This document shows positions 1 to 64,000 of a stretch of DNA of 64,000 bases, in pieces (the first letter of the stretch is position 1; each line of letters opens with the position of its first letter). The stretch spans positions 25,547,508-25,611,507 of the forward strand of contig NC_049982.1 in assembly GCF_000003815.2 (NCBI RefSeq), read 5' to 3'. Both the position numbers and the translations under genes were made by a program. The stretch is from Branchiostoma floridae (Eukaryota > Chordata > Leptocardii > Amphioxiformes > Branchiostomatidae). A model generated the notes under the pieces. It was not told where the DNA came from. It did no database searches and saw only the letters and a program-made list of their open reading frames with translations.

Positions 1-169
1 TTCACATCCAGTTGGAAGGTGCAAAGCTGAATCGGAATGATGGCTGGGAGCTGCCCAAGTCCTACTTACCCTTACTCCGGAAGGAGGCGGGGTGGGGGAC
101 AGAAGATCCACGCAAGTCTTGACCTAGTTCTCGCAACTCTCGCGAGAACTAGGTCACTCCGTGAACAAG

Positions 170-2426
170 ATGGACTGGATAGCCATCGAAAATTTGGAGG
201 TACGTTCTACTTACCTTTGATAAGTCACTGATTGACGAAAAATCCTATTAACCAGAAATCGAGCCATCGTGAATGTTTCATGATTTACAGTATTCATTCT
301 TTCCCCAGGCTGGCTACTGGGTGATCCGCACCTTAAACCAGAGAATCCACCAGGGGAGTGACCGCACCTGTCTGCAGCTGCTGCTGGAGGATGAGCTGCA
401 CAGGATTGGGTGGACCGGACCAATCCAAGTGGGGCTGGAGGGGTGGTGGTTTGCTGAGGAGGAGGGACAGGAAGAGGCAGCAGAGACAGACCAGGAGGGG
501 GAGGAATGGAAGTGGGCAGGAATGATGGAGGAAGAGGTAAGCTCAAATACTAATTGCATTTTGTTTGTATGAAGTATGCACTTGTATTTGCTTATGCCCC
601 CTTCACACGAGAGCACGAACGAACCGGAATGCCGTCGGAATGAAAATTATTTTCTATTCCAGGCAATTCCTGGCAATTCGTATGTGTTCTAACTGCATAA
701 CAGCTATTTGTGCCCGTTCTTTTGGCTAGCCTGAAAGTTTTTGACATGTTAAAAACTGTTGAGCTGCAATCGAAGTGCAGAAATATCGAATGGCATTCAT
801 AGTGAATTTTAAGTGTATTCTAACTATTCTAACTGCAGTCTGACCGCATTCTGCGGCATTCCAACATTATTCGAAACATTTTTATCTCATTCGATGGAGA
901 ACCGAAACGGCAAGCCATCTTGAATCCTGCCTATAGAATATCTGGAATGTAGTCGGAATGTCTAGAATACACTACGAATGGACAGGAATAGAAAGGAATT
1001 TTCATTCTGACGGCTTTCTGACTTATTCCTTCTCGTGTGAAGGGGATATAAGGCCCATTTGGAATTCCCACCCGAATAGCTCCGAATGTGGCACGAAATT
1101 TGCAAATAATTCATTCCGGCTGGTTCTGCTTGATTCCTGCTGATTCGGTTTCAGTGTGAAGGCCCTATTAACATTAACTGGTACATGCACTCTCAAACAT
1201 TTCGGATGTTTAGCAAAGTGCTTTGTGTGTTTTCATAAGATTGTACTTAAAGAATTGTGATTTATCCATTTTTTATAATATTCATAATGTTTTTTTATAG
1301 TGCTTTGTGCCTTTTCATGAAATTTGTACTAATTTCATATATTGTTGATTTGTACAAATGCTTACTAATAAGCACTATCACAAATTGTCATGCAAAAAGA
1401 TGACACACCTTAAGACAATTGTCAGAGTAATAGCAGTTATTTATTTCCTTCCTCCATTTACAGTCATTACCCAGTTCAACAACAGAAGGAGACTCAGGCC
1501 TGCCTGAAGATGTGTCCTCTGTAGCAGCCATGTCCATCGCTTCAGCTGAAGAAGTTGAAGAAGGGCCATTAAAGTGGCGGAGAGCCATACAACAGAAGTA
1601 CAAGGACTCACCTACAGCACAACGTCGCATCAAGTCCTACAGGTCATTGGAGAAAGGAGCAGAAATCCTGACCAACAGTGGGTATACAGATGTGGAAGGA
1701 TTAAAGGCCTTGGTGCTGGGATTCATGCAGAATGACATGTTAATATCACCAGATATCACAAGTAGATATCTGTATGAACAGACATATTTGAGCCTAAATA
1801 AGGTGCAACTGAAACAGCTTACAGCCTCCCAGCTACAGGTCAACCCTATGGACACCACCTGTCTGCTACTGACAGCTATACAACTGCCACATGGAGACAT
1901 CCGAGTGCTGTCCCTGCAGGTTGTGGTTGATACCATCTTACAGCACGGACCTGGAGACTGGCTGTACCAACACCTGCACCACATCTACTGCTACCTAGGG
2001 TGGGCCATATGGAGGGCAAGTCCAAAGCCTCAGACAACAATAACATCACAGGAGACTGACCAAAAAACAAGTTTGGCAGCTTTAGTCCTGTCAGTTATGG
2101 CTAGTTCCCTTATGTACAAGCAGGATCATTTGTACACTGTGTACCTCACAGCCCGAATGTCTAAGGCATTGTTTGAGACAGAAGCAATCAGACAGTTTGA
2201 GCACTACCTCAGGCTGGCACCAGAGTGTGATTACCATGTGCCACTTGCTCACTACTACCTGGCCACCCTGTATGGACATCAGCAGGACAGGCAGAAGGTG
2301 ATTCACCACTTCACCAGGGGGCAGCAGACAGAGGCCAACCGGCTACCTGGGTTCAATAAGGTCCCCAGATCCATCAAAGACTCTGCTAGAAAGGCATATG
2401 AACAAGTCATGGCACCAAAAAATTAA
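170..2426 (+). CDS. Unidentified TPR-like protein, complete 3-exon gene
   Basis: Three exons join without breaking frame: 170-199 (MDWIAIENLE, donor GAG|gtacgt), 309-536 (after ttccccag, donor gaag|gtaagc) and 1464-2426 (after tttacag, stop TAA at 2424). All junctions are phase 0 and the product is about 406 aa. Residues ~11-60 are a helical N-terminal block (AGYWVIRTLNQRI). A glutamate-rich linker follows, then a long helical C-terminal part in which residues ~340-385 (ALFETEAIRQFEHYLRLAP, then PLAHYYLATLYGHQQDR) look like tetratricopeptide-type helical hairpins. There is no signal peptide or membrane segment, so it is probably cytosolic or nuclear. I do not recognise the orthologue and give no function. 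The start is the first in-frame ATG, 30 nt before a consensus donor. It sits directly upstream of, and on the same strand as, the attractin exons, so it may lie inside an attractin intron. Confidence 0.8.
596..1170. mobile_element. Terminal-inverted-repeat element (MITE-like) in intron 2
   Basis: Within the intron 537-1463, the sequence CCCTTCACACGAGA near 599 is answered by TCTCGTGTGAAGGGG ending at 1045. The adjoining GAATGCCGTCGGAATG and CATTCTGACGG also pair. A second, related end (CAGTGTGAAGGCCC) lies at 1152-1165, suggesting a composite or nested element. No coding capacity is visible. Confidence 0.6.
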
Positions 2427-3821
2427 AGATAACAAACTAGTTTTAGGAGTGGTTACAATGTAGGTCATAGGTGTACAATAGCTGTAGAATTTACAAGCAG
2501 ATTGTGACGGGAGACCTGGCGCATCCCTGTCTTGTAATTAGCCAGCGAAAGGGTTTGTCAGCAAGGCAGTCTTTTCCATAATAAGATTGCTGAACCTTGA
2601 ATGGCACATGCACTGTTATTCCAAGAATACTCCCTCATTTTTCAACCATACAGCAATCACAGTACGTATGTCACCTGAGGCACTTACTAGCTCATTGTAT
2701 GACATGGTACCCAATGAACAGTGTTATGTGATTGTCGTTATAACCATTATACTACTCCCAATGTTTTTAAGCAACAGTTCATAATACATTTAATGTCATA
2801 TTGAAGGTTCAAGACATAATGGACAGATATATTTAACAATTAATTGTAATTTGTCAACCACAGGAAATTAGAGGTTACATATTTTCCAAGTGTTTTGACG
2901 CATGCTTCATCACTTACATGTACATGACATGATTGTACCAGTCCAACTTTGAAGAGGATGTCTCTGTGATGACTATCAGTGGTTGTAATGATCTTGTGAT
3001 AGATGATGAGCAAGTATAAGTCAAAACATGCTCAAGTATCTGTATGGAGAAATGTATATATTAAGTGTTCATTGTTATGTATCACATGTAATCATATTGT
3101 GTACCAGTCTGTACACATGTTACACTACAATATTATTAATGGAATATAACAGAGGAGATGTACATGTATTACTGATCACTGACAATAAAGGAAACCATGG
3201 TGTAATAGTAACATCATTGTGAATTAAACTTACTATAGAAACAAGTATTTTAGTCTACGTGTGACATTAGCTGTATTAAATTCTTAGCAATGTATGCAAA
3301 CACTTAAATAGAGCATGATTGACTGGTATCTCCTTTTGTGCTATTCTGTAATCTTGATACTCATTAAGCTTCTTAGAGTTGTTCCTTAAAATTTAAGATC
3401 ACATTTCCAAAACTGTCTGTCGTGATTTATCAACAGAGTAAAAAAGACAACTTGCAATTGTTTTCTTCTATTTGATTTCTATTCCTTTGAAATGTCTTAT
3501 GCAAAGAAATGAATAAAGGCAAGTTTATAGTATTATAATTTCAAGAAAATGTCACAGCAATATTTCAAATTGGAACTTCCTTGTTGGTACATTGTAGTCT
3601 GTAGTTTTGGGGTTGCAGTGCATTGTGGGAATGACCTTTGCCATCCCCCTGGCATATTCCATTTCATGTTATGTTTGACAGCCTATTTGTTTATATATAA
3701 CATTGTGGACCTCTGGCATTTGCTTTCAATAATAGATTTGTAGTCACAGTTTGCCCCTGTAGTCTCTTTATAGAATTACACCGGCTGATAATAATACTGG
3801 ACACAGTTCACTGTTTGAATC
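2427..3821 (+). other. 3' untranslated region and short intergenic stretch
   Basis: No coding exon is recognisable. Canonical AATAAA hexamers at 3184-3189 and 3512-3517 are the likely poly(A) signals of the upstream gene. A SINE tail fragment (GGAGACCTGGCGCATCC) lies near 2510. Confidence 0.45.
2509..2560 (+). repeat. SINE 3'-body fragment
   Basis: GGAGACCTGGCGCATCC followed by a TGTCTTGTAATTAGC-like stretch matches the 3' part of the full SINE at 50375-50712 and another fragment at 63932, showing a dispersed family. Confidence 0.6.
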
Positions 3822-4034
3822 GCACATGTGCAGTGAGCTGCATTGTGGGTAATATGTCAAAGGTGAAGGCCCCTTACTTGTAAACAATTCTTGTCTAGAT
3901 GATTCTTAACGTCGACTAGACAAGAATTGTTTGCAAGTAATGCTTAATATATGTCCAGACATGTTATGTCGCATGGGGCCTCAACTTTGTGACGTTTTAG
4001 CCACAGTGCATCTTACTATGTATGCGCAGTATAA
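3822..4034. mobile_element. Palindromic MITE just upstream of the first attractin exon
   Basis: The outer arms (GTAATATGTCAAAGGTGAAG then GGCCCC; and GGGGCCTCAACTTTGTGACG near 3975) are inverted. Inside lies a near-perfect hairpin, TACTTGTAAACAATTCTTG...CAAGAATTGTTTGCAAGTA (3875-3937). A second copy of the family is at 22363-22548. Confidence 0.65.
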
Positions 4035-4108
4035 ACTGTAAACTGGCTTATTACAAACGTTCCTTTACATACAACCTGCATATTAATGACTGTGATGTTT
4101 GACTCCAG

Positions 4109-4735
4109 AATGTCACAGCTGGCAGCACCTACCTGGCCCAGGTCCTGACTACCAGCCCCACAGGTTTGGCCACTCAGCAATAGTGCTCAACAGGTGAGAC
4201 TAGGAGTTACTCATTGTTCTAACGCTGCAGAAAAGTAGTTCTGTACATGTACATGTACTGTAAAATAATGCCTTTATGTTCACTGAGATTTAAGTGCGCT
4301 GTAGGGAGAAAAAAGAGGGGGGGGGGTAAAAACAACTGGTAGGTCGGAAGAAGACAGAACAAGTGTTTTCGCAGTGAAACCACAGCAATCTTTACATGAC
4401 TTGTATACAATTTAGGACAGAATTCATCATGATAGTACAGAAAATAATATGTGAGCTTGCGAGATCAATATGAATAAACTTTGAGAATTTAAAAATTAAG
4501 AAAAAATGGGAGTGTATAGAATGTGCAGATAAACAGAATGACGAAGAAATCAATTTTCAAGTTACCGGGCTATTGACCCAAAATCAGTTGCTGTCTATTT
4601 TCTAGTATACAATACATTTTGTACTTGGTGTTATGCACATTCAATTTGTATAATCATTATGTCTCTACAGGACCATGGTGGTGTTTGGAGGATTCAACAG
4701 TGTTCTGTTAGGGGACATCCTGATGTATTCCACAG
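4109..4735 (+). CDS. ATRN: Attractin exons: final kelch blade
   Basis: Exon 4109-4193 begins with two nucleotides finishing a codon, then reads CHSWQHLPGPG and RFGHSAIVLN. Exon 4671-4735 reads TMVVFGGFNSVLLGDILMYS. The W-x(2)-LP / FGHSA / FGGF pattern is the last blade of the attractin beta-propeller. It is the most 5' attractin sequence visible; no further kelch exon occurs between 1 and 4108, where a different gene sits. Confidence 0.9.
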
Positions 4736-7700
4736 GTAGAGGTAGCTTTTTTTATAGTACCAGTTTACCAGTTTTCTATTTGTTAGGCTTAACACAGCAG
4801 TTTTGTACATCTCCGAAAAAGAAGTAAGGTCTCCCAAGGGTGTCCAAGTATTGTTTTTGGTGTGCCTGTCTATGCAAGAACTTGCAGTTTGTCCATACTC
4901 TGCCAGATGGAGCTTCTCATTTCTGATTGGCTAATGTTTTGTCAGGTGACTGTGCCATGATAGAAGACGAGGACGTGTGCACCAGTTCCCAGCCCGGCGC
5001 CGTGTGTGTGTGGACGGAGGTCGGCTGTATGGACAGACAGGCGGCCGCACAGCTGGGCGAGACTAGGCAATGTCCACCAATCACAGGTCAGCTATTCTTT
5101 GTATTTCAAACTAGAAAATCCCTCTGTGAATCTCTGTGAAATATTTTGTGTGATTTTTTTGTTTTATTCAATCTTGCTGAATCAGATTCTAATTATAAAT
5201 CTACTTTGAATAAGATCACCTCTTCCTGTCAGTCAATGGTTACACCATTTCCCCTTTACTTCCTGCCATTCTCCAAAGTATTGAAATTACTACCAGGGCA
5301 CAAGCAAACAAACACACATTCAAGCAAATAAACAAACAGGCACACTAAAAACATAAAGATGAGGTTAAATATAAAGCATAATACCAGGCTTCCCTCCAGC
5401 TCACAACGTTACACTGTCCAATTTCCAGTTTCTAGCAACAGTTTCTTCCTCAGACTGCCAAAGTATTAAACTCTCACAATGACAACTGTTTCTCGCCTGT
5501 ATACAATCTTCAAGCCGTAAAAACTAACGTTTGCCGATATCTCTCAGCTCTATAATTTTCTACCATTCATTTCATTTAGTATACTGCCTAGAAGTGGTCG
5601 TAAAGACCTTGCATTGAGCAAACCATTAAAAAAGCTGTACATGTACTTGGCTAATAAATGATTGTGTGTGCCCCCATGCAGGCTCCTGTGGCACCTTTAG
5701 TGACTGTGGCACCTGTGTGACTAGTATACACACCTGTCAGTGGTGTACTGATGACAGCACCTGTAAAACTACCTGTGATGACCAAACAGAGGTAAGTCTG
5801 TCTTAAAGGACCACTAAACTCCAAAAATGGGTGTTACATTCTAAAAGATTGTATCAATGAATACATAAGAAGCCGACAGAATTTCACTTGTGGTGACTTA
5901 CACCATGTGCTTTGTAAAACAGTACGATACTCGCTATCCCCATGCAGACCCTACTTATGCATTCTCTATACATATGATATAGACACTCCTTCAGTATGAA
6001 TATTTTCAGCGTAATTTTTTTGTAATAAGCACACCTAGAAGGTCAGTTGTTAATGACACGCAGTACGTTAAAAGAATCATTCTTTGTCAGACTATGAAAT
6101 TTGTTCAGCAACCTGTAAATACTTAGTGTGATTCTGACCAGTGACTGTTGGTTGTGTCTCCAGGCTGTGTCTAACCTACAGAGCTGCCCAGCAGTTCCAG
6201 TGTGTAACACCTTCAACTGTAACGACTGTCAGGACAGGCCAGGATGCCACTGGCAGGCAGAGGAGTGTAAACTAGGTAGAAAAGCTTAATTTCTTTCATT
6301 TTGGGGCACAAAACCCTCAACACTTTACATCATTCGAAAAAAGCAGTATCATATCATATTCCGTATCCAGTATAAGGGCCCTTCAACTTGACACACCAGT
6401 TTTGCAGGCACGTAGCAAGGCAGTCACTGTTTATATTGCATATCTAACTGCCAGCATTGTTTAAAGCTACATGTATTTTGCCCACAGCCCATTGCACAAT
6501 ATACCTTGAGGAGGCTATGCGTAAACCAGGCTGAGGTTTAAACTTTATTTTGGTGACCTCTAACCAGCTGTCAGCCAATCAGAAATCGCGTGGCCGTGGC
6601 CTTGTTGGAAAGGTGGTCGCTATAAACTATTTCTCTAAATGCATAATGCTTATAGGTCAATAGGAAAAATTCAAGGGACCAACAAAAAATGACCGCAGTG
6701 GCCAGGTGGTCGCTATGCAAAGGCCGCTAAGACAGGTTTGACTGTACAGATAAATCAAATGGCCACCTTCATTACATCACATGTAGGTACTGCAGAAGTT
6801 TCCCCATGTAAGCAGCCCTGTAGCCATCGGTTGGACATTGTGAACTGCACCCAGGCAGACTGTATGTGGTGCAGTAATCAGAAGCGCTGTGTGGACTCCA
6901 ACGCCTACGTGCCATCCTTCCCGTACGGACAGTGTCTGGAGTGGTGCACTAAGGCTGACGGGTGTCCTGGTATGTACACGATAGTCAGCCTACCCACACA
7001 TTCACCCAGTGTTGTACACAAAAGTGTTACCATCATTTCTTCATGCATGACATATTCAATATCTATTGATTGAAACATTAACAATGTCTACTTTGTGGCT
7101 CCAATAGAGATGTGTACTTGAACGACTACTAACATCAGGTACAAATGTTTAAGTACAGGTCTGAATCTGAACAAGTTGGCAAGTAAACTGGTTTTCATGG
7201 AGGATAGAGATATAAATAAATGATGACTGTGGTATGATTTACATGTGTGTCCTATGTGTGTTCAGGTGATTTACATGTGTCCCATGTGTGTACAGGAGAG
7301 TGCAGCAGCCCGCGGACCTGTGAGGCGTGTCAGCAGCAGCCGGAGTGTGGCTGGTGTGATGATTGACATGTGTGTACAGGTGTGATAATTTACATATGTG
7401 TACCATGTGTGTACAGGAGAGTGCAGCAGCCTGCAGACCTGGGAGGCGTGTCAGCAGCAGCCGGAGTGTGGCTGGTGTGATGATTTACATGCGTGTACAG
7501 GTGTGACATGTGTGTCCCATGTGTGTACAGGAGAGTGCAGCAGCCTGCGGACCTGGGAGGCGTGTCAGCAGCAGCCGGAGTGTGGCTGGTGTGATGATTT
7601 ACATGCGTGTACAGGTGTGACATGTGTGTCCCATGTGTGTACAGGAGAGTGCAGCAGCCTGCGGACCTGGGAGGCGTGTCAGCAGCAGCCGGAGTGTGGC

Positions 7701-10700
7701 TGGTGTGATGATTTACATGCGTGTACAGGTGTGACATGTGTGTCCCATGTGTGTACAGGAGAGTGCAGCAGCCTGCGGACCTGCGAGGCGTGTCAGCAGC
7801 AGCCTGAGTGTGGCTGGTGTGATGACGGGAGTCAGACAGGGCTGGGTGGGTGTGTGGAGGGCAGCAGTGCAGGACCCATGGTGGGGGGGTCTGACGGAGA
7901 CTTCCACCTCAACACTACCGTCTGTCCCGCCAGCAGATGGTACTTCACCTCATGTCCTGGTAGGTTAAGTGCACAATGTTTTTTTACCTTTGCCAAGAAG
8001 GTAATTTTTCGGTGCTGTTTGTATATGTTTTCGTCTATGGACAGCTTAAGTTGAGACACTTTGGATGGATGTTAAGGCTATTTGGTATGTGGCTAGGGGT
8101 CGAGAAAACAAAGGTCAAGTTAAACACCTTTCTACGGTACTTCAGAAGAACTTCATATTCACAACATACTGTTGTCACAATTTTCAAGTGGTGGATTACT
8201 TCATATGTGTCCGACTCTACTCTATCTATTAATCTCAGGGCTCGAAATACTGGGTGCATGTGCACCCAGGTGCACCCAAAATTGGAGCTGTGCACCCAAT
8301 TATTTTCTGTGCACCCAAATATTTTATTACGTTTATGTAAAAATATCAAAGTATACTTTATAGTCTAGTGTACATCATATTCTTGACATCTAAGTGACTG
8401 TTAGAAAGACAATAAAAATGTCTGTCATGATACATGTTTAAGAATTTGATAGCTTGTAACTAAGTTTTATTTTTTAGGTCTAAATTACTTCAACTTTTAA
8501 TAAGTGGTGCACCCAAAAAAATTTGGTGCACCCAATTTTTTAAGCTGGGTGCACCAGTGCACCTAATCCCAAAAATGAATTTCGAGCCCTGAATCTTGAA
8601 AACATACATGTATGCCATAGAAAATCTAGCCTGTTATATTGGACAGTGCTCAGTGACCTGCAAATATCTGCCTATTTGTAAAAATGCCCAGTGATTCAAT
8701 AGGACACCTGCAGTATTTTTTTAGCAAAAATGCCCCTGTTAGACTATTTTCTTGTTGTGTGATGCCAGCTTTACAAACAAAACAAGAAGAAAATATGTTG
8801 TTAAAGTTTAGTCCGTAACCCTTGCTGATGACCTGTTGTATTTAACTTCAGAATGCCAGTGTAACGGACACAGTACCTGTAACAACACCAACGTGTGTCA
8901 GCAGTGTCAGGACCTCACACAAGGTAACAAACCTGTATTTCTAGAGCAGCAGAGCCTCCTATTGGACTAGTTCAGTACTGCAATCCTATATCATAGACCA
9001 AGTACATGTAGTCTGCTTGTGGGTATTTTGACCAAACAGCAATGTGAATCCTTCAAAAAAGTATGTCTGTCTGACATGTATGTTTGTTTGTCTTTGTGTG
9101 TTTCCCCACTCCCAAATACATAACTACCCACATCCTAGGCTAGGCATGTAGCATTATGAAGAGGTTTGGAATTTTCAAAAACTTTCAGAAATTTGCAAAG
9201 TTTAAGTTAAACTGTTAAGTTAAATGTGAAATTGACTTTCTATTTTCTATGACTTGAACAAACCACATGAGTTGGGTTAAGGAGAAGAAGGAGGTGAAGT
9301 CTTGCAATGTTTTTTAGTTATCCTGCTACCTCTTGCTCCAACAGGTACTCACTGTGAACAATGTGTGCCTGGATACTACGGAGATGCTACAAATGGTGGG
9401 AATTGCACAGGTAATAGCACAGTCTTTTTTCGAATTGACGAAATGTTGGAGTAATAGGAATGGCAGTAGATTGTATATATTGCTTTTTATTTTTGTCCTA
9501 AAAGTAACTTTTCCACCAAGATTATTGTCCATACCAAGATAACGTCCCTAACTGAAGCTAGGTACTAGTATTCATTTTCATCTGAGTCAAGTAAGGTGTA
9601 AAAAGACTTTTACTAGGTTCAAGATTGTGGCCTGTTGGCAATTCAAACCCAGAACCTTTAGATTTTAAGTGAACAACTCTAACCACTTTGTGTTGTTTTT
9701 CTAGTCTGTCAGTGCCATGGCCATGCAGACTTCTGTAATGCACAGAATGGTGACTGCTTCTGTAACACCAAGGGTATCATTGGCAAAGGCTGTGACAGGT
9801 TGGTAAATTCATATCTTTTTGCAGCTTTGCAGCTCACGGTTGAAACAATTTTTAGTCCTCTATGAATATATTGGAAACATATTAGTTAATATGGTGTTAT
9901 AGATATGCAGTGGAGTGGTCACGGCAAAAACCGCAGAAGGAAAAACAAACATTTATAGATATACATTAAAGAATTGCTGGAAGATGCACTGTGCAACCTT
10001 AGGGTTATATACAGTCATGTACATGCCATTCTTAGAATAGTTGAACTGTAATTTCCAACAAAAATTTTCAACTGCACAGCATCAGTCTTTGTCAAGGAAT
10101 GAACATGCCATGTTGTACATTTGTACAGTTGTTTATGATGAGAAATTATTTTAAAAAAGATGTTTTATGAATAAGAGGTAATTGCTTTTTTGCAGATGTG
10201 ACGTCAGTCATCGCTACTTTGGGGATGCAGTCACAGGAACATGTTATTGTGAGTGGATTGCATTCAATCAAATCAATAAAATTATTTACGCAATAGCCGA
10301 GGGTAGAGTGTTTGCCAGCATTTAGACGGTTGAGGGGTTCGAAAATCAACCCCGGTTGAATTATATTATAGACTAGAAAAATAGTACAAAATGTACATAC
10401 TCTGCTTTCTCTGCTTAATGTGTATATAGAAGAGTATATATTGAACACACTCCACTACCAGTGGTCTAGTACTGCAGTGCCTTGATAGCCAAAGGGCTAT
10501 GGATACGGAGATAGACAACACCTTTATATTTTGACAATGTGAATGATTGTAAATTTAGATTTGGGAAATATTGCTTACAATAGTTTCTTATGATTGATTG
10601 ATTGATTAAAGCATTTGTGTAAAAGAAAAAAGCCTTGCAATGTTAGGGTCAATTATTGCTGTATTGTTGACAAATCGACAAAAAACCTTTGAACAAGTCA

Positions 10701-13700
10701 ACAAATGTTTGGACCAAGAAATATCTATACCGGCATTTTTTTCTGTCATACACACATTGGCAACTTCATCTTCCTTGTACTGTAAATTGAAAGAATATTG
10801 ATACCTTGGAAAAGGGTGGAACAAAAATTCCTCTATTATGTTAACTTGATTGGGTTCCCTTTATTTTTTCAGATGACTTACTGATAGACTACCAGTTCAC
10901 ATTTAACCTGTCCAAAAGTGATGAGAAGTACTACACTGGTATCAACTTCATGAACATCCCCAGCCATGTGAGTACTGGAGAGCCGTTTATTTTTGTGCAA
11001 TCTCAATTTGACAGAAGCGAAAATGAGTTTCTCATGGACAGGTGTTGTGAGTTTGCGGTTGAAATGATTCTGTTATAGAATCTGATGTTATATATTGGAA
11101 ATGTATATTATTCACACTGTCATGAAAACTGAAAATAAAGCCACTGCAAACACTTCAAGCTTTACAGTACTTTACCATTTAGAATTATTTTTGTTGTAAT
11201 CTTGCTTGTAGTTGTTTAGTACAGTAGTATATTGCAAGGGAAGACTACATAATAATATGTGTATACTTCAGCCTTGAAAAGACAGTTTTGAGTCACATTG
11301 TGAAGAATAAATTTGTATCAAGAATGTTTGACTTTGACGTGCATGATATCATGTTGATCTCCTAAAATAGATATACGATAAACAAATAACAGCAGGTGTA
11401 AATTATAAAGTGCTTACTAATAGTTAGAAGTAAAACTATCAGAATGTACAATTCTGCTGTCTAATTTGAAGATAATGGGTTTATGATTATGTGTATTTCT
11501 CACAGGCATCGAGAGACGTAACTTTCACCATCAACACCTCAGCAATGGCCACCATGAACATTACGATAGCCAGTGGTAAGACTCTCACGTTTTGTGTGAT
11601 AGCCGTCTTTCCGATGCATCTGTGTACCCCAGTGCTGTTTCCAGCTTAAAAATTATTTCCGTCCCTAATATTGTTTGGGGGGGTGGGGATCGGGCCTTCG
11701 GCCCGACGCGAGCGCCGCAGGCGCTCGCCAAACTAGGGGGGTCCGGGGGCATGCTCCCCCGGGAAAATTTGAAAATTCAAACCCTCTAAAACGCTATTTC
11801 ACGTATTTTCAGAGGCAAAATTTCATTCCGCAAAGTAGGTCTACCGACACCCCACGATCTCGAAACGCCGCGGGTGTTGGCATTATTGGCCGAGGGACAT
11901 TGACGCATTTCAGCTCGTAAGATCGTTTTAAAAGGAAGTTTACATCACCTATTTTGTCTGGTACTGGTTGCTCATGATCAATTAACTTTCTATACTATAT
12001 TTTGCTTAATAACTCTTTATTTTGCTGGTGTCGTGTTGCTGTTTCTTTAACCATCAAGAAATGAACATTTCTCGATAAAATTGACACCTTTCTGCTCATC
12101 GTCCAGTACCGTCCAAAGGGCACAGATTTGCAAAAGATCGGAGAAAAATTGCAAGCGGTCATGTTCACAGCGCTTGGTAAGAATACTGCGATAAGAAAAC
12201 AGTCTCCCGATAATTATTTTCTGATATAAAATAAATGTCAATCCGAATTCCAAAACTCAACCCAAACTACGCAGAACAAAAAATGTTTTCACGGCTAAAC
12301 TTTCCGTAAGGGGCAGCCTATGCGGGGGCATGTGATGGGGTCGGCAGTCAACCGTCAAAACAAGCGGGCTCACTGTAAAAATAGTCTCCTACTTACATTT
12401 TTCGGCGGGCTACTTCCATATAATTTTAGTGGAAGGTCGGCAAAAAAAATATACAAGTTCGATTCCCGACATTTCTCCGTAAAAACAGCGTTACATACCG
12501 CCGAAAATTATGTATGTAAGCTGCAGCGAGTTGGAAAATGCGGCTTGACGTTTTGTTACCATGGTAGCAGCTTCGGCGGCAGCCTTTTGAAGTAGCGTCT
12601 GCGACAGGGCGTGCGTCATAATTCTACAAATCCAATCAACACCCCACCAATCACAGCCAGCAGCGGCGCGGACAAAGCGGTAACACCATGTCAATAACGA
12701 AGAAGCGCGGAACTTTACGAACACGTCGCTGCGAACTCGGTCCCAAATCCAAGCACAAACGTGCTTTTGAGGATACATTTTGCAAGAATTAGCCGTGGCT
12801 TTGTCACATCGTAGATGTAGACGGTGAGGGATGGTGTTTGCCGTCTGTTTACAGTTTGCACCAGGGGGAAAAGAACTATGGAGATCACCAGTGTGACGGT
12901 TTACTGAGGTCTCCGACACACACACGACGGCCGAGAAAAGAAAAAAAGAAGATAATTTCTGAACTGCCGTGTCAGGTTCATAATGAAAAGCAGTTTCCCG
13001 TTAATGTTGATTTTAAATCGTATAAGGGCCGGGTGATTCCGATCGGCATTGCAAAATAAAACAGTGGTTAGGTAAGATAACGCCGCAGCCCCGCCTTCTT
13101 TTGCGCCACGCGAATAGCACGCTTTGCCGATCTCTGATCTCCACACATCTCCGTTTGTTGGGGCCGCATGAGGCGATGTTTATCTCGCGGCTTGGAAAGT
13201 GGAGGCGTGGTGGAAGAAAGGGCAAAAGTCGATTGAATTTGAAGTCGGAAGCCTATTTTAGCTATTGAACCTGCCTTTTTAAGCTTACAAAACTGCATTT
13301 TCATGTCATGAAATTAAGATTTTTTGGGACGGAATGGGTGAATTTTTTTTCCGTCCCGACGAGTAAATTTCCGTCCAGGGACGGAGGGACGGGTCCTGGA
13401 GACAGCACTGGTGTACCCTTGATTTCATGATTGGAGTATGTTGCCAGATGTTAAAGTAAACAAAAAACAACAAAACACACAAAGTTGATTGTTTATCCTT
13501 AAATGTATCTTGGATTGAAATTTGTTGGGCATCTCTCCAAGCACTCCCCAAGTGCTCTTTGATTAGATTAAGTACTGTAAATGCATTTAAGTTCGCAAAG
13601 ATTTAATTTCGCAGTAGCGGGAAAAAGGACTGTTCGCTGTGGTTTTAAGTTCGCTATAGTACCAAGCACTGTAGTCTCTTAATGCCATGGAAAAATGTTT

Positions 13701-16700
13701 GCGGTGGTTTTAAGTTCGCGGTGAAGTGTCCACCGCGAAAACTGCGAACATAAAACCACCACGAACATTTCTGCATTTACAGCAATCTCAGCCTATGGCT
13801 GATTGCAATGTGTCTGACAAGGTCTGACAACAAAAGTTAGATTACAGAACCAATTTGAGGGGCAATAGGAAAAACTTGTTATGTGGAAGATTAACTCATT
13901 TATTCATTCGAGTTCATTGGAGCTAAACTGGTTAACTTTTACTTTCCTGTGTTGATTTAGCCTCTGATCCAGGAGGGAAAGTTCTTGTGTCCGCGGCTGA
14001 CTTCACCTTCTACAAGAGTGTGTACTCCCATGTGGACTACTCCTTCGGAAGCTCACAGAACACGACCTTCTACGTCATAGTGTACAACTTCACCACGCCT
14101 TTCTGGCTGCAGGTTTGTACTGTAGATTCGGTTATTTTTGCAGGAAAGCAGTAGAGGGGGAAGGAGGTTTTTACAATTTTACATTTTGCAGTTGAAACTA
14201 GAGTTCCACGAACACATACCTTTGCCAAATAACAAGGTTTGTTATGTAGAATGATGTCTGTAGACAAATGCGTTACTCATTTCATTTTCTTTATAATCAT
14301 ATGCTTGGAGTTGGTTTATAAAATTTCAACATTGATTATGCAAATTAGATCCCAAGTTACCATTAATCGATATCAAATTGTATCAAGTATTACTTAAGCT
14401 ATCAGCATACCAAAAATCATGATGATCCTTTGATCCATTCTTGACTTACTCTCTTTCAGTCTTTAATAAAATACACCCCTTACTCTCTTCCCTCTTTCTC
14501 AGTTACATATGTGACAACTTTGATGAAAGTACTATAATGAAATGCAGTGGGTTTTTGTACTTTTCCTAATTGATTATGCAAATTAGCTGTTGATTTGCAT
14601 AATTGGTATCTCATTATGTAGGTCTTCACTTACGCTACCTAAATACCAAAAAACATGATGATCCGTCAACATGTTCATATTTTCTCATTAATAATGCAAA
14701 TGAGGTCGTCATTTGCATAATTGATATCTATAGCCATTTCTCTCCTTCCCAGCTACATATGTGACAAGTTTGAAAGTCCTATCATGGAATGCTGTGGATT
14801 TATAAATTTTCCTAATTAATTATGCAAATGAGCTGTTGATGTGCATAATTAGTATCTCATTATGTAAGTCATCACTCATTCTATCTACATACCAAAAATC
14901 ATGACGATCCGTCAACATGTTGTAGAGTTATTTCATCCAAAGTTGAGTTTCTGCTGCAGTACCTTAGCAAGCCGCTAGGGGGTCCATTATCAAACTTGAC
15001 CTTCGTTTCCCGATCCCTACCCACCTACCAAATATCATCAGGATCCATCCCAGGCTTCTCGAGTTATGCTGTTAACACACACACAGACACACAAACACAT
15101 CCAAAACCTAACCTTAGCCATTCTGGCAAAGGTAAAATTGTCGCAGTGGTTTTAGTCTATTGTCCAGGTTTGTGCGGCAACCCCTCAGCTCCAAAACCAT
15201 AACTCCACAAATGTGCATTTTAGTTGTATGAAACTGTTCAGAAGTCACCCTCAAGCTTAAAGCATCGAGAAACAAGTACCATTTCCACCACCCTGTCACA
15301 ATTGCAAGGGGGTAGGCACTACTTCTAAATTTGCACAAAGCCCACCATACCACATATTTATCTAGAAAATTTTATATAATATTCCCTGGAGAATCCCTTC
15401 TTTACTTTTTTGTAGACAGTCAATGAAAACATGTCTGAATATATATATCTTTCAACCACATTTTTAACAATGTACATTATGTACTTATTGTCTAACTGTG
15501 AATTCAGACATCCATAGAAAAAAGTAACCGATATCGTTTCAAATTTCCCTTACGCCTTGTAACCTGAATTCCTTACAGCTGTTCATCAGTTCATATTCAA
15601 TTTGATGACAGAGTGATAACACGCCTACTCACAATAGGGGATGTGTTGAAAAGTCCGAATGTTTGAAGTGTAGCCACAACTTGACTGTACATTAAATATA
15701 TGTAAGTCAATTGGGAACAATGTCCCAAGCTCTGCTCTACTACCTCATGTTCCTTGTATCTCTATGTACACCCAAAAGATTTTCCACAAAATCACCTCCG
15801 TGTAATTTCTGCTGGGCAATTGTCTTCTGAATTAGCTCTGCCCCAAATCTCACAACCATATGATATAAAAGGTAAGATACATGTGCTACATAGTTCAAGC
15901 TGACTCTTTGGAGACAGACTTGAATGCATGAAGGCTTTGAGACTGAAAATGGCTTTTAAAAGACTACTGCAAGGACAGCTCAAATTGAGACCATGTAGTG
16001 AAAAGAGAGATGACAGTGTACCTACCTCTCAAACTCAAAGGAAGGAGAAGAATACAGACTAAGACCGTTGTTATGTACATAAGCCCATCATTTTGGCTTG
16101 CCAAGTTGATCATATGGCCTAAGGGTCAACTAACACATTTGCAAGGTCTGACCTTTACACCTCTGAAATATCAGGTTGCTCACAGTACTGACTGATCAGA
16201 GGCCTGGGTCCATTATTCATGGACCAGGAACCCCTCAACTGTGCTGACAGCTGCTAAGGTGGAGTGGGGTTGTAAAGCTTCAGACTGAGGTTTTTGACAA
16301 AAATGCCCCTGCTATCCCTACACTAGCCGCTAGGGGGCCCAAACTTATGTCACTAACTCCTGAGCACAACAGCTATCTAACACCCAAAACTCGTGGCCAT
16401 ACCATGTTCAGAAGATGGAAAAACACACCCGGAAGTTGCGCTGCAGTACCAAGGGAAGCCGCTAGGGGGCCCATTATCGAACTCCCCCTTCGTTTCCCAG
16501 ACCCCTACCCACCCACCAAATACCAGCTGCATCCGTCGAAGTCTTCTCGAGTTATGCTGTCCGCAGACAAAAGTTTGCAATTAAACCGGCGCCCGCACTT
16601 CCATGAAAGCCGCTAGGGAGCCCAAACTCGCAGCAATCACTCCCTGCTTTAAGGGCTCCCTAACGCTCAAAAATCACGACCGCAGCATGTCCGGAACGCG

Positions 16701-19700
16701 AGATATCAAGCATGCAGGTCCTGCTGCAGTACCTTAGCAAGCCGCTAGGAGGCCCATTATCGAACTCGACCTTCGTCTTCCACACCCCTACCCACCCACC
16801 AAATATCAGCTGCATCCATCGAAGTCCTCTCGAGTTATGCTGCTCAGAAACGGGGAGAACCACACCACCAAACCGAAAACATAACCTTAGCCATTCTGGC
16901 AAAGGTAACAATTTCTGTAGTGCTGTTAGTAAGTTATTGTGGTGTGACAAACTCACAAAATATAATCTCAGCAGACATTACAAGATTTACAGTAATATAC
17001 AATAAACTTGTTCTGAGTTTCATATGGTGGTAGTTAGTTAATGTTACCCAATTTTGTGATGCGCAAATCATTGTTTTAAATACAATGTATTGAAAAGATA
17101 GACTGTTATAGTTTGACTGATGTCTCAGTGTGGCTCAAACGGTAGCAGCCTTACAGTTGAACCTCTGATTCCAATTAGTTGGTTGCTAGGAGACCCCAGT
17201 TCAATTCTGGGTCAGAAAATCTGTTGGGGCTGCACCTGTCTTTCAGAAGGGAAGTAAAATGTAGCCCTGTGATCAAGGAGGGGCCTCTAAAGGAGAAGGG
17301 CTAGCGACCTCTGTCCCTTGTAAAAATATACCCTACTACTAAAACAGCAAGGAAACTTGCTGACCTATGTCTAGGCACTATATATATATGAGGGTCCGAA
17401 AAAGTGAACAGTGTTTTTCCCCTTCCTTGCTAGGTAACTTTTTCCCAGCACGGCAGTATCCTGGACCTTGTGCAGTTCTTTGTCACTTTCTTCAGGTAAA
17501 ACTTTCTTCACTTACTTCATCTGTGTAAGTAGTGTGCTGAGAATTGTAGCATCTGTACATTATGAATAAGATTTTTGAATTTTGTAAAAGCTCTTGATGC
17601 GTATCATCGTTAATCATAAAGGATTCTGCTGCAGTATCAAGGTCTCACACTAGAGTTAGGGCCAATGTTAAACTTGACTTTCATCTTGCCAAGACCAACC
17701 CACATACTAAATACAATCAGAATCCATCCTTGAGTTATTGCTGACCACACAAAACTATGTAGAAGCAGACAGACACACCTCCAATCTTTTATACATATAT
17801 TGCTTGTTGCGCTTTCAATAGAATTTGATATAGATATAGATAATATTGTATGTTTTTCCCGCAGCTGTTTCCTGTCCCTGCTGCTGGTGGCAGGAATCTT
17901 CTGGAAGGTCAAACAGCGGGTCGACACATTCCGTAGGCGACGGGTAAGTCATCGAGTTCAAGTGCTTCTTCTTTCCATAGACTTACTAAAGGTCTCATTC
18001 TTGCTATTGACTATAATGTACAAATACATACCGTATACACCTGATTAACCTACAGGAAATGTTATGGTATCATTCATTCTATGTTGAGCTCATTGGTCCT
18101 ACGTTACATTAAAGAATGTACCCAAAGATTTTCAAACACAGTTATGGCTTATTATTTGGTTTTTGGTTGGTTGGTCCGTCTACTCTCTTTTCGCAGCCAG
18201 GGGCTGAATTGCGAGGAGCTTACAATAGGTGGGGCTAGATCACAATGGTCTGTAATGGCAGCCTGTATACAGCACCTACTTGTAGTGACCTCAATGCAGT
18301 TGTGGCCATTGAACTGTAGGTTTTGAATCACTCACACCAGAAAGGATCCCTATCTATTTGATAAGTGAAGTAGGTTCTTTTAGGTGATCAAGGTGTGGCT
18401 GTCTTCAAACATGGGTCCTCCATTTAACATCCTCCGTGAAGTGGGGAACAATGTGTAAAGTGCCTTTCCCAAGGGCACAACATCGGGGCATATCAGCGGT
18501 TTCAAACCTGGGACCTCTGGGGTTTGGGTCACCTTTGCTAAGTTATCGATTCTGCCACATGATGCCACACATTCACAAACTGCACCTAGCCAGCCACTGA
18601 AGGAGGCACTTTTGCAATCAAAACTCAGGATAGTGCATCTTTAAATTTGTGCACAGCTCCCAACATTGTGCAGGACATCTGTTCATTTTTCCCTCTACTT
18701 GACAGGAGATGATTATAGAGATGGCACAGATGGCCAGCAGGCCCTTCTCCAAGGTCATGTTAGAAATGGAAATCAACACAGAGCCACCGGATGGTGTAAA
18801 TAAAAGAAAACAGGTAAGTCTCAATCATGGCCTCCGTGAATGGAGGTTTTGTTTTAGGAGTGTCTGTTTGGTTGTACATGTATGTCAATAGTTTTTGAAG
18901 ACATTTTCTCTTTGATGAGTAAAATGCTTATGCAAACCATAGCTTGAGACAAACAGTAACCTAGTGCTTCTTTGCATATACAAGGCCTGTCAGGGGCATT
19001 GACCTGAAATTGTTAGGTCAAAGGTCCCAGAATAGGTTATCTCATTTTCTGTCTTCAATTTTCTTTTGCATATCTATGTATGTTTTGCCTTATACCTAAT
19101 TGTAGATATAAGCACAACTTGGTTGTTTTATTTTTCAATGAATGTACATAAAGTGGAAAACAAAATACAGTAAAGAACACTTCTGTAATGCTAAGACAGA
19201 TGGAAAAACACTATCATTTAAGAAAGATTTCAGCACCTCCTTCATATTCTTTGTCTAATTCATTACAATGTAAACTGGTTGTTTCCAATAGAGACGTCCT
19301 GGGGCTATTTCACTAGAGCCTCTAGCTGGAAACAAAGCAGCTGTGCTGTCAGTCTTCATGCATCTGTCAACAGGGGACAGCTCACAGCCTGCTGTAGGGC
19401 ACACAGGTAAGACACATAACAGCTCACAACCTGCTATAGGGCACACAGGTAAGACACATGACAGCTCACAACCTGCTGTAGGGCACACAGGTAAAACACA
19501 TAACAGCTCACAGCCTGTTGTAGGGCACACAGGTAAGACACATAACAGCTCACAACCTGCTGTAGGGCACACGGGTAAGACACATGACAGCTCACAACCA
19601 GCTGTAGGGCACACGGGTAAGACACATGACAGCTCACAACCTGCTGTAGGGCACACAGGTAAAACACATAACAGCTCACAGCCTGCTGTAGGGCACACGG

Positions 19701-20477
19701 GTAAAACACATGACAGCTCACAACCTGCTGTAGGGCACACAGGTAAAACACATAACAGCTCACAACCAGCTGTAGGGCACACAGATAAGGCACATGACAG
19801 CTCACAACCTGCTGTAGGGCACACAGGTAAGGCAAATGACAGCTCACAGCCTACTGTAGGACACACAGGTAAGACACATGACAACTCACAACCTGCTGTA
19901 GGGCACACAGGTAAGACACATGACAGCTCACAGCCTGCTGTAGGGCACACAGGTAAGACGCATAACAGCTCACAGCCTGCTGTAGGACACACAGGTAAGA
20001 CACATGACAGCTCACAACCTGCTGTAGGGCACACAGGTAAAACACATAACAGCTCACAACCAGCTGTAGGGCACACAGATAAGGCACATGACAGCTCACA
20101 ACCTGCTGTAGGGCACACAGGTAAGACACATGACAGCTCACAACCTGCTGTAGGGCACACAGGTAAGACACATGACAGCTCACAGCCTGCCGACAGGCGT
20201 TCACTTTTTTGTGTGCTTACAGGCCCAAGAAAATGATAAGAATGAAGTAGAGGAGAGTTGATAGTCATTTCTACCAAGTTTCTTCAGTCAAACTTGGTCT
20301 CGGTTAACAGAGGCATTAGTGTTGTTCTCTTTTCTTTCTCTCCCAGGTCTAGCAGTAGGGAGCACACTTGTAGCAGTAGAACATTCCAGCAAACCGGCCG
20401 AGGGAAAAGACAAACAGCCCATGTCGCTCTGGCATCGTAAACACCACAGCCCCACACATATAGGGACCTGCATATGA
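4109..20477 (+). CDS. ATRN: Attractin orthologue, 3' half (19 exons)
   Basis: Exons read by eye: 4109-4193, 4671-4735, 4946-5086, 5682-5791, 6164-6275, 6787-6969, 7759-7959, 8852-8923, 9345-9410, 9705-9798, 10196-10248, 10873-10967, 11506-11575, 13961-14112, 17434-17495, 17865-17943, 18706-18813, 19292-19406 and 20347-20477. All have GT-AG borders and compatible phases, giving ~663 codons. Order: last kelch blade (RFGHSAIVLN, VVFGGFNSVLLGDIL), PSI modules, two laminin-EGF modules, membrane-proximal domain (LLIDYQFTFNLS), transmembrane helix (FFVTFFSCFLSLLLVAGIFW) and a tail with MASRPF, ALEP-like SLEPLAGNKAAVLSVF and terminal GTCI. From memory these match vertebrate attractin closely from end to end. 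Vertebrate attractin is a type I glycoprotein involved in pigmentation, energy balance and myelin maintenance. The 5' exons (signal peptide, CUB, EGF, kelch 1-5) are absent from the window. ATRN and ATRNL1 are equal candidates; a pre-duplication single gene is likely. Confidence 0.93.
4946..6969 (+). CDS. ATRN: Attractin exons: cysteine-rich PSI modules
   Basis: Exons 4946-5086 (DCAMIEDEDVC), 5682-5791 (CGTFSDCGTC, CQWC), 6164-6275 (CNTFNCNDCQDRPGCHW) and 6787-6969 (CMWCSNQKRCVDSNAYVPSF) carry the C-x(5)-C-x2-C / C-x-W pattern of plexin-semaphorin-integrin modules. In vertebrate attractin a C-type lectin domain lies between the modules corresponding to the last two exons. Here they are separated by only 511 bp of non-coding DNA and splice directly in phase 1. 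Confidence 0.88.
6595..6750. repeat. Dispersed 'tacagtcaaacctg' repeat copy
   Basis: GGTGGTCGCTATAAAC... ending GACAGGTTTGACTGTAC is the inverse of ACAGTCAAACCTGTATTAGC at about 61296. It is a transposon-derived family with copies in two genes of this window, and occupies part of the intron where the lectin domain would be expected. Confidence 0.5.
7296..7758 (+). repeat. Tandem array of exon copies (121/114-bp period) at a PSI-exon acceptor
   Basis: The exon start GAGAGTGCAGCAGCC follows a gtgtgtacag acceptor at 7296, 7417, 7531, 7645 and 7759 (spacings 121, 114, 114, 114). Each of the first four copies has part of the exon (to GTGTGATGAT) plus a short intron-like spacer. Copies 2-4 are open in the frame of the real exon, each adding 38 codons (GECSSLRTWEACQQQPEC...). 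Copy 1 is out of register and hits TGA. Copies 2-4 have Trp where copies 1 and 5 have the PSI cysteine (RTWEAC versus RTCEAC), so copy 5 is the likely functional exon. Confidence 0.92.
7759..7959 (+). CDS. ATRN: Attractin exon: membrane-distal PSI module, last array copy
   Basis: Reads ECSSLRTCEACQQQPECGWC then DDGSQTGLGGCVEG and ends TSCPG before gtaggt. This matches the PSI repeat preceding the laminin-EGF modules of attractin. The exon enters and leaves in phase 1. If the acceptor at 7416 were used instead, the exon would be 7417-7959 and include three further in-frame modules. Confidence 0.88.
8236..8591. mobile_element. Short inverted-repeat element, 'gtgcaccca' family (hAT-like ends)
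   Basis: Ends CAGGGCTCGAAAT and ATTTCGAGCCCTG are perfect inverted repeats, flanked by AATCT on both sides. The interior is built of GTGCACCC motifs. A half copy (GTGCACCAGT...GAATCTCGGGCCCTG) lies at 61385-61457. CAGGG termini suggest hAT, although only a 5-bp duplication is clear. Confidence 0.7.
8852..10248 (+). CDS. ATRN: Attractin exons: two laminin-type EGF modules
   Basis: Exons 8852-8923 (CQCNGHSTCNN), 9345-9410 (CVPGYYGDATNGGNC), 9705-9798 (CQCHGHADFCN, CFCNTKGI) and 10196-10248 (RYFGDAVTGTCY). The two C-x-C-x-GH...GYYGD / RYFGD units are laminin-EGF modules like those in attractin and MEGF8. Intron 9411-9704 carries a decayed tRNA-like segment (about 9630-9690, minus strand, box-B-like GGGTTTGAATT) just before the acceptor. 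Confidence 0.9.
10873..14112 (+). CDS. ATRN: Attractin exons: membrane-proximal extracellular domain
   Basis: Exons 10873-10967 (DLLIDYQFTFNLSKSD), 11506-11575 (RDVTFTINTSAMATMNITIA) and 13961-14112 (NTTFYVIVYNFTTPFWLQ). These align with the beta-rich stretch that follows the laminin-EGF modules in attractin. Several N-x-S/T sites are visible. The intron between the last two exons contains the hAT-type insertion at 11630-13410. Confidence 0.88.
11630..13410. mobile_element. Non-autonomous hAT transposon with 8-bp target duplication
   Basis: The left end CAGTGCTGTTTCCAG and the right end CTGGAGACAGCACTG are inverted repeats with one mismatch. The element is bracketed by identical GTGTACCC at 11622-11629 and 13411-13418, the 8-bp target-site duplication expected of hAT. 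The 1781-bp interior has runs such as GTCCGGGGGCATGCTCCCCC but no convincing transposase; the longest ORF (144 aa, 12491-12925 minus) shows no hAT motif I recognise. A related 5' module occurs at 36897. Confidence 0.88.
13574..13782. mobile_element. Palindromic MITE ('ACTGTAAATGC' ends)
   Basis: ACTGTAAATGC at the left and GCATTTACAG at the right are inverted. Interior arms GGTTTTAAGTTCGCGGTG and CACCGCGAAAACTGCGAAC also pair. It lies in the intron upstream of exon 13961. Confidence 0.7.
14290..17430. repeat. Intron filled with diverged direct repeats
   Basis: This 3.3-kb attractin intron shows repeated ATTATGCAAAT / CATGATGATCC units at about 14330-14940. It also has a second family, CCGCTAGGGGGCCCATTATC ... 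CTCGAGTTATGCTG, at 14956-15140, 16437-16570 and 16725-16910, with a decayed copy near 17623-17790. The 16325-16910 part is a tandem pair with about 285-bp period. No gene is recognised. Confidence 0.65.
17124..17390 (+). mobile_element. tRNA-headed SINE
   Basis: A box-A-like TGGCTCAAACGGTAGCAG is followed about 60 bp later by box-B-like AGTTCAATTCTGGG. The body (CTGTCTTTCAGAAGGGA...AGGAGAAGGGCTAG) is shared with 34327-34560 and its tail with 33690-33790. Not a functional tRNA: the acceptor ends do not pair. Confidence 0.65.
17434..17943 (+). CDS. ATRN: Attractin exons: transmembrane segment and stop-transfer
   Basis: Exon 17434-17495 (TFSQHGSILDLVQFFVTFF) joins 17865-17943 (CFLSLLLVAGIFWKVKQ then RVDTFRRRR). 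Together they form one hydrophobic helix of about 23 residues followed by a basic cluster, giving a type I topology. The match to attractin in this stretch is almost word for word. Confidence 0.92.
18375..18565 (-). mobile_element. tRNA-headed SINE fragment
   Basis: On the minus strand a tRNA-like head with AGGTTTGAAACC as box B runs into TTGTGCCCTTGGGAAAGGCA. The GGGAAAGGCACTT body is shared with copies near 41190 and 53765. Confidence 0.55.
18706..20477 (+). CDS. ATRN: Attractin exons: cytoplasmic tail and stop
   Basis: Exon 18706-18813 reads EMIIEMAQMASRPFSKVMLE. Exon 19292-19406 reads GAISLEPLAGNKAAVLSVFM and ends GHT plus one base at CAG|gtaaga. Exon 20347-20477 completes Gly, then LAVGSTLVAVEHSS ... 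HIGTCI and TGA. The MASRPF motif is shared by attractin, ATRNL1 and MEGF8 tails and is tied to the MGRN1/MEGF8 ubiquitin-ligase system. The last intron is phase 1 and begins inside the 42-bp array, so several other donors would give longer in-frame tails. Confidence 0.9.
19376..20193 (+). repeat. 42-bp tandem array, each unit carrying a splice donor
   Basis: Nineteen complete 42-bp units (19376-20173) and a partial one encode the 14-residue repeat DSSQPAVGHTGKTH in the attractin frame with no stop. Each unit has CACACAG|GTAAGA or a variant at offset 30. Units 1, 2, 4-9, 11-16, 18, 19 and 3 keep GT (17 of 19); units 10 and 17 read CAGATAAGG, which destroys it and changes Gly to Asp. The first unit straddles the real exon-intron border at 19406/19407, so the array grew out of that junction. 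Confidence 0.95.
20223..20261 (+). CDS. Possible alternative last exon of attractin
   Basis: A strong acceptor (cttttttgtgtgcttacag) ends at 20222. Joined in phase 1 to any array donor it would add G-P-R-K and stop at TGA (20234-20236). This would replace the conserved GTCI end with a short tail. No evidence of use is available from sequence alone. Confidence 0.3.
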   Translation, partial: AQENDKNEVEES

Positions 20478-22362
20478 CAGGAGAGCCCAGCCGCCCTCAC
20501 CATGTACAATACTAGCACTGTCAGCTGTCCATTCCCAGCCTCTACCAATGTAGTCCAGACTTCCACAGTATGATCTCAAGGCAACTGTTGTTTTAAGGTA
20601 ATGGGGGATGCCCTAACTTGAGACATTTTGTCATCTCTCCATTGCTAGCTGCTAGAAAACAGTTGATATGAAAAATGCATTCGATATTAAAAACATATAC
20701 GAGTAACTTAATAGAATAATTCTTCGATCAGTGACGCTTGAAAACACATAAAACACATGTACCTCCAAATTTTTGGTGTCAGATTGCTACATCATGATCA
20801 CAGAATGAGGTAGTCTCGCGAGATCACAAGACTACAAAATTAATGCATTGATATTGATAGTGAACCTTTTGTGCTTTATGTCACAACCGTTAAAAGGCTA
20901 TTGATGAATTTAAGCTAAACAGAATGAAAAATTCTAGAACAAAATTGAATATTTTTATTCCCTTCAGACAGTAAAATTGGCATTATGCATACCTTTTCCC
21001 TGGAGTAAGAAGAGCTGTATCTAGCACTTAGAGACCCAAATTTCTAGTGTTTAGTAAACCTTTATTTCTTATATACAAGACAGTGGTGTGACTGAAAAAA
21101 TGCATAAAAAGATCAGTCTCAAGTTAGGGTAAATCTCAACTTAGGGTATCCCCTGTTACATTATCGTTTTTGTGTATGGTACTTCATATTTTCATTCTTT
21201 CCTGTTATGATACAGTCTATGGGTACCTTTCTTGGCCTTCCCCAGTACCAAACTACATAGAAAGTTCTCACCAGCAAAAGGCCTACTAGTCGCCTCCATT
21301 TTTAGTGACTACCAATATGTCATATTCTGTAGAAAATGAGGTTTTAGAATTTTAGTTGTTACTGAAAGTTACTGAAAGATTATAAGAGATTATCTTCAAA
21401 ATGACAACTATGAGACATTATACCTCATACATGTAATGTATAAATGACACAAATGACGTTAACATGTACTTATCAGATGACTGATATGCCAATGACAACG
21501 CTAAATACAATTAAGAGTTACACAAAATTGTGCATGGCAAAAATATCACATGATGGTCTGCAAAGTATATGGTTTTGTCTCAACATGTAATTTTTAAAAT
21601 GTTATGAAACAAATGTCTGGAAAAGTTGCATATTTATCTGTTATAAGTTTTTTTTAACACAAATTTTCTTCAAATGGCCCTTAATTTTGGATATTGGGAA
21701 ATACCAACTTTTGCTATGAAATGTAGCCTTTTAAATAGGACACCAGCTTGAAATTTGGGGACCTTCACTTTGGAAATTTCTATAATTTAGTCCTGTAGAT
21801 TCATATCATCCAGTGTCTATCTTTCCTTTTCCTTTTTGTTGGTTTACCCAGCTTGAAAGAAATAGGTACCAACAGAAATCACCAGCAATTTTACAATGAA
21901 AAAGAATGAAACTGAACAGGGAAACATACTCCCAACTGATTTGTATTTCAATGTTTACAAGCCAAATGATGGTAGGAAAAATAGAAAGGATTACAATTAG
22001 CACCTCATAGATCTTTATTGGCTTGAGGCTTTTTGTGTACATGTATATTATTAAATATCCTGTGTATAGATAATTTTTTTTGCATATCAAGCAAGTTGTT
22101 AGTAGCATATCTTACCAAAGTGGTTGGGAAACTTTGCCAAAAGGTAGCAACACTTTGTCTCAGGATGATTTTTCTCCATCATAATTTTTTCCATGTGTAT
22201 ATAATTTTTATGATTTTTCCCCCATCAGTAAAAAAAATTCCTGTTTGTACATATGTCAAAGATGCAATGGACTAACCTGAAAAAAAATAATAAAAAAATT
22301 TGGAGAATAATCAGAAAATTCTTCAAGTTTTTATGTGCTGGGTTATAAGGAGGGTCATAGTT
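20478..22362 (+). other. Attractin 3' UTR / intergenic, A+T-rich
   Basis: No coding exon is seen. An AATAAA within an A-run at 22289-22294 is a weak poly(A) candidate. The rest is A+T-rich, without a recognisable gene. Confidence 0.4.
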
Positions 22363-22548
22363 CCAACTGAGCATGCATAGGGAAATGCATTGTGGTTAAT
22401 ATGTCAAAGGTCAAGGCCCCATACTTGTAAACAGTTCTTATCTAAACCATGCTTGATTCATGTCCAGATTGTTTTGTTTATGTCTCAGGGGCCTTCAACT
22501 TTGACATATTACCCATAATACATTTTGTGGTGCATATGCAGTTGGAAC
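22363..22548. mobile_element. Palindromic MITE, second copy of the 3822-4034 family
   Basis: Arms CAACTGAGCATGCATAGGG ... GTCAAAGGTCAAGGCCCC and GGGGCCTTCAACTTTGACAT ... GCATATGCAGTTGG are inverted, with CTTGTAAACAGTTCTTATCT inside as in the first copy. Confidence 0.72.
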
Positions 22549-24016
22549 CATGAATCCCCTTATTACACTTATGTTGATAGCTTTGATTCTTCTTTAGTTA
22601 AATAGGTATGGAATTAGAATATGCCATGTTTTGTGTATGTAATGTTAGAGAATGCTGGGCATCACACAATGTTTCACACCAATGTACGTACAACAGGGAT
22701 ATCAAACAGAAATATTAGTGTATTAACCCCGCAGAATGGCACTTCTCAGAATTAACCTTTGGCTACAGATAGTTGAATTCTCTGTAGATGTAACTGATAC
22801 CAAAAACACACAAAAAGTTTTGGCGACGCCTCTGGGGCGGGGTACTTTTACCGATAGGACCTATTACAATGATTCCTTATAGTAAGGAGATAATGGGGCT
22901 GAATCTGGTGTGTAAAAAGGTTTTCTCAGGATAATTATTAAAATAGTGCAAGAGAAATAATGTAAATGACCACGGAAGTATACACCAAATGATGTACTGA
23001 TTTTCGTTGCGAATGTACCCAAATGTAAAAAAAAAGTCTGCAAAATGTGCAGAGTTTTGTGCTTCAAGATTCTATGTAGGCTATTAACATACGGGATTGG
23101 GAAATAAATGATTATCAACCGCATAATGTGAAGTCTGGAATTTTGTTTTTCTTGTCTGACAAGCATAGACTGATTTCTTTGCCCCTCCCTTTCTGACAGA
23201 ATGCTGAAATGCACAATAAAACATAGACATGCAAATATTTGATAGACATACAAGAGTCAGTTACTAATAGTCGAACTTGCGGAAGATCGATGTTTCTGAC
23301 TCGGGGAGATGAGATGTTGGGACAGTGAGCGTAGTTCAGTGCCTACAAGTGGCCAATGAGCTTGCTCTGAGCAAACTCGGACTCATTAAAAAAAGCCACA
23401 CCGATTTAATTGAGTGTGCCTTGGATTGGCTTCAGTCTCAATTTTTGTTTCGACATATGACAACGAGTACTGCACAAATAACAACATTTTTTTCTTTATA
23501 GACACTACTAAGTGTAAGAATATTCCTGACAAGGAGTATCTGAAAGACCGATTAGCCACGATGCATATTAAGTACATGTGAAAAATTCCCCTGCTTGTAC
23601 ATCCATTCATTCTCAACCAGTCCATACCTTTGAATGTTTGTGTGTTACATGTATATTGTTTTGGCTCGCTCCTGAGAAATGTAGTCTAGTAGATCATAAG
23701 CATTAACAGTCAAAATACAGAATACCAAGTGTGTTTTCATCGGTCGGTCAAATTTCGATCTGTGCTGTGATTGTCGTGGAATAACTACGGAGTGTGAAAT
23801 AGACGTCTGATGATTGTTTCAGTACCAAGGACAGGTCGAAGAACGCCATCTAGCGTCGTAGCAACAGAACAACAGCGCGAAGTGGAACTACGGAGAACAC
23901 GTCCCTATCAACACAGAATACGTCATATTAGGGATAACGTAACACAGACACAAAGTGAATGTAATGAAATAAGTACACCCCTCCGTAAATTGTTTCATTA
24001 GGTTGGTAGATCAATC
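22549..24016. other. Intergenic stretch without recognised gene
   Basis: Only short open frames with no family resemblance. AACGCCATCTAGCG (about 23841) recurs at 24213 and inverted near 49650, suggesting remnants of a dispersed repeat. Confidence 0.4.
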
Positions 24017-24116
24017 GAACAAAGTCTTCTTCGTTACACAACCTTCCTTTAATTCTTTATACGGAAGAATTAAAAGGAAGATTGTGTAACGAGAAAGACT
24101 TTGTTCAAATAAGTAC
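24017..24116. repeat. Near-perfect inverted repeat, 7-bp loop
   Basis: GAACAAAGTC...TTAATTCTT pairs with AAGAATTAAAAGGAAG...GACTTTGTTC, about 46 bp per arm with few mismatches. It is flanked by similar AAATAAGTAC(A)CCCC motifs (23967 and 24117), which may be diverged target duplications. Confidence 0.6.
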
Positions 24117-24433
24117 CCCCGCAATAATCGGGTCCAAAGATTGCCTTTGTTGTTCTGCGAACGTTTTACGCGAGTTCAACAAAGACATTCGGGAATAGTT
24201 GTTGCGTCACAGAACGCCATCTAGCGCCCCAACAACGCGAACAGATCAGCCCACAACAAATGTAACAGTGCGACAAGAAACTTCGTACGGAGAACACGCT
24301 CGAAAGCACGTCGCTGTACTTTTTTTTGCGCATTTGGTAGATTTTTCCGTCCACAATGAGCCGAGTGGTAGAGTTTACGCCATGGAGGCGTTGTCTTTGG
24401 GGAAACGCCACCGACCACACGCAACGACAAACG

Positions 24434-24564
24434 TAATCTCCAACCAGATCCACGGTGCGTAAATGTATCAAACTTACCGTACCCGTTTGACTCCCTTAGC
24501 CGGCTATACTCCCTGGCCAGCTTTGATACTATCTTATGGCACCGTAGGATCTGCTTGGAGATTA
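24434..24564. mobile_element. 131-bp MITE with 9-bp target duplication
   Basis: Ends TAATCTCCAACCAGATCC and GGATCTGCTTGGAGATTA are inverted with one mismatch. Identical CGACAAACG flanks occur at 24425-24433 and 24565-24573. The interior has the GCCGGCTATACTCCC...TTATGGCACC motif shared with 27313-27475 and 46437-46522. A 9-bp duplication suggests a Mutator-like element. Confidence 0.88.
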
Positions 24565-25971
24565 CGACAAACGGCCAAGGAAGTATCTGTACATGTGCTG
24601 GCAAAATCATGACAACAACAGTCCGGCTTGGCGAAGCGAAATTGTTGATGATGGGACGTCAGTCGAGTTCACACCTTGCTCCAGTCCACCTCGTCCAACG
24701 ACGAAGAAAACATAGTATTGAAGCTAAGGAAGGCATTCCCTGTGTTTGTGAATCAATGTATAGTACAAAAAAAACTCCTAGCTCGCCCCTGATCGCGGTG
24801 TTAATAGAGCTATTGAAAACGCCGAGTTTTATTTTACAACAGGTCAACAGTACAAACTCTAAAACCCGAATTTCGTAAGATATTGTTGTTTGCTGAGATG
24901 TTACGTTCTGCTTTTAAGTATGTTTGACTGATAGATAATTTTCAGCTTGTCGCTGTATTATATGTGAGGTCCAATATCGTTCCGCAACCACTTATGAAAC
25001 ATATTAAAACTAAATGCCAAAACTGACAAGATCACCGAGATAATAAAACACATTGTCATCACATTAGACAACGCCATTTGGAAGATAGTTGGGGGAAACC
25101 AATTTTCACGGCAGAGCAAATATCTTTAATAGAAGGACCGAAAATCGTCGTATCGCTCCGCAACCATCTCTCAAACATGTTAAGACTCATTTTTCTGCTT
25201 GCTAACGAAGCGGTTGATTACTGAAGAATTGGAACCGAGCTTATTCTCCCCTCTCTTGTCCAGTTTGGATTATCTTGCAGTGCCCTGGGTACGAGACACC
25301 GGGGCGTCCAAGATGGCGGACCGATAAAAAATGCACCGAAGCCGCGTAGTATGATTATGAAGAATGGCATTATTTTTTGCTCTCCCACTGTGGTACCTTC
25401 ATATACTTGGATACCTCTTGCAGTCGGGGAAAGCGGCGCCTGCTGTGGACTTATAATATATATCTGGTTGTCTTTATTGTCAAAAGGGCTCGCGTACCGT
25501 CACCAGAATTTTCATCATTTCAAGGGAAGTTTGAACACAAGAATCTTCATGACAGGGCACCACTGGTCGCCTGGAGCTACACTAATGTCTAACCGCATTC
25601 CAATCGGATGATTTCTTGTCGAGATAATCTTGATCATTTGCACTGTATCTTGGCGCAATTGCTAGCATCCTTGAACTATTTTGGTGGCACTGAGGGGTAG
25701 GGTGATAACATAAAGTTACGATTGTAGCTTAAAGTTCAGTAATTTTTGCACGGGAATGTGCTTTTAGTTTAGACAGCATTTCACCTTAATTAACTTTTTT
25801 TGTTTCAGGCTAATTATTTGTTTTTACATCGGGGTGTGGCGTAAAACTGGGCCTACATAATTGTTGTCTCTTAGTTACCGCAAAATACCAACCGCTCTTT
25901 CACCAACTGCAAAGCAGATCTGGGAAAAACAAAATGATTAAAGACTACTTCAAAGACTACTCCAGTTCCAA

Positions 25972-26114
25972 CCAATCAGCTTTAACCATTTTCTCATTTG
26001 CATAGCCGCAGTGCTAAAGAGTATAAATTTGGTTTCCTGGCTTGAGTATTTTCATTACTTCTTCCCGACATCTCTAGACGCAAGACAAGACGGGCAAGAC
26101 AAAGCAGGAACAAG
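25972..26114 (+). promoter_or_regulatory. CCAAT + octamer + TATA promoter and orphan first exon
   Basis: In order: CCAAT (25972-25976), octamer ATTTGCAT (25996-26003) and TATAAAT (26022-26028). About 30 bp further on is a plausible start, leading to an exon ending GGAACAAG|gtatgt at 26114. No ATG open frame is evident in this exon, so it would be a 5' UTR exon. Its downstream partner is unknown; the peptide-precursor exon at 31596 is one candidate. Upstream, AAAGACTACTTC is directly repeated at about 25940-25962. Confidence 0.5.
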
Positions 26115-26257
26115 GTATGTACCAAATCCGTCAGAACACTATCAGTTACTATTGGTGTCTGTCTTCTCTTTTTCTTTCTGCTAGCTTGTTGCACAATAAG
26201 GCTTCATTCGGCCAAGAAACAGGTACCACACTTCTCCACAAGTATGTTAACTCGTTA

Positions 26258-26634
26258 ACGTAAAGCTGTTCATCTTGTGCATGAGGGAGCTTCAGAAGCC
26301 TCAACTCTCAAACGTTTGCACGTAAAAAAAAGACAAGATGATTTATACTACTAGGTTGAGTCGCCTAGATATAGTACAGTACGCGACCTGTTCCCTGACC
26401 GGCTACACTCCTCTGGCCGGCTTACTCCTGTATTTGTTCCATTTCTACGGTTTTTCCAGCGCCCCGGAGTCTGGTACAGACTATAATTTCTCTGACTACT
26501 ACTATATCTACATCTACGCGACTCAACCTCTGCTTTGAGAGTAGTTAAATCATCTTGTCTTTTTTTTTACGTGCAAACGTTTGAGAGTTGAGGCTTCTGA
26601 AGCTCCCTCATGCACAAGATGAACAGCTTTACGT
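26258..26634. mobile_element. Large palindrome with a second element nested in its loop
   Basis: Arms 26258-26345 (ACGTAAAGCTGTTCATCTTG ... AAGACAAGATGATTTA) and 26546-26634 are near-perfect inverted repeats of about 88 bp. The loop contains inner inverted ends (GGTTGAGTCGC...TAGATATAGTA and CTACTACTATATCTACATC ... CAACCTCTGCTTTGAGAGTA) of the TACTCTCCAAGCAGAGG family seen at 50075 and 60060. The inner left end is truncated. Confidence 0.8.
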
Positions 26635-26642
26635 CACTATCA

Positions 26643-29600
26643 TCATAGCGTTCCGTGCCAGTACTGCAGCCAGGCCACGGCCTTCTCGTTAGCTTCTAGT
26701 AGGTCCTGGTTGGAGATGCTGGGGCCTAATACACAGTCCTTCGTAATGTGCCCCATGGTTTGGGTTGGGTGGCCACAACGACACTCAGCTGAGTTCACCC
26801 GTCCCCATTTCAGTAGGTTGTCTCTGGTCCTACCTACTCCGGACCTTGCTCTGTTCAGGTCCACCCACTCCCTTCTGGGTAGATGGGTGCCATGAGGAAG
26901 GGACTCACAAGGGGTCTGGAGAGCTTCATTTGGTAGGAGGGTGTCGGAAGCTTTCCAGCGATCGACTCTGTACTTGGCAGCCTCCTTAGGGTTCAGACTC
27001 TGTATGGTCATGAAGCTCTTTCTAGATTTGAGTCTTCTTCTAACATCATGGTAGTAGTGTAGAGGGTGTCGAGAATCCTGCTCTTGTACAAATTTCTGAG
27101 TTCTGGAGAGAGCTTCCCGTCGGATGGGAAGTGGTGCGATACCTGCTAGCCGGTACAATGCTGGCAGGGGTGTGGGTCTCAGCGCTCCTGTTATGATGCG
27201 ACAAGAAGTGTTGAGCTCAGCATCCACTTTACTGGCATGGCATGACCTTTCCCAGGCAGGAGAACAGTATTCTGCTGTGGAATAACATAACGCCAAGGCA
27301 GTAGATCGTAAGTAATCTCCAAGCAGATCTTGCTGTGGCAAATGGGAAAGAGTGTAGCCGGCAGAGGAGTTATTGGCCACAGCGGCACCGTGGCAAATAA
27401 TCCTCCTCTGCCGGCTAACTCCTTCCCCAGCTTATGTTACTTTCTTATGCCACAGAGGAATCTGCTTGGAGATTAGATCGTAAGGTGTTTGCATCAGCTC
27501 CCCAGTTCAGAGTTGTGAGGTTGTTGAGGAGGTTGTTCCTGGAAGCAACCTTCTCCTTGAGTTTCCTGACATGCTCTCTATAAGACAAAGTTCTGTCCAT
27601 GGTTACTCCAAGGTAAACCGGGAACTTTTCGTTGGCTAGTTTCTTACCATTCCAGACTATGTTCAGCTGTCGTTTGGCCTGGTGGTTATTCAAATGGAAT
27701 GCACACACTTGAGTCTTGCTAGGGTTCGCATTTAAGAAATTGTTCTTGTAGTAGACTGACAGACTGTTCAGAGCAGCGGTCAGTCTGCGCTCGATGACCT
27801 CGAAAGACTTGTGCTGGGTGGTTAGACCTAGGTCGTCAGCGTAGATAAACCGGCGGATGTTGTTGAACTGGGGAAGGTCGTTGGTGTAGACGTTGAACAG
27901 GGTTGGTGCAAGCACCGAGCCTTGTGGGAGGCCATTCGTCTGAGAACGCCAGCGGCTCCTTTTCCCGTCCATCTCAACGAAGAACCGTCGGTTTTCAAGT
28001 AGCGACTGGATGATCCTGACAGTGCTTGTGTTCCGAACCATTTTTGCCAGTTTTAGTAAGAGCAGTCGACGTCTATGGTTGACGGTATCGTATGCAGCAG
28101 TCAGGTCAACAAAAACCGCCCCTGTGACCTTCCCGGTTTCAAAACCATCCTCGATGTGCTGGGTAATGTTCAGGACTTGGCCACAGCAGGACCTTCCTGG
28201 TCTGAAACCCGCTTGGTCGGGAGATAGTAGCTCATCTATTATGGGACCAATACGCGCAAGTATCATTCTCTCATACAACTTGAAGAGGATACACAATAAT
28301 GACACAGGTCGGTAGCTTTTGGCGTTGGAAGGGTCCTTGTTGGGTTTCAGGAGAGCGACCACTTTTGCTTTCCGCCACACCTTAGGGATGGAAAGGGTGG
28401 TGGCACAGGTATTGAACAATTGTAGTAGCCAGGCTTTAGCTTTAGGTCCAAAGTTCCGAATGACTTCAGTCGTGATACCATCAAGGCCAGCAGCTTTCCC
28501 GGGTTTCAGAAGTTTGATGGCATCTTCCAGTTCAGAGATGGTGAAATCTGCGAACTCGTCCTCGCTTTCCAACATCACATTCTCCATCTCCTCTTTCATC
28601 TTCTTCCGATGACCTCTTTCTTTGTTGAGAGGTTTGCCATTAAGCAGTAGCTGCGTAGCCACTTCATTAGGAGTCACGGCAGCTAGACTTGTCTGTGGAT
28701 TCTTGTCAGAGTTTAACTTCTTGATTGTGGACCAGGCTTTCTTGCTGTTCTGAGTCATATCCACATTAGTGATAAGCTCTTTCCATCTTTCTCTCCGCTC
28801 TTCAGAAACTGAAGCCAGCACAGATTCTCCCATTGCTATCGTTTCCTCTGCAAATGGGTCGACTTCGTATGCTTTTACATATTCCTCGTAGAGATCTTTG
28901 CTGTCTTCACTTAAGCAAGGTATATAAGACTTGCGACATCCTCTTGGAATATGTCTCTTTGATATTTCCCATACAAGGCTTTGGAACTGATCATAGATGT
29001 TGGGATGAGGTTCCAACGTCTGGATTCTATCGTCAAGTTCCATAGTGAAACTCTCCCAATTTGCTTTACGAAAGTTAAACCTAGGTATGGGGTTCCTTGG
29101 TTTTACAGGTCGGATCACCGGCTTGGTGTTGACTGTGATTGGCCTGTGTTGTGACCTTGGTATAGGGTTTTCCACTGTTTTTTCAAAATTTTGTGTCAGT
29201 CTGGAAGGCACAAACACCAGGTCTGGGTTGTACCCACGACGCCAGCGTCCACTTATAAAGGAAGGTTTGTCTTTCGCCTTGTGTAGTAAGGACAGATCAT
29301 TGTTTGATGCCCATTCTTCAACCGCCTCACCGTCTGGGTTGGTGTCTTGATAGCCCCAGCGAGTGCTGTGGCTGTTGAAGTCCCCTAGGACTAGGCACGC
29401 TTTGCCAGTTAGGTCACATTCCTGAGGCCAAACAAATGCAGTTGGAGGGGGTTTGTACACTGAGAACACCTTGGTGTCTAAGGTTTCCACCATCAGTATT
29501 TCAATACCATGGGCAGACAGGTCCTTGGTTTTAACAATTATGGACTTATCCCGCACATAGACTGCACTGCCATGTACAGGGCTTGGATGGTAGATCGCCA

Positions 29601-29745
29601 GATCCATGCCAGGGATTTTATATGGCACAGCTTCCTTGTGAGTTTCTTGAATGCACAGAATATCTGCATTCAGTCCTGTCAATAAGTCGGCTTTCGTATG
29701 TGAAAGACCTTCAGTGTTGAAGCTAACAATCTTCAGGCCTGGCAT
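26643..29745 (-). mobile_element. Non-LTR retrotransposon (LINE), ORF2 broken by a MITE
   Basis: Minus-strand reading starts MPGLKIVSFNTEGLS with an AP-endonuclease domain (IQETH, GDFNSH, NPDLVF). The reverse transcriptase follows (FRPGRSC, FVDLTAAYDTVNH, GLPQGSVLAPTLF, YADDLGL). A C-terminal C-x-C-x(8)-H-x(4)-C knuckle (CRCGHPTQTMGHITKDC) matches Jockey/I-type LINEs. The 766-aa upstream part and the 245-aa downstream part are separated by the 163-bp element at 27313-27475, whose removal at its duplication restores continuity, so the break is recent. No gag-like ORF1 is visible. The 3' end abuts the palindrome at 26634. Confidence 0.92.
27313..27475. mobile_element. 163-bp MITE inserted in the LINE, 9-bp target duplication
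   Basis: TAATCTCCAAGCAGATC and AATCTGCTTGGAGATTA termini are flanked by identical GATCGTAAG at 27304-27312 and 27476-27484. The GCCGGCTAACTCC and CAGCTTATGTTACT interior is shared with 46437-46522. Confidence 0.93.
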
Positions 29746-30288
29746 TTCGGGGCCGAGGGGTTATCCTTTTACCACCCCTAATATGCAGTAGTAGCACGTT
29801 GTGTAGCAATTGGTTTCCCGCGAGGGATTAACAGGGGCACCACGTGAAGGTTTGCTACTCGCCTCGTCACTATTAGACGAATGCAGTCCTTCTCACAATA
29901 TCCTTAGCCTCTACAAGCTCCGTTGATCGGTGGTCCGTGCATGGTGAAGAAATTATTCTTCTGGCCGGCTGACTCCCCTAGCGTACTATTGACTCTATAG
30001 CTATTTATCCAGTTTCTAGCATTAGCCTACCCATCCCCAATATCATGGCTTCGGCCTCTCTAGATGGTGGGCTTTTGATACTGGCGGTAACAGCTCTATA
30101 TCCAAATTCAATCAACTTCGGAAACTTCATCAGCTTTTTTCTTGCATATTTTTGTTAGGATCTCGCGGCTCACCGGACATTCTATAGATTTCAAAATATT
30201 TTGCATACCGGATAAACCGGTTTACCATATATCGTCATTTGCATAACACGTAAACACTCGAAAACAAACTGTACCATGGCGACATACT

Positions 30289-30806
30289 TGTAACGGCCAT
30301 GACCTTTGACATATGAGATAATTAGGTAATGACTGTCTAGACCATATGAGGAGGAGCTTACATTAGCAATTTAGGTAATCCCTGATAGGCTGGATGCCGA
30401 CAGCATCCAACCAGCTTACCTGTAATGGGCGGAGTTATACAACCTATTGTCATGCTAGTTAACCTTAGAGATTGTATGAAGAGATTTAGTCAGTCTGGCG
30501 CCCCTCGGATCTGAGGTAAGATCACCTAAGTAGGGCTTAGTCCCTCTTTTGGATTGTGTACTAGTTAGTTAGTTAGACTCACTCTCTCTGTAAATATACT
30601 TAGATCTCTGTATCATTACCCTATCTCTAGATCTGTATCATATAACTGTAAACTTGCTGTAACCGTATTGGAGCACATTGTATTATATGTTACTTGGGTT
30701 TAGCATAGGTTGAATAAACACGGCTCACAAATAGTGATCGACTGGTTTGGCTGAGTTCCTGATAAGCTAATATAAGACTTAGATACCAAACACCCCAAAC
30801 GTTATA
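30289..30806. mobile_element. Solo LTR (Gypsy-like)
   Basis: Starts TGTAACGGCC and ends ACGTTATA, near-inverted termini (expected TG...CA with one change), flanked by ATACT/TACT on both sides (30284-30288 and 30806-30810). AATAAA occurs at 30713-30718 in the expected late position. No internal retroelement genes are adjacent, so it is a solo remnant. Confidence 0.6.
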
Positions 30807-31309
30807 TACTAGTAGTAGTACAGAGTCCGCACGACCGCACCCTAACTGGATTAAACCGGCTTGCCGTATGTCGTTTTTTTTACAGACGACATTTTTTTTA
30901 CATTTTCTATTCAAGCACGCACAAAGAATCCCAACTTTTATTTCCACAGTTGTTTTAATTCTAAGTAATTAGTAGCTGTAGAGTACTGTTGTAGGGTACA
31001 GACTATCTTTTACAAAGACCTTGTAGTCTGGAAGAAAAAGTAACTACATGTACCAGTATCTAAGAAGCAAATGTTTTCGCGCCTAGTTAAGCAAATTATA
31101 ATTTTCAAAATGCATTTTGTACAATTTTCGCGTAAAGCGGTGGGTTGCTGAAAAGGCTGGACTGTCTCCCAGGCCAGTCTACCTGATCCGGCTATCACGT
31201 CAGGCTGCCGAGATCCCCCCATTCATACCCCCCCGCAAATGGCTAGCCTCTCATGTACCTGCGTCCTCTAACGGAATGCAGAAAAATTACAGCCATTACG
31301 CTGGTATGG

Positions 31310-31317
31310 TATAAAAG
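31310..31317 (+). promoter_or_regulatory. TATA box upstream of the peptide gene
   Basis: TATAAAAG lies 280 bp before the initiating ATG at 31597. It could drive the peptide gene directly with a 5' UTR, although the ATG is also preceded by a strong acceptor (tttttttttcag at 31595). Confidence 0.45.
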
Positions 31318-31596
31318 AACCCAACAGTGCAAGTATCGAGAAAATAGGGGTGCCCGGTCTTCCTGGCTAAACACGCGAGCCGAAGTCATAATGAAGCCAC
31401 ATTGCACTACTAGCTAATGGACAAAAAAAAGCGATGATCTGTCGCCAGTCTGAGATTCGGCCGCTTTATCTTTACCTTTAACATGCTTCATTTCACTAGT
31501 AAGAATTGCTTTTATGTGACATACGTTATGTTGTGTGACTTCTATACCCCCGTACAAAATCATTTTTACGAATCGTGTATGATTTTTTTTTTCAGC

Positions 31597-32428
31597 ATGA
31601 AGGTCTTCACAGCTCTCGTGATTGTCCTTACTGTAGCCCTGATGGTTGATGTTGGACATGGATGGCGACGCCGACGTAAGAACATGGATTCATATATTTT
31701 GTTCATACACTTGAGGTCATGTTGATTTGATTGTATGGGTGACATTCCCTGGCAACTCCAAACCTAGTGCGAGCATGCGAATAAAAAATGCCCCCCCCCC
31801 CCAAAAAAAAAAAATTGGTCAGAAATGTTCTAATGTTTTGTTTTGTTGTCCATTAGGCGCAGGAATGAAGCGGGGTCAGGAGTTGGAAGAGAATGCAGCC
31901 TGGGAGCAGGACATGGGGAAGCTGGACGACCTGGCCGAGTTACTGAAGGAAGAGGCCGCAGACATGCTTGACCAGCTGAAACGGGAAAAGCTGACCGCTA
32001 TGGAGGTGGACAACGGTACGAACTCCCGCATATGCTACTTCTTTACCTAAATTATTTGCTGTGATGGATTCTTGTAATTATCAGTGATCGAGTTCCATCT
32101 GTGAATCAGATGCCTTTCATGGCAGGAACTTCAGAACTTCACACTTGTGACGTGTAAATTACAAAGAGATGGCCTAGTGGTGTATAGAGGATCTGTAATG
32201 ATTGGTGTATAGAGGATCTGCAATGAGAAATGTAATAATGATATACCATATTAATAAATGACGATGATTTTAGACGTAGACTATGCAAATAAGAACGTCA
32301 TATTCACAATATTTGAGATAATTCTAAATGATACGAATTATACCTAATGAAACCTCCATTAATGTTCATGACATTTGTATTCTTGTTTTACAGACCTTGA
32401 CGAGATGGAAGAGCTGGATGAAAAATAG
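31597..32428 (+). CDS. Small secreted peptide precursor, 3 exons
   Basis: Exons 31597-31675, 31857-32015 and 32394-32428 join in phases 1 and 1 to give ~90 aa. Residues 1-22 form a classic signal peptide (MKVFTALVIVLTVALMVDVG). Then comes GWRRRRAGMKRGQ with a tetrabasic cluster and a KR that could serve as a processing site. An acidic amphipathic helix follows (AAWEQDMGKLDDLAELLKEE) and the end is DLDEMEELDEK. A basic core followed by an acidic propiece is typical of neuropeptide or antimicrobial peptide precursors. I do not recognise the family, and no cysteine or amidation signal fixes its type. AATAAA at 33128-33133 is a likely poly(A) signal. Confidence 0.72.
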
Positions 32429-33589
32429 TAAGAAACTCACTGAGTTCTTCTCACTTTACGCGTGCCATTTGAGTGGTTATAAAGTATTTTCTACCCATAT
32501 CCTGGTTTATGTATAGATATGAAAAGAAATGGTTATGTCACGATACCAATTGTCTTTCTTGGTTCATGGTCTCTTCATCATATTCTAGGAGCCAACATAG
32601 CAATGTACATATTTCAGCTGGTAAAGTAAAGTAAGTGCACACTTTAGTATATGATAGTATCCCATTGCTCCCGTCGAAAGAATAGTCCCAACTCTGCCTT
32701 ATCCAATGATTTGTAGAGTAAACAGTGTTAGTATGGATATTAATGTTATTATTTGTTATTTTTCCAGGAGAATCTAGGGCACCTTCCCGTGCACATGCCA
32801 GGACCTGAACCTGAAGCTTGCACGATGACAGTAGCATATCAGTAGTAAATCAGTAACAGTCAGTAGACCATTTAACCACAGACAGTAGACATGCAGTTTT
32901 GTAGTGCCTTCAGTGAAAGTCCATACCATTCCTTCTGGGTCAACTATGCCATGTTTAACATTACTTGATACGATCATTTCTAAGTCAGTGGAAAATGCAA
33001 TCTTTTTATTTCATGGTAAAGTATTTTTACTTTCATGGTAAAGTTTCTGATACATATGTGACTATTAGACCAGCAATACTTACAAGCATATGGCACACAA
33101 TTCTATAGACTAGATGCAACATGGTGAAATAAAGGAAAAATGTTTAAAACATGTGACTCGAGTCGATCTTCCTACGAAGGAATTAAATGTTGAAAAGGAT
33201 GGGTGAATGAATCAAATATTTCTTGTTGAATCAAGAAATAATTGAATACAACAATGCATTTTGTTACAACTTTAAACTCTATATCCGTACAAAAAATTAG
33301 ATCGCTTACCAATCTTTCGATTAGTCCTCTGATGCTTTTCAAGTTGTAATGACCCGAAGCCTTTGTGACATATCCAGACCGGAAGTGTGACAACAATTCA
33401 TCATAAATATATTTACAGATTAACTAAAAACTGTATCAATTGGTTGCCCGTAAATTCGACACATCAATGAATGAACGAATGTAGTCTAAAACCAAAGCAC
33501 AAACACACGGATTCTCTTTAAATACCTGGGTTGAAATTACGGTCTTATGTCGTCTGTAAGTTTGTTGAAACAGCTCGTACCTGTACGAG

Positions 33590-33800
33590 CGTATATGCAA
33601 ATGTTCGTTGTCGAGCTGTAGTAGTGTAGTCAGGTAACTGTAGCTTAGTTGTCTGCAAGAAATTAGGTGTAATGTCTTGTTTAAAAGACAACCACTCTCT
33701 GTAAATATCTACCCTGTTACTGAAACAGTAAGAAAACCTTCTGCCCTATGTGCAAAAAATGCACTACAAGGGTATGAACCGATGTTACTCTCAATAAACC
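33590..33800. repeat. Decayed SINE tail
   Basis: TATCTACCCTGTTACTGAAACAG followed by AACCTTCTGCCCTATGTGC corresponds to the 3' end of the 17124-17390 SINE. The sequence before it is unassigned. Confidence 0.45.
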
Positions 33801-34319
33801 AATCGCCATGATCATCATCATAATAATCATCATGCGCCTACAACAGTCCAACAATGTCTTTTGATTTGCGGAACTACCAGTTAACCTTTCCGACATATAC
33901 CGGTACTACATTGTAGCCCTTTTCAGTGGGTTTTCCCCTCTATTGAGGCTAACACTTCAAAAGAGCCCATTAGACGTCAAAGCCTTTTGTTCAACAAGAG
34001 CAGAGAGGCCCTCACCCCTCCCCCGACTGTATGCCCCCGACCCTGGGGAGTTCTAATTGATTAGGGTCGCTCTAATTGGAGTCTTGAAGTGGAGTCTCTA
34101 GTGAGTTGTTGCTGCCAACATGCGTCATCATAATTTTCTTAGTTTGATACGAAAAAAGAGAGAGGAATATTCCGTTTCTTAACAAACTGTTTCAAAGTAA
34201 GGCACCTCAGTAACGATTGGTTGATACAGGGGCAAGGTCCTACCGGAAGTATCATGTTAATACCGCCGATTACTGTATTTATTTTGCTTCATTGGTCAAT
34301 TGCAACTTGTAACAGTATC

Positions 34320-34560
34320 TTATTTGAGTCCTTGTTCCAATCAGTTGGTAACTGGCAGACCCCGGTTCAAATCCTGGGAAGGGCATCTCGGGTGAGACTG
34401 CGCCCGTCTTTCGGAAGGGACGTCGACGTATTTGGGTCCAGTGTTCGAAGAAGTGCCTCGATCACGTTAAAAGGCGAAGGGCTAGGAACCGCTTCTTGCT
34501 AAAGAAAGGAAACTTGCTGTGCTGACCTGTGTGCCACTACACAATCATTAAGGTGAACCA
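34320..34560 (+). mobile_element. tRNA-headed SINE, 5' partial
   Basis: CCCCGGTTCAAATCCTGGGA is a good box B. The body CCCGTCTTTCGGAAGGGACG and tail GAAACTTGCTGTGCTGACC match 17124-17390. Box A is degraded. Confidence 0.65.
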
Positions 34561-34592
34561 AGGGCGTTATATAAGACATATAACGTCCTTGG
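34558..34592. repeat. Short hairpin, CCAAGG...CCTTGG family
   Basis: CCAAGGGCGTTATAT and ATATAACGTCCTTGG pair with one mismatch around a 5-nt loop. Sister hairpins are at 42244, 46342, 47029 and 48420. Confidence 0.6.
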
Positions 34593-35166
34593 ATGAAAGA
34601 CAAATATGCCAAAATATTTCTATTCATCTCATGAAATTTAAATCATAACTTCACAGGGAAAACTACGATACAGATTTTGAAGTGTGCTTCGTATCAAAAT
34701 TCTTGAGCAAAATACAGGTCTAAAATTTGCTGTATCATATCGAAGAGCATGTACTTTTTTTTAGCTATTTTGTCTGGTAATCGTTGTATTTTCACCTCTC
34801 CAGACGAGATTGGGTGTAATACCTTGCCTCGGGACCTGAAATGGAGCGCTAATATGATGTCTCAACTCGCCGCCAGATCAGGCCCCCTACACTGCTGCCA
34901 ATCAATGTATGACCCTGTCTTAATATAATAATATAAAAATCTTCCAGATGACTAGACACTGTAGACCTTAGATCACACACGTGCCACAGAAACTTGCGCC
35001 AGCCTCATTTAAAGCTAATCTTGCGTTGTGGGATGGAGACAAAATGAGTCTAGCGCGTTGGAGGGGCAGACTTTGATGTTTGGATTCGATCTGTCTAGGG
35101 TCTGGAAAGAAATCAGGAACTCATGCGTGCGCCGCATTCTCCTAGGAGACTAATCATTGGGCTGGC

Positions 35167-35755
35167 GTTATTATTTGTCGTACCAGTGTCTACTTAATGT
35201 CGTACGGACGCACTATGTCGTACCGGTGTCTACCCAATGTCGTATGGACGCTTGTCGTACCTGTGTCTACCTAATGTCGTACGGGCGCACTATATCGTAC
35301 CAGTGTCTACATAATGTCGTACGGACGCTTGTCGTACCTGTGTCTGTGTCTTTTTTGTTGTATAGGTTCACTATGTCGTAGCAGTGTCTGCCTGATGTCT
35401 TACGGACGAAATACACCGTACCAGTGTCTACCTAATGTCGTGCGGACGCATTTTGTCGTACCAGTGTCTACCTAATGTTGCACCATTGTCTTTTTTTGTC
35501 GTTTAGGCTCACTATGTCGAACCAATGTCTTACGAACGAACTTTATCGTACCAGTGTCAACGTAATGTCGTGCGGACGCATTATACCGTACACGTGTCTA
35601 TCTAATGTCATGTGGGTGTACTGTGTCGTACCAGTGTCTACCTAATGTCGTACGGACGCACTATGTCGTACCAGTGTCTACATGATGTCGTACGACGACT
35701 TGTGTCGCAACCGTGTCTACCCAGTGCCGCATGGGCGTACTGTGTTACCAAAAAT
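35167..35755. repeat. Minisatellite with ~40-bp unit built on GTCGTAC
   Basis: About 14 diverged units of TGTCGTACCAGTGTCTACC + TAATGTCGTACGGACGCACTA. Each unit is itself a pair of GTCGTAC-starting halves. Some units are interrupted (for example 35349-35370 and 35488-35510) or CpG-decayed. No gene overlaps it convincingly. Confidence 0.85.
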
Positions 35756-36159
35756 TGACATTGTCCAATTCCATATCCTCTTTATGTTTTTTATTCACAA
35801 TCTAGTTCCCAGATAGCTTCTTTTCGTAATGACCATGAAAAGGTAAATCAGATGAAGTAATAGATTTCAAAATGGCTACAGCACATTGATATCATTTATA
35901 CCTTTTGAAAATAAATCATTAAACATCATCATGTAGATCGCTTACGTTTTGTTTAACGGACTTTGGAAGGTATTGCTTTCCTCCAATGATGTACTTTAAT
36001 GCGTTTGAGTTGTTTTATCACACATTTACATCAAAGTATACAAGCTTTCATTGTGTAGAAACACTGGTCTAATACTTTACATCGCTAATGCTGCCACTAA
36101 AATATACAAAACTTTTCTTTCGTGGTTACAAACAGTGTGCTGAACGTAAATGTTAGGCC

Positions 36160-36335
36160 TACGTCATATTTCCAAACGGGGTCCCGGTCGGGCAGCTTTG
36201 GGAACGAAAAGGTTGACATAAAAGATAACAGAATAGTATTGGACATTATGTGTGTATATTTTACGTATACGTTTCTATTCTTCGTTACACCCAAAGAGCC
36301 CGTCCGGGTCCCTGTTTGGAAATACGACCACAGCC
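36160..36335. mobile_element. Inverted-repeat element
   Basis: ATTTCCAAACGGGGTCCCGG...CTTTGGG pairs with CCCAAAGAGCCCGTCCGG...TTTGGAAAT. A looser relative lies at 46948-47190 (GGGGCCCGGCCGGGC...GGCCGGGGCC). Confidence 0.6.
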
Positions 36336-36370
36336 TTACTTATCATAGTACAAGTACATGTAACACATAT

Positions 36371-36559
36371 TCACCTTTATCCGCTGGGTAACCTATATCC
36401 GTTTTAGGGATTTAGGGATATCAAGTCGGCGGAAGTTTCAAACTACAATGTTTTGAAAATATTGAAATTTGAAATTACCGTACGTCAACTTGATATCCCT
36501 ACATGTAAGACACCCGTTTTGAAAAACACCGGATATAGGTTATACCCCGGATAAAGGTG
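36371..36559. mobile_element. Palindromic MITE ('TTCACCTTTATCCG' ends)
   Basis: TTCACCTTTATCCG with GGGTAACCTATATCCG pairs with CGGATATAGGTTAT and CGGATAAAGGTGAA. An inner GGGATATCAAGT / ACTTGATATCCC pair is also present. Confidence 0.75.
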
Positions 36560-36896
36560 AACTAGCGTACACGTTATATGAGTTGGTCGCAATCATGGAT
36601 CTCATCCGTTTTGAGTCGTGAACCGAGTGCAGTTCGTGTCGTTCTAAGCTCTAGATCTACGTACTCTTGTTAGGGACCGTACGATATTTATCGGGGGGGG
36701 GGAGGGCTGGTGCATTGGAAGTCTGATCAAAAAAATTTTTGATGGCCCTCCCCCCCATCTCAAAAAAATCTAACGTGACCCTCCCCCTCCACCTCAAAAA
36801 AATCAACATGGCCCTCCCCCCGACAGGCATAATCAAACGGGTAGAAAAACAACCGATAAAATAATCTTAATATAGATGTCAGGGCACAAGGGCGCC

Positions 36897-37010
36897 AGTG
36901 TTCTCGCCAGGATTTTTTCACAGCGTCGGGGCAGGGGTCCGGGGGCATGCTCCCCGGGAAAATTTGGATTTTCAAACCCTCTAAAACAGAATTTCCTGCA
37001 ATTTGAGAGG
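36897..37010. mobile_element. Fragment related to the hAT element at 11630
   Basis: CAGTGTTCTCGCCAGGA resembles a hAT terminus. It is followed by GGTCCGGGGGCATGCTCCC and TTCAAACCCTCTAAAAC, the same module order as at 11735-11790. The right end could not be identified, so the extent is uncertain. Confidence 0.55.
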
Positions 37011-38005
37011 AAAATTATGTTCTTGAGATTGGATGCCGGTTGCCTTTTTTACTCCCGTTTTTCAGTAATCGACGTCCGCCCTCCCCCAAAAATATGTTAT
37101 AACTATAAGCTCGGGGAATCAGCAGTCCGTGATCTGGCCCGGGTATTATTTGTCCAGTCATGTCTATATGAAAATTTTGGGTTTTTGATGCTTCCAAACA
37201 GGGCTCTAGCCAGTGAGTTCGTCAGCCCATGGAAAAATCCTGCCAATTTTTTTCCGACATTGAATAAAGAATGCCTACCTGAGTACTACCTCGTGCGATC
37301 GATGTTGCGCCCTCCTGCATCAAATGCTAGTAGTTTTTCCAGAGGATAAGATAACGGCGCCATCACACCTTGTGTTTTTTTTCTATTTTGCCCGATGATT
37401 TTACTAAAATTTATCATTTATCGAATCGGTCGGGTTTTACAAGGCCGCGCCGTCATTTTCCACGAGCGTGCGTTTGTTTCGTGCGACCTCAGGTAACCCC
37501 GTTTTCGGCGTGAAATCTTTGGCTCACCGCTGAATTTCTTTTTACATAGAGACCAAGAACGTTATACATTATACGAAGGACGGTGATCTAATGCGTCTTT
37601 GGCAGTGATCAGTGCCGGTGTAGCCTTGAAGGAGTAGCCAGAAAAGACGTCCCAACGTGCTGGGCGCTTCGATCGACGGTCCGTCTGGGGAGGGGGGCGT
37701 GCCGCGCCATGTGCCACAGACGACAATGCGAGTGCACAGCCGACTCGATCGACGCTTGACAACAATATTGCGGCCCCTTTTCTGCCGCAAATTTTGTCCT
37801 TTTGAAACAAAAGAAATGTTGTGAATAAAAAATAAAGTGTATACTTTTGGATTCTTCACATATTTACCGCGCACCGCTTTTGTAACTTAAATATTTGGGG
37901 AAACTCAGCCGAGCCGAGCCGAGTGCGTCTTTCCAGAAAAAAATAAGTCCGGAGACGGAATGACGTATGCCTGGCGGGAACGCTGGTCCAGGGCAGCGCC
38001 ACTTT

Positions 38006-38420
38006 NNNNNNNNNNNNNNNNNNNNNNNNNNNNNNNNNNNNNNNNNNNNNNNNNNNNNNNNNNNNNNNNNNNNNNNNNNNNNNNNNNNNNNNNNNNNNNN
38101 NNNNNNNNNNNNNNNNNNNNNNNNNNNNNNNNNNNNNNNNNNNNNNNNNNNNNNNNNNNNNNNNNNNNNNNNNNNNNNNNNNNNNNNNNNNNNNNNNNNN
38201 NNNNNNNNNNNNNNNNNNNNNNNNNNNNNNNNNNNNNNNNNNNNNNNNNNNNNNNNNNNNNNNNNNNNNNNNNNNNNNNNNNNNNNNNNNNNNNNNNNNN
38301 NNNNNNNNNNNNNNNNNNNNNNNNNNNNNNNNNNNNNNNNNNNNNNNNNNNNNNNNNNNNNNNNNNNNNNNNNNNNNNNNNNNNNNNNNNNNNNNNNNNN
38401 NNNNNNNNNNNNNNNNNNNN
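38006..38420. other. Assembly gap (N)
   Basis: 415 consecutive N. No inference can be made about what lies inside. Confidence 1.
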
Positions 38421-39455
38421 CGTATTCAGAGTTAACTTAAAAATACATCTTTTGATTTATTTAATTGGAAGTAGGTCAGTATTTTATACTGAAAACAAAA
38501 AATAAGTAACTGGTTTATCGATTAACCTACGGATGTAGAGATAAAGGTTATCGTACAACGTTCAAAAAGAAATTATTTATGTTGGATGATAACGAGTTTG
38601 CGTTTGCGTTATAACGTTACAAGCTAATCATTGCTGGTAGCCTGCCACCGATAAAATAAAAAATTGCAGTCATTCAGACCCATGGGCCATATTTTTCTCA
38701 CTTTTTACAAATATGATAGACTTAGACATCAATAGGCTGGCAAGCCATCCGCCGACAATGCAAATACTCAGCGTCATACAAAAAAAGTATGAAATATCAA
38801 ACATTTTCATTTTACAAATTTGCAAAATTGGTGAATAAACATATAAACATACATAATTACACATAACGTTACATGGTGCAAAACGTACACATCGAGTGAA
38901 ATCTGGTATATAGTTCGTGTCCGTTCATTTGGGTCATTTCCTTTACTGTAAAAGTCTTTCAAGGTTATTTATAGCATATGTACCATATAATTCATTATCA
39001 TAAGGGAAATCTTTTCATTATAAATCTCATTTTTGGGGCATTCTCATCATGTTACGGTGATTTTTCATAAATTGACAACGCTGCAATTGTCAATAACATG
39101 TTCATTTAGGCTAGAAACGCAACAGTGCCGCACGTCAGTGTGAGTGCAAGACAAAATCGGTGAAATTAACACAACAGTGCCGCAGTGAACGAACGCAGCA
39201 ATGCCGCAAGCGTGCCGCACGTCAAGTGAGAGGGGGCCTTACGACCTAAATATGATATGTGTAACCTTCGCTTTCACACTGGATATATCATACAAAAGTG
39301 TGACTTTGAAGACAACAAAACACAGAAAGTGTGAAAAGATTAGATTCTTTTCTATTATGATTCGTTGAGGGATAAGTCACATTTTAGTTCGCAGAGAGAG
39401 CACGGCGAGAGCGCCGTACTAGTGGAAAGGGCGTATAAGTGATCGGCACACGTCT
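38421..39455 (-). other. Likely 3' flank / UTR of Not
   Basis: No exon recognised. TTTATT at 38455-38460 is a weak minus-strand poly(A) hexamer. GTGCCGCACGTCA repeats at 39126-39240 resemble the ends of the 50715-50972 element. Confidence 0.35.
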
Positions 39456-42400
39456 CTATCTGTCCCGGCCTGTGATGGCTTGGTATGGGGCGGATGGCGC
39501 TGGTGACTCCGGGCCGGAGTCGGACTCTGAGCCGCTGGTGTGTGCGGAGGAGAGCTGTGCCAGTCGGGCCTGCTGCTGTTCGTAGTTCTGTCTCCGCCAT
39601 TTGATCCTCCTGTTCTGAAACCACACCTTCACCTGTAGGGTGGAGTTCAATTCATCGGTCAATGATCTTTGCTGGAAAAATTGATTTTTGTTTGTTTAAA
39701 ACGTTTTTATGAATGAAGACCTTTATTGCACATTTTTGCCACACCGGGCTAAGTACAGGTCACAACAAGACGTGTTGAAGAAATACATTTAACAAATACA
39801 AGATAAAACTATCGTTAGATAAATTCAACTTCTCCTCGCTTTTTAGTTGTGGTGGAGATAAAAAAACAGATATGCTTTATGATCGATGGTTTGTCTAGTT
39901 TCATTGCAAATTAAGCAAGCGTCAACGACCGAAGTTACTGATCGCCAGACGCTCACAGAATGTAAACATCAACATATTTTTCCGTCTGAAAATTTACCCT
40001 ATGACATTTGGTGAACTGAGAACATGCGTATTGTCCTTTTATAGAGCTTGTTGGGCGATCTGTTTTTCGTTGCGAGTTAGCTCAGTGTATAGCACACCAT
40101 ACACATATATATGATATATATGTCACAGTGGAGATCACGATCCAGGAGAATCGCCGATCCTCCTAGGAGAGATCGCGATCGGAGTTTCTCCTAGGAGAAA
40201 CTACGATAGATATAGGAAACAGATCCCGATCGCAATCTGTACTAGTAGAATCGGCGATTCTCCTGGTACAGATTGCAATCGGGATCTCTCCTAGGAGAAA
40301 CTCCGATCCAAACTCAAACGATGCTAAGATGTATGAAACAGCAATAATTTTTTTGATAAACAATGATTTTATTCAGTTTCAAATGCAAACCTACTAACTC
40401 ATTACCAACTACACTCAAGCCTACTTCTGTACTTCTACAATGTTAACTTCACCAAAGGCTACTACACTTGAGTCACTTCTGCAGCCTTGTCATATGTATC
40501 TTGTGTGATACAGAAGTTGTTCTTCTGGCCTTGCTAAGACGTTGATATGCTCTCCANNNNNNNNNNNNNNNNNNNNNNNNNNNNNNNNNNNNNNNNNNNN
40601 NNNNNNNNNNNNNNNNNNNNNNNNNNNNNNNNNNNNNNNNNNNNNNNNNNNNNNNNCAATGGGGACGTCAATAAGGTAATACTTATCTGGGGATTTAAGT
40701 TAACTTTGACCGAGATATAGGCAATGTTACATCCATAGTGAAGCTCGACGTCGGCAGATGGCATGCGATAGTGATTTGCACTGAAAACTTTACAAAAATT
40801 CCGAGAATATAGCCTGAAAACTACCGTACCTGCGCTTCCGTGAGGTTGAGCGAGGCTGCCAGGTGGTACCTCTCGGACCCCACCATGTACTGTTGGCGGG
40901 AAAACTCCCGCTCCAGCCGCTCCAGCTGCTCGGGGGTGAAGATCGTCCGTATCCGCTTCCCTTTCCGAGACTTCCCGTCCTTTTCAACGGAGCTCTCTCT
41001 CGCCAGCGGGCAACCTAGTACGACAGGATTTTTTTTCAGATTTAAAAATTTGAAAAGTGTAAATGTGGTCCCAAACAGTACTACGGCCAATAGCCTTTTT
41101 GTGGTCGAAGGGACAGTGTGTTGTTATCCACTGTGTCTAGGGTATGGTATTGGAAGGGGGAGTCCATCCCTCTTCTTTCTCTGCCTTTTACCTCTCCAAC
41201 CGAAATTATTAGGTACCCGTTTTACACCTGGGTGAAGTGAAGTGAGGTGAGGAAATTCGTGTACAGTGCCTTTCCCAATTAGGATACAACATCGGTGGCA
41301 TGTCAGGGATTTTACCAGAGGACTTACATGTATTAGCCGTTGCACCCACACGTGTACGGCGCATGTGGATTTTTTGCGCGGTACTTACGCTTAACGGACC
41401 TGACATGACATAAAGAAATAGAAATAAATGTATGACAATGAACACAAAATGTAACTTTATAAACTAACGGTTTTGGCTTTCTCTCAAAATTGGTGTAGAA
41501 AGATTCTTTGTAAAGATACTTCTCGCGCTACAACTGACTGTGACATGTAACGTTACAGTCCTTCAAATGTATGTGCATGTCTGTTTTGTATTTTCTAACA
41601 TTTCAGCACTCCAGACGGGCAAGCACAAATTGTTCGCTTCATTTTCAATTTCAATATTCATACATTGCATTGCTGCAGAAAGAGAAAGAAACGGTAAGAT
41701 ACTAGATAAAAAGAAACCTTCATCTTTTCATAAATACTAAAGACTAGTGTGTATAATCAAGGAGGTTATCAAGGTGCAAACCAAGGCGTACTTTGTCTTT
41801 TTCATACAGACCGTACCCATACAGCCAAGTCCCAATTTTCAGTGCAACTAGAATTATTTTGAGAAAAATTTACCATAATCTAGTTCTCACATTTGCATCT
41901 TGTTTGCATTGCAGCTCGGTTTGAATTGATTATCAGCAGCAGTAATGGTAGACAACAATAAAGATCTTCATCTTGTCACTCAAGCGATCGGTCGATTCCC
42001 CGACCAAAAAAGTCTAGTGATCCCCGAAATACGGATAGCTGTAAAAGTGATGAAATCGAGTTTTATCGATACTAACGTTTACCAGTATTAAAATGTGGCG
42101 ATGAAATATTCAGAAGCAACCCATTGGATTTTCAAGTCCACTGTTGAACGGAATGTCTGGAGAATGCTAACAAATGCGAAACCGGGTTTAGACAACATGT
42201 GTACAACTTGTAGTGTAGCACACAGAGTAGACATGCAGTAGCAAAAAAAGGACTTTATATAAGATATATATAAGATACATATAACGTCCTTGGTAGTAGC
42301 ATGGAGCTCGAGGTTATACTTATACATTGTAGTAGCGACCGTTCCACTAGGCGGCAATCGTTCTGTGATCTCGCTGCGATCTAGAAAGGATTTGTGAAAT

Positions 42401-45400
42401 CCTTGACTTCATAATTGGTATCTTATGCTGAATGTGAAAGTATCACTGAAAAGACAACAAAACACACATAGCATGAAAAGAGTTATTTTTCCCGTTGTGC
42501 GTTCTGACAAATTTTAGATCGCCACGTGGTCGCCACCCCAGGCAGGCTTCTTTTTTATTTGTTCCCGTACAAATTTCAACGTTATTAATTAACGAAAACT
42601 CAATCTTTCGGATTACAGAGGTTCTTAGTCATTCATTTATGACCATTCTGAAATGATTCCATGGAAAGTAAACCTAAACAATACGAAATTCACTGATTTG
42701 GAGACCTGGTTGTCTGTCATGGCAATAGTACTGTGTTATAACACTGGTTTAACATGTTTTGTGAATCCATATGTACATCACTCAGACACATAATTATCAT
42801 TCATAAATCGCAAGCCAAACTGGCAGCAAGCAACAGCTCTGTAAAAACGCCAGAGAACGGTCAAAAGAAGTCTCTGTTTGAACGATGAATTCTATCTCTT
42901 CTCGAATTCGTCTTAGAAGACTATTGTTTGGTTTCGTTTCGTTGAACACGACTAGAATGTGTATCTTTTATTTGAAACAATACTGGAGATCACAGTGCCA
43001 TGTTTTCACGCCGGCGGCTTTTTGACGGACTATGGTCCACAGTGGTTGGAGTGTGTATTCTAAATGGATAATCCACGCGCTGATTTTGTTATTATCTACT
43101 ATGTTTATACCATGTACTTGTAATTAGCCCTCGGGCACGAACTTGCAAATAAACTTCTCCATTAACGCCAGCCTCCTTAGCATTACTACCTGAGCAACTT
43201 CTCTGGGTCGTTTCTTTCGCCTGTAAAATGTATTTTTTCCTTGTTGCATACTTGTTTTGCTTATACCCGGATTATACGAAGTTGGCTTACAAGAAACCAA
43301 GTATTAAAACAGATCTACATAAATAAGCAGAAAATTTATAGGCCCCAAAGCTTGACCTGCATGCAAAGCCTGCTAAAAAGGGTAATTAACGCCTCAACTT
43401 GATATGATAAGTTTATTTCCAACCTCATGCTCGCAAGAAGGTAACCATGTTGAGAACCATGCACGTGGTAGAGACGTAGGAAATTTGCATTTTGCAAGGT
43501 CAGTGATTGACAGGAGCCCGATTTACAAAGCTGGTGTTGGCTATGGTGTCTAGACGAGTTTGGCTTCTTTTTATGGGGAAGCAGAGTAAGTCGAATGGTC
43601 CCATTTTGTTGGAAATAAAAGTCGTGTGTGTAAACTACATACAACAACTACTGTCTACTTGCATGTATGCTTTGTTGTAAGCTCATGATGAAAGTACATG
43701 TACAATTTTTGACCTGATCATCCTACTCATATAAAACCTCCTTGTTATAAACAACTAAAAGTACGATAATACGTTGAATGTTCTAGGAGTATTTCCCGTA
43801 CGCGTTTGCAAATTAATGATAAATGCGCACGAAAAATTATATCCTTTCGTTTTCTACATTGCTATAGCCTTAATCTAAATTGCTGAAAATGGAAAATATG
43901 AAGAAAAACCCTCTACATTTTGAATTAACCGAAACTCTCCGTATAAAAACTTGTGAACACTATATCACTTCATTTTGGATCTTCCGACCACAAGGAAAGA
44001 GGTACAAATATCAGTAATGAAGCTAGAGAATAAATCACGTATTTAAAGACCGGGCATGGTAAAGACTTGCTAACTGCCATCTCAGCCAAAAACCGCGCTT
44101 TGAACGGACGGAACCGCAAGAATCAAACGGACCCAATTATCATTGTATTTCAAATTTCCCTATCGCACCACTTGTTATGTAAAACCCGTGGTCTCTACAG
44201 CCACAATGGCGATGTAAAGTTGTGTTGTTTCGACAAGCTAACACAAAGAGCTCAATTAGCCGTATAGCTCACTATCACCTACTCCCCTCGGTATTTTACA
44301 CCTAGGTTATAAGTACAAGTGCTTAGTACGATAACAATACCCGCATGTAGACATGCAGTACACATCTTTGAAATGGGGAAAAACGCGGTAAGATAAAAAA
44401 AAGGCCGCAAATGGTGGTGCGCTTGTGAGGTGCCTTTCTGAATTTTCTCATTCACATTTTCACATATATGCATCTTTGTACACACACAACGCATGTATTA
44501 CTGATAAACACGTGCGTTTTTTTCAGTATCGTTAGTGAGTTGAAACAAGGAATTTTATCTTCATAAATCACCTAGTACCTTTTTATCTTGATAAAATCTC
44601 CTTGTTGGAAAGTAAGACATTTCTATAGCTAAGAAAACATGAACTGGTCGCATGTTTTCGTGAAAACACGGCGTCATTGGACAACAGAAGCCAAAGCACG
44701 TTTGACACGAAGTGGCTTTTTATCTTTCTCTACCTGTTATGTATAACGTTATGTTTTGCTTCAAACTGGATAAAGGTATATCGTTCCCATACAGAAAAGG
44801 AAATTCTAGTACACTGAAATTGTTCTTTTCTTTTGCTTCATACATGCATATATAATATGCTAAATAAAGTATGGTACCAAGTTGTCCTTATACCATTTTG
44901 TTGCTATAAAATGGAAATTCAAGACGTTTGCACATCATGTCGTACCCAAGCTGCAGAATGCGTTTGCACCACTACTTACAAAACTAAAAGAAAGCGACAT
45001 GCGGGCAATTATCGAGTTTGCATCCGCAAAGCGCCGACATGTACTATTGTAAAGAAACCATTGTGAGTCATAACACGGCAATTCAGCGAACATAGCGAAA
45101 TGGTCATAAACAGGGCATTAGGTATTACAAGGAGGGTTTTTTTTTGGATATTAGGTGGCGCATTTATCTAACTTTTCCCGTCAAATTATATTAACTGTTA
45201 CAGTACCCAATTGTGTAACTCAATTCGTTACTTGTTGCTAAAACTCATCTACTGACATATACAACTTTAACTTGTAAAATAGAGCGCGTTTCTCTACATT
45301 TTGATCAAATAGGTGGCTCATTCGCTGTTTTTTTCGCGTAGTTTTGTTGCATTTTTTTCATCCACAGCTGCCGTGTTATTTCTTTCGGATGATCAGAGTT

Positions 45401-45993
45401 TCCCCGACAGACTGCTCGGCACGCGTACGGTTTGTACGGGCTTGACAACAGGCGCCACCAACGAAACAACAAGACGGTACAGAACTATCCAAAATGTGTA
45501 TCAACTCACCTTTCGTCTTGTACCCCAATGGTTTCACTTTCGGAGCCGTCTGTAAGAAGCTGTAAGGTTGAGGAGACTGGAGAGTTGGAGATGCCATGGT
45601 TCCCGGATGGTCAGCGACTAGACGTTCTAGGAGAGTGGCGGTCTGTGCCTGTGTCTCAGCGGCGGGGATGTGGTGTTCCTTACCGGCGACGACTCGAGAC
45701 TTGCCGTCGGTCCCTGCCTGATCGAACTGGTGGCCGAGGATGGAGCGGATGCTGAAGGACATGCTGCCGCACGGGGCCGGGGAGGGACGGAGGGTTGGCG
45801 TCGGTCTGAATAGCCCCGTTGCGGCACCGGCTGCTGTGGTGGCACGGAACGCTTCCAGCGCGCCCAGGTCCATGATGCGGGCGGGGACGGTGAAGTAGGC
45901 GGCGGCGGCCAGGGGACGACAGACCGGGAACACGCCCGACACGGTCCCGGTGGTGGTCGTACAGAGTCCAGTGGTCATGATCGCACTCTCCAT
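39456..45993 (-). CDS. NOTO: Notochord homeobox transcription factor Not
   Basis: Three minus-strand exons: 45993-45510 (donor AAAG|gtgagt), 41014-40830 (acceptor ctag, donor gcgcag|gtacgg) and 39632-39456, giving ~281 aa. Exon 1 carries the eh1 Groucho-binding motif FSIRSILG at residue ~91. The homeodomain starts at residue ~178 ([19 protein letters not shown]) and contains [20 protein letters not shown]. It continues after the intron as [15 protein letters not shown] with Gln50. The QQYMVGSER signature and the EQLERLE helix are diagnostic of the Not/floating head family. Not genes act in the vertebrate node and notochord downstream of axial patterning. The intron after homeodomain residue 44 is a frequent homeobox intron position. 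Intron 2 contains the 100-N gap and a palindrome cluster. Confidence 0.95.
40139..40312. repeat. Nested palindrome cluster in Not intron 2
   Basis: AGTTTCTCCTAGGAGAAACT (40183-40202) is a perfect 20-bp palindrome. GATCCCGATCGCAATCTGTAC (40222-40242, 21 bp) pairs with 40266-40286. Further CCTAGGAGA units and GATCGCGATC complete a highly self-complementary 170-bp block. Confidence 0.8.
40557..40656. other. Assembly gap (N)
   Basis: Exactly 100 N, the usual placeholder for a gap of unknown length. It lies in Not intron 2. Confidence 1.
41180..41345 (-). mobile_element. tRNA-headed SINE fragment in Not intron 1
   Basis: GGGAAAGGCACT, CACTTCACCCAGGTGTAAAA and the decayed head near 41320 match the minus-strand family at 53765-53955. 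Confidence 0.55.
41350..45500 (-). other. Not intron 1, mostly unassigned
   Basis: A 4.5-kb intron between Not exons 1 and 2. It holds a SINE fragment, a degraded hairpin (42244-42293) and A+T-rich sequence. Any developmental enhancer here cannot be recognised without comparison to another species. Confidence 0.4.
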
Positions 45994-46304
45994 CTCCGTT
46001 TCTTTCTTTCTTTTACTTCTCAAACTTTTTTTATAGAAAGTGTTTGGACAGATATCTGAGAGTTTCAGCAATATCGCACACTGAGACGTCCGTTTTACCT
46101 GTATGTGTATCAGACGAAGAAGGATGAACGCTAACACCGTCAGCAGGTCGAGCCTCCGTCGCGTCGGAAACACGCCCTCAGCCTTTGAAGTGGAAATCCA
46201 CGCCGCTAATTGGACAGCTCGTAATCGAATCAATTCAGACCGACGAATCAAAAGGTTTTCTTCAGAGGTTCCCCACTTTCGTTTAGTAGACAATGCCAAG
46301 TAGG

Positions 46305-46372
46305 TTATAACCTCCTTGACAATACACAAGTGTGTGGTAAACCAAGGAGGTTGAATCTTTCAACCTCCTTGG
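46305..46372. repeat. Paired AACCTCCTTG hairpins upstream of Not
   Basis: CCAAGGAGGTTG and CAACCTCCTTGG form a perfect hairpin at 46342-46372. A third inverted copy, AACCTCCTTG, lies at 46309, giving two alternative stems. A further hairpin of the same sequence is at 47029-47068. Confidence 0.7.
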
Positions 46373-46436
46373 GTAAACTGAAGAAATGAAGTTCGCTTCT
46401 TTGCTGTCGTTCCCGTCCTGCAGCAGATTCCGCGGT

Positions 46437-46522
46437 GGCAAATTTGACCCCTCTGCCGGCTGAAGTCCTTCCCCAGCTTATGTTACTGTTTTATGCCACC
46501 GGAGGAATCTGCTTGGAGATTA
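46437..46522. mobile_element. 5'-truncated copy of the TAATCTCC MITE
   Basis: CAGATTCCGCGGTGGCAAAT, the GCCGGCTGAAGTCC interior and the end GGAATCTGCTTGGAGATTA match 27313-27475. The first ~11 bp of the left terminus and the target duplication are missing. Confidence 0.75.
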
Positions 46523-46947
46523 AAGAAAGCCCTCTAACAAAGTCTCCCAGGTCTTAAGTTCCTGTCTTCCAAACAAGAATCGTTACGGAAACAGTAATGT
46601 AAATTTTAGGCAGAAGTTGGGAAGGGTTGGACTGCATTCTATTTTGTTTTGAATATCAGGTTTGACAATGTATGACTTCAACCGCTACCTTCCAATATCC
46701 CGAATAGGCAAAGCGTCACCAGCTCTTCGTATGAACAGGTGAAACAGAGAATATAAGACACAAGCCTAGAGAACATGTTATGATTTTTACCAGCTAAGAA
46801 CACTTGTAGACCGTTCAAGATTTCATTTTCTCCGTTTCCGCGGTTTTGCAGAAAGTGGGCAATGACGTCACCACTAAGTCCTCTATCGCATCTTATATGT
46901 CTGAAGGGAGTCAATTCACGTTATACACAGCTAAGGTTAACGTCGCA

Positions 46948-47190
46948 CTTCCACAAAGGGGCCCGGCCGGGCATTTTTTTGGGGGGGGGGGGCGAAATTG
47001 CGATATAAAAGACAACTAAAACACAAAACCAAGGAGGTTAACATCACTTGATCATGTTAACCTCCTTGACAAAACAGACCAAAAATAATTTAACATGACT
47101 TGTGCATATTTATTGGCATAATCTTTAATTTTTCGTTTCCGGCCGGGGCCTAGCCGGGGCCCAGATAGGAAAGTCAGGAAATGTGCAAGT
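46948..47190. mobile_element. GC-rich inverted-repeat element with nested hairpin
   Basis: GGGGCCCGGCCGGGCATTTT and TTTCCGGCCGGGGCCTAGCC form outer arms. The CCAAGGAGGTTAACAT / ATGTTAACCTCCTTG hairpin (47029-47068) sits inside. Confidence 0.55.
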
Positions 47191-48415
47191 GACGTAGACC
47201 TATATCGTAAATGGGGTCATTTTTTTACCATTGATATACATCGCGTAATACACTCTATACATTGTGTGAATTTGACATGTGTCTGTCTTTGTGTCCTGCA
47301 TGTATTACATGTAGTCCGACCTATGACCAGCTGCGTCTCTGGGGTTTTGGCGATTGTTACTTTCAGGATAATTTGTCCCGAGCTTGTCAAACCTGCTCCA
47401 ATTTGCTAACAGGATGAACTCGGGGCCCATCACACGCATGAGTTCTTCCGCGACAATATTAGATAAAGCCGGTTCCTTTGCACGACAATCCCACCTATTT
47501 CACAGTTGACCAAGTCGACAAGCGTCCCGCCGAGGTTGGGACAAAATGAGAAAATTTGTACCGTGCTCACTCAGTTGAAAGAAGCGAGATTATTCTTTCC
47601 TTCCTTCTGTAAGAACCATACCTATATACCCCATAACACCGTAAGTTAAGTTCCGTAGCCCTCGCCACGATTTCAAGATTTGAGACTACTTTCTAAACTT
47701 TCTTAGAACGTGAGAAATAACAGTACAACTGTGTATTCATTGGGTGAGCTGCTTTGGTGTTCAGTGGTGTGGATGAGCTCCAATATAGACTGCCCAGTGT
47801 TTCATTATGTGAACACATGACTGTGTTCCTATTTAGTAGAGTACAATGACCAACTAGTTCGATTCGACACAGTTTCTGCACTTATTTAAACCTCATTGGT
47901 AATGCTTTAACGTTACTAGATAGCTTCACACAACGCCCTTTCTTTTCTTTCTTCTATCCTGTCCCCTTTCTATCTATCTCTTTTTGTTGTCTTTCTCTCT
48001 TAGAATACATGGAACGGATTCTCTTTTGAAAGAACTAATGTCAAGTACATTTGTAGTTGGCACGGGTGCCAAAGTTACCCCGATTCCCACATCATTCTGA
48101 AATCTGGACCACTTCTGTAACAACCAATCAGCGAGCTGGATTTCTAAATTAATCAACTTCACCCAACAACTTTACTAGTTCTTGGCGCCCCCTTGGGACA
48201 ATACTACAGTTGTGTGTCACTGTTAGAACTAATCGCCTTTAGCTTAGGATAACTGGATTTATCTCAGAGGTTAATCGTGGATAATCTGATTAAACGATTA
48301 CTAGTACTTTTTCAATTAAACAGATAGTGGAATACATCGTCAGTTCATTCTTGTGAACTGAAGTGATGGTTGTCACTAGAATTGTCCGGAAATAATCTCC
48401 GTATCTTCTCCAGTT
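47191..48415. other. Intergenic, nothing recognised
   Basis: No exon-like open frame, RNA gene or clear repeat was seen. Confidence 0.35.
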
Positions 48416-48419
48416 GGAG

Positions 48420-48452
48420 CAAGGACGTTACATCAGATGTAACGTCCTTGGT
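48420..48452. repeat. Short perfect hairpin
   Basis: CAAGGACGTTACAT and ATGTAACGTCCTTG pair perfectly around a 3-nt loop; a member of the CCAAGG...CCTTGG hairpin set. Confidence 0.7.
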
Positions 48453-48511
48453 TGGAGAGATTGAACTGGATATCTGACCTTCGTCAACGCATCACAATGG
48501 AGGTTCTTTAA

Positions 48512-48847
48512 GCTAATGGCACAACCTGCCATACGTGCAAATACGTGCTGTCTACGTGCCAAAACGTGGGATCCGTGGGATCTTTTGGGATCCGTAAGTG
48601 GTACGTACCGCCTCCGTATGAACTCGTAGGAAATCCGACGGATTTTGGAGCACACAGACACGCCGTAGAACTTTACGTGTAAGCAAAACTTTGTGTGCCA
48701 TCGGGCTGCGGATTCGCGCCCCGTACGCGCCAGTACGGGCGACGCGCCTGTCCTGTACAGCTTGAACGTTTTCAGAAATACTTGTGCGTGGCGGACTTGG
48801 CCTCCCAAAAAAACATACGGACAAATTGCACCGGTTGTGCCCTTAGC
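48512..48847. mobile_element. MITE with GCTAATGGCACAACC ends
   Basis: GCTAATGGCACAACC at the left and GGTTGTGCCCTTAGC at the right are inverted with one mismatch, bordered by TTTA-like sequence on both sides. The interior is rich in TACGTGC / GCACGTA motifs. Confidence 0.6.
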
Positions 48848-50074
48848 TTTAGATAGTGAGTCTTCCAATAATTTCTATAAATGATCTCTTAATGATCGAT
48901 ATACACTTAAGGTCATGACTGTCGCGCGCCCCCAAATTTTAACTGGTTCATAACAGTTGCAGGTTTTCCATGGGAATTGAAGTTTTCTATGAAGTGGGGC
49001 GGCTGGGCCATGTGGCCGCTTTTTTAGGTGCTCATCAGTCTGTTTGTTTGTTTGTGGCGTTTGCCTTACAGTTAGGACACAGCAAGTACAGTATACGTAA
49101 TCTTTATGGATGACATCCTATGCAGACTGCAAAAATAATGAGGTAGGGCGAAAAATGGCTGGGTCGTCAGGTTTATGCTAGGCCTTATGTAAACATACAT
49201 ACGTATAACGTTAGATATAACTGTATGACTTCATGCACTATCTGTATGTTTCATGTACTATCTGTGTGCAGTGGTCATACCAACATGTTTTGTTTCGTCA
49301 TACAGGCAATGCGGATCGAGATGTGAACCCGGTGGACTCATCCCGTATCAAAGAAGCCGCCATCTTCCGTTCACTTCGGGATTTCTTCTCACCGAGCCAA
49401 ACTGTTGCCGGTACAGTGCTGAAACTTCCATGGCTAGCTCCTGCTTGGACGATGATCTTTTCTATAAATTTTGGCGTTTCCTTTTCTGACTTCTCTCTTT
49501 GGATGAGACAACCCGACCAGGGCTTAAAATATATTTACCTGCCATTCGGCTCATAGTGCCCGGAAATCTATAGATGCGAAAAGTAAGACGTAGATACGAA
49601 GGTACAAACGGGAGTCCTCTCTGTGTCACACTGTTATACGTTGCTAGGACGCTAGATGGCGTTTTGTGACGAATCAGAACAGTGTTCTGGAATGCCTTTC
49701 TGTACTTCACAATAGACAATCGCAGAACAACAATTAACTTGGGCAACTTTCGTACACAATTGTTGTGGATATACTTACTTGTATTCGGTCATAATAACGC
49801 TGTATCTTCACTTTGTTACGCCATTCCTAACAGATACATGTTGACATGAGCACTAATATACAGTCGTCTTCAAAATGTCGACCTGTCCTTGGTGCTGAAA
49901 GTATTATCAGATGATCACTTGGAAAAGATGTTCGAAAATTTTAAGCACTTCGTCAGAAGCGAGCTTTGTTGTAAAACCAACCGCAATTGCAGAAATGCAG
50001 AGCAACCTATATAACAGATATTGATACTGTTTTTGATAACAAAAGGTAACGTTTATAGTAACGTTTCTTGACCC

Positions 50075-50206
50075 TACTCTCCAAGCAGAGGTTAGGCTCC
50101 GGCTGTTTTCTAAAAAGTTTTAAGTCATTTCTATCGGGCTTTCTATTTTGTACTGTTTCTTGATGTCTCGTGGTCTAACGTGAGCCTAACCTCTGCTTTG
50201 AGAGTA
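50075..50206. mobile_element. 132-bp MITE, TACTCTCCAAGCAGAGG family
   Basis: TACTCTCCAAGCAGAGGTTA and TAACCTCTGCTTTGAGAGTA are inverted ends and the following GGCTC / GAGCC also pairs. Flanks CTTGACCC and CTCGACCC are a near match (7 of 8, offset by one). Confidence 0.75.
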
Positions 50207-50374
50207 ACTCGACCCGCCCTTTCTTTAGCAAACTTTCTTTTTGGACACGGCCGAAAATTGATGCACAGTGCTGATATGTTACAAGTACTACACAGGGTGG
50301 GATATGGACATCACTTTGGGGAAGTTGGTTGAGAAATTAAAGCCTACAAATATTAAATATAGATATAGGCTTAT

Positions 50375-50712
50375 GTGGGATCGCGTGGCGTAATCTGCAA
50401 CGTACTTGGCTCAGGTCCCAAAAGGTCCCGGATTTGAATCCTGCCTTGTCATTGATCTTGTGCCCTTCGGAAAGTCAAGACTTTCCTCACTTGTGAAGAT
50501 GTCCCGTGTTTGAGGAGAGCTGCATTCACGCACGTTAAAGAACCCATGGCCACCACACCTTTCAAAAAAGGGCATGCCTTGGTGTGCGATGGAGAAAATA
50601 ATTCTGTCTGCCCCGGCGAACCTCCGTCTCGTATCAGCCATGACAGCCTTACAGTGGTTTACATCATTCACCCAGCCCGGAGACCTGGCGCATCCCCGTC
50701 TTGTAAATCAAC
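50375..50712 (+). mobile_element. Full-length tRNA-derived SINE
   Basis: A head with GGCGTAATCTGCAACG (box-A-like) and GGATTTGAATCC (box B) is followed by a ~270-bp body ending GGAGACCTGGCGCATCCCCG. Fragments of the same 3' end are at 2509 and 63932. The head does not fold as an intact tRNA. Confidence 0.72.
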
Positions 50713-50714
50713 TT

Positions 50715-50972
50715 AAGGTACACTCTCACTGCACTTGCGTCAAGTTTGCGTCGCTGCGGGGTTTCAAAGATACTAGTACTCAGCGAATAAGATGCGAACG
50801 AGATAAAGAACGATTTACTTTTTGTGTATTTTGTCGTCTTCTAAGCCATACTTTTGCGTTTTACGCAATATCTAAATTATAAAAAGTCGGAGAAAATAAC
50901 AAAAAAGTGACGCAATGAATGAACCCCGCAGTGACGCAAGCTTGACGCAAGTTCAGTGAGAGTGCACCCTAA
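50715..50972. mobile_element. MITE with GGTACACTCTCACTG ends
   Basis: CACTCTCACTGCACTTGCG...GCTGCGGGGTT pairs with CCCCGCAGTGACGCAAG ... CAGTGAGAGTGCACCC. TTAA precedes the left end and TAA follows the right. Confidence 0.7.
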
Positions 50973-51276
50973 CGAAAGGGTATGTCACAGTCGACCAATG
51001 ATGATATACCTACAACAAGACTGACGGAGACTGTGTAACATAGCATGTCATGCCGTGCAGAGTGCTTAGCAAAAGGATTGAACTTTTAATATCGCATATA
51101 CCTCATATGCATATGTGAAACTAAAAATGTATACACACTGAATAATTGATCATCGAGTAGGAGCCTTTGTGAAACTTGAATTCCTATCTCCAAACACGTC
51201 ATTTGTTTCTTCACCGCGGTGGTACACACACACGTACACGGTGGATGGTGAGGCGGTGAGGTAAACTATCCCCGCC

Positions 51277-54200
51277 ATGAGGCTCTGCCCGGGGCCGGCT
51301 CTCGGGGGCTTACTGCTGCTGCTGACGGCAGGTAAGAATAGCTTCTACCAGGCTCCACCTACCTGGTAGGGATGACTCTCCCCCTACTTTTCTCCCACCT
51401 GTCTCTCCCGAGACGCTCCTCGAGTCACTACATGTAACAGTGGACGAAGTACGCCAACAACTCCTCACGCTTAAAGTTGGGAAGTCTTGTGGTCCAGACG
51501 ACATTACACCAAACCTCTTACGGCGCGTGGCTGACCCTATCTCGGCACCTCTGACCAAATTGTTCAACATGTCGCTGTCCCGCGGCCAAGTGCCCTCCAT
51601 GTGGAAAGACGCAAACGTCACACCAATTCACAAAGGTGGCAGTCGCCATGTTCCCAACAATTACAGGCCAATATCCCTTCTGAATATCATTCCAAAAGTC
51701 CTGGAAAACCTCATAAACAAACGCCTGGTGGAGCACATCCGCCCAATGCTGACTCAACACCAAAGTGGCTTTCGCTCGAAAGACAACACAACTCTCCAGC
51801 TACTCCGTCTGGTGGACGAGTGGACCAAAGCCATGGACAGAGGAGAGGTGGTCGGAGTCGCATTTTTGGACCTACGCAAGGCCTTCGATAAGGTTTGGCA
51901 TAAGGGCCTCCTAGCCAAACTTGAAGGGTACGGAATTCGAGGGCCCGTTCTTGAGTGGTTTGCAAGCTACCTCACAGATCGACGTCAGCGAGTAGTTGTT
52001 AACGGTGCGACATCCGACTGGAAGACCCCCCTTGCTGGAGTCCCACAAGGCTCTGTTCTAGGGCCCACACTCTTTATATTATACATTAATGACTTACCCT
52101 ACAGATGTACTGCATGCGCGGCGAACTTGTTCGCTGATGATACTTCAGTCTCAACATCCCATCGGTCCATCTCCATCGTTACAGACTCACTCAACAAGGA
52201 TTTGGCCACTGTATCTGACTGGTTGCTATGCTGGAAACTCGAGGCCAACGGAGACAAGTGTAAGGTCATGTACCTCACTTCCCGCCCCCTCCCACGTACG
52301 ATCCCACCAGTCATCCTGGCCGGCACCACACTACAGATTGTCTACAGCTTCAAACACCTAGGCGTGACCATGACTCACAAACTTACCTGGTCCCTCCACG
52401 TTGAAGCTACAACAAACAAGGCCAGACGTACAGCCGGCATGCTCTGCTCTCTACGGAAGAAAATCCCCAAGACCACACTACTACAGTTGTACAAAACTTT
52501 GACTAGACCGGTGCTGGAATACGCAGACATCGTTTGGTCAGGCCTGACCAAACGCGACGAAAAACTCATCGAATCTGTTCAGTACCGGGTCGCCAGAGTG
52601 ATTAGTGGTCATCACGGATTTCCTTACCCTTCCTATCGTACTGTTTACGCCCACCTTGGTCTTCCATCGCTCACCTTTCGCCGCAAATTCCACACACTGA
52701 CTGCCCTATTCAAACTGAGGAATGGACACTGCCCACCCCACCTCTGCAACCTCGTTCCCACTACCAGATCACCAGCCATTCAATCCAGATACCCTCTTAG
52801 AAATGGAAACAACTTGTCAATACCACTTCCCAAAAGCACAAGAACTCAGAAAACCTTCTTCCACAGAGCCACTCAGTTATGGAATAATCTCACACCCGAA
52901 ACACAAACAGCTCCCACAATATCATCCTTCAAGGCCAAAGCCTGGCTCTCACTCGGTGACCCATTCTCTGTGAACTAATGTAACTATTTCTTTTGTACAG
53001 ATTGTATAGATATGTATATAATGTAAATTTTGTAACCGTTTTGCTTAAACAATGTAAGTTAACGCTGGTGATTTTATGATTCTGTGTTTATTGCAGAAAA
53101 TTGTATTTGTTATATTTAACATGTATGTATTCTCTCCCAGGGCTAGCCCTTGACAATAGCCCATGGCTAGTTGGGCAGCCCTGGCTGTACGCACTCAGCC
53201 GAACGAATAAATAAATAAATAAATAAATAAATACCAGGCTCCACAGGCCGCTGGAAAAATAGTAGAAATTGGTCAAATAAGACAGAAAACCAGCTAGAAG
53301 ATTTAGATGACCGAAGAGTACAGTTGCCGGCCAACACTCCTCGGCCAATTAACTCCTACTAGGCTTTTATTCCTGACTTGGCCAAAGTTATAAATTCCTA
53401 TTCGGCCAAGCGACAGTCTGGTAGAGACTAGGTAAGAACACAGTTTTGCCGGTTCTATATAGAGAGAGCTAATACTATAGGATGTACAATGTATTTCGTA
53501 TCACCGGAGGCATCTACCGGGCCGCGGGCGGGAGCGCCCGAAGGCCGGGAGCGATCCGAACCTTGGCAGGACCAGGACCGAGGGTGACGCGGAATACATC
53601 ATATTGCATTGTTGTTATGCTATAAACACCTGTGAAAACAGTACCAGAAGTTAAAAAAGTTTTCTGTTTGCTTTTTGGACAGAGGAGGACAATGTGACAT
53701 CGCCCTCAAGCTTAAGTTAGTAACTTATATTCAAAGTGCCACATACACAGTACAGACAGAAGGCAAAGGTAGTCTTTTCTTTTACCTCTCCTACCAAAGT
53801 CATGTACCCATTTTTACACTTGGGTGAAGTGAGGAAGGTCGTGTGAAGTGCCTTTCCCAAAGACACAACGTCGGTGGCACGGCGGGTATCGAACTCGGAA
53901 CCTCTATAAGAGTCCGAGCTGAACGCTCTACCAGTTACAATAAACGCGACGCCACAAAGAAAATTTGGTGCCCTAAAAATGGTAAGAAGCTTCAACTTCA
54001 ACGCCGTCGTCCAAACACTGTATTCAAGTCTTAGACAACGGCGTACGTGAAACTGCGTACAACTCATTTGACGGAAGCCCGTGTGATACAAGTAGGGAAA
54101 CCGAAAACCCCGATTTAGCTGACTCAGCATGATTCGACTCCAAGTCGCATGGTCTAATTCGACTAAAAAAGCGCGTGTGTAAATCGGCCCAAATACCATT

Positions 54201-57200
54201 GAATACGGCCCGCGTAACGTACGGTTCAGAACAACCATATCGAATTTACCGTAACGATGCAGTGGAAGTATCTACCGGGAGTTCGATGTCCGTAAATACT
54301 CTAGATTTTCTTAGAAATGTGAATCGCAAAACTTATCAGATACATATTTCCATGGCCGCCGCTATTTTTTTTTCATATGTAGGGAAATAGCATGCAATAT
54401 ATTCACAGGGAGCCCAATAGTCGACTTGGATTTGTTTGTTTGTTTGTTTGTTTGCCCGGTACGCGTTAAACCGCCTTATGGCGTAACACCCCAGGTCTGT
54501 ACTGAATCGCCCGGGTATACAGCTTGTACCGTTGAACAGTACAGACCTGGTTATTACGGCATGCTATGCAAATAAAGTGAGACGGCACATCAACGGATTC
54601 GAACCCAGAACCCCTGGGTTATGAATCGAACATCCTTTCGGTTGCGCGGCCACACGACCACGCTTCATAAGCAAGTCATGCTAACTTTTGAAATTTCAAC
54701 TTAAAATTTTCTACCGTACCGGTGCCCTTTTTCTATGATAACACCGTCACGTACATTTGGGTGTGGTATCATTTCTTTAATGGTCACTAATGCAATTTGC
54801 TACTGAAAACGTTTGTTCTGCGACTTACTATGATAACAACATCGACATCACTTGTATACAATAGGGGGATATTTGTAATCTCAGTCAGGAGCGCTAATAT
54901 GATTAGCTGCCTGTACCCATTGTTATGGGATAATATACCATAATAACGTTGTCACGTATACAATAGAGGCCGATGTGCAATCATTTTGATGGTTGCGAAC
55001 GTTGAATGTCACATGTTACATTGAACGTTACGTATAATGCCACAGTTCAGATAGTATAAACACAACTTTGACATAAAGAGTATTTTCTGTTCTTTTCGTC
55101 TCGGCAGATGGTCAATGTCCAGCTTTAGCCAGTATACAACAAACATTGTAAACATGACGTTCATTTGAGATGCAGCTGGAATTGATAACACCAAGGACCT
55201 CCTTGATAACACTAACGTTATGTGACGTACCAAACTTGTCGTAAACCATATCTGGTTAGTATGCTCACAAACGGGACAGTGCGTCACTGAGTCGCCAACA
55301 TGACGGACAAAAATACACAAATTGTACTATTTGAGCGGTGACAGCTTCGGGAATAAAAACAAAATTTAGTGAATTGTGAAAAGAGGAGAAAGCTAAAGGA
55401 AAAGAAGACAACTTGAATAGAGGACACAACGTTAGATATATTCATTTTTTTCCAAACAAAAACAATAAAAAAAGCCTGCATAAGACCAATGACGGTAATA
55501 ATATGGCGCACTTTATATGACTACAGTCAAAGTAATGGTTTCGTGTCGACAACAAAAAGGGATCAATGTTGGAAACCAATTTTATGTGTTGCCTTTTCTT
55601 ATGGGATTAAAATAACGTTACACCGTAATAACATCGCATGCACGCAACAGGGCAGGGAGTCACCCGAGCGCAGCCACAAAAATCCTTCAAAATCTTCCTT
55701 TTGCTTGAAAACGTTGGCCCAATATGTTGACATTTTGAGTTAGAAGGAACAGGTAGGTCTGAAGCGTTCCCATTTCGGGAAATGTGCACAATTCATCATT
55801 TTAGTTGACGTGCGGAAGGATTTGAGGTTTTGGGTGTTTCGGCGTGAATCAGGAGAATTATTTGGGGTCAAAGGTGAGGTTTCTTCCATAGAGCGGGCTT
55901 TCCTCGGAGTTTGAGTGTGTTGGTTGACCCTGTTTTGTTTGAATGTTTATAAAGAAGACCATGGAGACTTCCTGTTGGAGAAGAATGTTTAAGATTGAAA
56001 TATGGGTTAGTACTTTTTTAAGCCTTCATTCAGTGTATTTTAACATGCCTGGCTTTCCTATAAATGGACTGCGATCCCTAAAACGCATAATCCCGGCCCC
56101 CCACCCCATGTTGTACTAGTATATAATTTTGAGGCCTTTTGAACCATATTACAGTAATATCGCAGCTGTATCAGATTTGCTGAAAACATGTTGCAATGTC
56201 ATATACAGGAATATTCTGTTGTGTGGTCACCCAATTATTGAATCTCCCTAAAATTTAAAAAAAGTAATTTATATTTTGTGATTTTTAGGGTTTACGGAAA
56301 AGCCTGGGCCCAGGAGCTGGGCTGGCTAGCCTGAAAGACTACCTTTTCTGGGCCCCAAGGCTATGCATGGGGTTTGTCCTGTAGCTGAACTTTTTTTCTT
56401 AGTAAAAACTGGGTCAGTGACAATTCCAGCTGTGGGTGGGATGGAGGAAAGTTTATCATATTGCTGGACTTGCAATGAACAACTCATCCAAGACTGGAAG
56501 AAAACAGTCATAAACTAAATTCCAATTATACAACAGAAAATACTGGAAATGTTAACTTAAGATTGAAGGGAAGGGATAACTGTTACTAGGTGAAATAAAG
56601 AATACTAGGATGGGTCAGGAAATGATAGGGCGCAACATCAAATTCAAAACAGATGCCTCATGCTTTGAATGAGTGTGCCTACAGAAAGGATGGTTGGGCC
56701 TCTTATGAAGTTTCCTTGTGGGAAAACTGGGTCAGTGGTAACCCAAGACAACAGTTGGGACCCTAGGATGGGGGCTGTTTGCCAAAACATCAAATTTGAA
56801 ACAGATGTCTCAAACATCAAGTGTCAGTGAGCATGGATGTAGGAATGGATGTATGTTATGTGTAACGATTGAGTCTAGTGGTAGGAACTTGTATGTGAGG
56901 GGGGGGGGGGGATTGTATAGTGTTGTGTTATTCCTTTCTCTCATGCAGGACCATTACTGATAGACACTATATTGTAGGAATGACTGGCAGTATAGTCAAA
57001 GGAAAAGTAAATGTACTAAGCCTGGGAGTTCCTGTTGTGGATGTTGATTGTTCGTTACTATAAACCAACCCCAATCCCCCATAGATATGACCAAACTTTT
57101 GCCTTCTGTCCAATGCACCCTGCATGTACTGGAATTGTCGGTTACCCAGTTTTAGGTTTTAAAAAAATCCACTATCAGCCAAAACCCCAACCATAGCCTT

Positions 57201-60200
57201 GGGGCCCAAAAAGGGTGGCCTGGCTAGCCTGCAGGCTAGCCTGCTGGGCCCAGGCTTTTCCGTAAACCCGTGATTTTTATACTGAGCGTTTAAGTATGAG
57301 CATGGGCATTGTGTATTCGGAGCTGTCAGGAATAGCTCAAATAGCATAAATGACTACAATAAAGAGAATTTAAAAGAAATGATGGACTTAGCGACGATTT
57401 AGTCCCACACCATTGCATGCCTAATTTATATCAATTAGGAACTGTGGCCAACTCCATGTGGTTCACTCCCCTCCCCCCAGTAACACTGATATAAGCCTTC
57501 TCACATTAGTTAGGACGCATGTGCGGCGATAGGTACTGGAACCGGTCTGAGAGGTAGGATGTGAACCATTTTGTAGCATTACTGTCAAAACCCAGCTTCT
57601 TGAGTTTGCCCAGTAGAATATTGTGGTTAACAGTATCAAAAGCTTTCCTTAAATCCAGGAAAAGCGCAACCGTGACCTTGCTACTGTTAAACGCGGACTT
57701 GACATCCTCAACAATCTTCTGGACTGCAGTCGCTGTACTATGATGCTTCCTAAACCCGCTTTGATGTGCTGTGAGAAGATCGTTCCTATCCAAGAAGCGC
57801 GATACTTGGTAGGACACAAGCTTTTCCATCACCTTGGACGTGACACTTAGCACAGACACTGGCCGATAGTTGGCAACGTTAGCCCATGTTCCGGACTTAT
57901 GTATTGGTGAGATCTGCGCCTCCTTCCACTCAGTTGGGACTTCTCCAGTGGAGAGTGACAGATTAAAAATGTGCGTAAGTGGCTTTACTATCACAGGGGC
58001 GGAGTCTTTGAGAAGTCTGGAGGGGATTTTGTCCATCCCTGTCGCTTTCTTTGTTTTTAGCCTCTGGAGTTCATTTAGTACAGTGACTTCATCGACGGAT
58101 TCAAAGCTGAATGTCTTCGTCGGCTCAGGTATGTTGCGAAGAGGGTCCTCCTGAGAAGCTGGCATCCCATCAACAAGTCTTGTTGCACAGGACGTAAAAT
58201 ATTCATTGAAGTCCTGTGCTATTTCGCAGGGAGTAGATGTTGTGGTGTTGTCAGCACGCTCCAAGTGACTGACTACGCTATTAGGTTTGGATTTCCCCGT
58301 GAAATTGTTGATGATTTTCCACATAAGGGATTGGTTACCCTTAGCATCAGTCACAGCTTCGGCAAAATGACTTTTCTTTTCCTTCCTGATCACAGAAGTT
58401 GCCTGGTTCCTGAGAGATCGGTAGATTTCCCAGTCTTTAACATCCCTGGTTTTAATGGCTTTCCGTCTGGCCGCGTCTCGACGACCCATAATGTTTTTCA
58501 CTCTGTCTGTCAACCATGGAGCAGTGTGATTGTTTCCCCGCACAGTTTTGTTGCGAAGAGGAGCATGCTCATCGGCGACAGTCAGAAAAATGTCTTTAAA
58601 GGCGTTCCAGGCCTCGGTGACATCAAAGCAGTCGAGCACTGTGTCCCATCTAGCTGCCTTCAGACTGTCGATGAAGGGTTGCTGGTTATACTGCTTGTAT
58701 GACCTGTACTCACACCGCCGAGCAGCACCGAACACTCTCCCAGCTTTAGCACATGTCAAAATCAGGTTGTGATCAGACGGCCCCCAGGCCACACTTGCAC
58801 TAGACTTGTGCTTGTCCGGGTTCGATACAAATATGTTGTCGATGCATGACTCGGAAGTCTCTGTGATGCGGGTAGGCTGGCGTATGACAGGCTCCAGCTG
58901 GTATAGACCCATTAAGAATTCCACCGACGACATTGAATGAGTAGAGTTCAGCAAGTCAGAATTAAAGTCCCCCATGATAGCAATATCCGCATTCTCTTTT
59001 TCTGCAGCCTGACTGAGGTTGTGAACAAGTGACTCAGCAGAGTTTCTCCAGTCAGGTCCAGAGTTCGGTGGTCGGTACACGCAAGCCAGCAGAGTCTTTC
59101 TCACCTTCTCCGGTTTAATCTCGACACAGCAAACCTCCAAGTCTTCTTGTTCGAGCTCACAGCGTCGTTGGGAAGGAATTGTCTGCTTCACTTACACACC
59201 TATGCCCCCACCTTGTCTGTTCCTGTCGTTCCCGTACAAAGTGTAGCCACTAATTCCCACAGAGGAATCTGGGATGGTATCATTTAAGCGAGTTTCATTA
59301 AGTCCTAGCACATGTATACGTGAGTTCTTAAGAAGTAGCTGCTGAACTTTGTCCAGATGTCTTGAGAGGGAGACCACGTTGTAGAAGGCGTAAACAATGC
59401 CCTTCCTCCAGTCCGGCAATCCCTCTGTAACGGGTCCCGGGTTGGGTGAAACGTCGCCAGCCAACAGTAGCGTTACGCAGGCTAGTAAGTTCAGAGTTTT
59501 TACAGTCCTTACCCTCCATGTAGGTGACCTGGCAAGGGATCTTAGACCTAACAGCCCAGGATTGACTTTTACAGAACTGACATCTTGAGTAATCCATGTT
59601 CCTGTAGTTACATGTACATTACTAGTGGCTTATGTTGGCCTTCGGAAGTCTCGTGAGGTTTCATGCCCAGTGTGTTACTGTGTAATGTTAACTGGCCACG
59701 AACTCTTACGAGAGTGCGTCTCGTGAGATTTTGTAAGGCTGTTGTTTTGAAACTTTGCTAATTACGCTTTGTTTCTATTGGCAGCGGTCCAGCTCACCGT
59801 TGCCGTCTCGGGCGCAGACGAGCTGTGTCCTGTCCCCAGGGGAAACTGTTCATGTGAAACTGTGGAAACGCAAGGCCAATACTGTCCACTCTGCACCTGC
59901 AAGCCGGATGTTACGGACGTAATGTGTTTATTGAATGGTAGGCCAGACCAAATTTATAACAATATCCAGTATATCGGTGTGAGTTATCTAACGTTTTATG
60001 CCCCATAATTATGGCCTTTTTGTCCCCATGCAGTAACGTAGCTAAAACCTTCTTGATATTACTCTCCAAGCAGAGGTCGAATCGCGCAGATATAGTAGTA
60101 GTCGAAAAAATTACACTCGCGCTCTTCCTACCTCTGCCACAGAACGCATAAGGGCAGAGATATCCTTTCAAAATCCGTGTTAGAACTCCGCCCTCTGAAG

Positions 60201-63200
60201 AATAAAAAGATCGTTAGCCAAATAGTTTTACTACCCCGGATTAACGCGCACCCGGCACATGTTCAGCGGGCCGCGCCAGCACCCGCTGCGATCTCTATTC
60301 ACTGACAACAATGGCCGACGTCATTCCTTCCCGGTACATTGAAAGTATCATAACGTAACTTCCTACACCCTGAAAATATTTTGCATCAATTACAAATATA
60401 AATGACATGTTAATATATGAATTAGTAAATTGTCAATTCAATAGATGAACACGCCAATCTATATCTGAGCATGTGGTAAACTGGGAAAAACGCGAGTGAA
60501 TTACTTTTACGGCTGCATGCGGTTGTCGCAAAACGGTCAGCAGTGCGTGAAGCCCGAGTTTTAGAACGTCAACTATGACTGGACAAATCTCGTTTTTAAC
60601 TTCTGTTTGACATCTGACCGTACCTACAAGCGATTGTCCAACGTTTCTAGAACATAGGGACACAAATTATAGCTTGTTTTGACGTATCATGACTCGGCCA
60701 CAACCGATTTTATGGGGTGTTGTTTGCTCCGACTGGCAGACAGGAAACACCCGCGGCGCGCGGGCAGAAACTCCTGACTCCCGTCAAAAACTTAGCACCT
60801 AGTTACAAAACGCCCTGAATGTGTCAAGGTGATTAGATTTAATAGCCTTGTACTGTTCCGTTCTGTGGCAGAGGTAGGAAGAGCGCGAGTGTATTTTTTT
60901 CGACTACTACTATATCTGCGCGATTCGACCTCTGCTTGGAGAGTACTTGATATAATGTACTTTTAATACTGACGCTATCAGCCACCTTCCACCCCGTCAG
61001 ACTTGGAACCAATGATATGCATTTCATGGCTCAATGTTTTAAACATGCACACTCAGTCTGGTTATTTCTGTTAGAAACTTTGCAAGTATAATTTTAAAGC
61101 TAATCCCAAAAATAACAGTATTAAATATCTCTTTAGAACCATGTAACAGTGCATTATAGATGCAACAAAAATTGTATTATAACCATTGCAGTTTTTAGTG
61201 ATATTCCATGGACTGCCTGTTTTTAAAAAACAAACATTTTGTGAAGTATTTTTATCTAGTTTTGTTTAGTTACAAACAAAAGGACTAGTCTAGTACAGTC
61301 AAACCTGTATTAGCGGCCACCTTTGCATAGCAGCCACCTGGCCATAGTGGCCACTTTTTGTCAGTCCCTTGGATTCTACTTGATTTTAGGAGGTGCAATA
61401 AAAAAATCTTTGGCGCACCAGTGCACCAGTAATCAAAAAAATGAATCTCGGGCCCTGTCACGCAACACTTCCAAGTGACGTGTCCTGAAAAAAAACAGGT
61501 CCAAACTTTTTTTAGCTATAACTTTTTAAAATCAATGTCTGACTGAATTAGTTGATGGCGGCTGGTCGGCATGGAACACCTGGAGCGACTCCAGCTGCAA
61601 CTGTGGTGTGGGGTACCGGACCAGATCTCGCACCTGCGACAACCCCCTGCCCATTAACAACGGGACGCTGTGTGAGGGGCCTCTATGGGACATACAACCA
61701 TGCTGCAGGGGTAGGTATTCAGTATCATATAATATTGTCGTGGTGATATCCAACCACAGGACAGACAGCTGTATTGTCCTCTCCAAAAAAAACGACAGCA
61801 ACTGTTTACAATTTAGCATATGCAATTATGGCATTCATTTTTTTTCTACCTGAACTTCCATCTTGCCTGGGTACCATCCGATTTCTACCGGGGCTCCTTC
61901 CAGCGAGTGCAAAGACCCCTAGTAGAAATCGGATAGTACCCGAGATATTCCATACTCGCCTCTCCCAACAAAGCTTGAGGGATTAGCGGGTATACTGAAG
62001 CCTCCATAGAAAATAGGATGGCGCCCAGGCCCACCCCACCGCCAGGCAAGACTGGTATGGATTTGCAACCAAAAACTAAATGTGATCCATGGCACCCACC
62101 CACCCAATGCACCATAAACCCTTCCCAGAAAGAGAGGGTCAGATAAAACACTGACTGAAATGACATGATGGTTTCTTCCTTGATTCCAGGCACCTTTGAC
62201 TGTGACTTTGAGACTGACATGTGTGGCTGGACTCAGAATTCTCAACTTCAAGATAACTTTGACTGGACACGACATCGGGGATCCACAGGTTCTGTCGACA
62301 CAGGACCATCTTTTGACCACACAATGGGGACGAGTAAGTCCTGAAGTTATAGCAATTGATACCTTGTCTTGGTACAAAAATGAATTATAAGACACCAGCT
62401 TGAATTACAAGGTGCTTTGTCCTAGTTATGCAGCCCTTTGAAGGAAATTGCATGCTACCGGTGGCTAAAATCTCTTATTGGAAAATTCCATTGGACATTG
62501 TGCATGTCTTACTGTTATATAGTTACTGTATATCATAATAACCATGTATGTCGTGTTATCATTACAAAAATATTAGTAGTTACTCCATGTGTATACGGTT
62601 TACTGACTATAGATCCATAATGCACCATGTGTGGCAAAGCCTGTCGTTAGATGACTTCATTTACATAGAAATCCGGATATGCCTAGCTAGCCTAGTAGAA
62701 AAGAGGAGGGGGTACCATTGTGGGACTGTGTTTGATAATTAAGTAAGGCAAATATTCTTGTCTTGTAACCCATTGATTTATCGATTCAATGAAGCTATAG
62801 TTACACATGCAGAAACCAGCCATGTGTGATACAGCAACCTGTAGAATGTTGGTGGGACGGTCAAACGTCACATGCGACTAGTATGTGACATTCAATCTTT
62901 CCACCAACACATTACAATACAAGTAGTTTTATCTAATGTGTGATGTAAATTAAGCAATGACGGGTACATAATTTCCGAATGCATTTTGACAAAGGGAATG
63001 ATGCCATTGATACTCTAACAGTAACAGGTTCGGTCAGAAGTGAGAAGAGAAAGATTCGAAAATTTGACTAAATGAAAATTTTTGCCCTCCAGACATAAAT
63101 GGCCACTATGTGTACATTGAGACATCCTCAGCAGGCGCTGGTGACAAGGCACTACTGTCCAGTCCTACAGTCACCACCGACTGTACAAAGTACCTGCGCT

Positions 63201-63358
63201 TCTGGTACCACATGTATGGCAGCGCCATCGAGACGTTGAACGTGTATGTAAGGACAGGGTCTTCTCTTCCAACAGTCCCTATCTTCACTAGGACAGGCGA
63301 GCGGGGCAACCAGTGGCTCCGTGCTGAAGTAGAAATCAGCATCACCGGCAGTTACCAT
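51277..63358 (+). CDS. Secreted/membrane TSP1-MAM protein, 5' part
   Basis: Exons 51277-51331, 59785-59937, 61552-61710, 62190-62333 and 63093-63358, all joined in phase 1 until the last. The first encodes a signal peptide (MRLCPGPALGGLLLLLTA). The second gives a short Cys-rich stretch (ELCPVPRGNCSCE, YCPLCTCKPD), possibly a reduced VWC-like module. The third is a thrombospondin type-1 repeat (WSAWNTWSDSSCNCG, RTRSRTCDNP). The last two form a MAM domain (FDCDFETDMCGWTQ, HYVYIETSSAG, LRFWYHMYGS, QWLRAEVEI); its C-terminal end and everything downstream lie beyond the window. It is probably an extracellular adhesion or matrix protein; I cannot name the orthologue. Intron 1 is 8.4 kb and carries several transposons. 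Confidence 0.82.
51359..53231 (+). mobile_element. 5'-truncated CR1-type LINE with 13-bp target duplication
   Basis: An open frame (to 52978, over 500 aa) encodes a complete reverse transcriptase: FRSKDNTTLQLL, FLDLRKAFDKVWH, GVPQGSVLGPTLF, FADDTSV. The endonuclease is missing. The 3' UTR ends in a CTAGCCC/GGGCTAG-type stem and an (AAAT)n tail. Identical TACCAGGCTCCAC flanks at 51346-51358 and 53232-53244 prove insertion by target-primed reverse transcription. The frame is intact, so the insertion is young. It sits 27 bp past the splice donor of the signal-peptide exon. Confidence 0.95.
53765..53960 (-). mobile_element. tRNA-headed SINE
   Basis: On the minus strand TGGTAGAGCGTTCAGC (box A region) and GGTTCCGAGTTCGATACCC (box B) are well preserved. 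The body TTTGGGAAAGGCACTTCACA is shared with 18375 and 41180. Confidence 0.75.
54427..54665 (-). mobile_element. tRNA-headed SINE with (CAAA)n tail
   Basis: On the minus strand the head GTGGTCGTGTGGCCGCGCAA with GGGTTCGAATCC as box B leads into a body containing two copies of CAGGTCTGTACTG in opposite orientation. It ends in (CAAA)n at 54430-54455. The body and tail show it is a SINE rather than a tRNA gene. Confidence 0.72.
54666..56277. other. Intron 1 of the TSP1-MAM gene, unassigned
   Basis: A+T-rich, no exon with flanking splice signals recognised. CCAAGGACCTCCTTG at about 55191 is another relative of the short hairpin set. Confidence 0.35.
56288..57269. mobile_element. 982-bp inverted-repeat transposon, 10-bp target duplication
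   Basis: GGGTTTACGGAAAAGCCTGG and CCAGGCTTTTCCGTAAACCC are perfect inverted ends, extended by GGCCCAG / CTGGGCC and CTAGCCTG / CAGGCTAG. GTGATTTTTA is duplicated at 56278-56287 and 57270-57279. There is no transposase ORF. A 9-10-bp duplication suggests a Mutator-like origin. Confidence 0.88.
57506..59597 (-). mobile_element. LINE (CR1/L2-like), 3'-truncated, one in-frame stop, 2A-like motif
   Basis: Minus-strand reading runs from a 2A-like NPGP motif (59432-59458) through an endonuclease (LGLNETRLND, GDFNSDLL, SDHNLIL) and the reverse transcriptase up to FLDLRKAFDTVNH and SYLSDRFQ. It then ends before the FADD box. A TAA at 59189-59191 interrupts GGGIGV-VKQTIP, where a Tyr codon is expected. 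Losing the 3' half is unusual for a LINE copy and implies deletion or recombination after insertion. Confidence 0.9.
60060..60945. mobile_element. 886-bp transposon with ~85-bp inverted ends, 8-bp target duplication
   Basis: TACTCTCCAAGCAGAGGTCG ... CTACCTCTGCCACAGAAC at the left is repeated inverted at the right with few differences. CTTGATAT is duplicated at 60052-60059 and 60946-60953. No transposase is visible. The same terminal family is found at 50075-50206 and in the loop at 26346-26545. Confidence 0.93.
61290..61460. repeat. Two adjoining repeat fragments
   Basis: ACAGTCAAACCTGTATTAGC with GGCCACCTTTGCATAGC (related to 6595-6750) is followed by a half copy of the GTGCACC element of 8236-8591, ending GGGCCCTG. 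Confidence 0.55.
61869..61941. repeat. Short inverted repeat
   Basis: GGTACCATCCGATTTCTAC and GTAGAAATCGGATAGTACC pair with one mismatch around a ~30-nt loop, in the intron after the TSP1 exon. Confidence 0.65.
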
Positions 63359-63931
63359 GTAGGTTCAACGTGAAAAAGAAAACTTGTTCATTTTTCTATC
63401 TATGTGTCATGTATCGATTTGTAGAAAAAAAATGGGCACAATGGGCAACCAATGGGTTAAACTATCATTCATCTTTGATATCATGGAAAGATCACTGGAA
63501 GGCTTTGGAGATACTAAATGAAAAATCATCTGGAGATCATGGATCATTGAACTCACACTAAAAGATCGTTGAGGGATATGTCAAATGTGCATTCAACGGT
63601 TTCTTATCCCGGTCTCACCTCTGTGGCCAAGACACATACTAGTAGATAATTCTCAGCCAAAATGTATTTCCATTTGAATAATGATAATAAAAAGGAACGG
63701 CTAAAGTTGTCAACAATGACAGATTTCAGAATCTGCTAAGGAGGCTAACTCAAGTGCATGCATGCAGTATAGAATAAAGTTCATAGGACTTGCTGCATTT
63801 TTTAAATTCATTATACATGTATGAATAAACAATGTATCCAGAGCTCTACACAAGAATTTGTTGCTCCATGTCTACTAAATGTTAGAGCCATTTGAGGTCG
63901 TTTGAGGTCATTGACTGGAGGCCAGGTGACA

Positions 63932-63965
63932 GGAGACCTGGCGCATCCCCGTCTCATATTAGCTA
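63932..63965 (+). repeat. SINE 3'-body fragment
   Basis: GGAGACCTGGCGCATCCCCG matches the end of the SINE at 50375-50712. Confidence 0.6.
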
Positions 63966-64000
63966 GAAGAAAGAGTATGCCACCCTGTAAGGGGCGGTAT

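Follow-up and report, generated by a model that had tools for sequence, protein, structure and literature searches.

A splice-donor minisatellite in an amphioxus attractin gene, probably an intronic mirage

Tandem repeats at splice sites

A minisatellite made of splice donors is said to have been described by Turri et al. in 1995 in the human gene IFI6 (6-16, G1P3), in which the repeat unit is a 12-bp one. Two downstream units of this repeat are said to serve as donors, giving three mRNAs (PMC4526556, excerpts). In amphioxus, tandem repeats lying across exon-intron boundaries, called mirages, have been reported in Adh3, globin and troponin C genes (PMC3087553) as well as in PGBD5 (PMC3902484). 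According to excerpts of the former source, mirage units range from 10-160 bp, the BflGb6 mirage has different unit numbers in two haplotypes (6 and 3), the Adh3 mirage shows somatic instability, and regular splicing is reportedly not disturbed by such repeats (PMC3087553). In lancelet PGBD5, repeats of 60 and 108 bp extend over splice sites, and the paper on this gene states that the Adh and troponin C mirages generate no aberrant mRNAs (PMC3902484). A related model is that of Rogers (1989), in which introns are gained by tandem duplication of AG/GT proto-splice sites (summarised in PMC3087553).

The array analysed here lies at the end of the penultimate exon of an attractin gene, within a 64,000-nucleotide stretch of amphioxus DNA (the window, whose positions are used throughout). 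The genome is taken to be that of an amphioxus because the fluorescent protein mNeonGreen, which originates from Branchiostoma, matches 68 exons in it, most of them clustered, with identities of 85% and 88% for the two best exons; the Pfam GFP model gave no match in this genome, probably owing to the shortness of the exons. It is a previously undescribed mirage, mirages themselves being already known; the titles and abstract openings among the literature matches listed make no mention of it. With a probability of about 0.7, we read it as a mirage minisatellite of the amphioxus kind that is mostly intronic, the first donor (donor 1) being the dominant one.

The gene and its tail exons

Upstream of the array, and on its strand, are exons with Pfam PSI, laminin EGF (EGF_laminin) and GBD_ATRN domains, after which come a membrane helix and a tail with MASRPF. 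This succession is that of the attractin/MEGF8 group, MEGF8 being a relative of attractin. The gene is tentatively named attractin rather than MEGF8 because the only GBD_ATRN match of the genome falls in the array-bearing gene and because the protein ends with GTCI, presumably the C-terminal end typical of attractins. Judged by its residues, this end (20465-20477) would also conform to the class I PDZ ligand motif.

The membrane and tail exons (Table 1) translate successively as CFLSLLLVAGIFWKVKQRVDTFRRRR, EMIIEMAQMASRPF..., RRPGAISLEPLAGNKAAVLSVFMHLSTGDSSQPAVGHTG and LAVGSTLVAVEH...GTCI. Once joined, the tail matches MEGF8 chains in the PDB over its membrane and MASRPF part (E 4.5e-7), and its three PDB matches are all MEGF8, with no chain named attractin among them. 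A second stretch of this alignment, with a score of 4.4 bits that is not significant alone, spans the junction with a five-residue gap and no repeat, which agrees weakly with donor 1 as the ordinary exon end. The end of the penultimate exon (19406) was placed by homology and donor sequence, while the acceptor AG ending at 20346 sets the start of the last exon. A search for retrocopies or paralogues recording a spliced tail found none, the three matches being the tail exons themselves.

Table 1. Positions of the gene features considered in the window
Feature	Positions	Strand	Basis
Acceptor-side mirage: five acceptor copies, each accompanied by part of the PSI exon	7276..7825	+	sequence
AG preceding the CFLSLLLVAGIFWKVKQRVDTFRRRR exon	17863-17864	+	
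Exon encoding the last part of the transmembrane helix and the beginning of the cytoplasmic tail (CFLSLLLVAGIFWKVKQRVDTFRRRR)	17865..17943	+	translation; with the next exon, aligns to MEGF8 PDB chains
Tail exon with the MASRPF motif	18706..18813	+	translation; MASRPF common to MEGF8 in the alignment
Penultimate exon, 115 nt; with donor 1, its end reads ...GHT followed by the first nucleotide of a Gly codon	19292..19406	+	
19 full 42-bp units, each 31 bp of copied exon end and 11 bp of copied intron start	19376..20173	+	
17-bp partial unit closing the array, followed by unique DNA	20174..20190	+	
Additional acceptor-like stretch (acttttttgtgtgcttacag) between the array and the last exon	20203..20222 (to 20236)	+	sequence only
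Last exon, GLAV...GTCI and stop	20347..20477	+	translation

Anatomy of the array

Tandem Repeats Finder delimits the array as 19376-20190, with a period of 42, 19.4 copies, 91% matches and 0% indels. Unit 1 begins with the last 31 bases of the penultimate exon and continues with the first 11 of the intron; the mean unit-to-unit identity is 92.3%. A sequence-only reading of the window had described 19 tandem 42-bp units at this junction, none of them interrupting the attractin frame and 17 keeping GT at the same offset and phase, and had predicted an intact protein end whichever array donor is joined to the conserved last exon. These points are borne out. Cutting the array unit by unit gives 19 full units and 17 bp without any indel, with GT in 17 of the 19 units, units 10 and 17 displaying CAGATAAG instead. 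Over 19376-20193, the + strand has no stop in the attractin frame versus 19 and 38 in the other two, and joining any of the 17 GT donors to 20347 yields a single open frame ending with GTCI. Each added unit brings 14 residues; by simple arithmetic, the cytoplasmic tail after the membrane would measure about 130 residues without extra units and about 382 if 18 of them were included. The peptide DSSQPAVGHTGKTH, announced as the one that extra copies would add, is encoded exactly by nine of the 19 units, the other units differing from it.

The donor sequence CAGGTAAG is intact in 10 units and altered in the nine others. No strong lag signal indicating block duplication is observed between units, the mean identities being 0.912-0.935 at lags 1-11, and units 9-10 and 16-17 look alike by eye. 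A genome-wide pattern search allowing up to two mismatches located at least 19 places, all within the array, versus 0 and 1 for the reversed control pattern, and a search of the 513-Mb genome with the whole array as DNA query revealed no copy outside the window among the matches listed.

On the minus strand of the array, one frame is stop-free and another includes only two stops; an antisense open frame of 342 residues (19255-20283) found there is probably a by-product of the repeat. The acceptor-like stretch starting at 20203 would, if used, end the protein with GPRK and remove GLAV...GTCI, and it would define a 60-nt intron with the last array donor. Each unit had also been said to contain a weak acceptor-like CTGCTGTAG/GG, which could in principle define 9-nt microexons. 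The exact site occurs in 12 of the 19 units and not in the rest, TGTAGG being present in 18, and we reject the microexons as the stretch preceding this site is pyrimidine-poor in the three units inspected (only 10-11 pyrimidines of 20).

Donor strength and donor choice

The U1 pairing energy of units with CAGGTAAGA is -12.3 kcal/mol. Nine of the ten units with an intact CAGGTAAG reach this value and unit 11 reaches -12.8, whereas four other donors of this gene have -5.5, -8.4, -12.3 and -13.0; with a rough matrix, 3 of the 4089 other + strand GTs of the window score as high. Judged by sequence, the ten array donors thus seem to be good ones. In nine further units, CAGGTAAG is identical to that of donor 1 (CAG/GTAAG) and the flanks are near-identical. 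Donor 1 therefore has no intrinsic advantage over these nine equally good copies, and no sequence reason was found to pick it alone, which is the strongest argument against settling firmly on donor 1 as the sole donor. Because nine donors match it over CAG/GTAAG, low-level use of other array donors is quite possible, and since all 17 GT donors give intact ends, nothing obvious selects against the extra ones.

These properties speak for stochastic splicing, in which several of the ten equal donors would be used and 0 to 18 extra 14-residue units would be added without regulation or function. Such splicing would find a precedent in IFI6, for which splicing from two downstream units is reported (PMC4526556, excerpts), and it would be tolerated by an array where every GT donor leads to an open frame and an intact end, with U1 energies of -12.3 or -12.8 kcal/mol for the ten intact copies. 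We nevertheless consider it unlikely, as the Adh3, troponin C and globin mirages reportedly leave regular splicing undisturbed and as the use of distal donors would enlarge the 115-nt exon, by arithmetic up to 871 nt. More doubtful still is the outcome in which the use of several of the ten donors would give, from one attractin gene, a ladder of tails measuring between about 130 and about 380 residues. This ladder would differ between individuals and cells, since mirage length is reported to vary among haplotypes and, for Adh3, somatically, and the repeat, located between MASRPF and the C-terminal GTCI, would then be a variable spacer.

Decay of the units and coding constraint

The sequence-only reading had suggested that the array could act as a length dial, with donor choice and germline copy number tuning the tail; it is considered here as a dial under selection. 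The period divisible by three, the kept phase, the lack of indels and stops and the six synonymous changes among the 14 distinct ones go in this direction, but the donor bases, which such a dial should keep better than the rest of the unit, show no extra conservation. Compared with the consensus, the units carry 37 mismatches over 798 positions, and GT survives as average decay would have it: 17 intact copies are observed, and the rate of mismatches in the remaining columns predicts 17.3. The donor 9-mer accumulates 13 mismatches in 171 positions versus 24 in 627 elsewhere, and 40 of the 42 circular 9-column windows (the donor's own included) have no more mismatches than the donor 9-mer. These sequence tests give no clear sign that extra donors are being maintained.

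The share of synonymous changes leads to P values of 0.07-0.22 depending on the assumed expectation, which is not significant. All six third-position changes are synonymous, and changes restricted to a single unit represent five of the eight nonsynonymous ones versus one of the six synonymous ones, a combination that leans towards coding constraint. The variable columns include six of the 14 third positions versus eight of the 28 others (Fisher P 0.49). The absence of stops carries little weight because a stop would arise in the attractin frame through only about 3% of single changes, and an open frame by itself says little, as the minus strand is also stop-free in one frame. The open frame comes mostly from the 31 of 42 bases that are copied exon together with the period divisible by three; beyond the copied exon, the only requirements were this period and some four additional codons without a stop. 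The features making the array look designed are thus mostly inherited, and the dial has in our opinion very little chance of being the right explanation.

Arrays of the background set (period of at least 12, at least 3.5 copies, 20 stretches, one doubly listed array being counted once) point the same way for period and indels. A period divisible by three is found in four of the ten distinct arrays. The array of stretch L030 at 3115-4021 (43-bp period, 21.1 copies, 90% matches) has 0% indels together with stops in all six frames, the frame check covering six of the ten arrays, and 0% indels is therefore not specific to coding DNA. Both 43-bp arrays of L030 (442-2695 and 3115-4021) have a consensus with a donor-like CAGGTAAACAGG and stops in all frames, and both adjoin stretches of N. 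Stretch L017 holds a 117-bp array of 27.8 copies with 99% matches (4767-8016), in which one minus frame is stop-free and two other frames have one stop; this array is possibly coding.

That the array or its copy number results from misassembly is hardly credible, for while a single assembly stands behind it, the units carry internal variants, the array edges fit the exon and the intron, and both the pattern and the DNA searches found no other copy in the genome.

An acceptor-side mirage in the same gene

A second mirage is found upstream, on the acceptor side of the PSI exon. Its acceptor AGs end at 7295, 7416, 7530, 7644 and 7758, with spacings of 121, 114, 114 and 114. In copy 1 a stop interrupts the frame, though the Cys is kept; in copies 2-4, Trp replaces the Cys present in the last copy. 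The frame is open from acceptor 2 on. The single Pfam PSI stretch is located in the last copy. This decay suggests that the extra acceptor-side copies are intronic and, by analogy, it supports an intronic donor array.

A mirage probably removed mostly as intron

The mirage reading with donor 1 dominant would start with the tandem duplication of 42 bp from across the exon-intron junction (31 bp of exon and 11 bp of intron). Growth to 19 units would have followed by slippage or unequal exchange, with local homogenisation, this mode of growth being deduced from the present array. Most or all of the mRNA would probably be spliced from donor 1 (19406/19407) to 20347, the array being removed as intron and the tail having the ordinary length for the family. 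Occasional use of other donors would likely be tolerated, because the period is divisible by three and the phase is kept. The dominance of donor 1, which we infer, corresponds to the alternative already mentioned in the sequence-only reading (first donor used, remainder intronic repeat). We prefer it chiefly by analogy with comparable structures of other amphioxus genes, which reportedly leave splicing undisturbed.

Ten nearly identical in-frame donors at graded distances constitute a natural test of how the spliceosome chooses among equal 5' splice sites. Exclusive use of the first donor would mean that position may be sufficient to decide; if several donors serve, such an array would be a route for a minisatellite to add protein length variation without breaking the gene.

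Comparison with known systems

The array spans an exon-intron boundary in a cephalochordate genome, its 42-bp unit falls within 10-160 bp and GT is present in 17 of the 19 units; by sequence, it thus appears to share every mirage feature examined. As in the mirages of Adh3, BflGb6, BflGb9, troponin C and PGBD5, the units straddle the boundary and AG/GT is found in many of them, not in all. Unlike the two BflGb6 haplotypes, with 6 and 3 units, the attractin array has more units. It also differs from known mirages in that the period divisible by three and the phase hold every donor in frame, although the PGBD5 periods are also divisible by three, and in that the same gene includes an acceptor-side mirage too. 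Like IFI6, it is a minisatellite repeating a splice donor, but the gene, the animal and the unit are others. As in the proto-splice model of Rogers, most units carry AG/GT and could in principle seed an intron; the attractin array departs from that model in that a new intron is not evident.
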